DNA of 64,000 nucleotides from Halostella limicola (GTDB lineage Archaea; Halobacteriota; Halobacteria; Halobacteriales; Natronoarchaeaceae): assembly GCF_003675875.1 (NCBI RefSeq), contig NZ_RCDI01000003.1, positions 186,001-250,000 on the forward strand. The letters run 5' to 3'. Position numbers and translations under genes: made by a program. Below the pieces are notes generated by a model. It was given only the letters and a program-made list of their open reading frames with translations. It had not been told where the DNA came from and made no database searches. Positions 1-64,000 of the stretch are shown here, one piece after another. Numbering within the stretch: the first letter of the stretch is position 1; each line of letters starts with the position of its first letter.

Positions 1-358
1 CTACCACACCGGCATCACGACGAGCACCGACTCCTTCTACGCCGGCCAGGGCCGCCCCGGGTTCGAGGGGTTCGAGGCCGCCGGCAGCGACGAACTGATC
101 GAGAGCCTGAAGGAGGCGAACGTCACGAACTTCGAGATGGAGGCGAGCGCCATCCTCACGCTCGCGAACATCTACGGCCTCCGGGCCGGCGCGGTCTGCT
201 CCGTCTACGCCAACCGCGAGACCGGCGAGTTCCGCACCGAAGGCGAGAGCCGCGCCGCCGAGACGGCCTCGCTCGCCGTCAAACTCCTCGCGAAGATGGA
301 CGAGAAGAAGGCCGAAGCCGGCGTCGACGAGTGGCACGCCGAGCTGAGTTTGGACTGA
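1..358 (+). CDS. udp: Nucleoside phosphorylase (uridine phosphorylase type), C-terminal part
   Basis: The 5' part lies outside the window; the reading frame enters at base 2 and ends at TGA 356-358. It reads through a Y-H-T-G-I-T-T-S-T-D-S-F-Y segment and then N-F-E-M-E-A-S-A-I, the signature in which the Glu of MEAS contacts the ribose in the PNP/UDP phosphorylase family. The enzyme would split a (pyrimidine) nucleoside with phosphate to a free base and ribose-1-phosphate in the cytoplasm. Subfamily (uridine phosphorylase rather than purine) is inferred from the resemblance of the tail to archaeal Udp; the N-terminal half needed to confirm it is not visible. It converges on the NADH dehydrogenase gene across a hairpin-rich spacer. 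Confidence 0.85.
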   Translation, partial: YHTGITTSTDSFYAGQGRPGFEGFEAAGSDELIESLKEANVTNFEMEASAILTLANIYGLRAGAVCSVYANRETGEFRTEGESRAAETASLAVKLLAKMDEKKAEAGVDEWHAELSLD

Positions 359-459
359 CGGCTCTTCTACCGTCGTTCGGCCGCGAGGAACCGCTTCGCC
401 GCGCGAAGCGTGTTCCGAGTCGGGGGAGGGCAGGCCTACGGATAACCGATAGACCCGTG

Positions 460-540
460 AGTGAGCGAAGCGAACGAACGGTCCGAGGAACCGTCGAGGG
501 ACGGCGAAGCCGTCGCGAGGCGGTGACGAAGTGATTTTGG
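460..540. repeat. Haloarchaeal intergenic GAGCGAAGCGAACGAACG-type repeat
   Basis: The spacer between the nucleoside phosphorylase and the NADH dehydrogenase carries a GTGAGTGAGCGAAGCGAACG segment followed by short complementary blocks (for example GACGGC-GAA-GCCGTC at about 504-518) and the run GTGACGAAGTGATTTTGGTC. I recognise this word pattern from many haloarchaeal intergenic regions, from memory and not from a search. A reading frame across it gives low-complexity Ser/Arg/Glu peptide and is not a gene. Confidence 0.55.
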
Positions 541-560
541 TCGAGCTTTTGCCGAGTCTC

Positions 561-591
561 GGGAAACCGGCGCGATAGCGCCGTGTTTCCC
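561..591. terminator. Long hairpin between convergent genes, likely bidirectional terminator or RNA-processing structure
   Basis: Bases 561-573 (gggaaaccggcgc) pair with 578-591 around a GATA loop, giving a 13-bp stem with one bulged T at 584. A second, outer pairing joins CTTTTGC (546-552) to GCAAAAG (602-608). The outer arm abuts the stop codon of the minus-strand NADH dehydrogenase gene (613), and the plus-strand phosphorylase gene ends at 358, so the structure is suited to ending transcripts from both sides. Terminator function is inferred from position and symmetry. Confidence 0.55.
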
Positions 592-612
592 GTCACGCAG
601 CGCAAAAGGTCG

Positions 613-1767
613 TTAAAGATCGCCCCAGGCCTTCGCCGCGCGGCCGACGCCGGCGATGTCGGCGATCCAGCGGGCGGCGATGCCCTTCTTCAGCGTCTCG
701 GCGGGGAACGAGCCGAAGGTGTTGATCGGGACGCCCTGCACGTCGTGGGCGACGGCCTTGTCGCCGATGGAGATGACCGTCCCCTTGTCCTTGTGGGTCC
801 AGGACTTGAGCGGGCGGTTCTGGACGGCGCGGGCGATGTTCTCGCCGGCGACCTCGGCGGCCTGCCAGGCGGCCTGGGCCGTCGGCGGGGCGGGGTTGTC
901 GTTCTGCTCGATGATCGCGGAGTCGCCGATGGCGAACACGCGCTCGTCACTGGTCTGGAACGTCGCGTCGGCGTTGACGCGGTTGTGCTCCTTGTCGAGG
1001 TCTGCGTCGTCCAGGGCGTCGCGGCCGGTGATGCCGCCGGTCCAGACGAACACGTCGTACTCCAGCGGGTCGCCCTCGTCGAAGTGGATGGCGTCCTCTT
1101 TGGCCTCGACGATGGGGTCGTCGGTGAGGATCTCGACGTCGGCCTGCTGCAGGCGCTTGCGGAGCGCGCCCTGCACCTCGGGGTCGTTGCCGGGGAAGAT
1201 CTCCTCCAGCGCCTCGACGAGGTAGATGTCGATGGGTGCCTGGTGCTTGTCGCGGAACTCCGCGACCTCGCCGGCGCTCTGGATGCCCGAGAGGCCGGCG
1301 CCGCCGATGACGACCTGCGCGGGGTCGTTCCGCGTCGCCTTCTGGGCGGCGGACTTGACCGACTGGTGGATCTCCAGGGCGTCGTCGAGGCTCTTCAGCG
1401 TCAGCGCGTTCTCGCGCATGCCGTCGATGCCGTAGAACGCGGTCTGGCTGCCGAGCCCGACGAGGACGTAGTCGTAGTCGATCGTGTCGCCGCTCGCGAG
1501 CTCCACCTCTCGGTCGTCGACGTCCAGGCCCGTGACCTCGTCCTGAACGAAGCGGGTCGTCGGCGACTTGATCTCGTCGACCGGGATCGTGATGTTCTCC
1601 TGGACCGACGGGTCGCGGATGCAGCGGTGGGACTCGTGGAGGACGAGGTGGTAGTCGGTCTCCGACACCCACGTCAGCTCCGCAGTGCTATCCAGTTCCT
1701 CTTCGAGTTGCTTGATAGCGCCCGCACCGGCGTAACCCGCGCCGAGCACGACGACCTTCGTTGTCAT
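613..1767 (-). CDS. ndh: Type II NADH dehydrogenase (FAD-dependent NADH:quinone oxidoreductase)
   Basis: 384 residues. An N-terminal FAD-binding motif G-A-G-Y-A-G is at residues 9-14, a second Rossmann motif for NADH, G-G-A-G-L-S-G, at about 155-161, and the third FAD segment V-F-A-I-G-D-S-A at about 277-284. This is the two-dinucleotide-domain architecture of NDH-2, which passes electrons from NADH to membrane quinone without pumping protons. There is no membrane span; the C-terminal amphipathic stretch (from about residue 350) probably gives peripheral membrane contact, as in the family. Length matches archaeal members. A sulfide:quinone-reductase relative is less likely because the redox Cys pair is absent. 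A single ATG at 1767 begins directly with the Rossmann strand, so the start is secure. Confidence 0.85.
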   Translation of the reverse strand: MTTKVVVLGAGYAGAGAIKQLEEELDSTAELTWVSETDYHLVLHESHRCIRDPSVQENITIPVDEIKSPTTRFVQDEVTGLDVDDREVELASGDTIDYDYVLVGLGSQTAFYGIDGMRENALTLKSLDDALEIHQSVKSAAQKATRNDPAQVVIGGAGLSGIQSAGEVAEFRDKHQAPIDIYLVEALEEIFPGNDPEVQGALRKRLQQADVEILTDDPIVEAKEDAIHFDEGDPLEYDVFVWTGGITGRDALDDADLDKEHNRVNADATFQTSDERVFAIGDSAIIEQNDNPAPPTAQAAWQAAEVAGENIARAVQNRPLKSWTHKDKGTVISIGDKAVAHDVQGVPINTFGSFPAETLKKGIAARWIADIAGVGRAAKAWGDL

Positions 1768-1904
1768 GACTCGAAATCGGGCACCCTCTGATACAAAGCC
1801 TTTGAAACACGCATCCGGTGGTTAGTGGTACCACACTGCTCGGTCCGCGGCCGCGACGGCCGCCGCTGCACGGGCGGGGAGAAGAGAGAAAGGAGCGGAG
1901 ACGA

Positions 1905-2438
1905 TCAGTGATCGGGTTCGCCGGCCGGCGCCTCCATTCCCTCGATCCGGAGAATGAGGATGTTGCTGGTGTCGTCTTTCCCGTCGACGACGCCGTCGAT
2001 CAGCAGCTTCGAGAGCGGGGTCGGCCCGACCGTCACCGAGTCGCCCTCGTGGAAGTCCCGGACGGAGCCCTGGAGGTGGATCTCGGCGCGACAGAGTTCG
2101 GGGTGGTGAACGCTGCTCAGGTCGATCTCCTCGACGTTGGCCTCGGTGACCTCCTCGCCCTCGTGGAACAGCGGGACCGCGGCCGGCTCGTCCATCTGCT
2201 GGATCTCCAGGGCCTCGTACGCCGTCGCGGTCGGCTTGTAGCCGCCCTTCGGACCGGGGACGCCTTCAACCAGCTGGAGCGCCTTCAGGCTCTGCATCTG
2301 GTTGCGGATGGTGCCGGGGTTCCGGTCGACCTCCTCGGCGATGTCCTCGCCCTTTACAGCGTCCTCCGTCTCCCGGTGGAGATTTATCAAAGCGTTTAGG
2401 ATAGTTTTCTGACTAGGGGTGAGCTCGATCGATGACAT
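1905..2438 (-). CDS. Winged-helix transcriptional regulator with C-terminal regulatory domain
   Basis: 177 residues from the ATG at 2438 (M-S-S-I-E-L-T-P). A longer frame begins at 2498, but a TATA box at 2461-2470 lies 24-32 bases upstream of 2438, which fits a leaderless transcript starting there. Residues about 5-75 form a helix-turn-helix: E-D-I-A-E-E-V-D-R-N-P-G-T-I-R-N-Q-M-Q-S-L-K-A-L matches the recognition-helix pattern, followed by a wing (G-P-K-G-G-Y-K-P-T). The remaining about 100 residues are a separate domain that I do not recognise with certainty. The family appears conserved in haloarchaea and may sense a small ligand. The target is unknown; it is separated by 137 bases from the downstream ndh gene and could regulate it. 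Confidence 0.75.
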   Translation of the reverse strand: MSSIELTPSQKTILNALINLHRETEDAVKGEDIAEEVDRNPGTIRNQMQSLKALQLVEGVPGPKGGYKPTATAYEALEIQQMDEPAAVPLFHEGEEVTEANVEEIDLSSVHHPELCRAEIHLQGSVRDFHEGDSVTVGPTPLSKLLIDGVVDGKDDTSNILILRIEGMEAPAGEPDH

Positions 2439-2460
2439 GGGGAATCCTTCGTAATAGATA

Positions 2461-2470
2461 TTCTTAAATC
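2461..2470 (-). promoter_or_regulatory. TATA box of the HTH regulator gene
   Basis: Read on the minus strand this is GATTTAAGAA, an archaeal box A. It sits about 25 bases upstream of the ATG at 2438 and decides the start of that gene in favour of a leaderless transcript. Confidence 0.65.
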
Positions 2471-2606
2471 CCGCGGTAACACCGGGTTTCCTGTACAACT
2501 ATGAAGGTACTACCGGCGTAGTGAATCTTTCTGATGCGGGACGCGAGCCGGGCCGCCGCCGGGACGAAACGATACTCCTTTGCGGTTGGTCGCCGGGGTC
2601 GGAAGT

Positions 2607-3527
2607 ATGAACGGCAAGCGCGTGCTCGTCACCGGCGGTGCCGGATTCATCGGGTCGAACTTGGCGAACCACCTCGCCGAGGAGAACGACGTGGTCGTCG
2701 TCGACGACCTCTATCTCGGCACGCCCGAGAACCTCAGAGACGACGTGGAGTTTCGCGACGCGAGCGTGCTGGACGAGGACCTGCCGACCGAAGGAGTGGA
2801 CGTGCTGTTCCACCTCGCGGCGCTGTCGTCGTACAAGATGCACGAGGAGGACCCGAAACGGGGAGCGCGAGTCAACGTCGAGGGGTTCGTCAACGCCGTG
2901 GAGCAGGTCCGCGAGGAGGGGTGTGACACGGTGGTCTACGCTTCGACGTCCTCTATCTACGGGGACCGCACCGAACCCTCGCCCGAGGCCATGGACGTGA
3001 ACGCTCGAACCGGCTACGAGGCCTCGAAGCTCTCGCGCGAGCAGTACGGCGACTACTTCTCGTACCACTACGACATGTCGATGGCGGGGATGCGCTTCTT
3101 CAGCGTTTACGAGGGGTTCGGTGGGGCGGAAGAACACAAGGGCGAGTTCGCCAACCTCATCGCGCAGTTCGCCGACGACATCGCCCACGGCGAGTCGCCG
3201 GTCATCTACGGCGACGGTACGCAGACCCGTGACTTCACCCACGTCGACGACATCGTCCGCGGTCTCGAGCTCGCGGCCGATCACGAACTCGACGGCATAT
3301 ACAACCTCGGCACCGGCGAGTCCTACAGTATCAACGAGCTGGTCGAGCGCCTGAACGAGGAACTCGGGACGGACGTGGAACCCGAGTACGTCGAGAACCC
3401 CATTCCCGAGAAGGTGTACGTCCACGACACGATGGCCGACATCTCGAAGATGAAAGCGGCGACCGGGTGGGAACCCGAGATAAGCTTCGGAGAAGGTCTC
3501 GAGCGGGTCTGCTCGCACTACGAGTAA
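2607..3527 (+). CDS. NAD-dependent epimerase/dehydratase (UDP-glucose 4-epimerase-like SDR)
   Basis: 306 residues. Start chosen at ATG 2607 because the Rossmann motif T-G-G-A-G-F-I-G-S then falls at residues 9-17, as in extended SDR enzymes; the frame is open for nine more codons upstream. The catalytic Y-x3-K is Y137-E-A-S-K141, with the Ser/Thr triad of Y-A-S-T-S-S-I-Y-G at 111-119. The family interconverts nucleotide-sugars such as UDP-glucose/UDP-galactose, or dehydrates them, feeding surface glycan and protein glycosylation. The exact substrate cannot be read from the sequence. No other glycan genes are adjacent, and it is followed by a small membrane protein on the opposite strand. Confidence 0.85.
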   Translation: MNGKRVLVTGGAGFIGSNLANHLAEENDVVVVDDLYLGTPENLRDDVEFRDASVLDEDLPTEGVDVLFHLAALSSYKMHEEDPKRGARVNVEGFVNAVEQVREEGCDTVVYASTSSIYGDRTEPSPEAMDVNARTGYEASKLSREQYGDYFSYHYDMSMAGMRFFSVYEGFGGAEEHKGEFANLIAQFADDIAHGESPVIYGDGTQTRDFTHVDDIVRGLELAADHELDGIYNLGTGESYSINELVERLNEELGTDVEPEYVENPIPEKVYVHDTMADISKMKAATGWEPEISFGEGLERVCSHYE

Positions 3528-3557
3528 TACTCCTCGCTCGACGCTCTTCGGAGTCGT

Positions 3558-3827
3558 TCATTCAAGCAGTGACGTTTCGTTGACCGGATAGCTCAGGAGG
3601 AAGAAGAAAGTGAAGATAGCAACGTACCTCGTGAGCGTCGTCATGATCCGGGGGAATCCGAATATTTCTATCCAAATGAGGCTGAGTACCCACGACATGA
3701 GGAATCCAAGCACCACGGAGGCGACGGCGACGAACCCCTGCAGTCGCTTCGACTCGTAATCGTCACAGCAACCCACGCGGTGCGAAGCGGTTCGAACGAT
3801 GCTGTCGTAGTACGGAATCAAGACCAA
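3558..3827 (-). CDS. Small hypothetical membrane protein, two predicted spans
   Basis: Not recognised. The frame is open for 89 codons from a TTG at 3827; a GTG at 3776 (codon 18) is an alternative start, so the N-terminus is uncertain. Two hydrophobic segments, about residues 31-53 and 60-80, would make a hairpin in the membrane with both ends on the same side. A Cys-Cys pair lies just before the first span. The DNA is visibly more AT-rich than its neighbours (for example the F-T-F-F-F-L-L-S-Y stretch), unlike the spurious antisense frames seen elsewhere here, which supports a real gene and hints at recent acquisition. It converges on the epimerase gene with a 30-base gap. Confidence 0.5.
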   Translation of the reverse strand: MVLIPYYDSIVRTASHRVGCCDDYESKRLQGFVAVASVVLGFLMSWVLSLIWIEIFGFPRIMTTLTRYVAIFTFFFLLSYPVNETSLLE

Positions 3828-3925
3828 TGGCGCAAAATAGTTCGGTTAGGTCGGCGTCCGCCAGGTCTGCGAACCGTACCGCTGAATCCGTTCGATTCCG
3901 GCGACGGCTCCCGCGCGTTTCGCGG

Positions 3926-3934
3926 GTTTTAATC
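3926..3934 (+). promoter_or_regulatory. TATA box of the arginase gene
   Basis: GTTTTAATC lies 24-32 bases before the ATG at 3958, the spacing expected for a leaderless haloarchaeal transcript. It follows a short CGCG-TTT-CGCG symmetric element at about 3913-3923. Confidence 0.6.
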
Positions 3935-3957
3935 CCTCCGCCGGCGGAGAACTCTCC

Positions 3958-4878
3958 ATGAACGACACTGTCAGAGTGACGGGCGTCCCCGCCGACTACG
4001 GTGCGAACCGTCGGGGCGTCGACATGGGCCCCTCGGCTATCAGGTACGCCGGCCTCGCCGAGGCGATCGAGCGAGCGGGCGGCGACGTCGCCGACGCGGG
4101 CGACCTCCCGGCGCCGCGAGCGGAGGAGCGCGACCCCGACCACATCGAACCCGACACGGGCGACGCGAAGTACGTCAACGAGATCGAGGAGGTCTGTACC
4201 CGCCTCGCCGACGCCACGGCCGACGCGATCGCCGACGGCGACACGCCGCTCGCTCTCGGCGGCGACCACTCCATCGCCATGGGGACCATCGGCGGCGCGG
4301 CCCGCGACGCGTCGATCGGGGTCGTGTGGTTCGACGCCCACGGCGACTTCAACACGCCGGCGACCTCCCCCAGCGGGAACGTCCACGGGATGCCGCTTGC
4401 CGCGGCGCTGGGCCACGGCGAACTCGGCGCGACGGACTGGGCGCACGCGCCCGGCCTCACCGAGGAGAACGTCGCCATCGTCGGTCTGCGGAGCGTCGAC
4501 GACGCCGAGAGCCAGGCGATCCGCGAGAGCGACGTGACCGCGTTCACGATGTCTGACATCGACGATCGCGGCGTCAACGACGTGGTCGAGGACGCACTCG
4601 ACGTGGCGACGGACGGCACCGACGGCGTCCACGTCAGCCTCGATCTGGACTGGCTCGACCCCAAGGAAGCGCCGGGCGTCGGCACACCCGTCCGGGGCGG
4701 CGTCAGCTACCGCGAGGCCCACTCTGCGATGGAGAAAGTCGCCGAGCGCGACGAGCGCGAGGGGGTCCTCCGGTCGATGGAACTCGTGGAGGTCAACCCC
4801 ATCCTCGACGAGCACAACGAGACCGCGCAGCTCGCCGTCGAACTGGCGGCCAGCGCGTTCGGCGACCGTATCCTCTAG
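3958..4878 (+). CDS. rocF: Arginase / ureohydrolase family protein
   Basis: 306 residues, the usual length of the ureohydrolase family. The binuclear manganese ligands are all present: H104 in G-G-D-H-S, D126/H128/D130 in F-D-A-H-G-D-F-N, and D229/D231 in S-L-D-L-D-W-L-D-P. The loop S139-G-N-V-H-G-M-P is the arginine alpha-carboxylate/amino-binding loop typical of arginase rather than agmatinase, so arginine hydrolysis to ornithine and urea is the preferred reading. Agmatinase remains possible, since haloarchaeal annotations of this family vary. The gene has its own TATA box, and its stop codon overlaps that of the convergent metallophosphoesterase gene in a shared CTAG. Confidence 0.8.
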   Translation: MNDTVRVTGVPADYGANRRGVDMGPSAIRYAGLAEAIERAGGDVADAGDLPAPRAEERDPDHIEPDTGDAKYVNEIEEVCTRLADATADAIADGDTPLALGGDHSIAMGTIGGAARDASIGVVWFDAHGDFNTPATSPSGNVHGMPLAAALGHGELGATDWAHAPGLTEENVAIVGLRSVDDAESQAIRESDVTAFTMSDIDDRGVNDVVEDALDVATDGTDGVHVSLDLDWLDPKEAPGVGTPVRGGVSYREAHSAMEKVAERDEREGVLRSMELVEVNPILDEHNETAQLAVELAASAFGDRIL

Positions 4879-5492
4879 TCCGGCGCGTCGAAGCGCTCCA
4901 GTTCCAGCGTCGCCGGATCGAGCCGGTAGTAGCTCTCCCAGACCGGTTCCAGGCCGACGAGCCGTGTTTCCTCGAACCGTCCCTCTGCGTGGCGGTGGTG
5001 GTGGCCCACGAGACACAGATCCGGCCGAAGGGTCCGCAGGATGTCGTCGACGTGGGCGCTCCCCCGCCCCATGAGCCCCTGCGGCGCCTCGTGCGTGAGG
5101 AACACGTCGACGTCGTCGAGCGCCATCGCCGCCCGCACGTCCTCGTGCGTGAAGTGCCGGCGCCGGTCGCCGGCGAGGTCGTCGCGCGACTTCTCGTACT
5201 GCGTCGGCGCGTAGTTGCCGGAGAGGCCGGCGACCCTGATGCCCTCCACGTCCGCCGCGGTGCTCGCTAACAGGCGGGCGTTTCGCTCCCCGAGCGTTGC
5301 GTTCTCCCGCATCGACGCTATCACGTCGAAGTCCTCGTTGTTGCCGGCGACGAAGTACGTCGGGACCGGCAGGTCGTAGTGCTCCAGATCGCCGACGTGA
5401 AGCGCGACGTCCGCGCCGGCGGCGTCGTAGGCGGCGAGGAGCGCCTCGCGGTTCTCCGGGTCGGACGCGTGCGCGTCGCCGAGCACGAGCAT
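4875..5492 (-). CDS. Calcineurin-like metallophosphoesterase
   Basis: 205 residues starting M-L-V-L-G-D-A-H. The metallophosphoesterase blocks appear in order: G-D-A-H (residues 5-8), G-D-L-E-H-Y-D (about 38-44), G-N-N-E-D (about 54-58, the GNHE/D block), T-H-E-A-P (about 135) and G-H-H-H (about 163-166), giving the two-metal site. Such small single-domain archaeal enzymes hydrolyse phosphodiesters or phosphomonoesters (YfcE-like); the substrate is unknown. It lies 150 bases downstream of gyrA on the same strand but is probably not functionally tied to it. Confidence 0.85.
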   Translation of the reverse strand: MLVLGDAHASDPENREALLAAYDAAGADVALHVGDLEHYDLPVPTYFVAGNNEDFDVIASMRENATLGERNARLLASTAADVEGIRVAGLSGNYAPTQYEKSRDDLAGDRRRHFTHEDVRAAMALDDVDVFLTHEAPQGLMGRGSAHVDDILRTLRPDLCLVGHHHRHAEGRFEETRLVGLEPVWESYYRLDPATLELERFDAPD

Positions 5493-5642
5493 GCGCGCGC
5501 TACGACCGCCTCGCGGAAAGGCGCTCGGAACGAAGCGCCCTGCTCGTCGGTACGGCCGACGCGGACGCGTTGCTCGTGGCGATAGAGCGGGCGCGCGACC
5601 GGCAGTGAAGGCGAAAAAGAACGGACGGAAAGACGGCGGTCG

Positions 5643-8093
5643 TTACTCGTCGCTTCCCGGAATGACGTCGACGCTCGCGACCGTGTCGCCCTCGACGACG
5701 TCCATCACGGTGACGCCCATCGTGTTCCGCCCGACCGAGGAGACGTCGTTCGCGCGGGTGCGCATGATCTGGCCCCGGTCGCTCATGGCGACGAGGTCGT
5801 CTGCCTCGCCGACGGACTTCACCGAGACGACGCGGCCGTTGCGCTCGCCGGTCTTGATGTCGATGAGGCCCTTGCCGTAACGGGACTGGGTGCGGTACTC
5901 CGACAGCGGCGTGCGCTTCCCGTAGCCGTTCTCGGTGACGGTCAGCAGGGCGCGGTCGTCGCCCTCGTCGGTCGCGACGAGGCCCGCGACCTCGTCGTCG
6001 CCCTCCAGCTTGATCGCGCCGACGCCGCGGGCGTTGCGGCCCATCTCGCGGACCTCCGCCTCGTCGAACCGGATCGTCATGCCGTTCCGCGTGGCGACGA
6101 CGAGGTCCTCGCTGCCGTCGGTCACCGCCACGTCGACGAGCTCGTCGCCGTCCTCTAAGTCCGCGGCGATGATGCCGGTCGAGAGGATGTTCTCGAACTC
6201 CGCGGCGGCGGTGCGCTTGATGTAGCCGTCGCGGGTGACGGTCGTGACGCACTCGTCGGCCTCGAACTCGTCGGTGGCGACGACGGCGGTTATCTCCTCG
6301 CCGTCGTCGAAGTCGATGAGGTTGACCGCGGACTTGCCGCGAGCGGTCCGGCTCATCTCGGGGATCTCGTAGGTCTTCAGGCGGTACACCTGCCCCTGGT
6401 TCGTGAAGCAGAGCAGGTAGTCGTGCGTGTTCGCGCGGAACACCTTCGAGACGCGGTCGCCCTCCTTCACGTCGACGCCGATGATCCCCTTCCCGCCGCG
6501 GTTCTGCGGGTCGAAGCGGTCGAGAGGCATCCGTTTCACGTAGTCGTCCTCGGTGACGACGACGATCACGTCCTCCTCGGGGATGAGGTCCTCGTGGGTG
6601 ACGGTGCCCTCGTCTTCGACGATGCTCGTCTTGCGGTCGTCGGCGTACTCCTCTTTGATCTCGCGGAGCTCCTCTTTGATCACGGCGAGGAGCTCGTCCT
6701 CGTCGCCGAGGATGGTTTCGAGGCGCTCGATGCGCTCCTGGACCTGCTCGTACTCCTCTTTGATCTCGGCGGCCTCCATCGACGTGAGGCTGCCGAGCTG
6801 CATCCGGACGATGTGGTCGGCCTGGTCCTGCGAGAAGTCGTACGCCTCGATCAGCGCCTCCTTCGCGGCGTCGCGGTCCTCGGCGTCCTGGATCCGGTCG
6901 ACCACGTCGTCGACGTTTTCCAGCGCCGTCAGGCGGCCTTCGAGGATATGCGCGCGGTCCTCGGCCTCGTCGAGGTCGTACTGGCTGCGCCGGCGAACGA
7001 CCTCCTTGCGGTGCGCGACGTACTCCTCGAGGGTCTCCTTCAGCGTCAGGACCCGGGGCTGGCCGTCGACCAGCGCGAGGTTGATGACGCCGAAGGTGGT
7101 TTCGAGGTGGTGTTCGAGCAGCTGGTTCTTCACGACCTCGGCGTTCGCGCCGCGCTTGAGTTCGATGACGACGCGGACGCCGTTGCGGTCGGACTCGTCG
7201 CGCAGGTCGCGGACGCCCTCGATCTTCCCCTCGTTGACGTCCTCGGCGATGCGCTCGACGAGGCGGGCCTTGTTCGCCTGGAAGGGGACCTCCGTGATGA
7301 CGATGCGCTCGTCGTCCTCGACCTCGAACTCGGCGCGGACGCGGACCCGACCGCGACCGGTCGAGTACGCGGAGTAGATGGCGTCGCGGCCGACGATGTT
7401 CGCGCCGGTCGGGAAGTCGGGGCCCTTGACGTGCTCCATCAGGTCGTCGACGTCGCAGTCCGGGTTGTCGATGAGGTGGACAGTCGCGTCGATCACCTCG
7501 CCGAGGTTGTGCGGGGGGATGTTCGTCGACATCCCGACGGCGATGCCCGACGAGCCGTTGACCAGCAGGTTCGGGAACGCCGAGGGCAGCACCTCGGGCT
7601 CCATGAGCCGGTCGTCGTAGTTCGATTGGTAGTCGACGGTGTCCTTCTCGATGTCGGCGAGCAGTTCCTCCGAGATGGGGCTCATCCGGGCTTCCGTGTA
7701 CCGCATTGCGGCCGCGGGGTCGCCGTCCATCGAGCCGAAGTTCCCCTGGCCGTCGACCAGCGGGTAGCGCATCGAGAAGTCCTGGGCCATCCGCGTCAGC
7801 GTGTCGTAGATGGGGCCGTCGCCGTGCGGGTGGTAGTCACCCATCGTCTCGCCCACCACGGACGAGGACTTGCGGTGGCTCGATCCGCTGGTCACGCCCA
7901 TCTCGTGCATCGCGTAGAGGATGCGCCGGTGGACCGGCTTGAGGCCGTCCCGGACGTCCGGCAGGGCGCGGCCGGCGATGACGCTCATCGCGTAGTCGAT
8001 GTAGCTCTGCTCCATCTCGTCCTCGATGCGGACGCGCTCGACGCGCGCCGCGTCGGCGTCTACGTCCGTCGGATCTGGCGATTCCGAACTCAT
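5643..8093 (-). CDS. gyrA: DNA gyrase subunit A
   Basis: 816 residues. With GyrB it introduces negative supercoils at the expense of ATP. The N-terminal breakage-reunion domain carries the catalytic Tyr132 in M-R-Y-T-E-A-R-M. The quinolone-region segment reads [10 protein letters not shown], so the position equal to E. coli Ser83 is Gly93 while Asp87 is kept as Asp97. A coiled-coil segment (about 430-500) follows, then the C-terminal DNA-wrapping beta-pinwheel with the GyrA box Q-N-R-G-G-K-G. The ATG lies one base after the gyrB stop, so the two are co-transcribed. Haloarchaea are known to have a bacterial-type gyrase acquired by ancient transfer. Confidence 0.97.
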
Positions 8094-8094
8094 G

Positions 8095-10326
<2,232 letters not shown>

Positions 10327-12765
10327 ATGACCTCGTTCCAGTCGACGCTCGGCGAGGAATCGGAGATCGCGGAGGAGCTGGCCGAGAGCCAGCGCCAGAT
10401 CTCCATCGCCGAGTTCTTCGAGAAGAACAAGCACATGCTCGGGTTCGACAGCGGGGCCCGAGGGTTGGTAACTGCGGTCAAAGAGGCGGTCGACAACGCG
10501 CTGGACGCCGCGGAGGAGGCCGGCGTCCTCCCCGATATCTACGTCGAGATAGAGGAGGTCGGCGACTACTACAAGCTCGTCGTCGAGGACAACGGGCCGG
10601 GCATCACGAAAGAGCAACTGCCCAAGGTCTTCGGGAAACTCCTCTACGGGTCTCGCTTCCACGCCCGGGAGCAGTCTCGCGGTCAGCAGGGTATCGGTAT
10701 CTCCGCCGCCGTCCTCTACTCTCAGCTGACGAGCGGGAAACCCGCGAAGATCACCAGCCGCACCCAGGGGTCCAGCGAGGCCGAGTACTTCGAGCTGATC
10801 ATCGACACGGACGAGAACGAGCCGGAGATCAGCGTCGAGGAGACCACCTCGTGGGACCGCCCGCACGGGACGCGCATCGAGATGGAGATGGAGGCGAACA
10901 TGCGCGCCCGGCAGCAGCTCCACGACTACATCAAGCACACGGCAGTCGTCAACCCGCACGCCCGCCTCGAACTCCGCGAGCCCCAGGAGCACTTCAAGTT
11001 CGAGCGCGCGACCGACCAGCTCCCGGACGAGACCGAGGAGATCCGCCCGCATCCCCACGGCGTCGAACTCGGCACCGTCCTGAAGATGCTAGCGGCGACG
11101 AACTCCCACTCCGTCTCCGGGTTCCTCCAGGAGGAGTTCACCCGCGTCGGCGCCAAGACCTCCGACAGCGTCATCGACAACTTCCGGGACCGGCACTTCG
11201 GCCGCGAGATGACGTGGGAACCGCCTCGCGACCACGAAGACGCCGACGTCGCCGAAGCTGTCGCGAACGCCACGGCGAACAAGGGAGCCGACGCGACCGA
11301 CGCCTTCGGCGCGGCCGTCGCCGAACGCGTCGCGAGCCACGACCGGATCGCCCACTACCAGCTACGGGACGCGGTCGCCGAGGCGGCCGAGCAGGTCGGC
11401 GACGGCTTCGCCGCGACCTTCGGTTCGACGGTGCAGGAAAACGCCGTCGAGGCGGCCTGGTCGGCGATCCTGGGCGCGGACGATGACGACGAGGTGCCCG
11501 AGGGGCGGCGCGCGGCCGACCTCTACGGCCTCGTCGACGAGGCCACGAGCAGGCGGAAAGACGACGCGACGGTCGAGTCGCTCGCCTCGCGGATCGCCAA
11601 CCGCTTCCGCAACGACGAGGACGCCCGCGACCGCCTGACCCGCGAGGAACTGGCCGAGTACGTCGGCTGGGCGGCCGACCGAACCGCCGAGCGAGAGGAC
11701 GTGAGCATCGGCGAGACGGCCCGCGAGAACGTCGTCGAGGCGATCTGGTCCGTGATGGCGACCGTGCCCGACGACGTGCCGAAGGTCCGCGAACTCGCGG
11801 ACGACCGGGACGCGGCGAGCGAACTGCTCGAAGCGATGCGCGCGACGGACATCATGGCCCCGCCGACGAACTGCCTCGCGCCCATCACCGACGAACTGGT
11901 CGAGGCGGGCCTGAAAAAGGAGTTCGACGCGGACTTCTACGCCGCGGCGACCCGCGACGCGGAGGTCACCGGCGGCGACCCGTTCATCGTCGAGGCGGGC
12001 ATCGCCTACGGCGGCGAACTGCCCGACGAGGGCAAGGCCGAGGTGATGCGCTTCGCCAACCGCGTGCCGCTGGTCTACCAGCGCGGGGCCTGCGCGACAA
12101 CCGACGTGGTCAAGCAGATCGGCTGGCGGAACTACAACCTCGACCAGCCCGGCGGAAGCGGCATCCCGAACGGCCCGGTCGTCATCATGGTCCACGTCGC
12201 CTCGACGAACGTCCCCTTCACCAGCGAGTCGAAGGACGCCATCGCCAACATCCCCGAGATCGAGGACGAGATCGAACTCGCCATCCGGGAGGCAGCCCGC
12301 GACCTGAAGAGCTACCTGAAGAAGCGCCGGTCGATGGAGAAACGCCGGAAGAAACAGGACGTGCTCGCGACCATCCTGCCGGAGATGGCGGAGAAGGTGG
12401 CCTCGGTGACCGACAACGAGGAGCCGGACATCAGCGACGCGATGGCCCGGATCATGAACAACGTCCGCGTCGGCCGCGACGTGAAGGCCAACGGCGACGG
12501 GAACGTCGTCGAGGTGACCGTCGAGAACCACTCGAACGCGAGCGAGTCCCTGGAGCTGACCGACATCGTCACCGCCGAACCGCGGGACCTGCCGGACGAC
12601 GCCACCGCCGTCGAGATGGACGGCGAGTGGTTCGTCAAGTGGTCGGTCGACGTGGGCAGCGGCGACGAGGCGACGCTCGCCTACGAGACGGCCGACGACG
12701 CATCGTTCGACCTCGACGTGGACGGGGTCGAGACGGAGAAACTGACTATCAACAATGAGCACTGA
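10327..12765 (+). CDS. top6B: DNA topoisomerase VI subunit B
   Basis: 812 residues. Topo VI is a type IIB enzyme that relaxes and decatenates DNA; subunit B is the ATP-operated gate. The N-terminal GHKL domain has Glu53 in [10 protein letters not shown], the D-N-G-P-G-I loop and the lid segment [10 protein letters not shown]. It is followed by a helix-two-turn-helix region, the transducer domain with the conserved switch-lysine region, and a C-terminal Ig-like domain (about 700-812). Compared with the roughly 530-620 residue crenarchaeal and methanogen proteins, there is a long acidic Ala/Glu/Asp-rich insertion at about residues 300-510. It overlaps top6A by 11 bases. Confidence 0.95.
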
Positions 12766-13846
12766 CACAGACGCGGACGCGCGCGAGGAACTCATCGAAC
12801 TCGCGGCGGAGTTTTACGACCAGTTCGAGGAGGGCGACGTCCCGGAGATGACGCTGCCCACCCGGACGAAGAGCAACATCGAGTACGACGAGAACGAGAA
12901 CGTCTGGGTGTACGGCGACCGCCAGAGCACCCGGTCCGCGAAAAGCGTCCGCGGGGCGCGCAAGCTGCTGAAGGCGATCTACACGATCGACTTCCTCGCC
13001 GAGCAACTGGACGAGGACCGCTCGTCGACCCTGCGTGAACTCTACTACCTCTCGGAGTCGTGGGAGACCGAGGAAGCGCAGTTCAACAACCAGGACGAGT
13101 CGAACCAGCTCATCGAGGACCTGGAGATCGTCTCGGAGGTGAAACGCGAGGACTTCCACATGCGCCCGGAGGAGTCCGGGGCCAAGGTGATGGGGCCGCT
13201 GCTTCTCCGCGAGCAGACGAACCGCGGCGACCGGGAGATCCACTGCCAGAAGGACGTCGGGCAGGGCGGTTACCAGATCCCGAACAACCCGGACACCATC
13301 GAGTTCCTCGACAACGACGCGGAGTTCGTCCTCTGCGTGGAGACCGGCGGCATGCGCGACCGGCTGGTCGAGAACGGCTTCGACGACGAGTACGACGCGC
13401 TGGTCGTCCACCTCGGCGGCCAGCCCGCCCGGGCGACCCGGCGGCTCATCAAGCGCCTGCACGACGAACTGGAGCTCCCGGTCACGGTGTTCACTGACGG
13501 CGACCCCTGGTCGTACCGCATCTTCGGGTCGGTCTCCTACGGGTCGATCAAGAGCGCGCACCTCTCGGAGTACCTCGCCACGCCGGAGGCCCAGTTCATC
13601 GGCATCCAGCCGGAGGACATCGTGGAGTACGACCTGCCGACGGACCCCCTCTCGGACTCCGACATCAACGCTCTGGAGAGCGAACTCGAGGATCCCCGCT
13701 TCCAGACCGACTACTGGGAGGAGCAGATCGAACTGCAGTTAGACATCGGGAAGAAGGCCGAGCAGCAGGCGCTCGCGTCGAGGGGGTTGGACTTCGTGAC
13801 GGAGACGTACCTTCCGGAACGTCTCAGCGAGATGGGCGTCCTGTAA
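12755..13846 (+). CDS. top6A: DNA topoisomerase VI subunit A (Spo11-like)
   Basis: 363 residues. This is the DNA-cleaving subunit. The winged-helix (CAP-like) domain contains the tyrosine pair Y97-Y98 in L-R-E-L-Y-Y-L-S-E, one of which is the catalytic Tyr of the Spo11/Top6A family. The TOPRIM domain carries C-V-E-T-G-G-M-R-D (acidic residue) and F-T-D-G-D-P-W-S (D-x-D) for metal binding. It starts inside the end of top6B, implying translational coupling. Its last eleven codons ([11 protein letters not shown]) are echoed by a degenerate copy 68 bases downstream. Confidence 0.95.
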
Positions 13847-13922
13847 GGACGCGCACCGAGTAGAGGTTTCGGAAGGTGATGCCCGAGCGTCTCAGCCAGA
13901 TGGGCGTCCAGTAAGGACGCGC
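13811..13922 (+). repeat. Decayed tandem copy of the top6A 3' end
   Basis: Bases 13811-13854 (end of top6A and its stop) and 13879-13922 align over 44 bases with 38 identities. The second copy would read M-P-E-R-L-S-Q-M-G-V-Q-stop from an ATG at 13879. The copies are 68 bases apart and both run past the stop codon into GTAAGGACGCGC. It looks like a remnant of a short tandem duplication. I see no gene in 13847-13993 beyond this ten-codon relic. Confidence 0.75.
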
Positions 13923-13993
13923 GGCACGCGTCGACGGCCGTCCGCGCGTCGCGACGGGCGACCGTTTTTCACCCTCGGCGTGGACGACCGAGC

Positions 13994-15643
13994 GTGGCCG
14001 AACACGGATCCGGCTGGTACGAGAACGCGACGGTGTACGCGGTCGACGTCGAGGCGTTTCAGGACTCGGACGGCGACGGTGTCGGGGACTTTCAGGGGCT
14101 CGCCGACCGGCTGGACCACCTCACGCAGCTGGGCGTCGACTGCCTCTGGCTGCTTCCCTTCTACCCGACGCCGAACAGGGACAACGGGTACGACGTGGCC
14201 AACTACTACGGGGTCGACCCCCGACACGGGACCCTCGGCGACTTCGTCGAGTTCGTCCGCGCCGCGGAGAAGCGGGACGTTCGCGTCCTGATCGATCTGG
14301 TGGTCAACCACACGTCGAACGAGCACCCGTGGTTCAAGCGGGCCCGGGAGGACCCCGACTCGAAGTACCGCGACTACTACGTCTGGTCGACGGACCCGCC
14401 GCCGGCCGACCCGTCGCGGGGACAGGTGTTCCCCGGAGAGGTGGACGACGAGCGCGTCTGGTCGTTCGACGCCGAGGCAGGTGCGTACTACCATCACCGG
14501 TTCTACCCGTTCCAGCCCGACCTCGACCTGACGAACCCGGACGTCCGGGAGGAGATCCGGAAGATCATGGGATTCTGGCTCCGGCTGGGCGTATCGGGGT
14601 TCCGGGTCGACGCCGCGGGACTGATGGTGCAGGAGAAGCGCCCGGGTATGCCGGCCCCGGAAGACCCGACGGACCTCCTCCGGACCCTCCGGTCGGCCGC
14701 CGCCGCGTACCGCGAGGACGCCGTCCTGCTGGGGGAGGCCGACGTGCCGACCGAGGAGCTGCCGTCGTTCGCCGGCCCAGAGAAGCTGAATCTCCTCCTC
14801 AACTTCGTGCTGAACGCCGCGCTATACCACTCGCTGGCGGCGGAGTCCGGCGATCCGATCAGGGAGCTGCTCGCCGGCCTGCCCGACCTCCCCGACGGCG
14901 GCGACTGGGTGAACTTCCTTCGGAACTACGACGAGCTCAACATCGGATCGCTCGACGACGCGGCGAAAGAGACCGTCTTCGAGGCGTTCGCCCCGGACCC
15001 GTCGATGCGGATCTACGGTCGAGGGATCCGCCGGCGCCTCGCACCAATGCTCGACGGCGACCGTCGGCGGATCGAGCTCGCGTACAGCCTGCTGTTCTCG
15101 CTCCCCGGCGCGCCGATGCTGGTGTACGGCGACGAGATCGGGATGGGCGAAGACCTCTCGCTCGCGGGGCGCACCGCCGTCCGGACGCCGATGCAGTGGA
15201 GCGACGACGAGAACGCGGGCTTCTCGACAGCGGACCCGGAGGATCTCGTCCGTCCCGTGGTATCCGACGGCCCGTTCGCCTACGATCGCGTCAACGTCGC
15301 CGACCAGCGGGCGGACGACGATTCGCTGCTGGCTTTCTTCGAGCGCCTGATCGAGGCGCGAAACGACGCACCGGGGATCGGAGTCGGGGACTTCGCGGTA
15401 GCGGACGTCGACGCCACGAACGTCTTCGCCCACCGTTGCGAGGGCGGTGAAGCATCCGTCGCGGCCGTGCACAACCTCGCCGACGACCCGACGACCGTCG
15501 CCGTCGATCCGGGCGCCGCCGGCCCGGTCCGCGCGATCCTCGGCGACGGCGGGCGACGGCGGAACGACGGCCGGTACGAGTTCGACCTCGACGGGTACGA
15601 CTACCGGTGGATTCGGGCGGAGCGGGAAAGCGGATACGAGTGA
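13994..15643 (+). CDS. GH13 alpha-amylase-family enzyme, trehalose-synthase-like
   Basis: 549 residues from a GTG at 13994. The (beta/alpha)8 barrel shows the four GH13 regions: D101-L-V-V-N-H (region I), G-F-R-V-D206-A (nucleophile Asp206), L-L-G-E248-A-D (acid/base Glu248) and F-L-R-N311-Y-D313-E-L-N (region IV, third acid Asp313). The F-L-R-N-x-D-E-L pattern and N-G-Y-D-V-A-N-Y-Y resemble trehalose synthase (maltose to trehalose isomerase), a compatible-solute enzyme. The usual His of the region IV N-H-D motif is Tyr312 here, so activity may differ. A C-terminal beta domain (about 460-549) completes the fold. No signal peptide is visible, so it should act in the cytoplasm. Confidence 0.75.
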   Translation: MAEHGSGWYENATVYAVDVEAFQDSDGDGVGDFQGLADRLDHLTQLGVDCLWLLPFYPTPNRDNGYDVANYYGVDPRHGTLGDFVEFVRAAEKRDVRVLIDLVVNHTSNEHPWFKRAREDPDSKYRDYYVWSTDPPPADPSRGQVFPGEVDDERVWSFDAEAGAYYHHRFYPFQPDLDLTNPDVREEIRKIMGFWLRLGVSGFRVDAAGLMVQEKRPGMPAPEDPTDLLRTLRSAAAAYREDAVLLGEADVPTEELPSFAGPEKLNLLLNFVLNAALYHSLAAESGDPIRELLAGLPDLPDGGDWVNFLRNYDELNIGSLDDAAKETVFEAFAPDPSMRIYGRGIRRRLAPMLDGDRRRIELAYSLLFSLPGAPMLVYGDEIGMGEDLSLAGRTAVRTPMQWSDDENAGFSTADPEDLVRPVVSDGPFAYDRVNVADQRADDDSLLAFFERLIEARNDAPGIGVGDFAVADVDATNVFAHRCEGGEASVAAVHNLADDPTTVAVDPGAAGPVRAILGDGGRRRNDGRYEFDLDGYDYRWIRAERESGYE

Positions 15644-15674
15644 CGGGCGGGGCCGCGAGACGGGTCGCGGATCA

Positions 15675-16040
15675 CTACACGTCGATCCACGCCCGCGTCG
15701 CCTCGATGACGTCGAACAGTTCGCTCTGGGCCTCGTTTCCGATGCTGACGAACACCCCCTCGTACTCGCCGAGCGGGAACTGGATCGACAGCGCGCCCTC
15801 CGTGTCGTAGATGATGTGCCGGAGCTCCCCGACGTGCGTGACGTCCCCGATCCGCTCTTTCCCGAGACCGAAGACGATGATCTCGCGTCGAAGCCCTTCG
15901 AGGTCCGCCTCCGTGTACTCGTCGCGGATGTCGTCCCGGAGGTAGAGGTTCTCGTACTCCGTTTCTCCGTACACGAGCGCCATTCGTAACTCGTCCCCGA
16001 CGCTGTCTCGTAGTTCCTCTACGAGATCGAATTCCGACAT
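15675..16040 (-). CDS. Conserved haloarchaeal protein of unknown function
   Basis: 121 residues from the ATG at 16040 (M-S-E-F-D-L-V); the frame is open 15 codons further but that extension is hydrophobic and atypical. No membrane span or known motif. It is strongly acidic with pattern L-Y-L-R-D-D-I-R-x-E-Y near residue 35 and F-V-S-I-G-N-E-A-Q-S near residue 100. It resembles a family of small haloarchaeal cytoplasmic proteins carried as an unnamed DUF in annotations (possibly the one numbered DUF7522, from memory). The function is unknown. It converges on the GH13 gene with 31 bases between the stops. Confidence 0.7.
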   Translation of the reverse strand: MSEFDLVEELRDSVGDELRMALVYGETEYENLYLRDDIRDEYTEADLEGLRREIIVFGLGKERIGDVTHVGELRHIIYDTEGALSIQFPLGEYEGVFVSIGNEAQSELFDVIEATRAWIDV

Positions 16041-16112
16041 ACGTACATCTATCGCGGCGACACATATCACGTTAATCGTTACCACTGGACGAGGCTGCCG
16101 ATCGCGGTCGAG

Positions 16113-17114
16113 CTACTCCGTCTCGAACTCGACCGCGCGCTCGCCGTCGCTCGCGGTGGTCGCGTCCGAGAGGTCCCCGACGCCGGCGTCGACGGCACGG
16201 CCGCTGACGCAGTCGCGGCAGTACTCGTTGGTCCCGCTCTCGTAGGTGTACACGGGGACGCCGAAGAGGACGAACTCGTCGTGGTACTCCCGCTCGACGC
16301 CTTCCTCGACGGGGTCGAAACAGATGGAGCAGGGACGCTCGCCGCCGCGGAGGACGGTCTCCTCGACCCGCTGGTGACGACCGAACGCGGACGGGGGGTA
16401 GGTGCTCCGGACCCGCTCGCGGATCGGCGGGATGAGATAGAGACCGAGGGCGAGCATGAAGATGCCAGTGAGGATCGAACCGATCCCTGCGCTGGTCGCC
16501 GCGCCGATCCCGCCGATCGTGAGCAGTACGCCCAGGATCCAGGAGACGACGTCGGTGTCCGACGAGTCCTCGATGTCGGCGGGCGACAGCGTCTCGTCGA
16601 CTCGGCTCCGGTCGGTCTCGCCCGTGGTGACGGTGCGGACGCCGCAGTGCGGGCAGATGTCCGCCCTCGCGTTTATCTGCTCGCCGCAGGAGCGACAGTG
16701 GATCTCGTCGGCGACCGAGAGGTCGCTCGCCGAGTCCGCGTCGCGGCGGATCACCTTCCTGTCGACGTCGACGAAGTACTTGTAGGCCGCGTAGAGGGCG
16801 TTGCCGAGGCCGCCGGTCCACCAGATCGTGAGGAAAAACACGAGCGCGTGCATCCCGAGGCTGCCGGGGGACCGCTTGACGAGCACCACGCTGTCGCGGT
16901 AGCGGTCCTGCACCTCCCAGCCGCGCAGTTGCTCGTCGACGAGGCGCTGCTGGAACTCGGAGTCGCCGTCGCTCCCGGCGTTCGGCCCCTGTTCGACGCC
17001 GCACTCGGGGCAGATGACGGCCTTCGCGTTCACGACGGCGCCGCAGCTGGTGCAGTACGCCTCGTTCGGTCCGGCCCGGTCGGCGCCGGCCCGTTCGTTC
17101 CCGCCGTCTTCCAT
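16113..17114 (-). CDS. Membrane protein with multiple zinc ribbons
   Basis: 333 residues. A zinc ribbon Y-C-T-S-C-G then I-C-P-E-C-G is at about residues 21-39. A hydrophobic segment follows (about 85-110), then a second ribbon C-R-S-C-G then I-C-P-H-C-G at about 147-165. Two hydrophobic stretches (about 195-245) come next, and the C-terminal part has C-S-I-C and Y-C-R-D-C pairs (about 280-320) that could form a third metal site. Topology would place metal-binding domains on both sides of a membrane hairpin. The function is unknown; repeated zinc ribbons with spans are common in haloarchaeal proteins of uncertain role, and I can assign no pathway. Confidence 0.75.
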   Translation of the reverse strand: MEDGGNERAGADRAGPNEAYCTSCGAVVNAKAVICPECGVEQGPNAGSDGDSEFQQRLVDEQLRGWEVQDRYRDSVVLVKRSPGSLGMHALVFFLTIWWTGGLGNALYAAYKYFVDVDRKVIRRDADSASDLSVADEIHCRSCGEQINARADICPHCGVRTVTTGETDRSRVDETLSPADIEDSSDTDVVSWILGVLLTIGGIGAATSAGIGSILTGIFMLALGLYLIPPIRERVRSTYPPSAFGRHQRVEETVLRGGERPCSICFDPVEEGVEREYHDEFVLFGVPVYTYESGTNEYCRDCVSGRAVDAGVGDLSDATTASDGERAVEFETE

Positions 17115-17165
17115 ACGTCGAGGAACGCCCGTCCCCCGCTTAGTTGTTCCGACGGCGCGCTGAAA

Positions 17166-17924
17166 CTATCGCCGGCCGCCGCGCTCGTCCAGCGCGACGG
17201 GCACCCCGGCCGCGGCGATGTCGGCGGCGAACGCGCGCGAGTCGGCCTCCAGCGCCTCGAACGTGTTGTAGTGGATCGGCACGACGAGGTCGGGCGCCAG
17301 CGCCGCGGCGAGGTCGGCCGCCTCGCGGCGGTCCATCGTGAAGCTCCCGCCGATCGGCGGGAGGAACACGTCGACGTCGAGCTCCTCGTGTCCCGGGAGC
17401 GCGTCGCTGTCGCCCGGCCAGAACACCCGCTCGTCGCCGAGCGTCAGGTGGAACCCGACGCCGAACCCCTCGGGGTGGTACGGCTCGCCGTCGGTCCGGG
17501 TGTGCGGCCCGTCGGGGTCGTTGTACGCGGGGACGGTCCGCACGACCACGTCGGCGAACAGCTCGTCGTCGTGCTCGCCGACCCGGACCACCTCGCCGGG
17601 GAGGTCGTCCAGAGGCGCTACGTCGCGGTCGATCCCCGGCGGGTACACCGCATCGTACACGACGACGGTCGTCTCCTCGTTCGCCACGCGTTCGATCCCG
17701 TCGGAGTCGTAGTGGTGGTCGTGGGTGACGCAGACGAGGTCGGCGTCGCCGGGCGCGTAGTCCCGGGGTTCCGGGTGCCCGACGCCGGGCGTGGAGGGCT
17801 CCCATTCGCCGGTGAGCACGCCGTACCGGCCTGGGTCGACGTAGACCACCGTCCCGTCCGCCTCGATCCTGGCGGTCGCGTAGCCGAGCCAGTCGATCGT
17901 CAGGTCGTCGTAGGAAACGGTCAT
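17166..17924 (-). CDS. MBL-fold metal-dependent hydrolase (UlaG/UPF0173-like)
   Basis: 252 residues from the ATG at 17924 (M-T-V-S-Y-D-D-L), chosen over 17951 because the core strand I-D-W-L-G-Y-A-T follows directly. The metal site signature V-T-H-D-H-H-Y-D is near residue 75, a further histidine-containing block is G-D-S-D-A-L-P-G (about 185), and the UPF0173-type P-P-I-G-G-S-F-T-M-D lies at about 205. Members hydrolyse lactones or phosphodiesters, or act in L-ascorbate-type sugar metabolism; the substrate here is unknown. It is followed on the same strand by the zinc-ribbon membrane protein after about 50 bases. Confidence 0.8.
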   Translation of the reverse strand: MTVSYDDLTIDWLGYATARIEADGTVVYVDPGRYGVLTGEWEPSTPGVGHPEPRDYAPGDADLVCVTHDHHYDSDGIERVANEETTVVVYDAVYPPGIDRDVAPLDDLPGEVVRVGEHDDELFADVVVRTVPAYNDPDGPHTRTDGEPYHPEGFGVGFHLTLGDERVFWPGDSDALPGHEELDVDVFLPPIGGSFTMDRREAADLAAALAPDLVVPIHYNTFEALEADSRAFAADIAAAGVPVALDERGGRR

Positions 17925-17997
17925 ACCCGAACGGAGGGACGAGCGCCCCATAACGATCCGGATCGGCGACGGCCCGGCGCGACCCAGACGCGGACGG

Positions 17998-18879
17998 TCA
18001 GTCCGTCCCGCGGTCCCCGACGACGCCCACCGTCGCCGCGAACGCGTGGATGGCCGGCAGGACGCTCCCGACGGGGCCGTCGACGAACGGCCGGAACAGT
18101 TCGAGGCAGTCGTCGACCTGTTCGTCGGTGAACCCCGCCCCGCGCAGGTCGTCGGGGGCGATGCGAGGGCGGTAGGCGATCCCGTCGACGAACACGGCGG
18201 TCGTCTCGTCCGCGCGCTCCCGCGCGTCGGAGAACGCGTCGCCGGTCAGCGTCGGTTCGAGGTCGCCCCACGCCCGGTCGAAGTAGGCGGGCCACTGCGC
18301 GAGACAGCGGTAGACGCTCGGCAGGGAGTCGAGGCCGTGGAACGACCGGAGGCCGGACGCCGCGTCTTCGGCCCCGTCCGGCACGTCTCCGGGGTCGATC
18401 ATCGTCGGTGACCGCCCGCGGTCGCGGTCGACGTGTTCCGGAAACGGCGCAGTGTCCGCCCGCTCCGTCGACGGTTCGGGCGAGAGGTCGCCGTACAGGC
18501 CGCGGTCGAGCAGTTCGAACAGCACCGCGAGCCGCGGGGCGACGACGTCGAACGACGCCAGTTGGCCGCGCAGTTCGCGGAACTCGGCCGGCGATACGTC
18601 GACGTCGACCCGGCGGTACGACGGCAGGCCGTCCCCGACCTCCAGCGGCCCGAGGACGGCGTCGCGGTACTCGGCGGTGAACTCCGCGAACGCCCGCGTC
18701 TGGAAGACGGGCTTCACCTGTCCCCACGCGTAGCGGGTGACCTCCGGAACGTTCGCCACCGCGGTCCGGAATATCCAGTTGACGACCGGCGCGCGGAACG
18801 TCGCTTTCACGTCGTCGTACAGTCCCCGCTGCCACCCCTCCGCTTCGCGATCGTACACCTGATCGGTTCGGTCGACCAT
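17998..18879 (-). CDS. DehI-like protein (2-haloacid dehalogenase / halocarboxylic acid dehydrogenase DehI family)
   Basis: 293 residues, all-helical in character. The protein has two internally similar halves, each with an aromatic segment followed by L-P-S-V/Y (L-P-S-Y-R-R near residue 85 and L-P-S-V-Y-R-C near residue 187) and W-x-x-V/Y-F (W-G-Q-V-K-P-V-F, W-P-A-Y-F-D). That duplicated layout is what I recall of group I 2-haloacid dehalogenases (DehI), which hydrolyse both D- and L-2-haloacids. Haloarchaeal homologues are numerous but their activity is mostly unproven, so dehalogenation is an inference. It ends 74 bases upstream of the MBL hydrolase gene, same strand. Confidence 0.65.
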   Translation of the reverse strand: MVDRTDQVYDREAEGWQRGLYDDVKATFRAPVVNWIFRTAVANVPEVTRYAWGQVKPVFQTRAFAEFTAEYRDAVLGPLEVGDGLPSYRRVDVDVSPAEFRELRGQLASFDVVAPRLAVLFELLDRGLYGDLSPEPSTERADTAPFPEHVDRDRGRSPTMIDPGDVPDGAEDAASGLRSFHGLDSLPSVYRCLAQWPAYFDRAWGDLEPTLTGDAFSDARERADETTAVFVDGIAYRPRIAPDDLRGAGFTDEQVDDCLELFRPFVDGPVGSVLPAIHAFAATVGVVGDRGTD

Positions 18880-18921
18880 GGGTGAGGTTCGGTATCGAAG
18901 CGGAAGGGTTCGGGGGCGGCC

Positions 18922-20625
18922 TCACTGCTGCTCGGCCAGTCGCTCCACGCGTTCGAGCGAGTCCGCGTCGTCCGGGTCAACGTCGTCGCGGACCGCCAGA
19001 AAGCGCGGGAACCGGAGCGCGTAGCCCGATGAGTAGGTGGGCGACTCCTGTATCTCCTCGTAGCCGACCTCGAAGACGACCGCGGGCTCGACGTCCACGT
19101 CCTGCCCGTCCTCGGAGAGAACGTGGGGTTCGAGCAGCTCGGTCAGCTCCTCGAGTTCCTCGTCGGTGATGCCCGTCGCGACCTTGCCGAGCGTCTCGTA
19201 CCCACCGTGAGACGAGGTCTCACGAGCGTCCGAACCCTGTTCGGACACGTCTTCGGTCCGCGCCGAGAGCAGGAAGGTGCCGAGGAAGTTCGCGCGGCGC
19301 CCCTCGCCCCACTCCGCGCCGGTGACGACGAGGTCGAGCGTCTCCACGTCGGGCTTGCGCTTGCGCCAGTTCTTCCCGCGGCGGCCCGGCGAGTACGCCG
19401 AGTCGGGGTTCTTCAGCATGATCCCCTCGTGCCCCGACTCCAGGGAGTCGGCCTCGACATCGGCTATCTCGTCGGGGTCGTCGGTGACCCAGAGCTTCGA
19501 GAGACCCTCGCCGCCGCCGAGCACCTCGGTCAGTTCCGCGTGACGCTCCGTCAGCGGCGCGTCGAGCAGGTCGTCGCCGCCGCGGTGCAGACAGTCGAAG
19601 AAGACCGGCCGCACCGCGACCTCCTCGCGGGCGGCGGCGACGTCGTGCTTGCGTCGGAAGCGCCGCAGGACCTCCTGGAAGGGGAGCGGATCGCCGTCCT
19701 CGTCGACGGCGACGACTTCGCCGTCGAGGATGACCGGTTCGTCGACGCGCTCATCGGCGAACTCGACGACCTCGGGGAGCGCGCCAGTCACGTCCTCCAT
19801 GTTGCGGGAGAAGACGCACGTCTCGCCCTCGGGGTCGTGGTGTAGTTGTACCCGCGCACCGTCGTACTTCCACTCCACCGCGGCCTCCTCCCAGTCCTCC
19901 AGCGCCCCCGAGACGGTGCCTGCCTGCGCCAGCATCGACTGCACGGGACGGCCGACGTCGAGGTGCATCGCGTCCAGCCCCTCCTCGCCCTCGTCGCGGG
20001 CGACCACCGCGACGCGGCCGTAGTCGTTCGACACCTGAAGGGCGCGCTCGACGGACTCGACCGGCACGTCGAACGCCTGCGCGACGGCGTCCCGGACGGT
20101 GCCCTCCCCGACGCCGATGCGCATCTCCGAGAGGACGATGCGCGCGACGTAGCGGGCCTCCTCCGGATCGCACCGGTTGAACAGGCCGAACAGGAGGTCG
20201 ATCTTCCTGTCCTGACTCCCTTCCCCCTCGGCAGTGGCCAGCGTCTCCAGTTCGTCGGCCACCTCGCCGACCGTGAGGCCGGCCTCCTCGCCGCCGGCGA
20301 ACGCGCCGAGCCCCCGCTGCCCGCCGAAGTCGTAGCTGGCGGCCACGTCCCCGATCTCGCCGCGCTCCGCCAGGCGGTCCTCGACGTCGTCCGCGGAGAC
20401 GTTCTGTCCGGCGGCCCGGGCGATGGCCTCGTAGCAGTAGTTCGGGCCGATGTCGAGCGTCGTCGACTCCCACGCGGGGAAGACCCGGCCCTGGACGAAC
20501 CGGGTGACGGTCGGCAGGTCGTCGCCGGCCGCCGCGAGCAGGTCGGTCACCAGGTCGACGGTTTCGAGGTCGGCCGCCTCGGCCTCTATCTCTCCGGCGC
20601 GCTCGGCGAACTCGTCGAACTCCAT
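18922..20625 (-). CDS. ligA: ATP-dependent DNA ligase
   Basis: 567 residues from ATG 20625 (M-E-F-D-E-F-A-E-R); an upstream extension to 20679 lacks family similarity. The N-terminal DNA-binding domain (1-215) is followed by the nucleotidyltransferase core: motif I E-W-K253-Y-D-G-A-R-V with the adenylated Lys253, motif III (V-F-F-D-C), motif IV E-G-I-M-L-K (400-405) and motif V K-N-W-R-K-R-K (418-424). The OB-fold C-terminal domain follows. It seals nicks during replication and repair. Residues about 457-475 (T-E-D-V-S-E-Q-G-S-D-A-R-E-T-S-S-H-G-G) look like an in-frame insertion in the OB fold and are encoded by two palindromes. Confidence 0.93.
   Translation of the reverse strand: MEFDEFAERAGEIEAEAADLETVDLVTDLLAAAGDDLPTVTRFVQGRVFPAWESTTLDIGPNYCYEAIARAAGQNVSADDVEDRLAERGEIGDVAASYDFGGQRGLGAFAGGEEAGLTVGEVADELETLATAEGEGSQDRKIDLLFGLFNRCDPEEARYVARIVLSEMRIGVGEGTVRDAVAQAFDVPVESVERALQVSNDYGRVAVVARDEGEEGLDAMHLDVGRPVQSMLAQAGTVSGALEDWEEAAVEWKYDGARVQLHHDPEGETCVFSRNMEDVTGALPEVVEFADERVDEPVILDGEVVAVDEDGDPLPFQEVLRRFRRKHDVAAAREEVAVRPVFFDCLHRGGDDLLDAPLTERHAELTEVLGGGEGLSKLWVTDDPDEIADVEADSLESGHEGIMLKNPDSAYSPGRRGKNWRKRKPDVETLDLVVTGAEWGEGRRANFLGTFLLSARTEDVSEQGSDARETSSHGGYETLGKVATGITDEELEELTELLEPHVLSEDGQDVDVEPAVVFEVGYEEIQESPTYSSGYALRFPRFLAVRDDVDPDDADSLERVERLAEQQ
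19206..19246. repeat. Paired palindromes inserted in frame in ligA
   Basis: CGTGAGAC (19206-19213) and GTCTCACG (19217-19224) are perfect inverted repeats around a 3-base spacer. Three bases later GTCCGAA (19228-19234) and TTCGGAC (19240-19246) form a second one around a 5-base spacer. They encode the Ser/Glu/Gly-rich segment at about residues 458-473 of the ligase. The look is that of a small palindromic repeat unit that has spread into a coding region at a tolerated surface loop. Confidence 0.6.
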
Positions 20626-20755
20626 CACCACCTCGTAGTCGAAGCGCGCAGGTGAACTTTGCCTTCCAGGTCGCCGCACGCGGCCTGCACGTCCGTACCT
20701 CGTAGAACTACGCCAGCCGCGGGTTTCAAGAGCGTCGCGGGCGCAGGAGACGGTA

Positions 20756-22327
20756 ATGAACGAGGACCTCGCCGCGGCGGTCGACGACGTGCTGGCGACC
20801 GACGCCGAGCGGTTTCAGGAGCGAGTCGACGAGGAGGTCGAGGTCATCGTCGAAGAGCTACGCGACGGCACCTTCGACAACCCGCAGGCCATTCTGGGGC
20901 TGGAGTACGAGTTCTACGCCGTCGCCGACCCGCGCCCGGAGTCCCGGCAGACCCGCTCCGAGCAGGACGCCGGCGACACCTGCGCGCTGATGCGGGTCCC
21001 CCGGCGACTGCTCGAACTCATCGGCTTCGAGAAGGAGCTCGGGCTGCACAACGCGGAGATGACCGTCAGCCCCCAGCCGATGAACTCCCACGGCATCGCC
21101 GCGCAGGAAGAGGAGGTGAAAGCGCGCCTGTCAACCGCGCTGGAGACGGCGGGTGCGGAGGGGATGCGGCTGGTCAGCGACGGGATGTGGACCATCCCGC
21201 CCGCCGGGGAGACGGCCGCGTCGTACCTCACCGACAGCGTCGAGGACCGCGGCGTCCGCATCGCCTCGAACATGAGCGACTCGGTCCGGTACCACGCGAT
21301 GGCGAACACCGACCGGGCGGACGTCGCCGGGATGCGCCTCGACGCCCCGCACGTCACCCTCGACGCGTCGACGGTGATGCCCGAGAGCCTCATCACGTCG
21401 ATCCAGCCCCACTACCAGGTGCCGCAGGCTGTCGACCTCCCCGGCTACTTCCGGTACGCGCTGCGGGTCGCCGGTCCCATCCTCGCGCTCTGCGTCAACT
21501 CGCCGTTCTTCCCGCCGGACCTGTACGACGAGGACGCCGACCCGGAGGCGATCCTCTCGGACGCGTGGATGGAACACCGGATCAGCGTGTTCGAGACGGT
21601 GCTCAACGCCGAGCACGACACGGCCGGGAAGGTGCGGTTCCCCCGGGACATCTCGACCGTCGAGGAGGCCGTCCAGCGGATCGCCGAGGACGACACGTTC
21701 GTCCCGATGCCCGTCGAGAAGGGTGACCGCTTCGACGACAAGTTCGCCCACTTCCGGCTGAAACACGGGACGTTCTGGCGGTGGGTCCGCCCCGTGTTCG
21801 GCGGGCCGGACCGCTCGTCGGCGAACGCGCGCATCGAGTTCCGCCCCGTCGCGGCGCAGCCGACGGTCCGGGACTCCGTCGCCGTGCTCGCTACCTTTGC
21901 AGGCCTCATGGAGAGCCTGCCGCGGCTCGAACACCCCGTCTCCGACATGGACTGGGACGTGGCGCGGGACAACTTCTACGCCGCGATGCGGGACGGCCTC
22001 GACGCGGACCTCCGCTGGATCACCAACGACGGCGAGCCGACGACGGAGTTCGACGCCATGTACGCCGACCTGTTCGACCACGCCGAGGCGGGCCTGCAGG
22101 CCCGCGGGCTGTCGGACGAGGAGGCGGCGAAGTACCTCTGGCCGCTCCGCCAGCGCGCCCGCCACCGGCTGACCCCCGCGGACTGGAAGCACGAGCAGGT
22201 CCGGAAGCGCCTCTACAACGGCGACACCTTCGAGGCAGCCGTCTACGGGATGCAGCGCGAGTACGTCGACCGCCAGCGCGATTCCCTGATCGACGGGAGC
22301 TTCGCCGACTGGGTGGACGACCGCTGA
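20756..22327 (+). CDS. Glutamate-cysteine-ligase-fold (GCS2-like) protein, function unknown
   Basis: 523 residues. The segment I-L-G-L-E50-Y-E52-F-Y-A-V is the metal-binding Glu pair that opens the glutamate-cysteine ligase / carboxylate-amine ligase fold. A later E-L-G-L-H-N-A-E-M-T-V block and the C-terminal N-A-R-I-E-F-R-P-V-A-A-Q-P-T-V-R-D-S (about residues 360-377) match the conserved I-E-x-R and R-P-T-V-x-D positions of the family. It would ligate an amino group to a glutamate-like carboxylate using ATP. Some haloarchaea use gamma-glutamylcysteine as their main thiol and another gene is the known GshA, so this paralogue has no assigned product. It diverges from ligA and precedes cofD. 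Confidence 0.65.
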   Translation: MNEDLAAAVDDVLATDAERFQERVDEEVEVIVEELRDGTFDNPQAILGLEYEFYAVADPRPESRQTRSEQDAGDTCALMRVPRRLLELIGFEKELGLHNAEMTVSPQPMNSHGIAAQEEEVKARLSTALETAGAEGMRLVSDGMWTIPPAGETAASYLTDSVEDRGVRIASNMSDSVRYHAMANTDRADVAGMRLDAPHVTLDASTVMPESLITSIQPHYQVPQAVDLPGYFRYALRVAGPILALCVNSPFFPPDLYDEDADPEAILSDAWMEHRISVFETVLNAEHDTAGKVRFPRDISTVEEAVQRIAEDDTFVPMPVEKGDRFDDKFAHFRLKHGTFWRWVRPVFGGPDRSSANARIEFRPVAAQPTVRDSVAVLATFAGLMESLPRLEHPVSDMDWDVARDNFYAAMRDGLDADLRWITNDGEPTTEFDAMYADLFDHAEAGLQARGLSDEEAAKYLWPLRQRARHRLTPADWKHEQVRKRLYNGDTFEAAVYGMQREYVDRQRDSLIDGSFADWVDDR

Positions 22328-22377
22328 GACCGCGCTAGCCGGAAGCGATATGGCACCCGGGTGAAATACGGGGATAT

Positions 22378-23385
22378 ATGGTGACGTTTCTCTCGGGCGG
22401 CACCGGCACGCCGAAGCTCCTCGACGGTGCCGCCGCCGCGTTCTCGCCGGACGACACGACAGTGGTCGCGAACACGGGCGACGACGTCGAACTCGGCGGG
22501 CTGATGGTCTGTCCCGACCTCGACACCCTCCTCTTTCAGGGGGCAGGGATCCTGGACCGGGAAAGCTGGTGGGGGATCGGCGGCGACACGGAGCGCACGC
22601 ACAGCGCGCTCGGCGACATCGCCGGCGCGATGGGCCTCGAAACGGGGCCGCAGTACCTCCCCGACGACCTGCAGACCGCCGGCAGGGACCTGGCCGCGTG
22701 GCGCAGGTTCTCCGGCGTCGCGGAGTTCATGACGATCGGCGACCGCGACCGCGCGGTCCACATCACCCGGACGAGCCTGCTCGACCGGGGGGAGACGCTC
22801 TCCGAGGTGACCGAGACGTTCGCGGACGGGTTCGACCTCTCCGTCGACCTCCTGCCGATGAGCGACGACCCGGTCGCGAGCCTCATCCACACGCCCGACG
22901 GGAAGATGCACTTTCAGGAGTACTGGGTCGCTCGCCGCGGCGAACCCGAGGTCGAGCAGGTGGAGTTCCGCGGCGCGTCGGCGGCCGAGCCCGCGCCGGG
23001 TGTCCTCGACGCGCTGGAGGACGACGTCGTGATCGGCCCGTCGAACCCGGTGACGAGCATCGGACCGATGCTCTCTATCGAGGGCATCGGGGGGAAGCTC
23101 CAGGAGACGACCGTCGTCGCCGTCTCGCCGTTCGTCGAGGACGAGGTGTTCTCAGGCCCCGCCGGGGACCTCATGGAGGCCGTCGGCGGCGAGCCGTCGA
23201 CCGCGGGCCTGACGACGGCGTACCCCTTCGCCGACGCGTTCGTCCTCGACGAGGACGACGGCACGGAGTTCGACCGCCCGGTCGTCCGCACGGACACGGA
23301 GATAAACGGGCGCGAGGACGCCGCCCGGGTCGCGAAGGCGACGGCGAAGGCCCTGGAGGAGGCGAAGGCGACGGAGGTCGCGTAG
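22378..23385 (+). CDS. cofD: 2-phospho-L-lactate transferase (coenzyme F420 synthesis)
   Basis: 335 residues. The N-terminus [17 protein letters not shown] is the CofD nucleotide-binding signature, followed by the V-A-N-T-G-D-D block (about 37-43) and [11 protein letters not shown] (about 220-230). It joins the activated phospholactate/phosphoenolpyruvate donor (GDP-linked) to Fo, giving F420-0. Length is typical. A CACCCGGGTG palindrome lies at 22354-22363, 15 bases before the ATG. Its TAG stop overlaps the GTG start of the next gene (TAGTG at 23383-23387), so this is the head of a coupled operon. Confidence 0.93.
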
Positions 23386-24134
23386 TGTTCTCGCCCCGCG
23401 TCGCCCTGGCGAGCCTCAGCGGCGAGGCCGACGCCGAGTGGGCCCGCGCGGCCGACGAGTTCGCGGGCGCCGCCTTCCTCGGCGGCATCGCGCTGGACGA
23501 GCGCTCCCGCGCGGCCGCCCGCGACATGGTCGAGAGCCGCGACCGGACCGAGTTCCTGCCGCCGGACCCGCTCGCGTTCATCGACGAGCAACTGGCGGCG
23601 CTCGACGACGCGCCGCTGCTGACGGGGTTCAACGTCCGGAGCGCGACCCCGGAACCGGTCCGCGAGGCGGCCGCGGTCTGTGCCGCCCACGACGCCGTCC
23701 TCGAAGTCAACGCCCACTGCCGGCAGGAGGAACTCTGCGCCGCCGGCTGCGGCCAGACGCTCCTGCGCGACACGGACCGGGTCTGCGAGTACGTCCGCGC
23801 GGCGGCGGAGACCGACGCGACGGTGAGCGTGAAAGTCCGCACCGAGGTCGGCGGCGTCGACCTGCCCGAGACCGCTCGCCGGATCGACGAGGCGGGGGCC
23901 GACGTCGTCCACGTGGACGCGATGGACTCCGAGCGCGTCGTCGCCGACGTGGTCGAGGCGACGGACGCGTTCGTGATCGCCAACAACGGCGTGCGCGACC
24001 GGGAGACCGTCGCCGAGTACGTCGAGCACGGCGCGGACGCCGTCAGCGTCGGCCGGCCGAGCGATGACCCGGCGGTGCTGTCGCGCGTCCGCGCGGCTGC
24101 GGACGACCTCCTCGCGCCGGAAGCCCACTCCTAA
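23385..24134 (+). CDS. Dihydrouridine-synthase-like TIM-barrel protein (archaeal MJ0569 type)
   Basis: 249 residues from a GTG that overlaps the cofD stop by one base. The barrel shows G-F-N-V-R-S-A-T (phosphate/flavin side), E-V-N-A-H-C-R-Q-E-E-L-C-A-A-G-C-G with three Cys, then S-V-K-V-R-T-E-V and the FMN-phosphate segment D-A-V-S-V-G-R-P. The V-N-x-x-C core is shared with tRNA-dihydrouridine synthases, and archaeal homologues are usually annotated so. The extra Cys residues and the setting inside a coenzyme operon suggest another flavin-dependent reaction, which is my inference. The start upstream at ATG is not available in frame, supporting GTG. Confidence 0.75.
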   Translation: MFSPRVALASLSGEADAEWARAADEFAGAAFLGGIALDERSRAAARDMVESRDRTEFLPPDPLAFIDEQLAALDDAPLLTGFNVRSATPEPVREAAAVCAAHDAVLEVNAHCRQEELCAAGCGQTLLRDTDRVCEYVRAAAETDATVSVKVRTEVGGVDLPETARRIDEAGADVVHVDAMDSERVVADVVEATDAFVIANNGVRDRETVAEYVEHGADAVSVGRPSDDPAVLSRVRAAADDLLAPEAHS

Positions 24135-24160
24135 GTGGCCGCGGGAGAAAACCCACGGCC

Positions 24161-24994
24161 ATGAGAACGCCGGCGCAGAACGCCGAACTCGCCCTTCTGC
24201 TCGAAGTCGCGGGGACGCCGAAACCGGGCAACGTCGACCGCGAGCGCGAGTACCCGGACCTGCGGTTCGAACACTTCCTTGCGGGCGCAGTGGGCGCCCG
24301 CGACGGCCTCGACGCGGCGGCCGACGGCGCGCCCGTCGGGGAGGCCTTCGAAAGCGCGGTCGAGGGGATGAGCCAGCAGCGCGGCGGCAACACGCAGTTC
24401 GGGGCGCTGCTGCTCCTGACGCCGCTCGTCCGCGCGGCGGAGGACCTCACTCCCGACGCCGTCACCGCGGTCGTCGAGGACACGACGGTCGAGGACGCCG
24501 CGAACTTCTACCGCGCGTTCGACCACGTCGACGTGTTCGCCGGCGACCTGCCGGCGGACGCCGACGCGCTGGACGTGCGCCGCGGGAGCGACGCCGTCCC
24601 CGAAGTGCGCGAACGCGGCCTGACGCTGTACGAGGTGATAGCGGAGAGCGCCGACCGCGACGGCGTCGCCCGCGAGTGGGTCGACGGCTTCGAGCGGACG
24701 TTCCGCGCGGCCGACCGCATCGCCGACGGCGAGGGGCCGGTCCCGGGGCGCGCCGCCGAGACGTTCCTCTGGCTGCTCTCGCGCCGACCGGACACGTTCG
24801 TCGCAAAGCAGCACGGGCCGGAGGCGGCCCGGAGCGTCATGGTCCGCGCGCAGGAGGCGCGGGAGGACGGCCCCCAGCTCGTCGACGCGTTCGCGGAGTC
24901 GCTCGTCGAGTCCGGCGTCAACCCCGGGACGACGGCGGATATCGTCGCCGCCGGCCTGTTCGTCGCGCTCGAACGCGACGGGATCGAGGTATGA
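24161..24994 (+). CDS. CitG/MdcB-type triphosphoribosyl-dephospho-CoA synthase family protein
   Basis: 277 residues. The conserved blocks are A-G-T-P-K-P-G-N-V-D-R (about 17-27), the helical A-R-D-G-L-D segment and the Q-R-G-G-N-T-Q-F-G-A-L-L-L-L-T-P-L block (about 72-88), all of the CitG fold. True CitG makes the prosthetic-group precursor for citrate lyase from ATP and dephospho-CoA. No citrate or malonate lyase subunits are near, so this archaeal subfamily probably attaches or makes a different adenine-derived or ribosyl group. Homologues sit in C1-coenzyme gene sets of methylotrophic bacteria and methanogens, as I recall. It overlaps the next gene by ATGA. Confidence 0.8.
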   Translation: MRTPAQNAELALLLEVAGTPKPGNVDREREYPDLRFEHFLAGAVGARDGLDAAADGAPVGEAFESAVEGMSQQRGGNTQFGALLLLTPLVRAAEDLTPDAVTAVVEDTTVEDAANFYRAFDHVDVFAGDLPADADALDVRRGSDAVPEVRERGLTLYEVIAESADRDGVAREWVDGFERTFRAADRIADGEGPVPGRAAETFLWLLSRRPDTFVAKQHGPEAARSVMVRAQEAREDGPQLVDAFAESLVESGVNPGTTADIVAAGLFVALERDGIEV

Positions 24995-25584
24995 GCGGCG
25001 ACGGCGACTGGCCCGTCGAGCTGCGGGGCGTGACGGAGTCGCTCGTCGCCACGCTCGGCCCGAACGACCGCTGGAACGTCGCCCCGCTCGGCCTCCACGC
25101 CGGCGACCCCGTCACCGCGACGACGTGGGGGAACACCCGTACCCGCCGGAACTTCCGCCGGCAGGGGGGAGGCTACGTCCAGTTCGCGCGCGACCCGCTG
25201 CTGTTCGCCGAGGCCGCGCTCTCCGTTCGCGAGACCGACGCGCCGGTGCTCGACGCCGCGGACGCCTGGGCCGAGGTCGACGCGGAGCGGGTCGACGCGG
25301 GCGAGGACGGCGGCACGCGGTGGGAGGAGTGGGCGCTCCGACCGGTCGACTCGGCAATCGAGCGTACGACCGTGCCGACGACCAACCGCGGCTACTACGC
25401 CGTCGTCGAGGCGACCGTCGCCGCCTCCCGCCTCGGCGTCGACGCCTACGACGCCGACGCCCTGCGGGACCGCCTCGCGTACTTCGAGGAGGTGGTCGAG
25501 ACCTGCGGCGGCGAGCGCGAGCGCGCCGCCATCCGGCGCGTGACGGAACTGTCCGAGTGGAAATCGCAGAACGAATCATTTTAG
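24991..25584 (+). CDS. DUF447 family protein (predicted FMN-binding)
   Basis: 197 residues from the ATG at 24991, which overlaps the TGA of the CitG-like gene. The N-terminal block V-T-E-S-L-V-A-T-L-G-P-N-D-R-W-N-V-A-P-L-G and the later W-G-N-T-R-T-R-R-N-F-R-R-Q-G are typical of DUF447, whose known structures are split-barrel flavin-reductase-like folds. The C-terminal half is helical. The reaction is unknown. Together with the preceding two genes it forms a four-gene unit with cofD, pointing to cofactor metabolism. The promoter of rps17e overlaps its last codons. Confidence 0.8.
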   Translation: MSGDGDWPVELRGVTESLVATLGPNDRWNVAPLGLHAGDPVTATTWGNTRTRRNFRRQGGGYVQFARDPLLFAEAALSVRETDAPVLDAADAWAEVDAERVDAGEDGGTRWEEWALRPVDSAIERTTVPTTNRGYYAVVEATVAASRLGVDAYDADALRDRLAYFEEVVETCGGERERAAIRRVTELSEWKSQNESF

Positions 25585-25608
25585 GGCCAGTCCGGGTAAG
25601 GGTTCGGT

Positions 25609-25800
25609 ATGCCGATCAAACCCGACTACGTCAAGAAGACCGGGAACATCCTCCTGGAGCGGTACCCGGACGCGTTCAACGAAGACTTCGAGCAGAACAA
25701 AAAGAGCGTGCAGGAGCTCACGAACATCGAGGCCAAGGGCGTTCGCAACCGCATCGCCGGCTGGGTCACGCGGAAGGAAAGCGGCACGGTCGAGGCGTAA
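25609..25800 (+). CDS. rps17e: 30S ribosomal protein S17e
   Basis: 63 residues, the normal archaeal length. M-P-I-K-P-D-Y-V-K-K-T-G-N and the central F-E-x-N-K-x-x-V-Q-E-L-T-N-I-x-x-K-G-V-R-N-R-I-A-G-W-V are the S17e signature. It is a small-subunit protein found only in archaea and eukaryotes. A TATA-like CATTTTAGG at about 25577-25585, overlapping the end of the DUF447 gene, lies 25-32 bases before the ATG, so it can be expressed independently as a leaderless mRNA. The 208 bases after it carry no gene that I can see. Confidence 0.96.
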   Translation: MPIKPDYVKKTGNILLERYPDAFNEDFEQNKKSVQELTNIEAKGVRNRIAGWVTRKESGTVEA

Positions 25801-26008
25801 GGTCGCGTCGTTCTCCGCGAACGTAGCGCCGACCAGCCGCTGCGCTCGGCAACTCTGCGGCCGCGCACCGTCTCGCTGCTCCCCCACGCGAGCCGACTGC
25901 CTCTCCGGGAGCTCTCGGGCGGATACCGACGATCGTTCGGTACGGAATCGCCAGCAAAAGGTGGCCTGATCCAAATGGTTTTGCGTCGTCGCTGTCGTAG
26001 GTACGCCA

Positions 26009-27043
26009 ATGTCTGTATCCGTAGGCGTTCTCGGCGCGACCGGCGCGGTCGGTCAGCGCCTCATCCAACTGCTCGACCCGCACCCCGACTTCGAGATCGC
26101 GGCGCTCACCGCGAGCGAAAGCTCCGCCGGGCGAACGTACCGCGACGCCGCCAAGTGGCGCGTCGACAGCCCCATCCCCGAGGGGGCCGCCGACATCACC
26201 GTCGGCGCGACGGAGCCCGACTCGGTACCGGACGACGTCGACCTGCTGTTCTCCTCTCTCCCCTCCAGCGTCGGCGAACAGGTCGAACCGGCGTTCGCCG
26301 AGGCGGGCTACGTCGTCTCCTCGAACTCCTCGAACGCGCGGCTAGCCGACGACGTGCCGCTCGTCATCCCCGAGGTGAACCACGACCACCTCGACCTGAT
26401 CGAGGTCCAGCGCGACGAGCGCGGCTGGGACGGCGCGCTCATCAAGAACCCGAACTGCTCGACGATCACGATGGTGCCGACGCTGGCCGCGCTCGATCAG
26501 TTCGGCCTGGAGAAGGTCACCGTCTCCACCCTACAGGCCGTCTCCGGCGCGGGTTACGACGGCGTCACCTCGATGGAGATCATCGACAACGTCCTCCCGC
26601 ACATCGGCGGCGAGGAAGAGAAGATGGAGACCGAGTCGCGCAAGCTGCTGGGCGAGTTCGACGGCGCGGAGGTCTCGTGGCACGGAATGGACGTCGCCGC
26701 CTCGTGCAACCGCGTCCCGACGCTCGACGGCCACCTCGAAAACGTCTGGGCCGAGACGAAGGAGGACGTCTCGGCCGCGGACGCCGAGGACGCGTTCCGC
26801 GAGATGCCCGGCCTCGACCTCCACTCCTCGCCGGAGAACCTCATCCGCGTCTTCGATGACCCGAGCCGCCCCCAGCCCCGCCTCGACCGCAACATCGACG
26901 GCGGCCAGGGGATCGCGGCCGGGCCGGTTCAGGAGACCAGCGACGGCATCCAGTACGACTGCCTCGCTCACAACACCATCCGCGGCGCCGCCGGCGCGAG
27001 CGTGCTGAACGGGGAACTGCTGAGCGAACAAGGTTACCTCTGA
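26009..27043 (+). CDS. asd: Aspartate-semialdehyde dehydrogenase
   Basis: 344 residues. NADP-binding G-A-T-G-A-V-G-Q lies at residues 9-16, the catalytic Cys150 is in K-N-P-N-C-S-T, and the base His242 in R-V-P-T-L-D-G-H. It reduces aspartyl phosphate to aspartate semialdehyde, the branch point to threonine, methionine and (in organisms with the route) lysine. The pattern belongs to the archaeal/yeast class rather than the Gram-negative class. It stands alone; the 227 bases downstream hold a cluster of hairpins and no gene. Confidence 0.93.
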   Translation: MSVSVGVLGATGAVGQRLIQLLDPHPDFEIAALTASESSAGRTYRDAAKWRVDSPIPEGAADITVGATEPDSVPDDVDLLFSSLPSSVGEQVEPAFAEAGYVVSSNSSNARLADDVPLVIPEVNHDHLDLIEVQRDERGWDGALIKNPNCSTITMVPTLAALDQFGLEKVTVSTLQAVSGAGYDGVTSMEIIDNVLPHIGGEEEKMETESRKLLGEFDGAEVSWHGMDVAASCNRVPTLDGHLENVWAETKEDVSAADAEDAFREMPGLDLHSSPENLIRVFDDPSRPQPRLDRNIDGGQGIAAGPVQETSDGIQYDCLAHNTIRGAAGASVLNGELLSEQGYL

Positions 27044-27051
27044 AAGCCCTC

Positions 27052-27210
27052 GCGAGCGCTTGGCAGCGCTCGCTTCGCCCTTTCAATGTCCGCCAACGAG
27101 CGCCTCCGGCGCTCGTTCCAGGTCCGCAAGTTTGCGCGAGTCCTCGTGGTCGCGAGGACACGCTTTGAGTGCCTGCCCTTCCCCGTACGCTGGCGATGAA
27201 ACGCCAGCGT
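27052..27210. repeat. Cluster of four perfect hairpins downstream of asd
   Basis: Four perfect inverted repeats follow one another with unrelated stems: 27052-27060/27065-27073 (9 bp, loop TGGC), 27095-27104/27108-27117 (10 bp, loop TCC), 27140-27146/27153-27159 (7 bp, 6-base loop) and 27187-27195/27202-27210 (9 bp, loop ATGAAA). A fifth weak one (CGCAA-GT-TTGCG) lies at 27125-27136. They fill the gap between the convergent asd and alpha-glucosidase genes. The first, nine bases after the asd stop, may act as a terminator; the role of the rest is unknown. Confidence 0.7.
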
Positions 27211-27270
27211 GGCCAGTTGGTGAAGTCGGTTTCGAACGCCCTCTTCCTCTGGATCGCCTGGCGAGAGTAG

Positions 27271-28923
27271 CTACTCGTCGTGGTACACCCGCGCTTCCCA
27301 CGGCCGCAGGTCGATCTCCGCGGGGTCGGGGTCCGACACGCCGTAGTTGGCGACGAGGAGTTCGAGCCCCTCCCGGTCGACGCCGTCCGGGAGTTCGAAG
27401 GTGCCGCTGCGCCCGATGAAGTCGATCACGACCAGGATCCGCTCGCCGTCGAGCGAGCGCACGTAGGCGAACACGTCCTCGTTCTCGGCCGCGATCTGGC
27501 TGTAATCCCCGTAGATGATGGCGTCGTGTTCGGCCCGCACGGCGATCAGGTCGCGGTAGTAGTGCCATACTGAGTCGGGGTCGCCGCGCGCGTCGGCGAC
27601 GTTGATCTCGGGGTAATTGGGGTTGACCTTGATCCACGGCTCACCGTCGGTGAAGCCCGCGTTCTCCGCTGCGGTCCACTGGATCGGGGTCCGGGCGTTG
27701 TCTCGCGTCCAGTAGTTGACCTGGTCCGCGATGTCGTCGAACGAGTCGATCCGGCCGGTCTCGAGCGCGGTCTCGATCTCGTCGTGGGTCCAGACGTCGC
27801 GGTGTTCGTCAAGCGAGTCGAACGGGACGTTCGTCATCCCGATCTCGTCGCCCTGATAGAGGAAGGGGGTGCCGCCGAGGGTGAGCAGGAACGTCGCCAG
27901 CGCCTTCGCGGACTCGGTGCGGTACTCGCCGTCGTCGCCGAACCGGGAGACGATGCGGGGCTGGTCGTGGTTGCCGAGGTAGACGCTGTTCCACCCCTCG
28001 CCGAGGCCCGTCTGCCAGCGCGACATGATCCGCTTGAACTCGCGCAGGTCGAACTCGGTGCGCGCCCACGGGTCCTCCGGGTGTTGGTCGACGTGCATAT
28101 GCTCGAACTGGAACACCATGTCGAGGCCGTCCTCCGTGGTGAGCTTCCGGGCGTCCTCGATCGTGACTCGCGGCGTCTCGCCGACCGTCATGACGTCGTA
28201 GTCCGACAGGACCTCCTCGTACATCTCGCGGATGAACTCGTGGGTGGTCTCGTGGGTCGCGAAGTGGTCGACGCCCCAGCGCGGCCCGTTCGGGTCCTCC
28301 GGGATGGGGTCGGGCTTGCCGATCAGGTTGATGACGTCCATCCGGAACCCGTCGATGCCCTTCTCCAGCCACCAGCGCATCATCTCGTGGACGTCCTCGC
28401 GGACGTCGGGGTTGCGCCAGTTCAGGTCCGGCTGCTTCGCGTCGAACAGGTGCAGGTAGTACTCCCCGCGCTCCTCGTCGTAGGCCCACGCGGAGTCGCC
28501 CCACAGCGACTCCCAGTCGTTCGGCGGCTCCTCGCGCCAGTAGTAGTAGTCCTCGTACTTCCCCTCGCGCCGGCGGGAGCGCTCGAACCACTCGTGCTCG
28601 TCGGAGGTGTGGTTGACGACGAGGTCCATGACCAGCCGGATGTCCCGCGCGTGGAGCGCGTCGCGCAGGCGCTCCCAGTCGGCCATCGTGCCGTAATCGT
28701 CGTGGATGGACCGGTAGTCGCGGATGTCGTAGCCGTTGTCCGCGAGCGGCGAGTCGTAGACGGGGGTCAACCAGACCACGTCGACGCCGAGCTCGTCGAG
28801 GTAGTCGACCCTCTCGGTGATCCCCGGCAGGTCCCCGATGCCGTCGCCGTCGCTGTCGTTGAAGCTCTGCGCGTAGAGCTGGTAGACGACCCCCTCCTTC
28901 CACCACTCCCGGTCGACGGCCAT
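27271..28923 (-). CDS. GH13 alpha-glucosidase (oligo-1,6-glucosidase type)
   Basis: 550 residues. GH13 regions: D100-L-V-V-N-H, G-F-R-M-D196-V-I-N (nucleophile Asp196), T-V-G-E249-T (acid/base) and Y-L-G-N-H-D320. The Q-P-D-L-N-W block and the Val after the nucleophile (D-V-I-N) are the marks of oligo-1,6-glucosidase/isomaltase-like members of subfamily GH13_31, where Val favours alpha-1,6 linkages and Thr favours maltose. It hydrolyses short alpha-glucosides to glucose. No signal peptide is seen, so it acts on imported oligosaccharide; a sugar ABC transporter lies far to the right in this window. Confidence 0.88.
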   Translation of the reverse strand: MAVDREWWKEGVVYQLYAQSFNDSDGDGIGDLPGITERVDYLDELGVDVVWLTPVYDSPLADNGYDIRDYRSIHDDYGTMADWERLRDALHARDIRLVMDLVVNHTSDEHEWFERSRRREGKYEDYYYWREEPPNDWESLWGDSAWAYDEERGEYYLHLFDAKQPDLNWRNPDVREDVHEMMRWWLEKGIDGFRMDVINLIGKPDPIPEDPNGPRWGVDHFATHETTHEFIREMYEEVLSDYDVMTVGETPRVTIEDARKLTTEDGLDMVFQFEHMHVDQHPEDPWARTEFDLREFKRIMSRWQTGLGEGWNSVYLGNHDQPRIVSRFGDDGEYRTESAKALATFLLTLGGTPFLYQGDEIGMTNVPFDSLDEHRDVWTHDEIETALETGRIDSFDDIADQVNYWTRDNARTPIQWTAAENAGFTDGEPWIKVNPNYPEINVADARGDPDSVWHYYRDLIAVRAEHDAIIYGDYSQIAAENEDVFAYVRSLDGERILVVIDFIGRSGTFELPDGVDREGLELLVANYGVSDPDPAEIDLRPWEARVYHDE

Positions 28924-29006
28924 GGCACTCCCCTACGCCGTCGATCGGGTTATCGTTGGGGGTCGTCAGGGTCGGACGCGGCGAATCCGGGGGATCGGTC
29001 GCGCCC

Positions 29007-29957
29007 TCAGATCACGCGGTTCTCCAGGTCCTCGCCCGCGGCGTGGCGCTCGGCGTTGCCGGCGACCACGTCGGCCAACCGCTCGTAGTACTCGGGGGTG
29101 TGGCCGGCGTTGTGCGGGGTGATCTGGACGTTGCCCAGGTTCCACAGGTCGTGGTCCTCCGGGAGCGGTTCGGGGTCGGTGACGTCGAGCGACGCGCCGC
29201 GGATCCAGTTGCTCCGCAGGGCCGTCACCAGCGCGTCGGTGTCGACGACCGGCCCGCGGGCGACGTTGACGAGGACGGCGTTCGGCGGGAGCGTGACGAA
29301 CTCCTCGCGGCCGACCAGCCCCCGCGTCTCGTCGGTCAGCGGGCAGGCGAGCACGAGGTAGTCGGTGCGGGCCGCGACCTCGCCGAGGTCGTCGAAGCCG
29401 ACCACCTCGTCGGTCGGGCCGCCCTTCTCGGGGCTGTAGCGGACGCCGACCGTGTCGACGCCGAACGGCTCCAGCCGGTCGACGACGGACCGACCGATCG
29501 CGCCCATCCCGACGACCGTGACGGTGCTCCCCTGAAGCTCGTGCGCCTGGTAATGGCGCCACTCGCTGCGGCGCTGGCGGCGCCACCCCTCGTGGAACCG
29601 CCGGGCGAACGAGAGGACGGCGCCGAGGACGTGCTCGCCGATGTTCGGGCCGTGGACGCCCGAGGCGTTCGTCACGGCGACGCCGCGCTCCTCCAGCGCG
29701 TCGAGCGGCAGGTGGCCCGTCCCGGCGTAGGCGCAGGCGAACACCTCCAGCGCGTCGGCCCGCGCCAGCAGGTCCTCGTCGAGTTCCATCCCGGTGACGT
29801 ACCGCGCGTCGCCGATCAGGTCCCGCTCCTCGTCGGGGGTGCGCGCGAGCGTCACGGTGGCGTCGGGGAGCCGCTCCCGGAGCGCGTCGGCGTACTGTTC
29901 GATCGGCGTGCCGTGGGTGCCCTTGCGCAGGACGAGCACTGCCGGTGCGTCGCTCAT
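29007..29957 (-). CDS. D-2-hydroxyacid dehydrogenase family protein
   Basis: 316 residues. The nucleotide-binding motif G-M-G-A-I-G-R-S is at about residues 150-157; catalytic Arg in V-N-V-A-R-G-P and catalytic His in T-P-H-N-A-G-H follow in the usual order, with D-P-E-P-L-P carrying the acidic partner. The family reduces 2-keto acids or oxidises D-2-hydroxy acids with NAD(P)H. The substrate (glyoxylate, hydroxypyruvate, phosphoglycerate or other) cannot be fixed; at 316 residues there is no ACT domain, which argues against a serine-pathway SerA with feedback control. It reads away from the GH13 gene, about 80 bases upstream of it. Confidence 0.87.
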   Translation of the reverse strand: MSDAPAVLVLRKGTHGTPIEQYADALRERLPDATVTLARTPDEERDLIGDARYVTGMELDEDLLARADALEVFACAYAGTGHLPLDALEERGVAVTNASGVHGPNIGEHVLGAVLSFARRFHEGWRRQRRSEWRHYQAHELQGSTVTVVGMGAIGRSVVDRLEPFGVDTVGVRYSPEKGGPTDEVVGFDDLGEVAARTDYLVLACPLTDETRGLVGREEFVTLPPNAVLVNVARGPVVDTDALVTALRSNWIRGASLDVTDPEPLPEDHDLWNLGNVQITPHNAGHTPEYYERLADVVAGNAERHAAGEDLENRVI

Positions 29958-30049
29958 GGTCGAACCTCCTCGGGCGGCCGGTTAAATCGGTCGCGACGGG
30001 CAATCGCCGCTGGTTCTTCTCACCCCCCGTCCGGCCCCGTACGGTCCGA

Positions 30050-31939
30050 TCACTCCCCTCGCGACGCCGGATCGGTCAGGACCGACTCGAACACCTTCCG
30101 CTGGGCGTTGCGGAGATGCTGGTGGAACGTGGCCGGCGCCACGTCGAGCGACGCAGCGACGTCCTCGCCGGCGCTCTCGCGGGGCCACTCGAAGAGCCCG
30201 GAGAACAGCGCGGCTTCGAGCGCGCTCCGCTGTCGTTCGGTCAGGTCCTCGTGGACGGTCTCGCCCGCCCGTATCCGAGCGTCGTCGGACGCCCGCACCT
30301 GCCGCCGGGAGAGCATCTCGGCCCCGGGATAGGTCTCCCGCACCGTGTCGATGACCCGCCGAACGTCGACGCTGTGGGGCAGCCGGAGCGAGAGGTGATA
30401 GTCGCTGCCCGCGAAGGTCGCCCGCTCGACGTAGCCGCCCTGGGCGGCGACAGCCGTCAGCACGGGCGGATCCGTGAGGCGGAGTTCGAAGCGGGTTTCG
30501 TCACCCTCGTCCGAGTCGACCAGCGTCACATCCTCCCAGTGGGGGAGTTCGGCGCCGACGGCCTCCAGCGTCTCGACGGCGTCGGCGGCCGCGGTTCCGA
30601 ACACCAGGAAGTCGTCGTCGCCCAGCGGCACCGTCCTGTCGAGGTCGATCGCTCCCGCCGCGCGCACGTCGGCGTCGAGGCGGTCGAACACGTCCTCGAC
30701 GCGGAACTCGACCTCGACGAGTTCGTCGCTCATCAGCGCCCGCTTGCGCTCGCCCGCGGCGATGGCGTGCCCGACGACCTCGCCGAGTTGGCTCACCACC
30801 TCGCACTCCGCCTCGTCGAAGGCGTCGCCGCGGTCGACGTACAGGCCGAGGACGCCGTACAGCGTTCCCTCGTTGACGATGGGGATCGCGGCGGACGCTC
30901 GGAAGCCGTACTCTCGGGCCTTCTCGCGCCACGGCTCGAACGACTCGTCCTCGAACGCGTTCCTGACGACCTGTACCTCCTGCGTCCGGACCGCCTTCCC
31001 CGTCGGGCCGCGTCCCGCCGGGTCGTCCGGGTCCGCGGAGAGCGTTACCTCGTCGGTGTACCCGCGGGTCGCCGCCTCCGCCCGTATCGTCACCGCGTCC
31101 GTCCGGGGGTCGACCTCGGCGATCCACGCGAACTCGTAGGTGTCCGCGGCAGCGAGCGATTCACAGACCGTCCGCTCGATCCCCTCCCGCGTCGACTGGT
31201 CCACGATCGCCTCGTTGATCCGCCTGACGACCGCGTTCAGGTCGTTCAGCACGGCCAGGCGCTCGCGCTGGCGTTCGAGTTCGCGCTCGCGCTCCCGCCG
31301 CTCGGTGACGTCCCGCCCGATCCCCGCGAGGACGGTGTCGCCGGTAGGGTCGTCGAACCGCGTGGCGGCGAACTCGTACGGGATGCGCTCGCCGGCGCTC
31401 GTCACCATGTCCGCCTCGACGCGGACGCTTCCCGTCTCGAACCCCTCGGCGATGGCCGAGGCGATCCGCTCCCGGTCGTCGCCCTCGAAGAACGCCGTCG
31501 CCGGCATCGACTCGATCTCGTGGTCGTCGTAGCCCGCCACGTCGACGGTGGAGCGGTTCCACCACTTGAGCGCCCCCGAATCGTCGATCACGTACAGCAG
31601 GTCGTCGACGGCGTCGATGAGGGCTTCCGGGTACCGAACGGGGTCCGTCTCGCCGCGCGGTTCGAACGGCGGACCGTCGTCGTTCGGCCGTGCGTCGTCC
31701 GGCCGCGCGTCGTCGCGTGGCTCGGCGTCCCGGTGCAGCCACCACACCCGCCCGCGCGCGCCGACCTTCTTCGATTCGATCTCGTCGCGTTCGGCGAGCC
31801 GTTCGAGTCGGTTGTACGCCGTGCGTCGAGAACAGTCGAGCGCGTCCGCGACCTCGCTCGTCGTCAGCGGTTCGCCTCCCGCGGCCGCGACCGCGCCGAG
31901 CGCCTCCTCCGCCGACTCCCGACCGTCATCCGGGGTCAT
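30050..31939 (-). CDS. Bacterio-opsin-activator-type regulator with HTH, PAS, GAF and HTH_10 domains
   Basis: 629 residues from ATG 31939 (M-T-P-D-D-G-R); the open frame extends to 32068 without family-like sequence. An N-terminal winged helix (L-T-T-S-E-V-A-D-A-L-D-C-S-R-R-T-A-Y-N-R-L) covers about 25-65, a PAS domain about 105-220 (D-D-L-L-Y-V-I-D-D-S-G), a short coiled coil about 220-245, and a Bat-type GAF domain about 250-405 (G-P-T-G-K-A-V, F-E-P-W-R). The C-terminal HTH_10 begins at L-T-E-R-Q-R-S-A-L-E-A-A and ends with F-H-Q-H-L-R-N-A-Q-R-K. Two DNA-binding modules at opposite ends are unusual. Ligand and target are unknown. It diverges from a small HTH gene. Confidence 0.85.
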   Translation of the reverse strand: MTPDDGRESAEEALGAVAAAGGEPLTTSEVADALDCSRRTAYNRLERLAERDEIESKKVGARGRVWWLHRDAEPRDDARPDDARPNDDGPPFEPRGETDPVRYPEALIDAVDDLLYVIDDSGALKWWNRSTVDVAGYDDHEIESMPATAFFEGDDRERIASAIAEGFETGSVRVEADMVTSAGERIPYEFAATRFDDPTGDTVLAGIGRDVTERRERERELERQRERLAVLNDLNAVVRRINEAIVDQSTREGIERTVCESLAAADTYEFAWIAEVDPRTDAVTIRAEAATRGYTDEVTLSADPDDPAGRGPTGKAVRTQEVQVVRNAFEDESFEPWREKAREYGFRASAAIPIVNEGTLYGVLGLYVDRGDAFDEAECEVVSQLGEVVGHAIAAGERKRALMSDELVEVEFRVEDVFDRLDADVRAAGAIDLDRTVPLGDDDFLVFGTAAADAVETLEAVGAELPHWEDVTLVDSDEGDETRFELRLTDPPVLTAVAAQGGYVERATFAGSDYHLSLRLPHSVDVRRVIDTVRETYPGAEMLSRRQVRASDDARIRAGETVHEDLTERQRSALEAALFSGLFEWPRESAGEDVAASLDVAPATFHQHLRNAQRKVFESVLTDPASRGE

Positions 31940-31962
31940 GGGGGACGCAACGGACTCGCGCT

Positions 31963-31984
31963 TGTAAGGGTTCCGTTGACGGAA
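31963..31984 (-). promoter_or_regulatory. Promoter and dyad upstream of the Bat-type regulator gene
   Basis: On the minus strand a box-A-like CCCTTACAAG (31961-31970) lies about 25 bases before the ATG at 31939. Directly upstream of it is the inverted repeat TTCCGT-TG-ACGGAA (31971-31984), where a regulator could contact the BRE region. Function is inferred from position only. Confidence 0.4.
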
Positions 31985-32078
31985 GTCGCCCCTGTGAGAC
32001 GGCGTCGCAGACACCAACCTATCATCGGACGGTTTCTTTCGATCCGCTCCGCCGCTCCGGAGACCCAAATCACGTTGG

Positions 32079-32103
32079 GATATATCTTAACCCCTGCAGG
32101 GGT
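32079..32103 (+). promoter_or_regulatory. TATA box with 14-bp palindromic candidate operator
   Basis: A TATA box GATATATCTT (32079-32088) is followed without gap by the perfect palindrome ACCCCTGCAGGGGT (32090-32103), which lies between the TATA box and the predicted transcription start about 18 bases before the ATG at 32122. That is the standard place for an archaeal repressor to block polymerase. The gene it controls encodes a small HTH protein, so autoregulation is plausible. Confidence 0.55.
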
Positions 32104-32121
32104 CTTCCTACGGTAACGACA

Positions 32122-32463
32122 ATGAGCAGCCAGCCCGATTTCGCCGTCGTCCGCGGTCCCGAGTTCGAGAACGAATCGTCGGTCGACCCCTACGACGTGC
32201 TCGCCGACGAGCGCCGTCGCGCGGCGCTCTCGGAACTGTCCGACCGCGACGGCCCCGCGAGCCTGACCGAACTCGCTCACGCCGTCGCCGACCGGACCGA
32301 GGAAGGGGCCGCCTCCTCGCCCGGCGAGCCGGACGCCGTCGACCGGATCCGGATCTCGCTGCACCACCAGCACCTGCCGATGCTGGCCGACGCCGAACTG
32401 ATCGCCTACGACGTCGACCGGAAGGTCGTCTACCCGACCGACCTCCCCGAGACGCTCGAATAG
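32122..32463 (+). CDS. Small winged-helix protein (DUF7344-type haloarchaeal HTH)
   Basis: 113 residues from ATG 32122. The pattern D-P-Y-D-V-L-A-D-E-R-R-R-A-A-L-S-E-L followed by L-T-E-L-A-H-A-V-A and R-I-S-L-H-H-Q-H-L-P-M-L-A-D-A-E-L-I-A-Y-D is that of the haloarchaeal one-domain regulators, formerly called ArsR-like. A C-terminal wing (V-D-R-K-V-V-Y-P-T) closes the fold. No ligand domain is present. It has a strong TATA box and a 14-bp palindrome in its promoter, and diverges from the large Bat-type regulator, which suggests it may control itself and its neighbour. Confidence 0.85.
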   Translation: MSSQPDFAVVRGPEFENESSVDPYDVLADERRRAALSELSDRDGPASLTELAHAVADRTEEGAASSPGEPDAVDRIRISLHHQHLPMLADAELIAYDVDRKVVYPTDLPETLE

Positions 32464-32486
32464 CGCCCGTCGTCCCCGACGAGCGC

Positions 32487-33275
32487 TCAGCGGCCCTCGA
32501 ACTGCGGATCTTCCTTCTCGAAAAACGCCGCGTGACCGCGAGCGTAGTCCCCGGTGCTCGCCAGCGACGAGATGCTGTCCGTCTCGGCGGCGAGCTGTGC
32601 GGGGAGTTCCCGCGAGTAGCTCCTGTTGAGCAGGCGCTTCGTCGCGCCGTAGGCCCGCGTCGGACCGTCGGCGAGCGTCGCCGCCAGTTCCGCGAGCCGG
32701 TCGTCGAAGTCGCCGGCCGGGACGACCTCGGTCGCGAGGCCCATCGAGACGGCCTCCTCGGGAGGGATCGGCTCGTCGAGCAGGGCGATCTCTCGCGCCC
32801 GGCGGTGCCCCACGAGCCGCGGCAGGAAGTACGTCGACCCGCCGTCCCCGGAGAGCGCGATCTCGGGATAGGCGAACTCGAAGCGCGCCTCGTCGGCGAC
32901 CAGCACCAGATCGGCCGCGAGCGCGAGGCCGAACCCGCCGCCGGCGGCGACGCCGTTCACCCCCGTCACCGTGGGCATCGGCGCGGCGGCGAGGTTCCGG
33001 ACCGCGCCGTGGAGACGCGACGCCAGCCCCCGGAGGCGGCGGCCGTCCGAGGCGTCCCCCTCCAGCGTCGAGAGGTCGGCCCCGGTGTTGAACGCCGTCC
33101 CCTCGCCCGTGAGGACGAGACACCGCACGTCGTCGTCCTCGACGAGGTCCGCCGTGGCGTCGCGGAGCTCCGCGGCCATCTCCCGGTTCAGAGCGTTGTG
33201 GTGGTCGGGCCGGTCCATGACGATCCGTCCGACGCCGTCGACGCGCTCGACGGTGACGTGGTCGTGATCGGACAT
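32487..33275 (-). CDS. Enoyl-CoA hydratase/isomerase family protein
   Basis: 262 residues from ATG 33275 (M-S-D-H-D-H-V). The crotonase oxyanion-hole segments are F-N-T-G-A-D-L-S (about residues 62-69) and G-V-N-G-V-A-A-G-G-G-F-G (about 105-116). At the usual first catalytic Glu (Glu144-type position) the sequence reads P-E-I-A-L-S-G-D-G-G-S-T-Y, and the second catalytic Glu position of classical hydratases is Asp here, so hydration of a standard enoyl-CoA is not assured; isomerase or 1,4-dihydroxynaphthoyl-type activities are possible. It likely serves fatty-acid or branched-chain oxidation. It converges on the HTH gene with a 23-base gap. Confidence 0.85.
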   Translation of the reverse strand: MSDHDHVTVERVDGVGRIVMDRPDHHNALNREMAAELRDATADLVEDDDVRCLVLTGEGTAFNTGADLSTLEGDASDGRRLRGLASRLHGAVRNLAAAPMPTVTGVNGVAAGGGFGLALAADLVLVADEARFEFAYPEIALSGDGGSTYFLPRLVGHRRAREIALLDEPIPPEEAVSMGLATEVVPAGDFDDRLAELAATLADGPTRAYGATKRLLNRSYSRELPAQLAAETDSISSLASTGDYARGHAAFFEKEDPQFEGR

Positions 33276-33439
33276 GCGCGATCCTGCGCCGCCGACCGAC
33301 AAAAGTCCCGGCGTCGGACGCCCGCCGACGCGGCGAACGGAGGAGGGGAAAGCAGTGAGTCAGCCCGGGAACCGATGCGAGCGGACGAACGCGGCGGAGT
33401 CAGGGGAATTTAATACCGGGCAACCAGTCGGGTGGGCGT

Positions 33440-34813
33440 ATGGAACGGACAGACGTTGCCGTCGTGGGCGGTGGCCCGGCCGGCACCGCGGCGGCGTTTC
33501 AGGCGGCGCGACACGGCGCGGACGCCGTCGTCTTCGAAAAGGGCGTCCGACGGGAGGACCGCGAGGAACTCGGGCCGGACTCGACGGACGCCGCGGGCAT
33601 GCTGGACTACTGGGTCGACATCATGGACGTCGACCACGAGACCATCCCCGACGACGTGATCCTGCGGGAGCTGGACGACGTCGACTTCCTCGGGCCGACC
33701 GAGTCGTGCACGCTCGACAGCACCGGCATCGAGTCCTCGTACCCCGGCTTCGGCTTCACCTTCCACCGCGCCCGGATGGACGACTGGTGGCGCGAGCGGG
33801 CCGAAGAAGCCGGCGCGGAGTACCGCGTCGGCACCAGCGTCAAGCGCGTCGAGACGGACCTCTCCGGGACCCCGACCCACCGCGTCGCGCTCGCCGACGG
33901 GACGGAGTTCGAGGCGGAGTACCTGGTGCTCGCCGACGGCCCGCAGCGGACCGTCACCGGTCGCGTGCTGGACCAGTTCACCCCCGAGGACCGGCGGATC
34001 GCGGACGTGCTCGAATCGACCGAGGCGAACCACATCGCCTACCAGGAGTACCGTGAGTTCCCCGAGGAGGTCTTCGACGACGACACGCTGAAGTTCTGGT
34101 GGGGCGTGATGCCCGGCGAGACGGCGTACCCGTGGGTGTTCCCCAACGACGGCACGGTCGCCCGCGTGGGCCTGACGATGCCGATCGGGATGACGCTCGA
34201 CGACGTGGCGAACCCCGAGAAGTACGACCTGCTGCGCCCCGAGGACGACGAACTCCCCCGGGCCGGCGAGTACGTCCGCCGCCTGCTCGAACGCGAGTAC
34301 GGCGACGAGTACGACGTCGAGACGGACTTCCCCCTCGTCGAGGACCGCGGGAAGTCCGGCGGCACGGAGACGTACCCCATCTCCTCGACCCGCCCCATCG
34401 ACTCGCCGACGGCGGCCAACGTCGCCGTCGCCGGCGGCGCGATGGGCACCACCTCGGCGTTCCACGAGGGCGGCTACCACGTCGCCATCCGCTCGGGGAA
34501 GATCGCCGGGGAGCTCGCCGCGACCGACTCGCTCGACCGGTACAACGACGCCTGGAAGGCGGCCATCGGCGACGAGATCCTGCGGAACGTCTCCTTCGCC
34601 GACATCGTCGCCGACTACGGGCCCGCGGACTGGGACCGCGCGTTCGGGATGGTCGACGACATGCTCGCCGCCAGCGACGAGGGGAGCCTGCTCAAGTCCG
34701 GGTTCCGGAGCGGGCTCCGCGGCGCGAAGCTCTTCGCGACGTACAAGAAGACGAAGCGGAAGTACCGCGACGGGAAGTACGTCCAGTTCGAGGAGTCGGA
34801 GTACACGGTCTGA
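33440..34813 (+). CDS. FAD-dependent geranylgeranyl-reductase-family oxidoreductase
   Basis: 457 residues. The N-terminal D-V-A-V-V-G-G-G-P-A-G-T-A-A-A (residues 5-19) is the FAD Rossmann motif, with a V-L-A-D-G-P-Q-R segment at about 160 and the second FAD contact V-A-V-A-G-G-A-M-G (about 332-340). A G-E-T-A-Y-P-W-V-F-P block (about 228-237) matches the PxxYxWxFP motif of geranylgeranyl reductases, which saturate isoprenoid chains of archaeal lipids or quinones. Length fits. Whether it acts on lipids, menaquinone tails or another isoprenoid is not visible. A TATA-like AATTTAATAC lies at 33408-33417, 25 bases before the ATG. Confidence 0.85.
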   Translation: MERTDVAVVGGGPAGTAAAFQAARHGADAVVFEKGVRREDREELGPDSTDAAGMLDYWVDIMDVDHETIPDDVILRELDDVDFLGPTESCTLDSTGIESSYPGFGFTFHRARMDDWWRERAEEAGAEYRVGTSVKRVETDLSGTPTHRVALADGTEFEAEYLVLADGPQRTVTGRVLDQFTPEDRRIADVLESTEANHIAYQEYREFPEEVFDDDTLKFWWGVMPGETAYPWVFPNDGTVARVGLTMPIGMTLDDVANPEKYDLLRPEDDELPRAGEYVRRLLEREYGDEYDVETDFPLVEDRGKSGGTETYPISSTRPIDSPTAANVAVAGGAMGTTSAFHEGGYHVAIRSGKIAGELAATDSLDRYNDAWKAAIGDEILRNVSFADIVADYGPADWDRAFGMVDDMLAASDEGSLLKSGFRSGLRGAKLFATYKKTKRKYRDGKYVQFEESEYTV

Positions 34814-35128
34814 TCCACCGCGGGCGTCCGAAAGCGGTTAACCCGTTCGCCGCCAACTCCCTCACGCGCGCCACAAGTCCCCGCCCGAGCAGTCCCGTCA
34901 GGGAGCGATGAGAGCGCGGAGAACCCAGGCGCGCGATACACTCGGCGTCGCGAGCGCGCGACGCTGGCCCGGCACGAGGGTTTCCCGGCGGACTCGGCAC
35001 GCAGCCAGGGATGACGTCGGTCGTTAGTGTTCCGGGCCCACATTTCACACCCCAGAGCGACGCTTCGCGGAACCGCTGCTTGCGTGTCGATGACACACCC
35101 TTTTGTTCGTTACCCCCGATCACTTCCT
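34814..35128. other. Gene-free 315-base spacer with possible structured RNA
   Basis: No coding frame here looks real. The middle contains GCGTCGCG (34945-34952) and CGCGACGC (34957-34964) as a perfect 8-bp stem with an AGCG loop, with an outer pairing of CTCG (34941-34944) to CGAG (34975-34978) and a looser one of GAACC (34921-34925) to GGTTT (34979-34983). In such GC-rich DNA this could be chance. An AT-richer stretch just before the aldo/keto reductase (CCCTTTTGTTCGTT, about 35099-35112) is the likely promoter of that gene. Confidence 0.4.
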
Positions 35129-36013
35129 ATGGAAACGCGCGAACTCGGCGACACCGGGCACGAGAGCACCGTGATGACGTTCGGGGCCATCGCGCTGAAC
35201 TGGCTGGAGCAGGAGGGCGCGAACCAGATGGTCGAACTGCTGCTCGACCGCGGCGTCAACCACTTCGACGTCGCGCCGACGTACGGCGACGCGGAGCTGA
35301 AGCTCGGGCCGAAACTCCGCCAGCACCGCGAGGAGATATTCCTCGGCTGCAAGACCCAGGAGCGGGAGTACGAGGGGGCGCGGCGGAAGCTCGAACGGTC
35401 GCTCGACCGCCTCGGCGTCGACAGCATCGACCTCTACCAGGTCCACGGGCTGGAGTACGAGGAGGAACTGGAGACGATCACGGGTGACGGCGGTGCGCTC
35501 GAAGCCTTCCGCGACGCCCGGGAGGAGGGGCTGATCGACCACATCGGCCTCACGAGTCACGGGACTCCCCGGCTCATCCTCGACGCGATCGACCGTATCG
35601 ACGACCTCGAATCGCTGATGTTCCCGATGAACCCGGTCGTCGCCGGCAAGGACGGCGACGAGTACGACTACGAGGCGGTGTACGAGCGCGCCGAGGCCGA
35701 GGGCATCGGCACGCTCGGCATCAAGGCGTTCGCGAAGGGGCCGTGGCCGTCGACGGACGACCTGCCGGAGGCGGACCGGCCGTACGCGAACTGGTACGAG
35801 CCGGTCGACCGCCCCGACGAGGTCCGCGAGCGGTTCGACTTCGCCGCCGCGCAGGGGCTGACGAGCGTCGTCAGTCCGGGGGACCCGAAGCTCGTCGCGA
35901 TGGTCCTCGACGCCGCCGCCCGCTACGACGGGATGGACGAGGCGGCCCAGCGCTCGCTGATCGAACGGCTGCGCCACGACGACAGTCCCGTTCCCGAACA
36001 GTTACATCACTGA
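35129..36013 (+). CDS. Aldo/keto reductase
   Basis: 294 residues from ATG 35129 (M-E-T-R-E-L-G-D-T-G); an open extension upstream to 35027 runs through the probable promoter and is rejected. The catalytic tetrad is visible: Asp and Tyr in F-D-V-A-P-T-Y-G-D (about 47-55), Lys in L-G-C-K-T-Q (about 77) and His in Y-Q-V-H-G (about 110). It reduces aldehydes or ketones with NADPH; the substrate is unknown. The protein is one of two aldo/keto reductases in this window and they are not close copies. The next gene, a methyltransferase, starts 26 bases after it. Confidence 0.88.
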   Translation: METRELGDTGHESTVMTFGAIALNWLEQEGANQMVELLLDRGVNHFDVAPTYGDAELKLGPKLRQHREEIFLGCKTQEREYEGARRKLERSLDRLGVDSIDLYQVHGLEYEEELETITGDGGALEAFRDAREEGLIDHIGLTSHGTPRLILDAIDRIDDLESLMFPMNPVVAGKDGDEYDYEAVYERAEAEGIGTLGIKAFAKGPWPSTDDLPEADRPYANWYEPVDRPDEVRERFDFAAAQGLTSVVSPGDPKLVAMVLDAAARYDGMDEAAQRSLIERLRHDDSPVPEQLHH

Positions 36014-36039
36014 GCCGAGAAGCGGCGACCGATCTGACC

Positions 36040-36759
36040 ATGGACGTGCCGCGAACGGTCGAGACGGCCCTCGAAGACCGCCCCGTAGCGGGGAAGACCT
36101 GCCTCGAGGCGGGGGCCGGCGTCGGCAACGCGACCGCGGGACTGCTCGCCGCGGGTGCCGACCGCGTGTACGCCGTCACGGACGACCGCGACCACGCCCG
36201 GACCGTCCGCGAGCGAGTCGGTCGCGACGCGGCCGACCGCGCGGCGGTGATCGAAGCGGACCTGCTCGAGACGCCGCTTCCGACCGGGTCCGTCGACGTG
36301 ATCACCGCCCACGGGCTGTTCAACGTGATTTCGCCCGCGTCGCTCCCGGCCGTCGCGGCGGAGTTGACACGCGTCGCGGCCCCGGGTTGTCACCTCGTCG
36401 TCGACGACTACGAACCGCCGCCAGAGGACGCCGCCGTACGCGACCTGTTCGCCGTCGAGAACGCGGCCGCCGAACTCGCGGACGGACGCCCCGCACTGAC
36501 GTTCTACCCGGCCGAGGCGCTCCGCCGACTGTTCGCCGGATACGGCTGGGAGTTCGACCGAGAGCGGACGCTGCTGGACCCCGTGCCGTGGACCGAGCGC
36601 CACGTCGAGGCCCACGCCGATGCGGCGCGCGGATCGGCGTCGGCGCTCCCGGACGAACTCGGCGACCCGCTTGCCTCGTCGGCCGACCGCCTCGCGGACC
36701 GGATCAGCGAGGAATCGGTCGGGACGATGTACAGCGTCGCGATGCGGTTCCCCGGCTGA
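36040..36759 (+). CDS. Class I SAM-dependent methyltransferase
   Basis: 239 residues from ATG 36040 (M-D-V-P-R-T-V-E-T). Motif I is L-E-A-G-A-G-V-G-N-A (about 20-29), motif II the acidic V-Y-A-V-T-D-D, then I-E-A-D-L-L-E-T-P-L (motif III) and V-D-V-I-T-A-H-G-L (motif IV, about 88-96). There is no target-recognition domain that names the substrate. Close spacing to the aldo/keto reductase suggests a two-gene unit. It resembles haloarchaeal proteins annotated only as methyltransferase domain-containing. Confidence 0.82.
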   Translation: MDVPRTVETALEDRPVAGKTCLEAGAGVGNATAGLLAAGADRVYAVTDDRDHARTVRERVGRDAADRAAVIEADLLETPLPTGSVDVITAHGLFNVISPASLPAVAAELTRVAAPGCHLVVDDYEPPPEDAAVRDLFAVENAAAELADGRPALTFYPAEALRRLFAGYGWEFDRERTLLDPVPWTERHVEAHADAARGSASALPDELGDPLASSADRLADRISEESVGTMYSVAMRFPG

Positions 36760-36828
36760 ACCGGCCAGACGCGGCCGCCGCCGGCTGAGAGGGAAACGCT
36801 CTTTCGCGCGGCCGACCGAACGGGCCGT

Positions 36829-38103
36829 ATGAACGTCAGAAGCGTGGCGGACCTCGGGCCGGACGACCGCGCGGCGCTGTTCGACCGCGACGCCGGCGTC
36901 GAGGCCGTCCGGAGCGACGCCCGCGACATCGTCGAGCGCGTCCGGACGGAGGGCGACGTCGCCGTCCGGGAGTTCTCGCGGGAGTTCGACGACGTCGAGG
37001 TCGCCAACATCGACGTCACGGACCGCGCGGAGCGCGCGTACGACGAACTGGACGACGAGATGCGCGAGACCATCGAGCGCGCCGCCGCGAACGTTCGCGA
37101 GTTCCACGAGGCGCAGGTGCCGGAAGACTGGCGCGAGGACTTCGACGGCCGGGAGCTCGGTCGGCGGTTCCGCCCTATCGAGCGCGTCGGCGTCTACGTC
37201 CCCGGCGGCACCGCGGCGTACCCCTCGAGCGCCATCATGGGCGTCGTCCCGGCGAAGGTCGCCGGCGTCGACGAGGTGTCGGTCGTCACCCCGCCGGCCG
37301 AGGAGATGAACCCCGTCACGCTCGCCGCCATCCACGCGGCCGGCGCGGACGCGGTGTACAGCGTCGGCGGCGCGCAGGGGATCGCGGCGCTGGCCTACGG
37401 CACGGAGACGGTCCACCGCGTCCAGAAGGTCGTCGGCCCGGGCAACCGCTGGGTCACCGCCGCGAAGGCGGAGGTCCGGGGCGACGTCGACATCGACTTC
37501 CTCGCCGGGCCGAGCGAGATCCTGGTCGTGGCCGACGAGACGGCCGACCCCGAGTACGTCGCGGCGGATCTCGTCGCGCAGGCCGAACACGACGAGAACG
37601 CCTCCGTCGTCGCCGTCACGGACGACGAGGGGACCGCCGAGGCCGTCGCCGACGCCGTCGAGGCGCGCGTCGACGAGCGCGAGCGCGCGGAGACGATCCG
37701 CGCGGCGCTTGACAACGACGCCAGCGGCGTCTTCCACGCCCGGTCGATGAGCGAGGCGATCCTGTTCGCGGAGGAGTACGCCGCCGAGCACCTCTCGATC
37801 CAGGCCGAGGACGACGAGTCGGTCCTCGATCGCATCGACAGCGCGGGCAGCGCCTTCCTCGGGCCGCACACGCCCGTCGCCGCGGGCGACTACGCCAGCG
37901 GCACCAACCACGTCCTTCCGACGAACGGCGGCGCGAAGCGCCACGGCGGCCTCTCGGTCGACACGTTCCTGCGGTCGACGACCGTCCAGCGCCTCGACGA
38001 GTCGGCGCTCGGCGACCTGCGCGACACGATCACGACGCTCGCCGAAGCGGAGGGCCTCGACGCTCACGCCGAGAGCGTGCGGGAGCGGTTTGACGAGCGG
38101 TAG
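36829..38103 (+). CDS. hisD: Histidinol dehydrogenase
   Basis: 424 residues. It oxidises L-histidinol to L-histidine in two NAD-dependent steps, the last reactions of histidine synthesis. Seen: G-V-Y-V-P-G-G (121-127), G-P-G-N-R-W-V-T-A-A-K (203-213), the catalytic pair Glu320-His321 in A-E-H-L-S-I, and zinc ligands Gln251 and His254 in Q-A-E-H and Asp354 in A-G-D-Y; the fourth ligand is a His near the C-terminus (D-A-H-A-E). The gene stands apart from other his genes, as is usual in haloarchaea. Confidence 0.96.
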   Translation: MNVRSVADLGPDDRAALFDRDAGVEAVRSDARDIVERVRTEGDVAVREFSREFDDVEVANIDVTDRAERAYDELDDEMRETIERAAANVREFHEAQVPEDWREDFDGRELGRRFRPIERVGVYVPGGTAAYPSSAIMGVVPAKVAGVDEVSVVTPPAEEMNPVTLAAIHAAGADAVYSVGGAQGIAALAYGTETVHRVQKVVGPGNRWVTAAKAEVRGDVDIDFLAGPSEILVVADETADPEYVAADLVAQAEHDENASVVAVTDDEGTAEAVADAVEARVDERERAETIRAALDNDASGVFHARSMSEAILFAEEYAAEHLSIQAEDDESVLDRIDSAGSAFLGPHTPVAAGDYASGTNHVLPTNGGAKRHGGLSVDTFLRSTTVQRLDESALGDLRDTITTLAEAEGLDAHAESVRERFDER

Positions 38104-38215
38104 CGATCCGACTCTCGTCGCGTTGCGAGACGGATCGGGTCGGAGCGCGTCGCCCCCCGCGACGCGATCTGACCGATGAAGAAAACTTATCACAGTTCCT
38201 TCAGTTGCGGACGGT

Positions 38216-38635
38216 ATGAGCTCCGACACGGCTTACTGCTACTCGTGCGGCGAGGAGATGGATCCCGAGGCGGACGTCTGCGTCGCGTGCGGCGTGGAAC
38301 AGAAGACGGCTGGCGGGTCGTCCGGCGGCAGAGCGCCGGGGAAGAAGTACTGCTCGAACTGCGGCGACCAGATCGACGAGGCGGCGGAGATCTGTCCCGA
38401 GTGCGGCGTCCGGCAGGCGAGCGCGAGCAACGACGTCGAGCGGGTGCCCGCGGCCGTTCTGGCGCTCCTGCTCGGCGCGCTGGGCGCGCACAAGTTCTAC
38501 ATGGGCGATACGAAGATGGGGCTGCTGTACCTCTGTTTCTCCTGGACGCTCATCCCCGGCCTCGTCGCGCTGGTCGAGGGCATCATCTACCTCACGAAGT
38601 CCGACGCGGAGTTCCAGGCGCAGTACGTCAACTGA
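38216..38635 (+). CDS. Double zinc-ribbon TM2-domain protein
   Basis: 139 residues. Two zinc ribbons stand in tandem: Y-C-Y-S-C-G then V-C-V-A-C-G (about 7-25), and Y-C-S-N-C-G then I-C-P-E-C-G (about 45-64). A TM2 domain of two spans follows, with the characteristic A-L-L-L-G-A-L-G-A-H-K-F-Y-M-G-D before the second span. TM2 proteins are membrane proteins of uncertain function; ribbon-TM2 fusions are common in archaea and bacteria. The next gene starts at 38637, one base after this stop, so the two are co-transcribed. Confidence 0.85.
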   Translation: MSSDTAYCYSCGEEMDPEADVCVACGVEQKTAGGSSGGRAPGKKYCSNCGDQIDEAAEICPECGVRQASASNDVERVPAAVLALLLGALGAHKFYMGDTKMGLLYLCFSWTLIPGLVALVEGIIYLTKSDAEFQAQYVN

Positions 38636-38636
38636 G

Positions 38637-39092
38637 ATGGCGTCGCTCCGTCGGGAACTCGCCGCCGGACTGCGACGGACCGCGCCGTACCTCCTCTCGC
38701 ACCACGACGCCGACGAGCGCGACCGGTGCCACGCGCTCCGCGTCCGGGGCCGGACGGTTCGGCTCTGCGCGCGGTGCGCGGGGATCTACCCGGGCATCGC
38801 GCTCGGGCTCTGGATCGCCGGGGGGAGTCGGTGGGCGGCTCCGCTGTCGCTGATCGCGGTCCTGCCGGCGTTCGCGCTGGTCGACTGGGCGGCGTCGGCG
38901 TTCGCCGGGGCCGACGGCGGGAACGCGGTCCGGACCGCGACGGGCGCGCTGCTCGGTCTGGGATACGCGTTCGGCGCGGTGCGACTGCTTCGCGACCCGC
39001 CGGCCCCGGGCGTGCTCGCGGTCGGTGTCGCGTACGCGCTCGTCGCCGCGACGCTCCTGACGGTCGAGCGGCGGGTGCTTCCGGAACGGTAA
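38637..39092 (+). CDS. DUF2085 family membrane protein
   Basis: 151 residues. The N-terminal cytoplasmic part contains S-H-H-D-A-D-E-R-D-R-C-H-A-L and R-L-C-A-R-C-A-G-I-Y-P-G (about 40-51), the Cys-x2-Cys pattern with G-I-Y-x-G that marks DUF2085. Three or four hydrophobic spans follow from residue 50. The function is unknown; the Cys/His cluster next to the first span suggests a metal site. It is coupled to the TM2 gene by a one-base spacing. Confidence 0.8.
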   Translation: MASLRRELAAGLRRTAPYLLSHHDADERDRCHALRVRGRTVRLCARCAGIYPGIALGLWIAGGSRWAAPLSLIAVLPAFALVDWAASAFAGADGGNAVRTATGALLGLGYAFGAVRLLRDPPAPGVLAVGVAYALVAATLLTVERRVLPER

Positions 39093-39171
39093 GGGCTCGC
39101 CCCGCTCGAAATGCTATGTTCTCTGTTCGCGCCGCGCAGAATTTAATACGGATCCGGTGAAACGACCGCTC

Positions 39172-39399
39172 ATGGAAACGATCCGGAAGCGGGCGAACGC
39201 CGGGACGCTCGTCAAGTTCCTCGCCGCGGCGCTCATCGGCCTCGGCGTCGGCACGCTGCTCTCGCCGGACCCGGTGGCCGTCCCGCTCGTCGGGACGGTA
39301 CCGGGCGTCGCGGTCGGCGGCGTCGGACTCGTCGCTGGCGGGCTGCTCTACGCGCAGATGCCGAGCTGTGGCTGTTCAGGCGACTGCGACTGTTCGTGA
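39172..39399 (+). CDS. Small membrane protein with Cys-rich C-terminal tail
   Basis: 75 residues from the ATG at 39172 (M-E-T-I-R-K-R-A-N). A TATA box AATTTAATAC (39140-39149) lies 23-32 bases upstream, which favours this ATG over the GTG at 39157. Two hydrophobic segments with Gly/Val-rich character (about 14-32 and 40-62) make a membrane hairpin. The C-terminus ends with S-C-G-C-S-G-D-C-D-C-S, four Cys in nine residues, suited to binding a metal or cluster. The function is unknown. The next gene encodes an iron-sulfur carrier with its own promoter. Confidence 0.65.
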   Translation: METIRKRANAGTLVKFLAAALIGLGVGTLLSPDPVAVPLVGTVPGVAVGGVGLVAGGLLYAQMPSCGCSGDCDCS

Positions 39400-39488
39400 G
39401 AGCGGCGTCCCCGAGCGCGGCGGGGGATACCGTCGGTCGTTCCGCAACCGGCGTCAGGGTTAACACGTTCGGCTACGTCGTGTAACGC

Positions 39489-39857
39489 ATGAGCACGGAC
39501 GCCGCGGGTGAGGGGCAGAGCCGCCCCGAGATCACCGTCACGGAACAGGCCGCCGAGCGCGCGATCGAACTGCTCGAACAGGAGGATCTGGACACCGGCG
39601 AGGCGGGCCTCCGGCTGTTCGTCCAGCAGGGCGGCTGTGCCGGCCTCTCCTACGGGATGCGCTTCGACGACGAGGCCGAGGAGGACGACACCATCTACGA
39701 GCACCACGGCCTGCAGGTGTTCGTCGACCCCGCTAGCATGAACTACATCGAGGGGAGCGTACTGGACTACGAGACGGGCCTCCAGGGCGAGGGGTTCAAC
39801 GTGGAGAACCCGAACGTCGTCAGCGAGTGCGGGTGCGGCGAGTCGTTCCGGACCTAG
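39489..39857 (+). CDS. IscA/ErpA-type iron-sulfur cluster assembly protein
   Basis: 122 residues. The HesB/IscA fold is shown by I-T-V-T-E-Q-A-A-E-R-A-I-E-L-L, the first cluster Cys in Q-Q-G-G-C-A-G-L-S-Y-G-M (about 50) and the C-terminal pair in S-E-C-G-C-G-E-S-F (about 115-117). A-type carriers hold a [2Fe-2S] or [4Fe-4S] cluster and pass it to target proteins. The mRNA is probably leaderless, from a TATA-like GGTTAACAC at about 39458-39466. Its TAG stop overlaps the stop of the convergent MFS gene in one CTAG. Confidence 0.92.
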   Translation: MSTDAAGEGQSRPEITVTEQAAERAIELLEQEDLDTGEAGLRLFVQQGGCAGLSYGMRFDDEAEEDDTIYEHHGLQVFVDPASMNYIEGSVLDYETGLQGEGFNVENPNVVSECGCGESFRT

Positions 39858-41125
39858 TCGGCCGTCTCCGTCCCTGTTTCTACCCGCGGATTCAGCGACC
39901 CCGTATGCGAGTAGACGCCCGCGAGCAGCACCAGCCCCGCCGCCGCCGGGATGACCGCGCAGGCCGCGTAGACGGGGCCGAAGCCGACGGCCTCGACGGC
40001 GGGAAGCGACACCATTGGGCCGAGGCCGCCGCCGACGTCGCCGAGGACGTTGTTCGTCCCGGTCGCGCGGCCCATCCGGTCCTCGGGCGTCAGGTCGGCG
40101 AGCAGGGCCATCAGGGGGCCGCCGACGCCGCCCTGTCCCGCGCCGACGAACAGGCAGGCGACCGCGAGCGTCGCGGCGGAGTTCGCGTCCGCGAGCAGCA
40201 GGAAGCCGACGCAGGCCGTGCCGAGGAAGGCGAGCAGCACGGGCACCCGCGCGCCGATCACGTCGCTCGCCTTCCCGCCGACGAGCATGAACACCGACCC
40301 CGCGAGTACCGTGATCGCCATCAGGAACCCCGAGGTTCCCTGCGCGGTGTAGCCGAACAGCGCGACGCCTCTGGCGTCGAGAAAGAGCACGAGCGTCGCG
40401 AACAGCACGCCGACGTACGAGAAGTACAGTCCGAAGTTGACCAGCCCCGCAGTCAGCGCCGGGAGACTCCGGTCGACGTTCCACGGCTTCACGCTCGACT
40501 GGCCCCCCTCGACGTGGGTCTCGGGGACAGTGACGTACGCCAGCACGCTGGCGACCAACGCGAACGCCGCCGCCAGCGCGAACGCCGCGGCGACGCTGTA
40601 GCGGTCGCTCACGACGCCGCCGAGCACGAGGCCGGCGGGAAAGCCGAACGTGATACCGGCCCGGACGAGACCCATGCTCGTTCCCCGGGACCCGGCCTCG
40701 CTCACGTCGGCGGTGATCGTGTACGCCGTCGCGAACACGAGCGCGCTCCCGACGCCCCACGCGATCCGGGCGAGGAGGAACCAGACCTCGGGCGCGGCGG
40801 ACGCGATGGCGACGTTGTACCCGAGGGTCGCGACGCCCTCGACGAACAGGCCGACGATGAAGGGGGTCCGCGTCCCGACCCTGTCGACCAGCGCGCCGGA
40901 CGGCGCGTTGGCGAACAGCCGGGTGAACCGGTTCGCGCTCAGGATCAGGCCGACCATGAACGGCGAGATGCCGAGGACGGCCCCGAGGTTCGGGAGGATG
41001 GGGAACACGACGCCGCCGCCGAACCCGACGAAGAAGGTACAGGCGATAACCGCGAGGACGACGGCGCGGCCGCCGTCGCGTCCGTCGCCGCCGCTATCGC
41101 CGCTCTCTGGGCCGTCCGCGCTCAT
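39854..41125 (-). CDS. Major facilitator superfamily transporter
   Basis: 423 residues with about 12 hydrophobic spans. The N-terminal half shows V-V-F-P-I-L-P-N-L-G in the first span and the loop 2-3 pattern G-A-L-V-D-R-V-G-T-R-T-P (about 88-99), close to the MFS G-x-L-x-D-R-x-G-R-R motif; the second half repeats it as G-G-K-A-S-D-V-I-G-A-R-V-P. This is the drug:H+ antiporter-like branch, exporting or importing an unknown small molecule. The acidic, Gly-rich N-terminus before span 1 is cytoplasmic. It shares its stop codon bases with iscA. Confidence 0.88.
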   Translation of the reverse strand: MSADGPESGDSGGDGRDGGRAVVLAVIACTFFVGFGGGVVFPILPNLGAVLGISPFMVGLILSANRFTRLFANAPSGALVDRVGTRTPFIVGLFVEGVATLGYNVAIASAAPEVWFLLARIAWGVGSALVFATAYTITADVSEAGSRGTSMGLVRAGITFGFPAGLVLGGVVSDRYSVAAAFALAAAFALVASVLAYVTVPETHVEGGQSSVKPWNVDRSLPALTAGLVNFGLYFSYVGVLFATLVLFLDARGVALFGYTAQGTSGFLMAITVLAGSVFMLVGGKASDVIGARVPVLLAFLGTACVGFLLLADANSAATLAVACLFVGAGQGGVGGPLMALLADLTPEDRMGRATGTNNVLGDVGGGLGPMVSLPAVEAVGFGPVYAACAVIPAAAGLVLLAGVYSHTGSLNPRVETGTETAD

Positions 41126-41319
41126 CGCTCACCGGTCGGTCGACGCTCGTCCGGCCCGCGACGCGTCGCGGCGACGGCGCTCGGCGGGTCGCCGCCGGCA
41201 GCTACAGGCATTGTCGGTACTTCCGTCGCTGATCGGAATACGCTGTCGGACGGGGTCCGAACCGAGGGGCCGCGCGGGCAAGGCCCGTCAGCGGGACGGA
41301 CCCGACAGCGTCGATACGG

Positions 41320-41520
41320 TTAGTCTTCCAGCCTGAACGCGACCGTCACTTCGGCCTGGTACTCGCGGTTCTCGGCGGTCGCCACTTCGACGCCGAGTTC
41401 GTCGACCTCGATCCACTGGATGTTCTGGAGGGTGTCCTCCGCTCGGTCGATGGCGTCGTCCGCCGCGGCGTCGAAGCTCTCGGGGCTCGTGCCGATGAGC
41501 GTGATCTTCTTGAAGACCAT
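41320..41520 (-). CDS. Dodecin (flavin-binding protein)
   Basis: 66 residues, the family length. The sequence [20 protein letters not shown] and the flavin-stacking Trp36 in N-I-Q-W-I-E-V match archaeal dodecin, which assembles as a dodecamer and binds riboflavin or lumichrome in pairs between Trp residues; it is thought to store flavin and shield it from light. The C-terminal [11 protein letters not shown] strand completes the beta sheet. It has no close functional neighbour. Confidence 0.93.
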
Positions 41521-41637
41521 AGACGCGTTTCACTTCACCGTCGTCCCTGTTAATAGCGGGGGGCGTAGGCGAGGCCGCCCGACGCGATCGAGTGCGCTCC
41601 CGGTCGCCCTAACTGCGTACGGTCCGCACGTCCGGGC

Positions 41638-42066
41638 ATGGGCGAGGACCCGTCGTACGACGTGGACTTCCGCGAGCACCCCGAGGAGTACGAGATCGGC
41701 CGCGGCGAGCAAGGGGTGTTCAAAGTGCAGCCCTACAAGGACGAGCTCCTCCCACTGTGGGGGATCAAGTCGCTGTCGGAAGCCAGAGAGGCGGCGGAAG
41801 CGATCTACGAGCGCTACCGGGAGTACCGGGCCGACGGGGACTTCGTCGGCATGGACATGGCGCGCAAGTACCTCCAGATGGGGTGGACGCGGAGCCTCCG
41901 GTACGCGAAGTACCCCGGCGGCCGCAAGCGCGACGAGGGTGAGGAACGGAAGCCGCAGCGCTGGTACGACGGGAAGAAGCGCGAGGTGTCGCTCGTGTAC
42001 AAGGAGTACCTCGACAGGGTCCGCGAGGACGACGAGTACCAGCGCCGCAACGGGAGCGGATCATAG
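41638..42066 (+). CDS. DUF4385 family protein
   Basis: 142 residues. The blocks Y-E-I-G-R-G-E-Q-G-V-F-K-V-Q-P-Y-K (about 18-34), L-P-L-W and D-F-V-G-M-D-M-A-R-K-Y-L-Q-M-G-W-T-R (about 67-84) are the DUF4385 signature as I know it. The protein is soluble and charged, with no known fold or reaction. Homologues are widespread in bacteria, some phages and haloarchaea. It reads toward the PAP2 gene with a 35-base gap. The function is unknown. Confidence 0.85.
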   Translation: MGEDPSYDVDFREHPEEYEIGRGEQGVFKVQPYKDELLPLWGIKSLSEAREAAEAIYERYREYRADGDFVGMDMARKYLQMGWTRSLRYAKYPGGRKRDEGEERKPQRWYDGKKREVSLVYKEYLDRVREDDEYQRRNGSGS

Positions 42067-42101
42067 AGGACGACGAAGCGGAGGGCGGCGGCTCGGGGTG
42101 A

Positions 42102-42953
42102 CTACCGCCGCGCCTTGTCGAAGAGGTCCCACTCCCGGCCGAACGGGCCCCACTCGGCGAGCAGGTCGTGCTCGACGACGTACTCGGTGACGAGGATGCT
42201 CAACACCGCGAGTAGCGTGCCGGCGACCACGTCGGTCGCCCAGTGGATCCCGAGGTACATCGTGGAGAGGGCAACGCTGACGCCCAGAACGAACGAGACG
42301 GGGGCCCACAGAGGGTACTCGTCCCGCGTCCGCCACGCGAGGAAGAAGGTCGTCATGGAGAGGGAGGCGTGTAGCGACGGGAAGACGTTGGTGTTGTGGT
42401 TGACCTCGCCGGTGAGCAGTTGCGACTGCGGGTACGTGACGTACAGCAGTGAGTCGACGATGTCGGGGATGAGGTTCCGCGGCCCGTAGGCGATAAAGAG
42501 GACGTAACAGACCAGCCCGACGCCGTAGTTGAACGTGTAGGCAACGATGAGCTCCTTCATCGAGGTCATGTCGCTGCGAGCGAAGTACGCGACGAACGGG
42601 AAGAGGAGGAGGAAGACGTAGCCGTAGAGGTAGATGAACACGAAGTAATCGGTGAGCAGCGGCGAGCGAAGCGACTGGACGTCCGCCACGAGCGCCCCCT
42701 CCAGACTGTAGATAATCAGGGTGATGTTCCAGTCGAGCGCCCACGAGAGGAGCCCGGTGTAGTCCATCGTCAGTTTGCGTACGGCCAGAACGACGAGCAG
42801 CACCGACAGGTACGGACCGATCTCGGCGAGGCGCCAGCGGTAGTCCCTGACGGCGCGGACGATGCGGCGCGGGCCGACCATCACGCTGGCGCTAACGCTC
42901 AGCAGGATGACGACCATCACCGTGAGCCGCATCACGACGTCTGCTAAGCCCAT
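42102..42953 (-). CDS. PAP2-superfamily membrane protein (AUR1/inositol phosphotransferase-like)
   Basis: 283 residues with about six spans. The phosphatase motifs are N-H-N-T-N-V-F-P-S-L-H-A-S-L (about 160-174, the S-x-H-A block with catalytic His) and S-T-M-Y-L-G-I-H-W-A-T-D-V (about 220-232, S/T-x3-G-x-H-x3-D with the second His and Asp). This arrangement is that of the AUR1-like branch, which transfers or removes phospho-head groups of lipids such as archaeol phosphate or inositol lipids. The active site would face outside. Its direct neighbour upstream on the same strand is the orphan solute-binding lipoprotein. Confidence 0.8.
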   Translation of the reverse strand: MGLADVVMRLTVMVVILLSVSASVMVGPRRIVRAVRDYRWRLAEIGPYLSVLLVVLAVRKLTMDYTGLLSWALDWNITLIIYSLEGALVADVQSLRSPLLTDYFVFIYLYGYVFLLLFPFVAYFARSDMTSMKELIVAYTFNYGVGLVCYVLFIAYGPRNLIPDIVDSLLYVTYPQSQLLTGEVNHNTNVFPSLHASLSMTTFFLAWRTRDEYPLWAPVSFVLGVSVALSTMYLGIHWATDVVAGTLLAVLSILVTEYVVEHDLLAEWGPFGREWDLFDKARR

Positions 42954-43008
42954 ATCTATCAGTTCGCCTGCGAGCGGTTAAGGCCGGTGGTTGCGACGTG
43001 ATACCGTA

Positions 43009-44793
43009 TCACGATTGCCCTCGGATCAGCAGTTCCCCCTCGCTGCTGTAGCGATAGCCGGCGTCCTTGAACATCTGTTTCGCCGCCTCGACCTCCAGTT
43101 CGCCGTCTTCGCCCGGGAACGCGCCGACGGCGCTCGTCCCGTCCCACTCCAGGTCGTCCGGAACGTAGCCGGACCCGCGGAGCGGCGTGTCTCCCGGGAA
43201 GGCGTACCCGTCGAACATCTCCTGTGCGATGTCGTCGCGGTCGAACAGTCGACCGAGCGCCTGTCGGAAACGGGGGTTCGTCAGGGGTGACCGCCGGGTG
43301 TTGAACCCGACGATGTAGAACTCACGGGGGTCGCCGACGAGCAGCCGAACGGAGTCGGAGCGGTTCGCCCGCGGCGCGTCGCCGGACTCCAGCGTCGACC
43401 CGACTATCTGCATGTCGCCCTCCTCGACGAGTTCGATCGCCGCCGCGCCGGACGGCGTCACGGTCAGCGTGAGCGACTCGTACCGCGGCGCGCCGGCGAA
43501 CTCCGCGACGGGGTCGTCGAAGTTCGCCTCGCTCCGGAGGAAGTGGTCGTCGAACCGCTGGAAAGTGACCGACTCCCCCTGGGTCGCGCTCTCGAACGCG
43601 AACGGGCCGCTCCCGACCGGCTGGCGGTTCTCCCAGACCATCGCGCGGGTCAGGTACTCCTGCATCAGTTCGGTCTGCTCCGACCAGATGTGCTTCGGAA
43701 GCAGGGGGACCGTGAACGCGTGGGTCGCCGCTTCCCGGCTGCACTGCTCGAAGTCGAGGCGGCACTCGCGCTCCGAGAGCGCCGAGGTTTCCGCGACCAG
43801 GCTCGACTGCGAGCGGAACTTCGGCGCGGGCACCGTGCCGTTCGCGTTCCCCATCGACGTGTCCGAGAGGAACTCGAAGGTGAACGCGACGTCCTCGGCG
43901 GTGATCGATTCACCGTCGTGCCACTGCAGGTCCTCCCGCAGCGTGACGACCGCCGTCGGGGTGTCGTCCGCTTCGCTCTCCTCGTCCAGCCACCGCCAGT
44001 CCTCGGCGAGCCAGGGAACCACCTCGCCGTCGATCCGCTCGGCGAGCTGGTCGTACAGCAGCCCCACGAGTTCGCCGCGGTCGTGGTACTCGACGGCGAT
44101 CGGGTTCCGGTTCGACGTGATGTTGCCGTCCATGATGGCCACGCCGAGTTCCTCGCGGTCCTCCGCCATCGGGTCTTCCGGGCGGAGGCGGAGGTAGTCG
44201 AGCGTCGTCTGGAGCGGCGTGGTGTTCCACTCAGAGTCGAACTCCAGGTCCACCGCTGTGAGGTACTCGGGGTAGGCGACGACCGAGAACGGCTGCACGG
44301 AGACGGCGCCCCGGAGAACGCTCGCGATCGCCATCTCGCGGGTCTTCCCTTCCGAGGTTCGTTGCTGCTGAAGCCTGTCGTCGAGCGTCACGTTGGTGAT
44401 CCCGAAGGGGTTCTGCCACCCCTGTTCCTCCACGAACACGGAGTGGAGCAGAGGGTACAGTTCCTCGGGGGCGTCGACGCCCGGATGGCGCGTGACGAAG
44501 ATGTCGAACTCGTGGTTGATGAGGACGTCCTGGAGCAGTTCCGACTCCGCCTTCAGTTCGATGTTCGCGTTGATGCCGACGTCCTGCAGTCGCTCCGCGT
44601 ACTGTCTCGCCAGCTGGACCGACGCCGAGTCGGCGTCGGCCGGAAGCGTCTTCACGTTGAGGGATATCTGTTGCGGAGCGTCCCGCGTCGAACTCGCCCA
44701 CAGCTCCGTTACGCATCCTGCGGAGCCTGCAGCGGCCGCTGTGCCGAGGCCCGCAAGCAACTCTCGTCTACTGAGAGCTCCGCATCCGTCCAT
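43009..44793 (-). CDS. ABC-transporter solute-binding lipoprotein, oligopeptide (SBP_bac_5) type
   Basis: 594 residues. The N-terminus has the Tat twin-arginine S-R-R-E-L-L-A-G (8-15), a short hydrophobic stretch and the lipobox G-S-A-G-C with Cys27 as the lipid anchor, so the protein is exported folded and held on the outer face. The body is the family 5 bilobed fold: V-T-L-R-E-D-L-Q-W-H-D-G-E-S-I-T-A-E-D-V-A-F-T-F-E-F is its signature block (about 292-317). It is usually the receptor of a dipeptide/oligopeptide ABC importer, but no permease or ATPase lies beside it. Its neighbours are a PAP2 protein and two membrane proteins. Confidence 0.87.
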   Translation of the reverse strand: MDGCGALSRRELLAGLGTAAAAGSAGCVTELWASSTRDAPQQISLNVKTLPADADSASVQLARQYAERLQDVGINANIELKAESELLQDVLINHEFDIFVTRHPGVDAPEELYPLLHSVFVEEQGWQNPFGITNVTLDDRLQQQRTSEGKTREMAIASVLRGAVSVQPFSVVAYPEYLTAVDLEFDSEWNTTPLQTTLDYLRLRPEDPMAEDREELGVAIMDGNITSNRNPIAVEYHDRGELVGLLYDQLAERIDGEVVPWLAEDWRWLDEESEADDTPTAVVTLREDLQWHDGESITAEDVAFTFEFLSDTSMGNANGTVPAPKFRSQSSLVAETSALSERECRLDFEQCSREAATHAFTVPLLPKHIWSEQTELMQEYLTRAMVWENRQPVGSGPFAFESATQGESVTFQRFDDHFLRSEANFDDPVAEFAGAPRYESLTLTVTPSGAAAIELVEEGDMQIVGSTLESGDAPRANRSDSVRLLVGDPREFYIVGFNTRRSPLTNPRFRQALGRLFDRDDIAQEMFDGYAFPGDTPLRGSGYVPDDLEWDGTSAVGAFPGEDGELEVEAAKQMFKDAGYRYSSEGELLIRGQS

Positions 44794-44857
44794 GGCCTAA
44801 CGAAAAACCGGGTGCTATTTGATTGTTTCCTTGCCGATACGCGCGAATACGACTCGC

Positions 44858-45523
44858 TCACTCGGTCCCGGAACGGGTGTCGAGGCGGCGCTCGATGGCG
44901 CTGACCACGTCTGTGAGGTGTGCCGTCCCCCACACTGCGACGATGACGCCGCCCATCAAGTTGAACAGCAGGTCCTTCATCGTGTCTTCGAGGCTGTACT
45001 GCGTGAGAACGCGCGGCGCGCCGGTCGCGAGCGCGACCTCCGCGATGGCGAACTCGACGACCTCCCAGAACACGCCGAAGGCCATCACGAACATGAGGAT
45101 GAACACGAACATGAACCGCCCCGGGAGGTAGATCGTCTCGCTGTGCTCCTCGATGGCCCGGACGGTGGCGTAGCCGGCGCCCGCGACAAGCGAGGAGGAG
45201 AGCGCGTGGGTCATGTGGTCCCACCACCCTATCGTCCGGTAGAACGTCGCGCCCGTCCCCGGGATCCCGACGGTGCCGAGCGCGTGCAGGAACGCGGCGG
45301 ACGTGATCCACAGCGTGAGCGCGGGGTCCATCGGGACGCCGTAGTCGCGCTCTAAAAGCGGCGGCAACTGGATGACGAGCAGGCCGACGGCGCAGTTGAC
45401 CATGACGCCGACGCTGCCGCGCTCCATCCCGAGGAAAAAGAGCACGATCAGCCCGATCTCCATGACGTGGGTGACCTGGTTCTGCCGCTGATCGGTGATA
45501 CCCAGGCGGTCGCGGACCCTCAT
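44858..45523 (-). CDS. DUF2238-like (YjdF) membrane protein
   Basis: 221 residues, about five or six spans. The blocks I-G-W-W-D-H-M-T-H-A-L-S-S (about 103-115), A-F-G-V-F-W-E-V-V-E-F (about 152-162) and S-L-E-D-T-M-K-D-L-L-F-N-L-M-G-G (about 185-200) are the conserved charged positions of YjdF/DUF2238 membrane proteins: His/Asp/Glu residues buried at span ends, reminiscent of a metal-dependent membrane enzyme. The function is unknown. Its ATG overlaps the stop of the upstream gene by four bases (ATGA), so they form an operon. Confidence 0.75.
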   Translation of the reverse strand: MRVRDRLGITDQRQNQVTHVMEIGLIVLFFLGMERGSVGVMVNCAVGLLVIQLPPLLERDYGVPMDPALTLWITSAAFLHALGTVGIPGTGATFYRTIGWWDHMTHALSSSLVAGAGYATVRAIEEHSETIYLPGRFMFVFILMFVMAFGVFWEVVEFAIAEVALATGAPRVLTQYSLEDTMKDLLFNLMGGVIVAVWGTAHLTDVVSAIERRLDTRSGTE

Positions 45524-46137
45524 GCTATCTCCTCCATGACTTCCTCGGGGAGACGCTCCTCCGGTTTAACCCGGCGGCGGAAGTAGAACTCGAACACGAC
45601 GCCGGCGAGGATCCCCGCGACGAACGAGTAGACGAACTCGATCATGAGCGCGTGTTCGGGGTCGGCGTGGCCGGCGAGAAAGCCCGTTCCCAGGCGGAGG
45701 TCGGCGGCCCAGCGGACGACCGCCCACGTTCCGGCGGCCGCCATCGTCGTGACGACGACGAACAGGACGGCGAAGCCGTAGGTCATCTCGACGGTCGTGA
45801 ACACGTGCAACTGGACGGCGATGATGAGCGCGACGGCGGCCACCGAGAGGTAGGTGGCGAGGTTCCCCGTCACCGGCACCGTCGCCACCGCGCGCCCGAG
45901 CACCGGGAGCGCGGCGACCGCGACGACCTCCCATGGAAGCATCACCTCGGGGTCGCGGTACGCGACGATGGGAAGCAGCGTGAGCACGCAGACGGCGCCC
46001 GCGAACCCCGCCCAGAGGAGTTCGCCGGCGACGACCTCCTCGACGGTGACGAGGGCGAGGAAAGCGACGAGCACCCACGCGAGGCCGGCGTTGAGCCGGC
46101 GGTCGCGGAACAGCCGATCGATGTCCGCATCTGCCAT
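45520..46137 (-). CDS. Polytopic membrane protein, first gene of a two-gene unit
   Basis: 205 residues from ATG 46137 (M-A-D-A-D-I-D-R); the frame stays open to 46431 but that region is the promoter. About six spans, with charged ends R-R-R-V-K-P-E-E-R-L-P-E-E at the C-terminus. It shows some similarity in layout to the following DUF2238-like protein (F-V-Y-S-F-V-A-G-I-L-A-G-V-V-F-E-F). A TATA-like AACCTTTTAC (about 46161-46170, minus strand) and an upstream dyad fit the chosen start. Not recognised; the function is unknown. Confidence 0.7.
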   Translation of the reverse strand: MADADIDRLFRDRRLNAGLAWVLVAFLALVTVEEVVAGELLWAGFAGAVCVLTLLPIVAYRDPEVMLPWEVVAVAALPVLGRAVATVPVTGNLATYLSVAAVALIIAVQLHVFTTVEMTYGFAVLFVVVTTMAAAGTWAVVRWAADLRLGTGFLAGHADPEHALMIEFVYSFVAGILAGVVFEFYFRRRVKPEERLPEEVMEEIA

Positions 46138-46173
46138 ACACTCCCATGGCGCGGATCGCTGTAAAAGGTTTTG

Positions 46174-46194
46174 TATCTCGATATTGACGAGATA
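46174..46194 (-). promoter_or_regulatory. Dyad upstream of the TATA box of the 46137 operon
   Basis: TATCTCG (46174-46180) and CGAGATA (46188-46194) are perfect inverted arms separated by seven AT-rich bases. The dyad lies three to four bases upstream of the TATA-like AACCTTTTAC on the minus strand. The local sequence is markedly AT-rich. It is a good candidate binding site for a dimeric regulator; identity unknown. Confidence 0.45.
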
Positions 46195-46238
46195 TTTACT
46201 ATTTCTCGCCGACGGGAACGCTCCAGAGGGGAATCGCG

Positions 46239-47255
46239 CTACGCGAGCAACCCGTACGCCAGGGCGTAGGCGACGAGGGCCGCGGTTAGTCCCGCAAGGC
46301 CGGTCAGCGACGCCGCGAGGGCGTCGTCGGTGCTCGCGGGCCAGGCGGCGGGGTGGAGGCTGGTGCGGATGTCGTCGGATCCGGTTATCCAGTCGTCGCG
46401 CCGGAGCCGCGACAGGGGCGAGCGCGGCCATCGGTACGGCGCCGCGACGGCGACGCCGACCGCGAGAATGCTGAACACGAAGTGGTAGGACACGGCGAGC
46501 GTCGGCGGGTCGATCAGCAGGACTGCGACGCCGTAGCCGGCGCCGACGGCCGCCCGGCGGCGGACGTAGCCCGGGAGCGACCGCTCGGACAGGCGGCAGT
46601 AGACGACCGCCGCCAGCCAGATCGCCGCGAGTTCGAGGCCGAACGCGCCGAGCAGGTGCAGCGTCGGGTCCGCCGACAGGGCGACGCGCTCCACCAGCAC
46701 GCCGTCCGAGAGCGGGTAGAGCACTCGCGGCGGCTCGCCGGTGACGAGGTCGCCCCAGGGGTGCGACCAGAGGCCGACGAGTGCGGCCCCGAGCACCGCG
46801 CGCGGGCCGAGGTCGCCGTAGGCGTCAGCGACCGACGCGACGAGAAGCCCCGCGGCGACGAACGCGGCCATCACGACCGCCGCGAGCGGCCCGGTGACCC
46901 AGTACGCCGCGACGACGAGGGCGAGCGCGAGGGCCGCGCCGGCGGCACGGAACTCTCGCACGTCTGCGGTCCAGCCGGCGAACGCCAGCGCCGCGGGCAC
47001 CGCGACGACCAGCGAGTGCGTCACCGAGCGGTGAACGACGGTGCTCGTCGCCCAGAACGACTCCGTGACGGCGAAGACGCTCCCGTAGTCCGCACCGAGG
47101 AAGCCGACGAGCGCGTACGCCATGTCCGCGTCCGGGGCGGCGGCGAACCCGCCGGCGACGAGGCCGACCGAGAGCGCCCGCTCGCGGTCGTACCCCGCCA
47201 GAGACAGCGCTCCGGCGACGAGGGCGAACGCGAGCAGCGCGTGACCGACCATCAT
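46239..47255 (-). CDS. Metal-dependent membrane hydrolase (DUF457/YdjM family)
   Basis: 338 residues. The N-terminus M-M-V-G-H-A-L-L-A-F-A-L, then A-A-P-D-A-D-M-A-Y-A (about 37-46), R-S-V-T-H-S-L-V (about 76-83) and S-H-P-W-G-D-L-V-T (about 163-171) give the His/Asp metal residues of the YdjM (LexA-binding, inner-membrane hydrolase) family. About eight spans follow or surround them. Two adjacent ATG codons at 47255 and 47252 are both possible starts. The substrate is unknown; relatives hydrolyse lipid-like molecules. The 187 bases before it, shared with the divergent dehydrogenase, hold promoters only. Confidence 0.8.
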   Translation of the reverse strand: MMVGHALLAFALVAGALSLAGYDRERALSVGLVAGGFAAAPDADMAYALVGFLGADYGSVFAVTESFWATSTVVHRSVTHSLVVAVPAALAFAGWTADVREFRAAGAALALALVVAAYWVTGPLAAVVMAAFVAAGLLVASVADAYGDLGPRAVLGAALVGLWSHPWGDLVTGEPPRVLYPLSDGVLVERVALSADPTLHLLGAFGLELAAIWLAAVVYCRLSERSLPGYVRRRAAVGAGYGVAVLLIDPPTLAVSYHFVFSILAVGVAVAAPYRWPRSPLSRLRRDDWITGSDDIRTSLHPAAWPASTDDALAASLTGLAGLTAALVAYALAYGLLA

Positions 47256-47442
47256 GACAGTTTAAGTTGGGGGTGCCGACGCATAAGTGCCTCGGCGGCT
47301 TGATAGCACACGCCGCGCCCGCCGTCGGGCGGTTAGCTCGCGTCGGCGTTCGCTCGACGCGGCGGGAGTCGGCCGACTGCGAGGGGGGCGCCGGCTAAGA
47401 GTCGTCGCAAACCACTTCGGGACGCCGACCCCACTAGCGACC

Positions 47443-48081
47443 ATGCGAGTTCTCGTAGCGGGGTCACACGGGCAGGTCGGACAGCACGTCTCACGGATCC
47501 TCGGAGAGAGCGACCACGACGCACGCGGGATGGTCCGCGACGAGTCGCAGGTCGAGGACGTAGAAGCTCTCGGGGTCGAACCGGTCGTCGCCGACCTCAC
47601 CGAGGACGTCTCGCACGCGGTGGAGGGCTGCGACGCGGTCGTGTTCGCCGCCGGCTCCGGCGGGGAGGACGTGTGGGGCGTCGACCGCGACGGCGCGATC
47701 AACCTCGTCGAGACCGCGGAGGCGGCCGGCGCCGAGCGGTTCGTCATGCTGAGCTCGATCAACGCCGACGCGCCCGAGGACAGCCCAGAGGCGCTCCGCG
47801 AGTACCTGCGGGCGAAGGCGGAGGCCGACGAGCGGCTCCGGGAGAGCGACCTGACGTACACGGTCGTCCGCCCCGGAGCGCTGACGAACGAGGACGGGAC
47901 CGGCCGGATCAGGACCGGCGCGGACCTGGAGCGCAAGGACGGCGACGTTCCCCGGGAGGACGTCGCCCGGACGCTCGTCGCGGCGCTCCCGATGGAGAGC
48001 ACGTACGGGCGTACCTTCGAGATGCTCTCGGACGACGACCCGATCGAAGCCGCACTGTCGGACCCCTTGAACGAGAGGTGA
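47443..48081 (+). CDS. NAD(P)-binding atypical SDR (NmrA/YwnB-like)
   Basis: 212 residues from ATG 47443 (M-R-V-L-V-A-G-S-H-G-Q-V-G). The G-S-H-G-Q-V-G (7-13) is the glycine-rich NAD(P) loop of the atypical short-chain dehydrogenases, with V-F-A-A-G-S-G-G (about 68-75), the M-L-S-S-I-N-A (about 102-108) strand and Y-T-V-V-R-P-G-A-L-T (about 142-151). The classical Tyr-x3-Lys is replaced by Y-L-R-A-K-A-E-A-D-E, so it may be a sensor or a weak reductase. Common in haloarchaea as a stand-alone gene. Confidence 0.85.
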   Translation: MRVLVAGSHGQVGQHVSRILGESDHDARGMVRDESQVEDVEALGVEPVVADLTEDVSHAVEGCDAVVFAAGSGGEDVWGVDRDGAINLVETAEAAGAERFVMLSSINADAPEDSPEALREYLRAKAEADERLRESDLTYTVVRPGALTNEDGTGRIRTGADLERKDGDVPREDVARTLVAALPMESTYGRTFEMLSDDDPIEAALSDPLNER

Positions 48082-48087
48082 CCGGGG

Positions 48088-48660
48088 TCAGTCGTCGGCG
48101 GTCAGCGCTGCCCCCTCGTGTTTCGTCCACTCGGACTCTATCTTCCCGTTCGCCCGGACCAGCGTGTCGCCGTCGACCTCGATCCGCGTCTTGCGGAGTT
48201 CGATCGCTTTCACCTCGCCCGTCTTCTCGCCGGACGTTATCCTGTCGCCGGGCATGAAGTCGGGGTCGCGAAGCAGGTAGATCCCGGCGACTGCGTCCTC
48301 GATCATCCCGGAGAGCGCGTAGGAGACGCCGAGCGCGACGAACCCGCTCGCCGTCCCGAGCGCCGCGGCGATGCGACCGAGGCCGAGCACGGAGAGGAAG
48401 GCGAGCGCGACCGCGAACCACAGCAGGATGCCGACGACGCGGGCGAGGAACTGGCGGTACACCGGATCCTCGCTCGCGAACGCCCGCCGCAGGAACGCGC
48501 GGACGACCATCATGACCACTTTCACCCCGACCACGGCGAGCGCGAGGAACACCAGTCCCCCCATGACGCGCGGCAGCGCGGCCGCGAGATCGCCGACGAA
48601 CCGTTCGATCGCCTGCTCCACGATGCCCGCCGGATCGCCGGCGGTCTGTGCGATGGCCAT
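48088..48660 (-). CDS. Short MscS-like mechanosensitive channel domain protein
   Basis: 190 residues from ATG 48660 (M-A-I-A-Q-T-A-G); the frame is open 26 codons further but that part is not family-like. Three hydrophobic segments precede a pore-helix-like stretch L-G-T-A-S-G-F-V-A-L-G-V-S-Y-A-L-S-G-M (about 112-130) and then a truncated MscS beta domain L-R-D-P-D-F-M-P-G-D-R-I-T-S-G-E-K-T-G-E-V-K-A-I. The large C-terminal cage of MscS is absent. It could release solutes on osmotic downshock, or have lost gating. A second, full-size MscS gene lies at 54457-55500. Confidence 0.8.
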   Translation of the reverse strand: MAIAQTAGDPAGIVEQAIERFVGDLAAALPRVMGGLVFLALAVVGVKVVMMVVRAFLRRAFASEDPVYRQFLARVVGILLWFAVALAFLSVLGLGRIAAALGTASGFVALGVSYALSGMIEDAVAGIYLLRDPDFMPGDRITSGEKTGEVKAIELRKTRIEVDGDTLVRANGKIESEWTKHEGAALTADD

Positions 48661-48746
48661 GCCGGACGCGTCGCGGGCCAGACAGTTAAGCCCCGATCGC
48701 TTCCGCGAGACGAGGGTTTTTGACAGACTCCGACGCACGTGGGAGC

Positions 48747-49943
48747 ATGGATCGCAATCCCGACGACCCGCCGGAGGTCGGTGAGCTCACACCGCCGGAC
48801 AGGACGCTGATGGGGCCCGGACCGAGCGACGTACACCCCCGGGTGCTTCGGGCGATGAGTACCCCGCTGGTCGGACACCTCGACCCGTCGTTCGTCGAGA
48901 TCATGGACGAGGTGCAGGAACTGCTCCGATACACGTTCCGCACCGACAACCAGTGGACCATCCCCGTCTCCGGGACGGGATCGGCGTCGATGGAGGCGGC
49001 CATCGGCAACCTCGTCGAGCCCGGCGACACCATGCTCGTCCCGACGAACGGCTACTTCGGCGGGCGCATGGAGAGCATGGCCGAGCGCGCCGGCGGCGAG
49101 GTGGTCCACGTCGACGCACCGTGGGGCGAACCGCTCGATCCCGCCGACGTCGAGGCGGCGTTCGCCGAGCACCAGCCCGACGTGTTCGGGTTCGTCCACG
49201 CCGAGACGAGCACGGGCGTGAAGCAGCCGGACGTCCCGGAACTGACCCGGATCGCCCACGAGCACGACGCGTACGTGATCGCCGACTGCGTCACGTCGCT
49301 GGGCGGCGTCGAGCTGCGCGTGGACGAGTGGGACGTCGACGTCGCGTACTCCGGGCCGCAGAAGTGCCTCTCCTGTCCCCCGGGCGCGAGCCCGCTCACC
49401 CTGAACGACCGGGCGATGGACAAGGTGCTCTCCCGCGAGGAGCCCGCCCGCTCGTGGTACCTCGACCTCTCGCTTTTGGAGGGGTACTGGGGCGACGAGC
49501 GCGCCTACCACCACACCGCGCCGATCACGAACGTGTATGCGCTCCGCGAGTCCCTGCGGCTAGTCGCCGAGGAGGGCATCGAGAGCCGCTGGGAGCGCCA
49601 TCTGGAGGTCGCCGGCGCGCTCAAGGCCGGCGTCGAGGCGATGGGCCTGGAGATGAACGCGCCGGACGACTACTGGCTCCCGAGCCTCAACGCCGTGCGC
49701 GTCCCCGACGGCGTCACCGACGGCGAGGTGATCGAGGCCCTGCTCGACGACTACGACCTGGAGATAGCAGGCGGCCTCGGCGACCTGTCGGGCGAAATCT
49801 TCCGCATCGGCTGTATGGGTCACTCCGCGAGCCCGAAGAACGTCTCGTTCCTCATGAGCGCGCTGGGCGACGTGCTAGACAGAAAAGGCGCGGACGTGGA
49901 CGTCGACGCCGGCCTCTCGGCGACGAGCGACCGCCTCGGCTAG
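48747..49943 (+). CDS. Class V aminotransferase (serine-pyruvate/alanine-glyoxylate type)
   Basis: 398 residues from ATG 48747 (M-D-R-N-P-D-D); nine more codons are open upstream from a TTG. L-M-G-P-G-P-S-D-V-H-P (21-31) is the N-terminal signature of alanine-glyoxylate aminotransferases, V-S-G-T-G-S-A-S-M-E-A is the PLP phosphate loop, Asp180 in V-I-A-D-C-V-T contacts the pyridine nitrogen, and the Schiff-base lysine is Lys206 in Y-S-G-P-Q-K-C-L-S-C-P-P-G. It transfers amino groups between alanine or serine and glyoxylate or pyruvate. Its stop overlaps that of the next, convergent gene in one CTAG. Confidence 0.92.
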   Translation: MDRNPDDPPEVGELTPPDRTLMGPGPSDVHPRVLRAMSTPLVGHLDPSFVEIMDEVQELLRYTFRTDNQWTIPVSGTGSASMEAAIGNLVEPGDTMLVPTNGYFGGRMESMAERAGGEVVHVDAPWGEPLDPADVEAAFAEHQPDVFGFVHAETSTGVKQPDVPELTRIAHEHDAYVIADCVTSLGGVELRVDEWDVDVAYSGPQKCLSCPPGASPLTLNDRAMDKVLSREEPARSWYLDLSLLEGYWGDERAYHHTAPITNVYALRESLRLVAEEGIESRWERHLEVAGALKAGVEAMGLEMNAPDDYWLPSLNAVRVPDGVTDGEVIEALLDDYDLEIAGGLGDLSGEIFRIGCMGHSASPKNVSFLMSALGDVLDRKGADVDVDAGLSATSDRLG

Positions 49944-50260
49944 ACGGCGGTGTCGCGGCAGGGCGGCGCGCGGACGACCTCGTACTCGTCGTCGTCCTCG
50001 ACGCAGATGATCGCCCACTCGTACTCCGGCTCCGAGCGCTGGAGGCGGTCGCGGAGACGCGGGGCCTGTTCACGGTAGGTGACGAAACAGCGGAGTCGTC
50101 CGGAGTCGGGGGTCTCGTCGGCGTCTTCGGTTACCGTCACGCGGACGGACTTCCACTCGCGTTCGGCGCGGAACTCCTCGCCGTCGCCGGTGACGGTGTA
50201 CCCCAGGTCGTTGAAGATCGATCTGGCCTGTTCGTCGAGGGGCGTGCTAACAGGTCCCAT
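49940..50260 (-). CDS. Conserved haloarchaeal protein (DUF7116-like), function unknown
   Basis: 106 residues from ATG 50260 (M-G-P-V-S-T-P-L); a TATA-like AACTTATTAC (50284-50293, minus strand) 24-33 bases upstream supports this start, and rules out the longer frame to 50464 which runs through a mobile-element remnant. The protein is soluble and acidic, with L-D-E-Q-A-R-S-I-F-N-D-L-G-Y-T-V near the start and Y-E-W-A-I-I-C-V-E-D-D-D-E-Y-E-V-V near the end, a pattern I associate with an unnamed haloarchaeal family. No reaction or ligand can be proposed. Confidence 0.75.
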   Translation of the reverse strand: MGPVSTPLDEQARSIFNDLGYTVTGDGEEFRAEREWKSVRVTVTEDADETPDSGRLRCFVTYREQAPRLRDRLQRSEPEYEWAIICVEDDDEYEVVRAPPCRDTAV

Positions 50261-50302
50261 TCGATACCGGATACCACGTCTCGGGTAATAAGTTTTCTCA
50301 CA

Positions 50303-50334
50303 CGACAGCTGTCGAAAGCATCCGACGGCTGTCA
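50303..50334 (-). promoter_or_regulatory. Palindrome and imperfect repeat upstream of the 50260 promoter
   Basis: CGACAGCTGTCG (50303-50314) is a perfect 12-bp palindrome about ten bases upstream of the TATA box of the minus-strand gene starting at 50260. A second, imperfect copy CGACGGCTGTCA begins at 50323, twenty bases later, which is two helical turns on the same DNA face. Regulatory role inferred. Confidence 0.5.
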
Positions 50335-50412
50335 TAGGGACTGCTGTAAGGCATTTCGGTATTTCGGCGACCGGGTCGCCGAATACCACTGAACAGTTAC
50401 AGCAGTCCCTAT
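50334..50412. mobile_element. MITE-like element with 16-bp terminal inverted repeats
   Basis: ATAGGGACTGCTGTAA (50334-50349) and TTACAGCAGTCCCTAT (50397-50412) are perfect 16-bp inverted repeats enclosing 47 bases. Inside, GGTATTTCGGCGACC (50358-50372) folds on GGTCGCCGAATACC (50374-50387) with one bulge. Taking TA (50335-50336 and 50410-50411) as the target duplication leaves a 73-base core with GGGACTGCTG ends, as expected of a non-autonomous relative of a TA-targeting (IS630/Tc1-mariner-like) element. No transposase is encoded. It lies directly after the stop codon of the DUF5816 gene. Confidence 0.75.
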
Positions 50413-50651
50413 CACTCGTGGGCGGCGTCCCACTCGGTCGGCTTCCGGAAGTTGCCGCAGACATTGCACTCGATGCGCCCCATCGAGTCCATCGCGTTGT
50501 CGAACGTCTCGCAGTTGGCGCAGAACCAGCCGTACTTGCGCTCGCGGTCCGGCGTCAGGTAGGCGACGAAGAAGGGGCCGTCAGAGCCGCGCTCGGCCGC
50601 CTCCCGATCGACGTGTACGGTGTCGCCCTCCGGCGTCGTTCGCGTCTCCAT
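50412..50651 (-). CDS. DUF5816 family zinc-ribbon protein
   Basis: 79 residues. W-F-C-A-N-C-E-T-F-D-N-A-M-D-S-M-G-R-I-E-C-N-V-C-G-N (about 41-66) gives a Cys4 zinc ribbon with the spacing C-x2-C and C-x2-C. The N-terminal G-P-F-F-V-A-Y block and C-terminal P-T-E-W-D-A-A-H-E match the haloarchaeal family I know as DUF5816. The function is unknown; small ribbons of this kind often bind nucleic acid or protein. The last base of its stop codon lies at the terminal repeat boundary of the MITE-like element, so the natural 3' end may have been altered by the insertion. Confidence 0.85.
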   Translation of the reverse strand: METRTTPEGDTVHVDREAAERGSDGPFFVAYLTPDRERKYGWFCANCETFDNAMDSMGRIECNVCGNFRKPTEWDAAHE

Positions 50652-50922
50652 GGGTCCGGGGTAGGAGCGCCAGTCGCTTAAGACCTGCCTGTGCGGCGAC
50701 TACCGCCGACGCCGCGCCGACCCCGAAGGCCGGGAAGAGTCCGTATATCCGGTAATACCGGCGTCTCGACAGTCTTCGCGACCATCGAGTTTATGCCTGT
50801 CCGGGGACTGAATCCCACATCGACTACCCGTTCGCGCGGTGTTTCAGGGACTACGGGGCCGTAACGGTCGCTTACGGGGAGGGATCGACCGATACGGTAA
50901 TGACCCGCCGCGAACAAGTACC

Positions 50923-53900
50923 ATGACCGCACAACCCACTACAGAGACAGTCGTACAGGAGAACGTCGGGGCCGGTCTCCGTCGTCCTGGTTCGGGCGAG
51001 GAGATAACCGTCGTCTGCGTCAACGGCGTCCGGTCGGACGACCACGCCGCTCGCATCGGGGCGACGGCAGTAGCGCGGGACCGCGGCATCGACGTACTCG
51101 GCGTCGAGACCGCGGCTGAAGCGCTCTCCGCCCTCGAGGAGTTCGGCGTGGACTGCGTCGTCAGCCCGTACCGCCTCCGGAGCGAGAACGGGCTGTCGCT
51201 GCTGGAAGAGGTCCGGAAACGGGTTCCGAAGCTCCCGTTCATCCTCGTGCCGCAGTTCGGGACCGAGGAGATAGCGAGCCGGGCCATCTCCGCCGGCGTG
51301 ACCGATTACCTCCCGTGCGACGGGAGCGACGAGCAGGTCACGGTACTGGCCGGAAAGATCGTCAGCGCCGTCGAGAACTACCGGACCGAGCGGGAACTCC
51401 AGCGAGGGTATCGCGCGCTCGAAACGGCACAGGAGGGGATCAGCATCCTCGACGAGAACGGCGACTTCGTCTACGTGAACGAGGAGTACGCCGACATCTA
51501 CGGATACGACCGCGAGGAGATGATCGGCGAGCCCTGGGAGTCGCTGTACCCCGAGGGCCACACGGACGACATCCACGACAACGTGCTACCGCAGGTGTAC
51601 GGTCAGGGGACCTGGCGCGGCCTGACGACCGGTCTCCGCGCGGACGGGAGCACGTTCCCGGAGGACCACTCGCTCGCGGAGACCGACGACGGCGGGCTCG
51701 TCTGCGTCGTCCGCGACGTGACCGAACTCCGGAAGGACGCGCGCGAGCGGCGACGACGGGAGCAGCACCTCCGCGAACTGTACGAGATCACGTCCGATCC
51801 CGACCTCGACTTCGAGGAGCAACTCGACCGCGTGCTGGCGCTCGGCTGCGAGATGTTCGACCTCGGGATGGGGATGCTCTGGAAAAAAGAGGGGGACCGC
51901 TTCCGGCTCGTCGACTCCCGCGGCGCGCCGGACGAGTTCGAGGCGGGCGACACGACGGTTCGACCCGCGCCCGGCAACTACTGTCACGAAACCGTCGGCG
52001 GGGACGGCCCCGTCGCCGTTGAGGACGTGAGCGAGGCGGGCTGGGGGGACGACCCCCTGACCGAAGAGTACGGCCTCGGCTGCTTCCTCGGCGCCGGAAT
52101 CGCCGTCAGCGAGGACGTCTACGGGACGCTCGTGTTCACCGACGACGACGCCCGGGATCGGGAGTTCTCGGAGGTCGAGATCACCTTCCTCGACCTGATG
52201 CGACAGTGGGTGAGCCAGGGACTGGAGCGCGAGCGCCGGCGGACGCAACTCGCCGCGCTCAACGAGATGAGCCGCGACCTGATGGGCGCCGAGACGTCGG
52301 AGGCGATCGGCGAACGGGTCATCGCGGGAGCCGCGGGGCCGCTCGACCTGCCGCTGTCGGCGGTCGTACTGTACGACCCCGACGACGGGGACCTGAAACC
52401 GGCCGCGACGACTGAGTGCGGCGACGAAGTACTGCCGCTCTCCGAGCTGTGCGCCCCGGGCGACGGGCTCGCCTGGGACGCGTTCGTGTCGAGCGAGGTC
52501 CGCACCGTCACCGACGGCGAGGCGTCGCTCCCCGAGGGCGTCAGCGAACTCGTCGCCGTCCCGCTGGGCAAGCACGGCGCCTTCCTCACCGCGACGGGGG
52601 AGCGATTCGCCGCGACGGACCGCGACTGCATCGAGACGACGGGCGCCACCCTGCAGGCGGCGCTCGAGCGCTCGGAGCGCTCCCGGCTCATCCAGCAGCG
52701 AGAGCGGACCCTGGAGGAGAAAAACGAGAAGCTCGAGCGCCTGAACCGAATCAACACCGTCATCCGCAACATCGATCAGGGGCTCGTCCGCGCGTCGAGC
52801 AGGGAGGAAATAGAGCGGGTCGTCTGCGAGTACCTCGCGGACGTGGGGCCGTACGAGCTGGCCTGGGTCGGGACCCACGACGAGGTCACCGGCGAGGTGG
52901 TGCCGTCCGAGTGGGCCGGAACCAACGGAGGCTACCTGGACGAGATCACGGTGACGGTCGGGGACGAGCCGACCGCACAGGGCCCGACCGGGCGGGCGGT
53001 CGCGACGCGCGAACCGCAGGCGACGGAGAACGCGCTCACCGATCCGCCGTTCGAGCCCTGGCGGCAGGCGGCGCTGAACCGCGGCTTTCGGTCGAGCATC
53101 GCGCTCCCGCTCCTGTACGAGGGGTCGCTCTACGGCGTTTTGAACGTCTACGCCGCCGACCCCGAGACGTTCCGGGGGATCGAGCGCGCCGTCCTGGAGG
53201 AGCTGTCGGACACCGTCGCGTACGCCATCAACGCCGTCGAGAGCAAGAAGGCGCTGGTCGGCGAGCGCGTCGTGGAGCTGGAACTCGACGTCCGCGACTC
53301 CGGGCTCGGCGTCGTCCCGCTGACCGAGGAGACCGGGTGCGAGTTCGCCTTCGAGCGGATCGTTCCGGGGGCCGACGGCGGCTTCCGCGTGTTCTTCTCG
53401 ACCCGCGGCGTCCCGGCGGCGACGGTCGAGGAGCACATCCCGGATCTCTGCGTCCGCGACCTCTCGCTCGTCTCCGAGTACGCGGGCGAGGACGGCCCCC
53501 AGTGCCTCTTCGAGGCGACGCTGACCGGCGGCAACGTGTTCGAGACCGTGCTCGAGCACGGCGGCGTCGTCGAGGAGATCGAGGGCGCCGACGGAGAGGT
53601 CACCGCCACGATCACCGTCGGCAGCGAGAGCGACGTTCGCGGGTTCGTCGAGACGTTCGAAAACGCCTATCCCGAGTCCGAACTCGTGGGCAAGCGCGAG
53701 CGCGAGCGCACCCTCCGGTCGCGTCGGGGGTTCCGGTCGGACCTTGAGGAGACGCTGACGGACCGCCAGCTCGAAGTCCTGAAGGTGGCCTTCTTCAGCG
53801 GGTTCTTCGAGTCGCCGCGCGAGCGCACCGGGAGCGAGGTCGCCGCCTCGCTCGACGTCTCGCAACCGACGTTCAACAACCACATGCGCGCCGCCCAGCG

Positions 53901-53949
53901 CAAGCTCTGCGCGCTGCTGTTCGACGACTGGGCGACGCCCGGTCGGTGA
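50923..53949 (+). CDS. Large Bat-type sensor-regulator: receiver-like, PAS, GAF and HTH_10 domains
   Basis: 1008 residues from ATG 50923 (M-T-A-Q-P-T-T). Domains in order: a receiver-like fold (about 28-135, F-G-V-D-C-V-V and A-I-S-A-G-V-T-D-Y-L), a PAS domain (about 160-270), three GAF-like domains (about 290-435, 445-600 and 620-780; the last is the Bat GAF with G-P-T-G-R-A-V), the Bat-associated domain (about 800-930) and a C-terminal HTH_10 (L-T-D-R-Q-L-E-V-L-K-V-A-F-F-S-G-F-F). In the receiver the phosphoacceptor position reads S81-P82-Y83 instead of S-D-Y, and conserved Thr and Lys are missing, so it cannot be phosphorylated in the usual way. Ligands are unknown. Confidence 0.87.
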   Translation: MTAQPTTETVVQENVGAGLRRPGSGEEITVVCVNGVRSDDHAARIGATAVARDRGIDVLGVETAAEALSALEEFGVDCVVSPYRLRSENGLSLLEEVRKRVPKLPFILVPQFGTEEIASRAISAGVTDYLPCDGSDEQVTVLAGKIVSAVENYRTERELQRGYRALETAQEGISILDENGDFVYVNEEYADIYGYDREEMIGEPWESLYPEGHTDDIHDNVLPQVYGQGTWRGLTTGLRADGSTFPEDHSLAETDDGGLVCVVRDVTELRKDARERRRREQHLRELYEITSDPDLDFEEQLDRVLALGCEMFDLGMGMLWKKEGDRFRLVDSRGAPDEFEAGDTTVRPAPGNYCHETVGGDGPVAVEDVSEAGWGDDPLTEEYGLGCFLGAGIAVSEDVYGTLVFTDDDARDREFSEVEITFLDLMRQWVSQGLERERRRTQLAALNEMSRDLMGAETSEAIGERVIAGAAGPLDLPLSAVVLYDPDDGDLKPAATTECGDEVLPLSELCAPGDGLAWDAFVSSEVRTVTDGEASLPEGVSELVAVPLGKHGAFLTATGERFAATDRDCIETTGATLQAALERSERSRLIQQRERTLEEKNEKLERLNRINTVIRNIDQGLVRASSREEIERVVCEYLADVGPYELAWVGTHDEVTGEVVPSEWAGTNGGYLDEITVTVGDEPTAQGPTGRAVATREPQATENALTDPPFEPWRQAALNRGFRSSIALPLLYEGSLYGVLNVYAADPETFRGIERAVLEELSDTVAYAINAVESKKALVGERVVELELDVRDSGLGVVPLTEETGCEFAFERIVPGADGGFRVFFSTRGVPAATVEEHIPDLCVRDLSLVSEYAGEDGPQCLFEATLTGGNVFETVLEHGGVVEEIEGADGEVTATITVGSESDVRGFVETFENAYPESELVGKRERERTLRSRRGFRSDLEETLTDRQLEVLKVAFFSGFFESPRERTGSEVAASLDVSQPTFNNHMRAAQRKLCALLFDDWATPGR

Positions 53950-54051
53950 CGCGCACGCCGACGCGGTCGGCGAGCCGCGGGTCGTCGGGATGCTGTCGCC
54001 TCGGCCGAGTATTGAGAAGACTTACCGACTGCGATGCGGAACTGTTCCATA

Positions 54052-54456
54052 ATGGATCGCGTGGTCGTCCCCGTTCGCTACCCTCTCACGGAACACTCAC
54101 AGAAGACGCTCTCCGAGGCCGTCTCGATCGCCGACGAGCGCGACGCCGAACTGACGGTGCTTCATGTCAACCTCTACCAGAACGGGAAGAGCGTCAGGCG
54201 GTCAGACCTGAAACGCGCGGTCGAGCAAGCGTTCGGCGACCTGCCGAACGCGCGCTACGCCGTTCGGACGGGCTTTCTCATCGAGGAGTCGATCCTGGAG
54301 GAGGTGGCCGCCGAGGACGCGGACGTGGTGGTCATCGGCCACAAGCAGGTCGGCCGGTGGCGGCGGATGCTCCGCCGGATCGTCGGCGAACCCGACATCG
54401 AGACCTACCTCAACCAGCGGCTCTCCTGCGAGATCGTGACCGTCGGCCTGCGGTGA
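54052..54456 (+). CDS. Universal stress protein (UspA family)
   Basis: 134 residues from ATG 54052 (M-D-R-V-V-V-P-V-R-Y-P-L); six further codons are open upstream. The fold opens with the usual V-V-V-P strand and has A-V-S-I-A-D-E-R-D-A-E-L-T-V-L-H-V-N-L and V-A-A-E-D-A-D-V-V-V-I-G-H-K. The ATP-binding loop G-x2-G-x9-G-S/T is replaced by G-H-K-Q-V-G-R-W-R-R-M-L-R-R-I-V-G-E, so nucleotide binding may be weak or absent. The gene abuts the mscS stop codon (TGA directly next to TCA). Confidence 0.82.
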   Translation: MDRVVVPVRYPLTEHSQKTLSEAVSIADERDAELTVLHVNLYQNGKSVRRSDLKRAVEQAFGDLPNARYAVRTGFLIEESILEEVAAEDADVVVIGHKQVGRWRRMLRRIVGEPDIETYLNQRLSCEIVTVGLR

Positions 54457-55500
54457 TCACTTCGGGTCGCCCGAAGAGTCCGCGTCCGGTGAGGACGCCG
54501 AACCGCCGTCTGCGACTTCGTCGCCCGGGGGCGATCGCTCGCCGTCGGTCGGGTCGTCCGTGCGCCCCTCGCCGTCGGCGGGGCCCTCCGCTCCGCTGAC
54601 ACGCACGTCCGCGGTGCCGCTCGTCTCGTCGAACACGAGGTGCTGATGGGGGTAGGCGATCGCCACGTCCTCGGCGTCCGCGAGCGACGCCCGGAGGCGC
54701 TCGTTGACCTTCGACCGGACGGTGAGGAGCTTGTACGGCTGCTTCGCCCAGTACCGGAGGGTCAGGTTCACCCCGCTGTCGGCGTACTCGTCGATGTAGC
54801 AGGTCGGACTGGCCGGGTAGCGAGCGGCCCCGATGCGGATGTTCGGGCCGCCGGAGATGACGTCGTCGACGTCGCGGGCCGCGCGTTCCATCAGGTTTCG
54901 GGCGCGCTCGACGTTGCTCTCGTAGGTCACCTGTATCGTCAGCGCGAGTCGGGTGCGCTCGTCCTCCGCCGAGTGGTTGATCACGTCGCGCTCGCGGACC
55001 GTCGAGTTCGGAATGACGATGAACGTGTTGTCGAGCGTGAACATCTTCGTGTACCGGAGCGTGATGTCCTCGACGAACCCCCGCTCGCCGCGGTCGGCCA
55101 GTTCGATCATGTCGCCGATCTCGAAGGGCTGGTCGGCGAGGACGAACAGGCCGTTGATGATGCTCCCGACGATGGGCGCGAGGATGACACCGATGACCGC
55201 GGAGAAGACGGTGACGGAGATGAGCACGTCGCCGGGGCGGAACCAGCCGATCTGGACGGCGGCCACGCTGACGGTGACGAGCAGTATCGCGGTTCGGACC
55301 GACCGGAGGACGGTCCGGGTGACGCTCGGGCGGCGGAAGTGCCGCGCCACCGTGCGCCCGAGGAGGCGGACCGCGAGCTTCGAGACGTACCAGCCGGCGA
55401 CGAGGATGAGCGCCGCCGCCACGGTGTCGAGGAGGTAGCCCGGCACGTTGTCCCGGAGCCAGCGGACGACGGTCGACTGGAGGACGCCGTACGTTCGCAC
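54457..55500 (-). CDS. MscS-family mechanosensitive channel
   Basis: 347 residues from a GTG at 55500; no ATG is available nearby. Three to four spans, a pore region G-V-I-L-A-P-I-V-G-S-I-I-N-G-L-F-V-L-A (about 124-142), then the beta domain Q-P-F-E-I-G-D-M-I-E-L-A-D-R-G-E-R-G-F-V-E-D-I-T-L-R-Y-T and the C-terminal vestibule. The last 45 residues are a low-complexity acidic tail (D-E-V-A-D-G-G-S-A-S-S-P-D-A-D). It opens under membrane tension and releases solutes, important for survival when salinity falls. Confidence 0.9.
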   Translation of the reverse strand: MRTYGVLQSTVVRWLRDNVPGYLLDTVAAALILVAGWYVSKLAVRLLGRTVARHFRRPSVTRTVLRSVRTAILLVTVSVAAVQIGWFRPGDVLISVTVFSAVIGVILAPIVGSIINGLFVLADQPFEIGDMIELADRGERGFVEDITLRYTKMFTLDNTFIVIPNSTVRERDVINHSAEDERTRLALTIQVTYESNVERARNLMERAARDVDDVISGGPNIRIGAARYPASPTCYIDEYADSGVNLTLRYWAKQPYKLLTVRSKVNERLRASLADAEDVAIAYPHQHLVFDETSGTADVRVSGAEGPADGEGRTDDPTDGERSPPGDEVADGGSASSPDADSSGDPK

Positions 55501-55640
55501 GTCTACCGTCTCTACCCGGGGGATAAAAGAGATGTCCGATCCCGGCGAGATGCCCGGCTCCGGCCGCTTCCGGAGGACGGTCCGGGGAGCGCCGGAAACG
55601 GCCCGACCGCTTGATATGGGTTCCCGCCGTACTGGTACGC

Positions 55641-56384
55641 ATGCCTTCGGGACCGCGACGCGATCCGAGCTTCGACGTGCGAGCCGACAGCGACGTACCG
55701 AAGACGGTGATCGCCGGCTTCTCGTCGTTCGGCCTCGCCGGCCTGACCGCCGTCGACTACCTCGCGGACCACCTCGACCTCGCGGCGAGCGGGTACGTCC
55801 GGGCCGAGGGCCTCCCGACGATCACCCCCTTCGAGGAGGGGCGACCGCGCCACGCGACGGAGATCCTGACGGGCGACGACTTCGACGCGGCGGTGCTCAA
55901 GTCGGAGCTGTTCGTCCCGGTGTGGGCGGCGGAGCGGTTCGGGAAGGCCGTCATCGAGTGGACCGAAGACGCCGGCGTCGAGGAGGTGACGATACTGTCG
56001 GGCATCCCGATCGCGCACGGGCCGGACGACCACAGGACGTTCCACGTCGCCGCCGACGACTACCGCGAGGCGCGCCTCGCGGACGCCGACGTGCCGCCGA
56101 TGCGCAGCGGCTTCCTCGACGGCGTCGAAGCGGCGCTCGTGGAGCACGGGATGACCACCGACATGCGGGTGGGCGTCCTCATCACGCCGGTCCACGCTCA
56201 GGGACCGGACGCGGACGCGGCGCTGCGCCTGCTCGAAACCGTCCAGGAGGTCCACGGGATGGAGTTCGACACGGACCCGCTCCGGGAGTTCTCGGACCGG
56301 GTGAAGCAGTACTACGCCGGCCTCTCGGAGCGTCTCGACAAGGAGGCCGAGGCGGACCGGCCCGACGACCGGATGTTCATGTAA
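55641..56384 (+). CDS. PAC2 family protein (proteasome-assembly-chaperone-like)
   Basis: 247 residues from ATG 55641 (M-P-S-G-P-R-R-D-P). The core V-I-A-G-F-S-S-F-G-L-A-G-L-T-A-V-D-Y-L and V-T-I-L-S-G-I-P-I-A-H-G-P-D-D-H-R-T-F are the PAC2 signature blocks. In eukaryotes the fold serves proteasome assembly, and archaeal relatives (PbaA/PbaB) have chaperone-like or unknown roles. The C-terminus (D-D-R-M-F-M) does not carry a proteasome-docking H-b-Y-X motif. It is transcribed toward the TrmB-family gene from its own promoter. Confidence 0.85.
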   Translation: MPSGPRRDPSFDVRADSDVPKTVIAGFSSFGLAGLTAVDYLADHLDLAASGYVRAEGLPTITPFEEGRPRHATEILTGDDFDAAVLKSELFVPVWAAERFGKAVIEWTEDAGVEEVTILSGIPIAHGPDDHRTFHVAADDYREARLADADVPPMRSGFLDGVEAALVEHGMTTDMRVGVLITPVHAQGPDADAALRLLETVQEVHGMEFDTDPLREFSDRVKQYYAGLSERLDKEAEADRPDDRMFM

Positions 56385-56419
56385 TCGGTCCGAACAAACT
56401 CGTTTTCGAAACGACGTGC

Positions 56420-56447
56420 TACTCGATTTTCGGTAAATCATTTAATG
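56420..56447 (+). promoter_or_regulatory. TATA box and candidate TrmB-type site before the 56469 regulator
   Basis: CATTTAATGG (56439-56448) is the box A, about 25 bases before the ATG at 56469. Just upstream, TACTCGATTTTCGGTA (56420-56435) resembles the TACT-N7/8-GAGTA site described for Halobacterium TrmB but with two changes in the second half. A TrmB family protein is encoded directly behind it, so autoregulation is possible. Confidence 0.45.
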
Positions 56448-56468
56448 GGGGAGCACGGTGTGTGCGAC

Positions 56469-57530
56469 ATGACCACGAACGACCTCCGCTCGACGATGGA
56501 GCGGGTCGGCGAACGCTTCAACCTCGGGGAGTACGAGATAGAGGCCTACCTGACGGTGTTAGAGCACGGTCAGCTGACGGCGAGCGAGATCGCCGACCGG
56601 ACGGAGATCCCCCAGCCGCGGGTGTACGACACGGTGCGGAGCCTGAGCGACCGCGGCCTCGTCGAGCTTCGCGAGTCCCGTCCGATGAAGATCATCGCGG
56701 TGAACCCGGACGACGCTTACGCGGACGTCCAGTCGTCGCTGTCGGAGATGGTGTCCGAGCTCGAATCCCGGTACACCGCCCCCGCCCGCGACACCGAGGC
56801 GGTGTCGCTCGTGAAGTCCCGCTCGACCATCCTTCGCTACCTGGAGGAGATCGTGGAGGAGGCCGAGTACGAGCTGTCGCTCTCGCTGACGCCGGAGCTG
56901 CTGGAGCGGTTCGAGGACGACCTCGTCGCCGCGCAGCGCCGGGGTGTGAGCATCGAGCTCCTGATGACCCCGGCGGCGGCCGCGCCGGACCCCGACGAGT
57001 TCGACTACCTGCAGGTCTGTACGACCGCCCGCGCGCGCCGCGGCATCACGACGCCGGTCATCGCGGTGGCCGACGGCGAGTACTCCATCTACGCCACGCA
57101 GGACGCGCTGCGGGACGACCAGGACCGCTACGGCGTCATCTTCAACCGCTCCGCGCTCGGCTTCCTCGTCAGCGGGTTCTTCGGCACCGTCCTCTGGACG
57201 ACGGCGAAGGAGACCCTGGCCGCGGACGGCAACGACCGGCCGTTCCCCCGGCGCTACGCCTCCATCCGCCGGTGCGTGAAACACCTCATCGAGTCCGGCG
57301 GCGAGTTCTACGCGACGATCCAGGGGCGTGACGTCGAGACCGGCGAGTCGCGCCTCGTCGAGGGGAAAGTCGTCGACATCGCCTTCGAGGCAAGCGAGGA
57401 GGTCGCGGGGCTCACCGTCGAGACGGACGCTGGCGAGGTCGAGATCGGCGGGCAGGTCGCCGCCTTCGAGGACGTCGAGGCTCACGAAATTCGGATCGGG
57501 CGCGACGAGCCGCCGGAGTACGAGCCCTGA
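56469..57530 (+). CDS. TrmB-family transcriptional regulator
   Basis: 353 residues from ATG 56469 (M-T-T-N-D-L-R); the upstream ATG at 56445 lies inside the TATA box and is rejected. A winged helix (about 15-80) has [33 protein letters not shown], the TrmB DNA-recognition region. A coiled segment (about 85-115) and the sugar-binding PLD-like domain (about 120-350) follow. TrmB proteins act as sugar-responsive regulators of transport and central metabolism in archaea. It is one of two such genes 3 kb apart; the effector is unknown. Confidence 0.9.
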
Positions 57531-57575
57531 GGACCGAGCGCGGGGCTCGCCGCTCGGAGTTCGCTGTTTTCCGGT

Positions 57576-58370
57576 TCAGAACGTGTGCAGCCGCTCGCCG
57601 CAGTCCGCGCAGGCGAGCACGTCCCGCGGCCCCTCGCGGGGGTGCGACGGCCCCCCGCAGCAGTTCGCCTCCGTCGTCTCCTCCACGTCGCCGCCGCACG
57701 CGGGGCACGCTTCGAGGAAGGTCCGCAGCGGTTCAGCGGCCGCCGCGCGGAGTTCGGGGTCCGGGAGCCGGTCCGCGAGCGCCCTCGCCGCGCCGGTCTC
57801 CGCGAGCGCGACGGGGTAGGAGAGCCGGCGCTGGTCGATCGTCTGTCCCGTGTCCGCTTCGAGGACGACCGTCGGTCGCCTTCGACGGCGGTCGACGCGA
57901 GCGCCGTCGGTCCGGACCGCCGCGTCGTCGACGGCCGCCGCGAGCGCGTCGTCGTCCATCTCCCGGAGCGCGGCGGTCTCCCCGCGCCACGACGCCCGGA
58001 ACTCGTCGTCGAGGAACAGCTGATCTCCCTCTGGGACGACGACGCCGGCGTCGACCAGTGCGCCGAGCACCGCCTCGCCGTCGATGCCGTCCCCGAGCGA
58101 GTCGCTCGGTCCGGCGTCCTCGTGAAAGAGGTCGCCCGGCAGGGCGGCGGCGAGTTTCGGCGCGAACCGCGGCGTGTACGGTACGACGTAGCCGCGCAGC
58201 GCGACGGCCGCCCCGCCGAGCGCCGCGACGACTACAGCCGCGGGTAGCGAGACGACCAGCACCGCGGCGCTCGCGACCGCCACGACTGCCGCGTTGACGA
58301 TCGTGCAGGGCCAGCACCGCCGCTCGCCGGTGTACTCCGGCCGGCGGACGGCGTCGAGTAACCTCGTCAT
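57576..58370 (-). CDS. Hypothetical membrane protein with C-terminal zinc-binding Cys cluster
   Basis: 264 residues. Two hydrophobic spans lie at about 25-63 (V-N-A-A-V-V-A-V-A-S-A-A-V-L-V-V), preceded by C-W-P-C. The middle is a soluble domain of unknown fold. The C-terminus has C-P-A-C-G-G (about 222), A-N-C-C-G-G (about 234) and C-A-D-C-G (about 254), enough Cys for one or two zinc sites. Not recognised outside haloarchaea. It converges on the TrmB gene with about 45 bases between the stops. Confidence 0.65.
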   Translation of the reverse strand: MTRLLDAVRRPEYTGERRCWPCTIVNAAVVAVASAAVLVVSLPAAVVVAALGGAAVALRGYVVPYTPRFAPKLAAALPGDLFHEDAGPSDSLGDGIDGEAVLGALVDAGVVVPEGDQLFLDDEFRASWRGETAALREMDDDALAAAVDDAAVRTDGARVDRRRRRPTVVLEADTGQTIDQRRLSYPVALAETGAARALADRLPDPELRAAAAEPLRTFLEACPACGGDVEETTEANCCGGPSHPREGPRDVLACADCGERLHTF

Positions 58371-58490
58371 GCTCTCTCACTCGTCAGCCCGGCCCTTTCA
58401 GCGTTCCGACGCCGGAGATCCCGCTCGGCGTACCAGTCGGCAGAATTTTTAATTACGGGTGTGGTACCTAATCTCGTGCAAGACACTGAC

Positions 58491-59465
58491 ATGGAGTACA
58501 CGTACCTCGGCGACACGGGCCTCGAGGTGTCGCGGTTCTGCCTCGGCTGCATGAACTTCGGCTCCGGGGAGCCGTGGATGATCGGGGACAGAGAGCAGAG
58601 CAGGGAGATAATCGACCGCGCGATCGACCTCGGTATCAACTTCCTCGACACCGCGAACGTCTACTCGCGCGGCGAGAGCGAGGAGATCGTCGGCGAGGCC
58701 ATCGACGGACGACGGGACGAACTGGTGGTCGCGACGAAGGTGTACGGGCCGATGCGCGAGGGGCCGAACGGGCAGGGGCTCTCTCGCAAGCACGTCTTGG
58801 AACAGGCCGAGAAGAGCCTCGACCGCCTCGGCACCGACTACGTCGACCTCTACCAGATCCATCGCTGGGACGAGAACACACCGATCGAGGAGACGCTGTC
58901 CGCGCTGGACCACCTCGTGAGCGAGGGGAAAGTCCGCTACATCGGCGCGAGCACGATGCCGAACTGGAAGTTCCAGCGGGCGCTGTACGCGGCCGACGTG
59001 GAGAACTACGAGCGGTTCGTCTGCATGCAGCCGGAGTACAACGCCGTCGACCGCCACGAGGAGGCGAACCTCCTGCCGGTCTGCGAGGAGGAGGGTGTCG
59101 GCGTGATCCCCTGGTCGCCGCTTGCCGGGGGTTTCCTGACGGGCAAGTACGAGCGGGACTCCGACCCCGAGGAGGGCCTGCGGGCCGACGCCGACGAGTA
59201 CACGCGGAACCGCTTCATCGAGGAGAACTGGGCGGTGCTGGACGAGATCCGCGGGATCGCGGACGAGAAGGACGCCTCGCCGGCGCAGGTGAGCCTCGCG
59301 TGGCTGTTGCACAAGCCGGTCGTCGACGCGCCGATCATCGGCCCGCGGACGATCGACCACCTCGAGGAGAACGTCGCGGCGATCGACGTCGACCTGACCG
59401 ACGAGGAGATCGCCCGGATCGAGGAGCCGAAACGGCCCTCGTGGCCGGCGGAGGGGAAGGACTGA
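58491..59465 (+). CDS. Aldo/keto reductase
   Basis: 324 residues from ATG 58491 (M-E-Y-T-Y-L-G-D-T-G). A TATA box at 58446-58454 places the transcript start near 58478, so the GTG at 58461 is rejected. The tetrad is F-L-D-T-A-N-V-Y-S-R (Asp and Tyr, about 49-58), V-A-T-K-V-Y-G (Lys, about 83) and Y-Q-I-H-R-W-D (His, about 120). This is the YajO/voltage-channel-beta-like subgroup, acting on aldehydes or sugar-derived carbonyls. It is followed after 52 bases by a TrmB-family gene and the sugar transporter, suggesting a role in sugar use. Confidence 0.9.
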   Translation: MEYTYLGDTGLEVSRFCLGCMNFGSGEPWMIGDREQSREIIDRAIDLGINFLDTANVYSRGESEEIVGEAIDGRRDELVVATKVYGPMREGPNGQGLSRKHVLEQAEKSLDRLGTDYVDLYQIHRWDENTPIEETLSALDHLVSEGKVRYIGASTMPNWKFQRALYAADVENYERFVCMQPEYNAVDRHEEANLLPVCEEEGVGVIPWSPLAGGFLTGKYERDSDPEEGLRADADEYTRNRFIEENWAVLDEIRGIADEKDASPAQVSLAWLLHKPVVDAPIIGPRTIDHLEENVAAIDVDLTDEEIARIEEPKRPSWPAEGKD

Positions 59466-59517
59466 TGGGACGAACCACCAGAGGTTTGAACCGAACGCCG
59501 CTGGAAATCGTACGGTA

Positions 59518-60597
59518 ATGGACAGCGACGAACTCACCGAAGTCCTCGAAGACGCCGGCCTCTCGCCGTATCAGGCCGACGCGTACGTCGCGGTGCTGGA
59601 ACTCGGCGCCTCGCCCGCGACCGACATCGCGGAGGCGAGTTCCGTGCCGGACCCGCGGATCTACGACGTCCTTCGCGACCTCGAACGGAAGGGGTACATC
59701 GAGACGTACGAGCAGGGGAGCCTCCACGCCCGCGCGCACAGCCCCGCCGACGTGCTGGACGACCTCCAGACCCGCGCCGAGCGGTTCTCGTCGGCCGCCG
59801 AGGAGATAGAGGAGCGGTGGAACCAGCCGGCGATGGAGAACCACCGCGTGAGCATCGTCAAGCGGTTCGAGACCGTGCTCGACCACGCGGAGTCGCTGAT
59901 CGAGACGGCGGAGAACCAGATCCAGCTCTCGGCGAACCCCGAGCAGTACGAGCGACTGGCGCCCGCGCTCCGGACGGCCCTCGACAACGGCGTCGACGTG
60001 AAGCTCTCCCTGTACACGCCGGACGGGTCGGACGCGAGCCTCCCCGACGCGGCCGACCTGGCCGAGACCTGTACCCAGGCGCGCCACAGGCGGCTCCCCT
60101 CGCCGTTCGTGGCCCTCGTCGATCGGACGTGGACGTGCTTCACGCCCCACACCAGATCCGTCAACGAGTACGGCATCCTCGTCGACGACCGGACGCACAC
60201 CTACGTCTTTCACTGGTACTTCCTCACCTGCCTGTGGGAGGTGTGGGAGCCCCTGTACGCGCAGAACAGCGACGGGCCGCCGATGACGTACGTCGACATC
60301 CGGCAGTGCGTGCGCGACGTCGAGCCGCTGCTCGACGACGGGGCGACAGTCGAGGTGGCCGTCGAGGGGTTCGAGACCGCGACCGACGAACGCGTCCAGC
60401 TCTCCGGGCGGATCGTCGAGACGGAGTACGCCGGCGTCTCGTCGCCTGACGCCACCGAGCCGCCGCTCTCGCAACTCGCCGGGCAGGTGCACGTCGTCGT
60501 CGACACGGGCGACCGCGAGTGGGTCGTCGGGGGCTGGGGGGCGATGCTGGAGGAGATCGAGGCCGTCCGGATCACCGTCACCGACGTCTCCGCCTGA
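59518..60597 (+). CDS. TrmB-family transcriptional regulator upstream of the sugar ABC operon
   Basis: 359 residues from ATG 59518. The winged helix (about 5-75) has L-S-P-Y-Q-A-D-A-Y-V-A-V-L-E-L-G and V-P-D-P-R-I-Y-D-V-L-R-D-L-E-R-K-G-Y-I. A short coiled segment (about 85-105) and the effector domain (about 110-355) follow, including the R-H-R-R-L-P-S-P-F block. It is homologous to the 56469 gene but clearly diverged. Its position, 286 bases upstream of the ABC binding protein on the same strand, makes it the likely sugar-responsive switch for that operon. Confidence 0.9.
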   Translation: MDSDELTEVLEDAGLSPYQADAYVAVLELGASPATDIAEASSVPDPRIYDVLRDLERKGYIETYEQGSLHARAHSPADVLDDLQTRAERFSSAAEEIEERWNQPAMENHRVSIVKRFETVLDHAESLIETAENQIQLSANPEQYERLAPALRTALDNGVDVKLSLYTPDGSDASLPDAADLAETCTQARHRRLPSPFVALVDRTWTCFTPHTRSVNEYGILVDDRTHTYVFHWYFLTCLWEVWEPLYAQNSDGPPMTYVDIRQCVRDVEPLLDDGATVEVAVEGFETATDERVQLSGRIVETEYAGVSSPDATEPPLSQLAGQVHVVVDTGDREWVVGGWGAMLEEIEAVRITVTDVSA

Positions 60598-60883
60598 GTC
60601 CGCGTTCCGCCCGCTTCGCCGCACCTGGTTCGCCCGGGTCGACGTCCGTTCCGCCCGGTTTGGTGCCTATCCTCGTCCGAATCGTCGCCGTCCCGTGGAT
60701 CGATACCTTCCCCAGCGGCCGCTACCTTTCGCGTCGACGCGCTCCCCGAGCTCCTTCGATCGGGTCCGTCGCGGCGATCCGCCCCGGAGTCCTCCCTCGA
60801 TAACCGTCCGCCCCTAGAATATTTTAACAACACCTGTAGTATCTGCTCCATTAATTATAAGTATCAATGTAGCACATATTTCC
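60598..60883 (+). promoter_or_regulatory. Promoter of the sugar ABC operon with TATA box and a direct repeat
   Basis: TTAATTATAA (60851-60860) is the box A, 24-33 bases before the ATG at 60884, suited to a leaderless transcript. AGTATC occurs at 60838-60843 and 60860-60865, exactly 22 bases apart on the same strand, one copy on each side of the TATA box. The last 70 bases are AT-rich (about 60815-60883) in contrast to the GC-rich first 200, in which I see no structure or gene. Confidence 0.55.
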
Positions 60884-62338
60884 ATGGCAATGGCTGGCAA
60901 TAGCGAGAACACGGGGCGACGCAGCGGCGTCTCCCGACGCACGTTCGTGAAGGCTGCAGGGGCATCGGGCGTCGCAACGGGGTTGGCCGGGTGTATCTAC
61001 GGCGACGACGGCGGCGGCGACGGGAACACCGTCGTCTGGGGATACGACCCGACCGCGGTGCAGGAGGCGTCCGAGGACATCAAACAACTGTACCACGACA
61101 ACGGACTCAGCGACGACATCACGATCGAGTTCCGCGCCGGCGCGAACGACACCGGCGCGCGTCGGAGCAACTACGTGGAACTCCTCAACGCCGGCGAGAC
61201 CGAACCCGACCTGATGCTGATGGACAACGGCTGGGTGAACGTCTTCATTCAGAACGGCCTCATCGCGAACCTGAGCGAGGAACTCGACGAAAGCGAACTC
61301 CAGACCATCGAGGACCAGTTCTTCGAGGGGTTCACCGCCACGGCACGTGACCCGAATAGCGGTGACCTGTTCGGGGTACCGTACTTCCCCGACTTCCCGA
61401 CGATGCAGTACCGGAAGGACTTCGCCAGACAGGCCGGATACTCCGACTCCGACTTCGAGCAGTGGGCGACCGAGCCGATGACCTGGGAGGAGTGGTCGCA
61501 TCTCACCAAGGAGATAACGGAGAACTCCGACGCCCAGTTCGGCTTAGCCACGCAGTGGGCGAACTACAACGGCACCTCCTGCTGTACGTTCAACGAGGTG
61601 ATGTCCTCCTGGGGCGGGGCGTACTTCGGCGGCCGGGACAACCTCTTCGGGCCGGTCGGCGAGCGGCCAGTCACCGTCAACGAGCCGGAAGTGATCAACT
61701 CGCTGCGGATGATGCGCACGTTCACCGAGGGCGTGGACCAGAACTTCCAGAACTACGCCACCAACATCGCTCCATCCGAGATAACGTCCTGGCAGGAGGA
61801 GGACGCCCGTCAGCGGATCCTCAACGGAGAAGCGGTGATGCAGCGTAACTGGCCGTACGCCATCAACCTCAACGCCGGCGAACTCGGGACGGACGCCTAC
61901 GGCGCGATGCCGATACCCTACGCCGTCCCCGAGAGCGAAGCGGCCCAACCGGGCACCGGAGGGACCACCTCCGCGCTCGGCGGATGGCACATCGTCCTCA
62001 ATCCGAACTCCGAGAACAAGGAGGCGGCGCTGGAGGTCATGCGGACGGCGATGAAAGACGACACCTACCTCGGTATGCTGGAGCTGTGGGGTTGGCTTCC
62101 GCCGAAGCCCGAACTGTTCGAGTCGGAGACGGCCACCAACATCGAACCCATGGGGCAGTACATGGACACGCTGAAGCTCGCCGGCGAGAACGTGATGCCT
62201 CGTCCCGTAACCCAGGTGTGGCCGAACGAGGCGAGCGTCATCGCCCAGCAGGCGAACACCACGGTCGCGGGTTCGAAGAGCGCTTCTCAGGCGATGGCGG
62301 ACCTGCAAAGTGAGCTCGAGGACATCGAGAGTGGGTAA
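60884..62338 (+). CDS. Sugar ABC transporter substrate-binding lipoprotein
   Basis: 484 residues. The N-terminus has a Tat signal S-R-R-T-F-V-K (17-23), a short hydrophobic region and lipobox L-A-G-C with Cys37; a Gly/Asp-rich linker follows. The body is a family 1 (maltose-type) bilobed binding protein, with V-V-W-G-Y-D, P-D-L-M-L-M-D-N-G-W-V-N and M-Q-R-N-W-P-Y-A-I-N as recognisable segments. It captures an oligosaccharide or sugar outside the cell for the permeases encoded next. Two ATG codons (60884 and 60890) are close; the first fits the TATA spacing. The next gene begins three bases after this stop. Confidence 0.9.
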   Translation: MAMAGNSENTGRRSGVSRRTFVKAAGASGVATGLAGCIYGDDGGGDGNTVVWGYDPTAVQEASEDIKQLYHDNGLSDDITIEFRAGANDTGARRSNYVELLNAGETEPDLMLMDNGWVNVFIQNGLIANLSEELDESELQTIEDQFFEGFTATARDPNSGDLFGVPYFPDFPTMQYRKDFARQAGYSDSDFEQWATEPMTWEEWSHLTKEITENSDAQFGLATQWANYNGTSCCTFNEVMSSWGGAYFGGRDNLFGPVGERPVTVNEPEVINSLRMMRTFTEGVDQNFQNYATNIAPSEITSWQEEDARQRILNGEAVMQRNWPYAINLNAGELGTDAYGAMPIPYAVPESEAAQPGTGGTTSALGGWHIVLNPNSENKEAALEVMRTAMKDDTYLGMLELWGWLPPKPELFESETATNIEPMGQYMDTLKLAGENVMPRPVTQVWPNEASVIAQQANTTVAGSKSASQAMADLQSELEDIESG

Positions 62339-62341
62339 CCG

Positions 62342-63361
62342 ATGAGCGCCGAAGGACCACAGGGGGCTACCGCCCGCGAATCCCGGCAGTCCGGGCCGAT
62401 GGCCTCGGCCGTACGCTGGATGGAGAACCTCGGGGAGACGGGGTTCGCGTACCTGCTGTTGACGCCCGTGTTCATCCTGCTGGGCGCGATGGCGCTGTAC
62501 CCCCTGTTACGGACGTTCGAACTGTCGCTGTACACGAACATCATCGGCACCGGCGACCCGGAGTGGGTCGGCCTCCAGCACTACGTGAACCTGTTCACCG
62601 GCGAGGCCAACCGCTACTTCGGCGGACCGCGTTTCCTCTGGGGCGAGGTGACGCTACAGAGCTCGTTCCCGTTCATCCACGTCCAGGGACTCCTGAGTAG
62701 CGCGCTCGCGGTGACGCTCATCTTCGCCGCCGTGAGCGTCTTCTTCGAGACGCTCATCGGTTTCGGACAGGCGCTGGTACTGGATCAGGACTTCTACGGC
62801 CGGCGCTGGGTGCGCGTCGCGATCATCATCCCGTGGGCCATCCCCATCGTCATCCAGGGGATGATCTTCTACCTGATGTTCCACCCGAGCGCCGGGTTCG
62901 CGACGCAGTTCCTCGCGCCGTACGGCATCGTGGCTGCACGGAACACGCTCAACGACCCGGCGAGCGGCCTGCTCATCGTGATCGTCGCTGACATCTGGAA
63001 GACGTCGGCGTTCATGGCGCTTTTGATCCTGGCGGGGCTGCAGAGCATCGACCGGAGCCTCTACGACGTCGCGCGGGTCGCCGGCGCGACCCGCTGGCAG
63101 CAGTTCAAACTGATCACGTTCCCGCTGATCCTGCCGACGCTCGGCGTCGCCGTGCTGTTCCGGACCATTCAGGCGATGCGGGTCTACGGACTCATCGACG
63201 TCTCGTCGGACTGCACCGTGGTCCCGTCGCTGTCCTGCATCGTCGTGTCGACGTTCACGACACAGCGCGGCCTGGCATCGGCCGTCGCATTCGTCACCGC
63301 CGGCGTCATCGCGATAGCGGTGGCCGGCGTGATCTACCAGCAGTACAGGGAGGGATTCTGA
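62342..63361 (+). CDS. Sugar ABC transporter permease (MalF-type)
   Basis: 339 residues, six spans after a soluble N-terminus of about 35 residues. The EAA loop, which docks the ATPase, is D-V-A-R-V-A-G-A-T-R-W-Q-Q-F-K-L-I-T-F-P-L-I-L-P (about 240-263). Family resemblance is to MalF/UgpA-type permeases of carbohydrate importers. A second periplasm-side loop contains Cys pair residues in S-S-D-C-T-V-V-P-S-L-S-C. It forms a heterodimer with the product of the next gene, whose ATG begins one base after this stop. Confidence 0.93.
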   Translation: MSAEGPQGATARESRQSGPMASAVRWMENLGETGFAYLLLTPVFILLGAMALYPLLRTFELSLYTNIIGTGDPEWVGLQHYVNLFTGEANRYFGGPRFLWGEVTLQSSFPFIHVQGLLSSALAVTLIFAAVSVFFETLIGFGQALVLDQDFYGRRWVRVAIIIPWAIPIVIQGMIFYLMFHPSAGFATQFLAPYGIVAARNTLNDPASGLLIVIVADIWKTSAFMALLILAGLQSIDRSLYDVARVAGATRWQQFKLITFPLILPTLGVAVLFRTIQAMRVYGLIDVSSDCTVVPSLSCIVVSTFTTQRGLASAVAFVTAGVIAIAVAGVIYQQYREGF

Positions 63362-63362
63362 G

Positions 63363-64000
63363 ATGTCATCAGACACGTCCGACGGACCGCTCGCACGGTG
63401 GACACAGGGAGTCGTCAACGACGCAGACAAGCGCAAGCGGCTGTACCGTGCGCTGTTCTACGTCGTTACCGCCTTCTTCCTCGTGACGACGCTGTTCCCG
63501 TTCTACTGGCTGCTCGTGCTGGCACTGACGCCAAACAGCCTGATCACCAGCGGGAACTGGGACCTGCCGTTCCTCCGTCCGCAGGGGTACAACTGGGAGG
63601 CGTTCATCGAGGTGTTCCAGCAGATCCCGTTCCACCTCTACATCTTCAACAGCTTCGTGCTGGCGATCATCACGACGATCATCGTGCTAGCGATCGCTAG
63701 CCTCGCCGGCTACGTCTTCGGACGGCTCGAGTTCCCGGGCCGCGGGGTGTTGATGCTGGGGATCCTGGCCATCTCCTATTTCCCGCCGGCGGCGTTCCTG
63801 GTGCCGCTGTTCAACGCGTTCACCGGGAACGTCGTCGAGATACCGTTCCTCGGGATAGAGCTGTTCAAGCCCCCGCGACTGGTGAACACGCCGGCGTCGA
63901 TGGTGCTACCGTTCAGCGCGCTGTTCATGCCGCTGTCGATCTTCATCCTCACCACGTTCTACGGGCAGATACCGGACGGACTGGAGGACGCCGCCCGCGT
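63363..64000 (+). CDS. Sugar ABC transporter permease (MalG-type), truncated by window end
   Basis: Partial: at least 212 residues, running off the window. The N-terminus is soluble (about 25 residues), then spans begin with A-L-F-Y-V-V-T-A-F-F-L-V-T-T-L-F-P-F-Y-W-L. F-N-S-F-V-L-A-I-I-T-T (about 96-106) and L-A-G-Y-V-F-G-R-L-E-F-P-G-R (about 115-128) match the MalG core, and the EAA loop starts at the end (P-D-G-L-E-D-A-A-R). The ATPase gene expected for this transporter is not inside the window. Confidence 0.92.
   Translation, partial: MSSDTSDGPLARWTQGVVNDADKRKRLYRALFYVVTAFFLVTTLFPFYWLLVLALTPNSLITSGNWDLPFLRPQGYNWEAFIEVFQQIPFHLYIFNSFVLAIITTIIVLAIASLAGYVFGRLEFPGRGVLMLGILAISYFPPAAFLVPLFNAFTGNVVEIPFLGIELFKPPRLVNTPASMVLPFSALFMPLSIFILTTFYGQIPDGLEDAAR

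Follow-up and report, generated by a model that had tools for sequence, protein, structure and literature searches.

A cofD-headed gene run in Halostella limicola carries a citG-like/DUF447 pair that probably belongs to a methanopterin-type pathway started by MptG

The window analysed here is a 64 kb stretch (64,000 nt) of Halostella limicola, and positions are counted from its first nucleotide. ORF calls across it show four co-directional genes, flanked upstream by a GCS2-like ORF and downstream by rps17e and asd:

22378..23385, + strand: cofD, TIGR01819 equivalog; 2-phospho-L-lactate (or PEP-derived) transferase of F420 synthesis
23385..24134, + strand: Dus-like flavin TIM barrel, 249 aa; GTG start, Cys in NAHCRQ, model pLDDT 94.5
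24161..24994, + strand: CitG-like protein of family PF01874; proposed to transfer a ribosyl group in an MptG-initiated pathway
24991..25584, + strand: DUF447 protein, PF04289 and PF20766; FMN-type split barrel, proposed reductase of an MptG-initiated pathway

The genome (G000 in the survey) is 4.1 Mb in size. The stop codon of cofD overlaps the GTG start of the barrel gene (TAGTG), and the citG-like and DUF447 genes overlap at an ATGA, while the barrel and citG-like genes are separated by a gap of 26 nt. The preliminary description of an overlapping four-gene run is therefore correct for the co-directional arrangement and for two of the three junctions, but not for the barrel/citG-like junction.

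CofD lies above the cut-off of its equivalog model (361 bits, cut-off 257). The barrel scores above the cut-off of Pfam PF01207 (34.5 bits, cut-off 20.4) and below all curated Dus cut-offs (DusB, 26.8 bits against 293; DusC, 19.7 against 395); its nearest curated family is TIGR00736 (the MJ0144 family), where it is also below cut-off (110.8 bits, cut-off 218.7). It resembles the tRNA-dihydrouridine synthases and the dihydropyrimidine and dihydroorotate dehydrogenases in its TIM fold, its FMN-type motifs and the position of its catalytic Cys. The nearest solved folds to the AlphaFold model are DusC (TM 0.74), dihydropyrimidine dehydrogenase (0.72) and dihydroorotate dehydrogenase, all within 0.70–0.74, and Cys112, which lies inside an AHCRQ motif and is invariant in 10 homologues, aligns with the catalytic Cys of DusB and DusC. 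Unlike Dus, the window protein has NAHCRQ in place of Cys-Pro and is short (solved Dus chains have about 305–315 residues); in the model the chain ends with the barrel at about residue 243, and the C-terminal helical tRNA-binding domain is absent. With this domain missing and the scores under the cut-offs, tRNA dihydrouridylation is not favoured as the function of the barrel. The window protein also lacks the C-terminal methanogenesis-marker-9 domain (TIGR03277) that is carried by its methanogen homologues.

CitG acts by transferring a phosphorylated ribosyl group, with alpha geometry. The CitG-like protein shares with the CitG/MdcB triphosphoribosyl-dephospho-CoA synthases the PF01874 fold family (221 bits, full-length match), a conserved PKPGNVD motif and family invariants such as K21, G23, D112, D211, PG255-256 and D260, but it differs from them in gene context and falls far under the CitG and MdcB equivalog cut-offs (about 25 bits, cut-offs near 280). 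In the DUF447 protein both domains are above cut-off (DUF447_N, 79 bits; DUF447_C, 59.5 bits), and its model matches the FMN-bound structures 2IML, 2NR4 and 2PTF; judged from these relatives, it would be an FMN protein.

Gene order was surveyed in Halobacteria and in other Halobacteriota, including methanogens. The citG-like and DUF447 genes are neighbours in every one of the 18 sampled haloarchaea that have the pair, and in 97 of the 111 Halobacteriota genomes that hold both, an adjacency that haloarchaea share with methanogens. The order cofD-barrel-citG-DUF447 was found again at 13 of 13 named haloarchaeal loci, usually followed by rps17e, and also at a deep-branching locus, L057. Its repetition across haloarchaea and Halobacteriota indicates that the four-gene arrangement is not due to chance. 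The linkage of cofD is nevertheless looser than that between citG and DUF447. The pair lies 7 kb from cofD in G035 and 3 kb in G041, and in Natrinema thermotolerans cofD-barrel and citG-DUF447 are separated by genes that include an iron transporter; Archaeoglobi loci have cofD without the pair, and at methanogen loci the barrel adjoins the pair, not cofD. The barrel is a third gene, independent of both cofD and the pair: it is kept in three haloarchaea that lack the pair (G008, G053 and G108), and is absent from three haloarchaea that have DUF447 (G018, G122 and G285, the first of which has cofD) as well as from many deep Halobacteriota. Co-occurrence of the other genes with cofD, as previously suggested, is thus usual in haloarchaea but not constant across archaea, cofD being kept, for example, where the pair is lost. 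We regard the locus as probably a co-directional run of separable modules (cofD, the barrel, and the citG-like/DUF447 pair) rather than one functional unit.

The distribution of the pair follows that of a gene encoded elsewhere, mptG. A search of 213 haloarchaeal genomes found no DUF447 in just three, G008, G053 and G108, and whole-genome searches gave no CitG match in the same three; MptG was not found in these and in one draft genome (G309) among the 213. For G053 the absence of all three proteins was called from whole-genome searches. Treating genomes as independent and ignoring phylogeny, the chance of such an overlap of losses is 2.5e-6. Joint losses are few and represent at least two events: G008 and G053 belong to one genus and G108 to another, the other sampled members of which are pair-positive. 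In the 14 haloarchaea with both genes on one contig, MptG is always at least 181 kb from citG (in G000 they are on different contigs), so that a single deletion does not account for the joint loss. CofD and Mch, by comparison, were each kept in 21 of 21 haloarchaea tested, including the three pair-negative genomes. The pattern shows that DUF447 and CitG go with MptG, and not with F420 synthesis or with Mch. In G008 and G053 rps17e directly follows the barrel, a deletion-like footprint of the pair. The interval between barrel and rps17e in G108 was considered as a possible remnant of citG/DUF447; read by eye, it shows no CitG or DUF447 match and looks like another gene, of deoxyhypusine-synthase type. 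Among 14 control genomes DUF447 and MptG match the same four (M. jannaschii, Hfx. volcanii, S. acidocaldarius and M. acetivorans). CofD is above cut-off in 3 of the 14; S. acidocaldarius, which carries the citG-like/DUF447 pair and MptG, is not among these CofD matches and also has no Mch match.

The tetrahydromethanopterin gene set of methanogens and methylotrophic bacteria includes MptG, a TIGR00284/DUF6513 DHPS-like protein, DmrX/DmrB/AfpA, DUF447 and a CitG-like protein. Outside the haloarchaea the pair is found in just such company. Two deep Halobacteriota loci, L057 and L065, have the order citG-DUF447-DmrX-PHP-DHPS-like, and in L057 both DmrX (dihydromethanopterin reductase, TIGR02700) and the DHPS-like protein (TIGR00284) are above cut-off. 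In Cupriavidus, genes for CitG, a DmrX/AfpA-like flavoprotein, a DHPS-like protein and DUF447 are consecutive, while in Azospirillum oryzae DUF447 is flanked by DUF6513 and MfnB, and the cluster also encodes formylmethanofuran dehydrogenase and formyltransferase. None of the papers searched links DUF447 or CitG-like genes with methanopterin. The bacterial methanopterin/methanofuran clusters, the neighbours in deep Halobacteriota and the co-loss with MptG in haloarchaea bear out the tie to C1-coenzyme gene sets that the preliminary description had drawn. The present genome resembles the tetrahydromethanopterin set in having an MptG homologue, a CitG-like protein and DUF447, which are co-inherited and co-lost in haloarchaea; it differs in that haloarchaea lack the TIGR00284 protein and have an MptG that is divergent and unlinked.

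MptG is the beta-RFAP synthase, the first committed enzyme in the synthesis of methanopterin, a one-carbon carrier that haloarchaea are not known to make. It couples pABA with PRPP, with loss of CO2 (PMC6787355). Haloarchaeal MptG is above the cut-off of TIGR00144 (171.8 bits, cut-off 113.5) but below that of the strict RFAP-synthase equivalog NF040726 (179 bits, cut-off 328), which counts against placing it in such a pathway. Alignment shows that it retains both phosphate loops, GLGSGTQ and GRGG-SGxG, as well as R26, the Arg that binds pABA, with Asn at the position of Asp19 in the usual haloarchaeal copies aligned. The same change in the Methanothermobacter enzyme raises the KM for pABA about threefold and leaves partial activity (PMC6787355). 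Further objections come from the reported physiology and from the coupling step. Unlike tetrahydromethanopterin organisms, haloarchaea are reported to use tetrahydrofolate, and the assignment of HVO_2628, the MptG homologue of Haloferax volcanii, as RFAP synthase has been doubted (PMC8305020). The methanopterin-type DHPS-like protein TIGR00284 is above cut-off in none of 15 haloarchaea. Two other DHPS proteins are found in this group, namely a long one (an open frame of about 850 aa), which is present everywhere tested, and a second (PF00809, about 380 aa), which adjoins MptE, itself found in all haloarchaea tested. The second protein is a candidate for a dedicated coupling enzyme, with evidence pointing both ways: it is absent in G008 and G053 but retained in pair-negative G108, where it is under normal constraint and not fast-evolving. 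The small number of losses also weighs against a firm assignment.

Taken with these reservations, the comparative data make it likely that the citG-like/DUF447 pair is part of a pathway of the methanopterin type, started by MptG, which is encoded elsewhere in the genome. It is similarly probable that haloarchaea have retained part of the methanopterin side-chain route, with an aryl-riboside or a pterin as its product. The steps we infer are as follows. MptG would convert PRPP and an aromatic acid to a beta-ribofuranosyl-arene 5'-phosphate and CO2, a reaction shown for the family and presumed for the haloarchaeal enzyme. By analogy with CitG, the CitG-like enzyme could then add a phosphoribosyl-type unit to give an alpha-ribosyl link, which in methanopterin is on the ribitol chain; we know of no enzyme assigned to this transfer in methanopterin synthesis. 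DUF447, with FMN, may reduce an intermediate, for example in the opening of a furanose ring to deoxyribitol. Since the DHPS-like protein of the methanopterin type is absent from haloarchaea, the pathway probably ends in a remodelled or shortened methanopterin relative; another enzyme (a stand-in DHPS) could join this to a pterin, or it could be used uncoupled, as an aryl-riboside without pterin. The Dus-like barrel would be a separate putative flavin reductase, and cofD would serve F420.

The preliminary description had offered an F420-related cofactor or a remodelled C1 carrier as the product. The C1-coenzyme reading is partly supported, in that membership of the pathway has evidence behind it; the F420 part is not, as cofD is kept when the pair is lost. 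A narrower role in F420 synthesis may be asked of the barrel alone, as the archaeal dehydro-F420-0 reductase, which would saturate the enol group resulting from the use of PEP by CofC/CofD. The archaeal enzyme for this step is unknown (PMC6450877), and the barrel has a flavin reductase fold with a conserved catalytic Cys position and no RNA-binding domain. Its gene shares a stop-start overlap with cofD and stays beside it where citG-DUF447 is lost or lies elsewhere (G035, G041, Natrinema). Against this, the barrel is missing from cofD-bearing G018, from G122 and G285 and from the deep Halobacteriota mentioned, its methanogen copy adjoins citG-DUF447, and archaeal CofC/CofD pairs were found to be specific for 2-phospholactate (PMC8764529). 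We consider such a function unlikely, if the best of the alternatives.

A little less probable still is a role of the CitG-like protein, DUF447 or both in riboflavin synthesis. HVO_2483, numbered within a few tags of cofD (HVO_2479), is a predicted riboflavin-pathway protein (prediction cited in PMC8305020), and one of the locus genes may be HVO_2483/MJ0699, a point that also tells against the MptG pathway; the binding of FMN by DUF447 relatives would fit as well. On the other hand, the copies in bacteria are members of methanopterin/methanofuran clusters and, more weakly, pair-negative G053 retains an archaeal RibD-type reductase (TIGR01508, 165.8 bits, partial sequence) together with cofD. 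A crude motif search covering 81% of G053 did not find RibH or RibB, which is a weak test of this role.

That all four genes form one F420 unit, with the two flavin proteins reducing and the CitG-like enzyme transferring in the making or modification of F420, is improbable. As with the F420 biosynthesis genes (CofC, CofD, CofE, CofG/H), cofD is involved, here at the head of the run, and the other genes are packed head to tail with it in L057 and in almost every haloarchaeon sampled; the dehydro-F420-0 reductase of archaea, moreover, is still missing (PMC6450877). Unlike genes of F420 biosynthesis, however, neither the pair nor the barrel is bound to cofD across archaea, whether in occurrence or in location: cofD is retained where citG, DUF447 and MptG are lost, Archaeoglobi loci carry it without citG-DUF447, S. 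acidocaldarius holds the pair yet gives no match in the cofD search, and bacterial copies of the pair are in methanopterin clusters. Finally, despite its full-length PF01874 match, it is highly improbable that the CitG-like protein is a true triphosphoribosyl-dephospho-CoA synthase for citrate lyase or malonate decarboxylase, with DUF447 an unrelated passenger, given its low equivalog scores, a locus without lyase or decarboxylase genes, its widespread adjacency to DUF447 and its co-loss with DUF447 and MptG.

On the preferred reading, in which the pair works with MptG, we suggest tentatively, as a proposal with somewhat less than an even chance of being right, that nearly all haloarchaea make an unrecognised, methanopterin-related cofactor derived from an aryl-riboside beside folate by means of MptG, the CitG-like protein and DUF447. 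If this is true, the accepted picture of a complete haloarchaeal switch from methanopterin to folate would be incomplete, and a core haloarchaeal pathway, present in about 98% of the genomes sampled, would make an unrecognised cofactor. The archaeal CitG-like group and DUF447, both orphan families at present, would be placed on missing steps of methanopterin synthesis, and these steps would become testable beyond methanogens, in the genetically tractable aerobe Haloferax volcanii.

Immediately upstream of cofD in the window lies an ORF for which no Pfam match was found, and an ORF of the same type also adjoins cofD in G118 (L050).

Window 20756–22327: 523-aa ORF, 5' of cofD; weakly similar to glutamate-cysteine ligase family 2.

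The 26-nt gap between the barrel gene and the citG-like gene, together with the first citG codon, can form a strong hairpin (computed at -18.8 kcal/mol), which was not found in 13 other haloarchaeal spacers.

Window 24135–24164: predicted hairpin, TGGCCGcGGG-AGAAAA-CCCaCGGCCA; 3' end at the citG start.

In family f20 (G069), MptG, the beta-RFAP synthase homologue, is part of a fusion protein whose leading domain, chorismate pyruvate-lyase (PF01947), would feed 4-hydroxybenzoate into the MptG reaction. Haloarchaeon G285 carries a second, methanogen-like MptG copy beside the usual divergent one.

L096 6343–7869, minus strand: MptG fusion protein, family f20 (G069); MptG portion behind PF01947.
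L079, G285:C1:131130–131960: second MptG copy, methanogen-like (288 bits), Asp19 retained.

In two genomes of a haloarchaeal genus lacking the citG-DUF447 pair (G053, L131; G008, L132), the second DHPS is replaced by a 285-aa pterin-binding protein that matches CdhD and is methyltransferase-like.

At L059, L064 and further methanogen loci, the barrel homologue includes a methanogenesis-marker-9 domain, and its gene lies immediately 5' of citG-DUF447; these features may help to assign orphan methanogenesis marker 9.

Follow-up and report, generated by a model that had tools for sequence, protein, structure and literature searches.

The locus comprises two genes on the minus strand, a DUF5816 gene (50412..50651) and, downstream of it, a DUF7116 gene (49940..50260; PF23429, E 1.3e-34). 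The name given to the former gene by the first-pass annotation was confirmed by its match to PF19133 (E 3.3e-37). An AT-rich block, TGTGAGAAAACTTATTACCCG (50282..50302, minus strand), precedes DUF7116 and is considered promoter-like on the basis of its position and conservation. A mobile hairpin element of 77 bp (50335..50411, minus strand) is described here on the strand of the DUF5816 gene. It matches the R2 covariance model (see below) with 80.4 bits (E 7.6e-20) and is the only copy recognized by this model in the window, i.e. the whole 64-kb stretch of DNA that was analysed. The typical size of elements of this family is about 79 bp.

Perfect 15-bp outer arms, TAGGGACTGCTGTAA (50335..50349, plus strand) and TTACAGCAGTCCCTA (50397..50411, plus strand), enclose an inner hairpin whose core (50363..50383, plus strand) has 10-bp perfect arms and a 1-nt loop. 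Both the inverted repeat and the inner hairpin reported earlier are thus present, but the arms are 15 rather than 16 bp long and the element spans positions 50335-50411. The sixteenth pair, A50334/T50412, is part of the TCA triplets flanking the element and lies outside it; it had been counted because the last A of one triplet and the first T of the other happen to pair. The folding energy of the RNA from positions 50334-50412 is −46.5 kcal/mol, as compared to −19.7 ± 3.25 kcal/mol for shuffled sequences (Z-score −8.25, none of 200 shuffles folding as well).

The TGA stop codon of DUF5816 (50412..50414, minus strand) is the first copy of a target duplication, the second copy being the TGA at 50332..50334 on the same strand (TCA on the plus strand). 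The TA duplication considered in the first-pass annotation had to be discarded: TA forms the outermost bases of the hairpin element, the duplicated sequence is the 3-bp TGA, and the empty sites of sister species carry a single TGA. In filled sites there are two, and in empty ones the downstream bases run straight on. Five pairs of filled and empty sites are clear (L034/L139, L043/L178, L029/L170, L031/L161 and L063/L177), and two are less clear (L086/L171 and L075/L153). At the stop of DUF5816 itself, the copy in the Halostella genome G002 is decayed; the site is empty in three further genomes, with TGA in G001 and G003 and TAA in G004. The stop therefore predates the insertion, and the window copy inserted before the split from the nearest sister, G002. 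The edge of the element does coincide with the DUF5816 stop, as had been noted, because the stop was the target; since it exists in genomes lacking the element, the element as its source is ruled out.

These sites also bear on the possibility that the hairpin is an integron attC-like recombination site following a cassette gene. The resemblance, which lies in an imperfect hairpin whose interior varies and which follows immediately on a stop codon, is outweighed by the presence or absence of the element alone at its sites, by the occurrence of both orientations and by the duplication of TGA, and we regard such a site as extremely improbable.

The mobile element had also been suspected of altering the promoter of its neighbour. 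The duplicated TGA of the window copy stands 29 nt upstream of the promoter-like block of DUF7116. This block is kept in five Halostella genomes and is closely similar in G000 with the element, G002 with the decayed copy, and G001, G003 and G004 without it. Conservation with or without the element speaks against a changed promoter, and the proposal that the element supplied a new transcript end or altered the DUF7116 promoter is unsupported. A small palindrome, GACAGCTGTC (50302-50331), is situated between the element and the block; it is seen in G002 and is absent from G001, G003 and G004.

For the genome searches, the R1 covariance model was built from the interior of nine copies of the window's own genome, with flank letters excluded. 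In this genome, six places were found by blastn and 16 by R1. R1 matches occur in 14 of 40 relatives, with about 51 places in G004 among the matches listed. A broader model, R2, was used for the class and phylum scans. Within the class, it matched 186 of 391 genomes, representing 51 of 86 genera; copy numbers from the class scan are lower bounds because at most 12 candidates were scored per genome. In the phylum sample, 22 of 294 genomes matched, and all 22 belong to the same order. The family is a Halobacteriales mobile hairpin dispersed across many related genomes. Rfam, searched with positions 50000-50800 of the window only, yielded no family at the gathering score and one chance-level match far below the cut-off, and one long pattern tried on viral contigs gave zero matches. 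No TGA-targeting haloarchaeal hairpin was described in those parts of the literature that the search covered, which leaves its absence from print unproven.

Further, the flanks of 94 fetched copies were compared. This set consists of the best-scoring or listed copies from Halostella and relatives from the order and does not include all R1 matches in relatives. On the gene strand, the left flank is mostly TGA, and on the right either TGA or one of its decayed forms, e.g. CGA, is found. We then searched the named genomes with an arm pattern devoid of flank letters (80 loci listed out of 118 stretches). Among the matches listed, TGA/TCA adjoins the arm at 57 of 61 haloarchaeal places, and the partner arm is present at 55 of 61. 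The corresponding numbers for non-haloarchaeal chance places among the matches listed, which include one locus from a bacterial MAG (L306), are 0 of 21 and 0 of 21. The initial description of the element as MITE-like and mobile is upheld by the many copies, the empty sites, the target duplication and the random orientation.

Positions of the copies relative to genes were determined using gene calls from a simple script based on codon log-odds, and hence are approximate. A called stop lies at most 2 bases from the element start in 67 of the 94 copies. In three more (L048, L071 and L096) the gene reads through the flanking triplet and ends at the element's own TAG, so the element can serve there as a back-up stop. 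In total, 70 of 94 copies are at a called gene end and none is inside a called gene; for the window's own genome, 15 of 16 copies are at stops. The stop-borne copies are oriented randomly relative to the gene (36 same, 34 opposite). A readthrough or selenocysteine signal was set aside, given that TAG often follows the TGA in frame.

The excess at stops persists against a background of CTGA sites, whether the region is convergent (29:4 vs 46:34, p 0.002) or tandem (41:15 vs 87:170, p 8e-8), the p-values being approximate because the background loci overlap in part. The base preceding TGA is C in 0.85 of stop insertions and in 0.84 of insertions elsewhere, as compared to 0.63 of background stops. 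T following TGA is avoided by stop insertions (0.03 vs 0.27).

One reading of this excess is that the insertion machinery itself picks stops, e.g. via translation termination or mRNA 3' structure. It agrees with the approximately five-fold excess over CTGA sites, seen even in convergent regions without promoters, and with the observation that two stop codons have each been hit in two species by copies differing in orientation or dialect (L033 in G000 and L106 in G004; L105 in G004 and L120 in G001). However, non-stop insertions prefer C before TGA as well. The proportion at stops is also lower in other samples. In a sample rich in Natrialbaceae, stops account for just 29 of the 57 usable copies among the matches listed (4 of 61 sites near the locus edge were dropped), which nevertheless exceeds the 10–18% expected under the null; the stop preference therefore differs by group. 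In the class scan, 12 of the 25 top-scoring copies from other genomes are at called stops. G296, a relative of Natronosalvus hydrolyticus, has 15 copies that are nearly identical, with 13 pairs fully so, and these mark a recent burst. Only 4 of these 15 young copies are at called stops; target choice is therefore probably supplemented by retention. We hold it unlikely that the machinery itself selects stops.

A target preference for TGA preceded by C and not followed by T, together with better survival at stops than elsewhere, would account for the excess more readily. The survival component is suggested by small numbers obtained with an approximate gene caller. In G004 the arms of stop-borne copies are more diverged than those of other copies (medians of 5 and 4 edits, respectively; p 0.004), but the pooled test of arm divergence for stop-borne and other copies is weak (p 0.06). 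The share at stops did not differ significantly between copies with arms having at most two edits and those with more than two (p 0.59).

The arms contain compensatory changes. We counted 409 double-changed cells, as compared to 141 ± 14 after shuffling, with both strands of most copies taken as rows. Arm dialects follow genome groups, e.g. GGGACTGYTGTAA in Halostella, GTGTTTATTGTAA in G039 and CTGTCGGCTGTAA in G035. A conserved 3'-UTR RNA structure (a terminator, an mRNA stabilizer or a processing signal) that was copied and then selected could in principle produce this pattern, as well as the strong fold and the placement at gene ends. Nevertheless, compensatory changes are likewise expected of a mobile palindrome, the orientation is random, and copies also occur in intergenic and divergent regions. 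The 3-bp duplication with empty sites and the decay of the G002 copy at the same stop are further points against such a structure, to which we ascribe a very low probability.

In G296 the loop occurs both ways inside near-identical arms (8:7; L205-L233, odd numbers), and in G267 it is likewise found in both orientations (L204-L232, even numbers). A hairpin or cruciform intermediate would leave such a mixture, and so would recombination of the arms with each other.

A full-length insertion sequence with the same ends, the search for which had been proposed, was not found in the loci examined. Specifically, no long element with family ends was found in G004, in G267 or at weak or unpaired named loci, and none was found at 30 DDE_Tnp_1 loci of seven genomes. 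Neither an autonomous element nor a transposase linked to the family was found in the loci examined. Two candidates for longer versions were rejected. The apparent 800-bp version at L234 (G267) consists of an ordinary copy and a lone end, and the apparent 1.4-kb version at L132 is a copy with a cargo segment inserted in one arm. This segment of approximately 1.3 kb (about 3060-4370 of L132) contains ORFs, has no recognized transposase and is bordered by AAATGAC on both sides; its ends are IS6-like.

Mobilization of a REP/REPIN-like element by an IS200-type Y1 (RAYT) transposase would also fit the small palindromic doublet, extragenic location and high copy number, and 18 of the 20 high-copy genomes do contain Y1_Tnp. 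Still, the other 2 of these 20 lack it, as do 6 of 8 element-bearing genomes, G004 and the single-contig G030 among them. Of 24 Y1 loci, just one lies near an element match, and this match is weak (22.9 bits). Moreover, Y1 enzymes are not expected to generate a 3-bp duplication. Movement by such an enzyme seems quite improbable.

The observations are very probably explained by a non-autonomous, transposase-free mobile hairpin that inserts into TGA and combines a target preference with survival at stops. Insertion into TGA takes place in either orientation, mostly within CTGA, and doubles the triplet. Where the target is the TGA stop of a gene, the stop survives through this duplication, and hence the gene is unharmed. 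An enzyme acting in trans may recognize the folded or paired arms, and the loop, being found inverted with respect to the arms, hints at a hairpin or cruciform intermediate. A wider version is offered tentatively, as a possibility with the chances against it: transposase-free hairpins throughout the order may be served by an undescribed trans-acting system employing a hairpin or cruciform intermediate, stops being safe or chosen TGA landing sites. The preferred interpretation, that of a non-autonomous TGA-inserting hairpin, would mean that haloarchaea harbour a widespread mobile-repeat family defined by its structure, TGA duplication and stop-codon landing sites, and that many stop-adjacent hairpins may be explained without invoking terminators. 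The dialects, the orientation-free insertion and the loop inversion open the mechanism of movement to testing; the question is which enzyme is involved.

Several known systems provide a comparison. Like MITEs, the TGA hairpins are short, non-coding and dispersed, with terminal inverted repeats and a target duplication with empty sites. They differ in that no parent transposon sharing their ends was found in the loci examined and in that their arms vary by genome group, with compensatory changes. The element works like a MITE, but the autonomous parent transposon that defines one was not found in the loci examined; hence it is named MITE-like. SMR-A and SMR-B of Haloquadratum walsbyi are 80–110 bp long and carry prominent inverted repeats at their termini that show no relation to known transposons; in the available text of their description, they have no coding capacity, SMR-A shows strong target preference, and their mobilization is called enigmatic (PMC3119063). 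Compared by description and not by sequence, the TGA hairpins share with SMRs the haloarchaeal hosts, short length, inverted-repeat ends, lack of coding capacity and target preference. In contrast, SMRs are reported in that text without target duplication and target other mobile elements, whereas the hairpins duplicate TGA and occur at gene stops or intergenic TGA (PMC3119063). REP/REPIN elements with RAYT, as far as the consulted portions of the sources describe them, are likewise small palindromic extragenic repeats (PMC3733652, PMC3116915); the hairpin family differs in that several genomes rich in the element lack Y1/RAYT. A bacterial parallel is provided by GTAG-REP, whose ends, according to the part of the paper available, often supply the TAG stop of flanking ORFs, whereas the stop at the hairpin is TGA, pre-existing and duplicated (PMC3733652).

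Individual loci show additional arrangements. L109 contains two element copies, at 1396-1473 and 1501-1580, separated by 27 bp. At L268, L281, L286 and L324, a solo arm end directly follows TGA and the second arm is not recognizable; these are probably deletion remnants. The right arm of a copy at L133 houses another, distinct palindromic element (about 3000-3160) with arms TAGTAGCGCTTGCAA and a repeated TA at its edges. Finally, the right flank of L068 (G004:C1 near 713477-713592) contains a second dispersed repeat of approximately 80 bp, which recurs with 76–94% identity at over 20 other places in G004.
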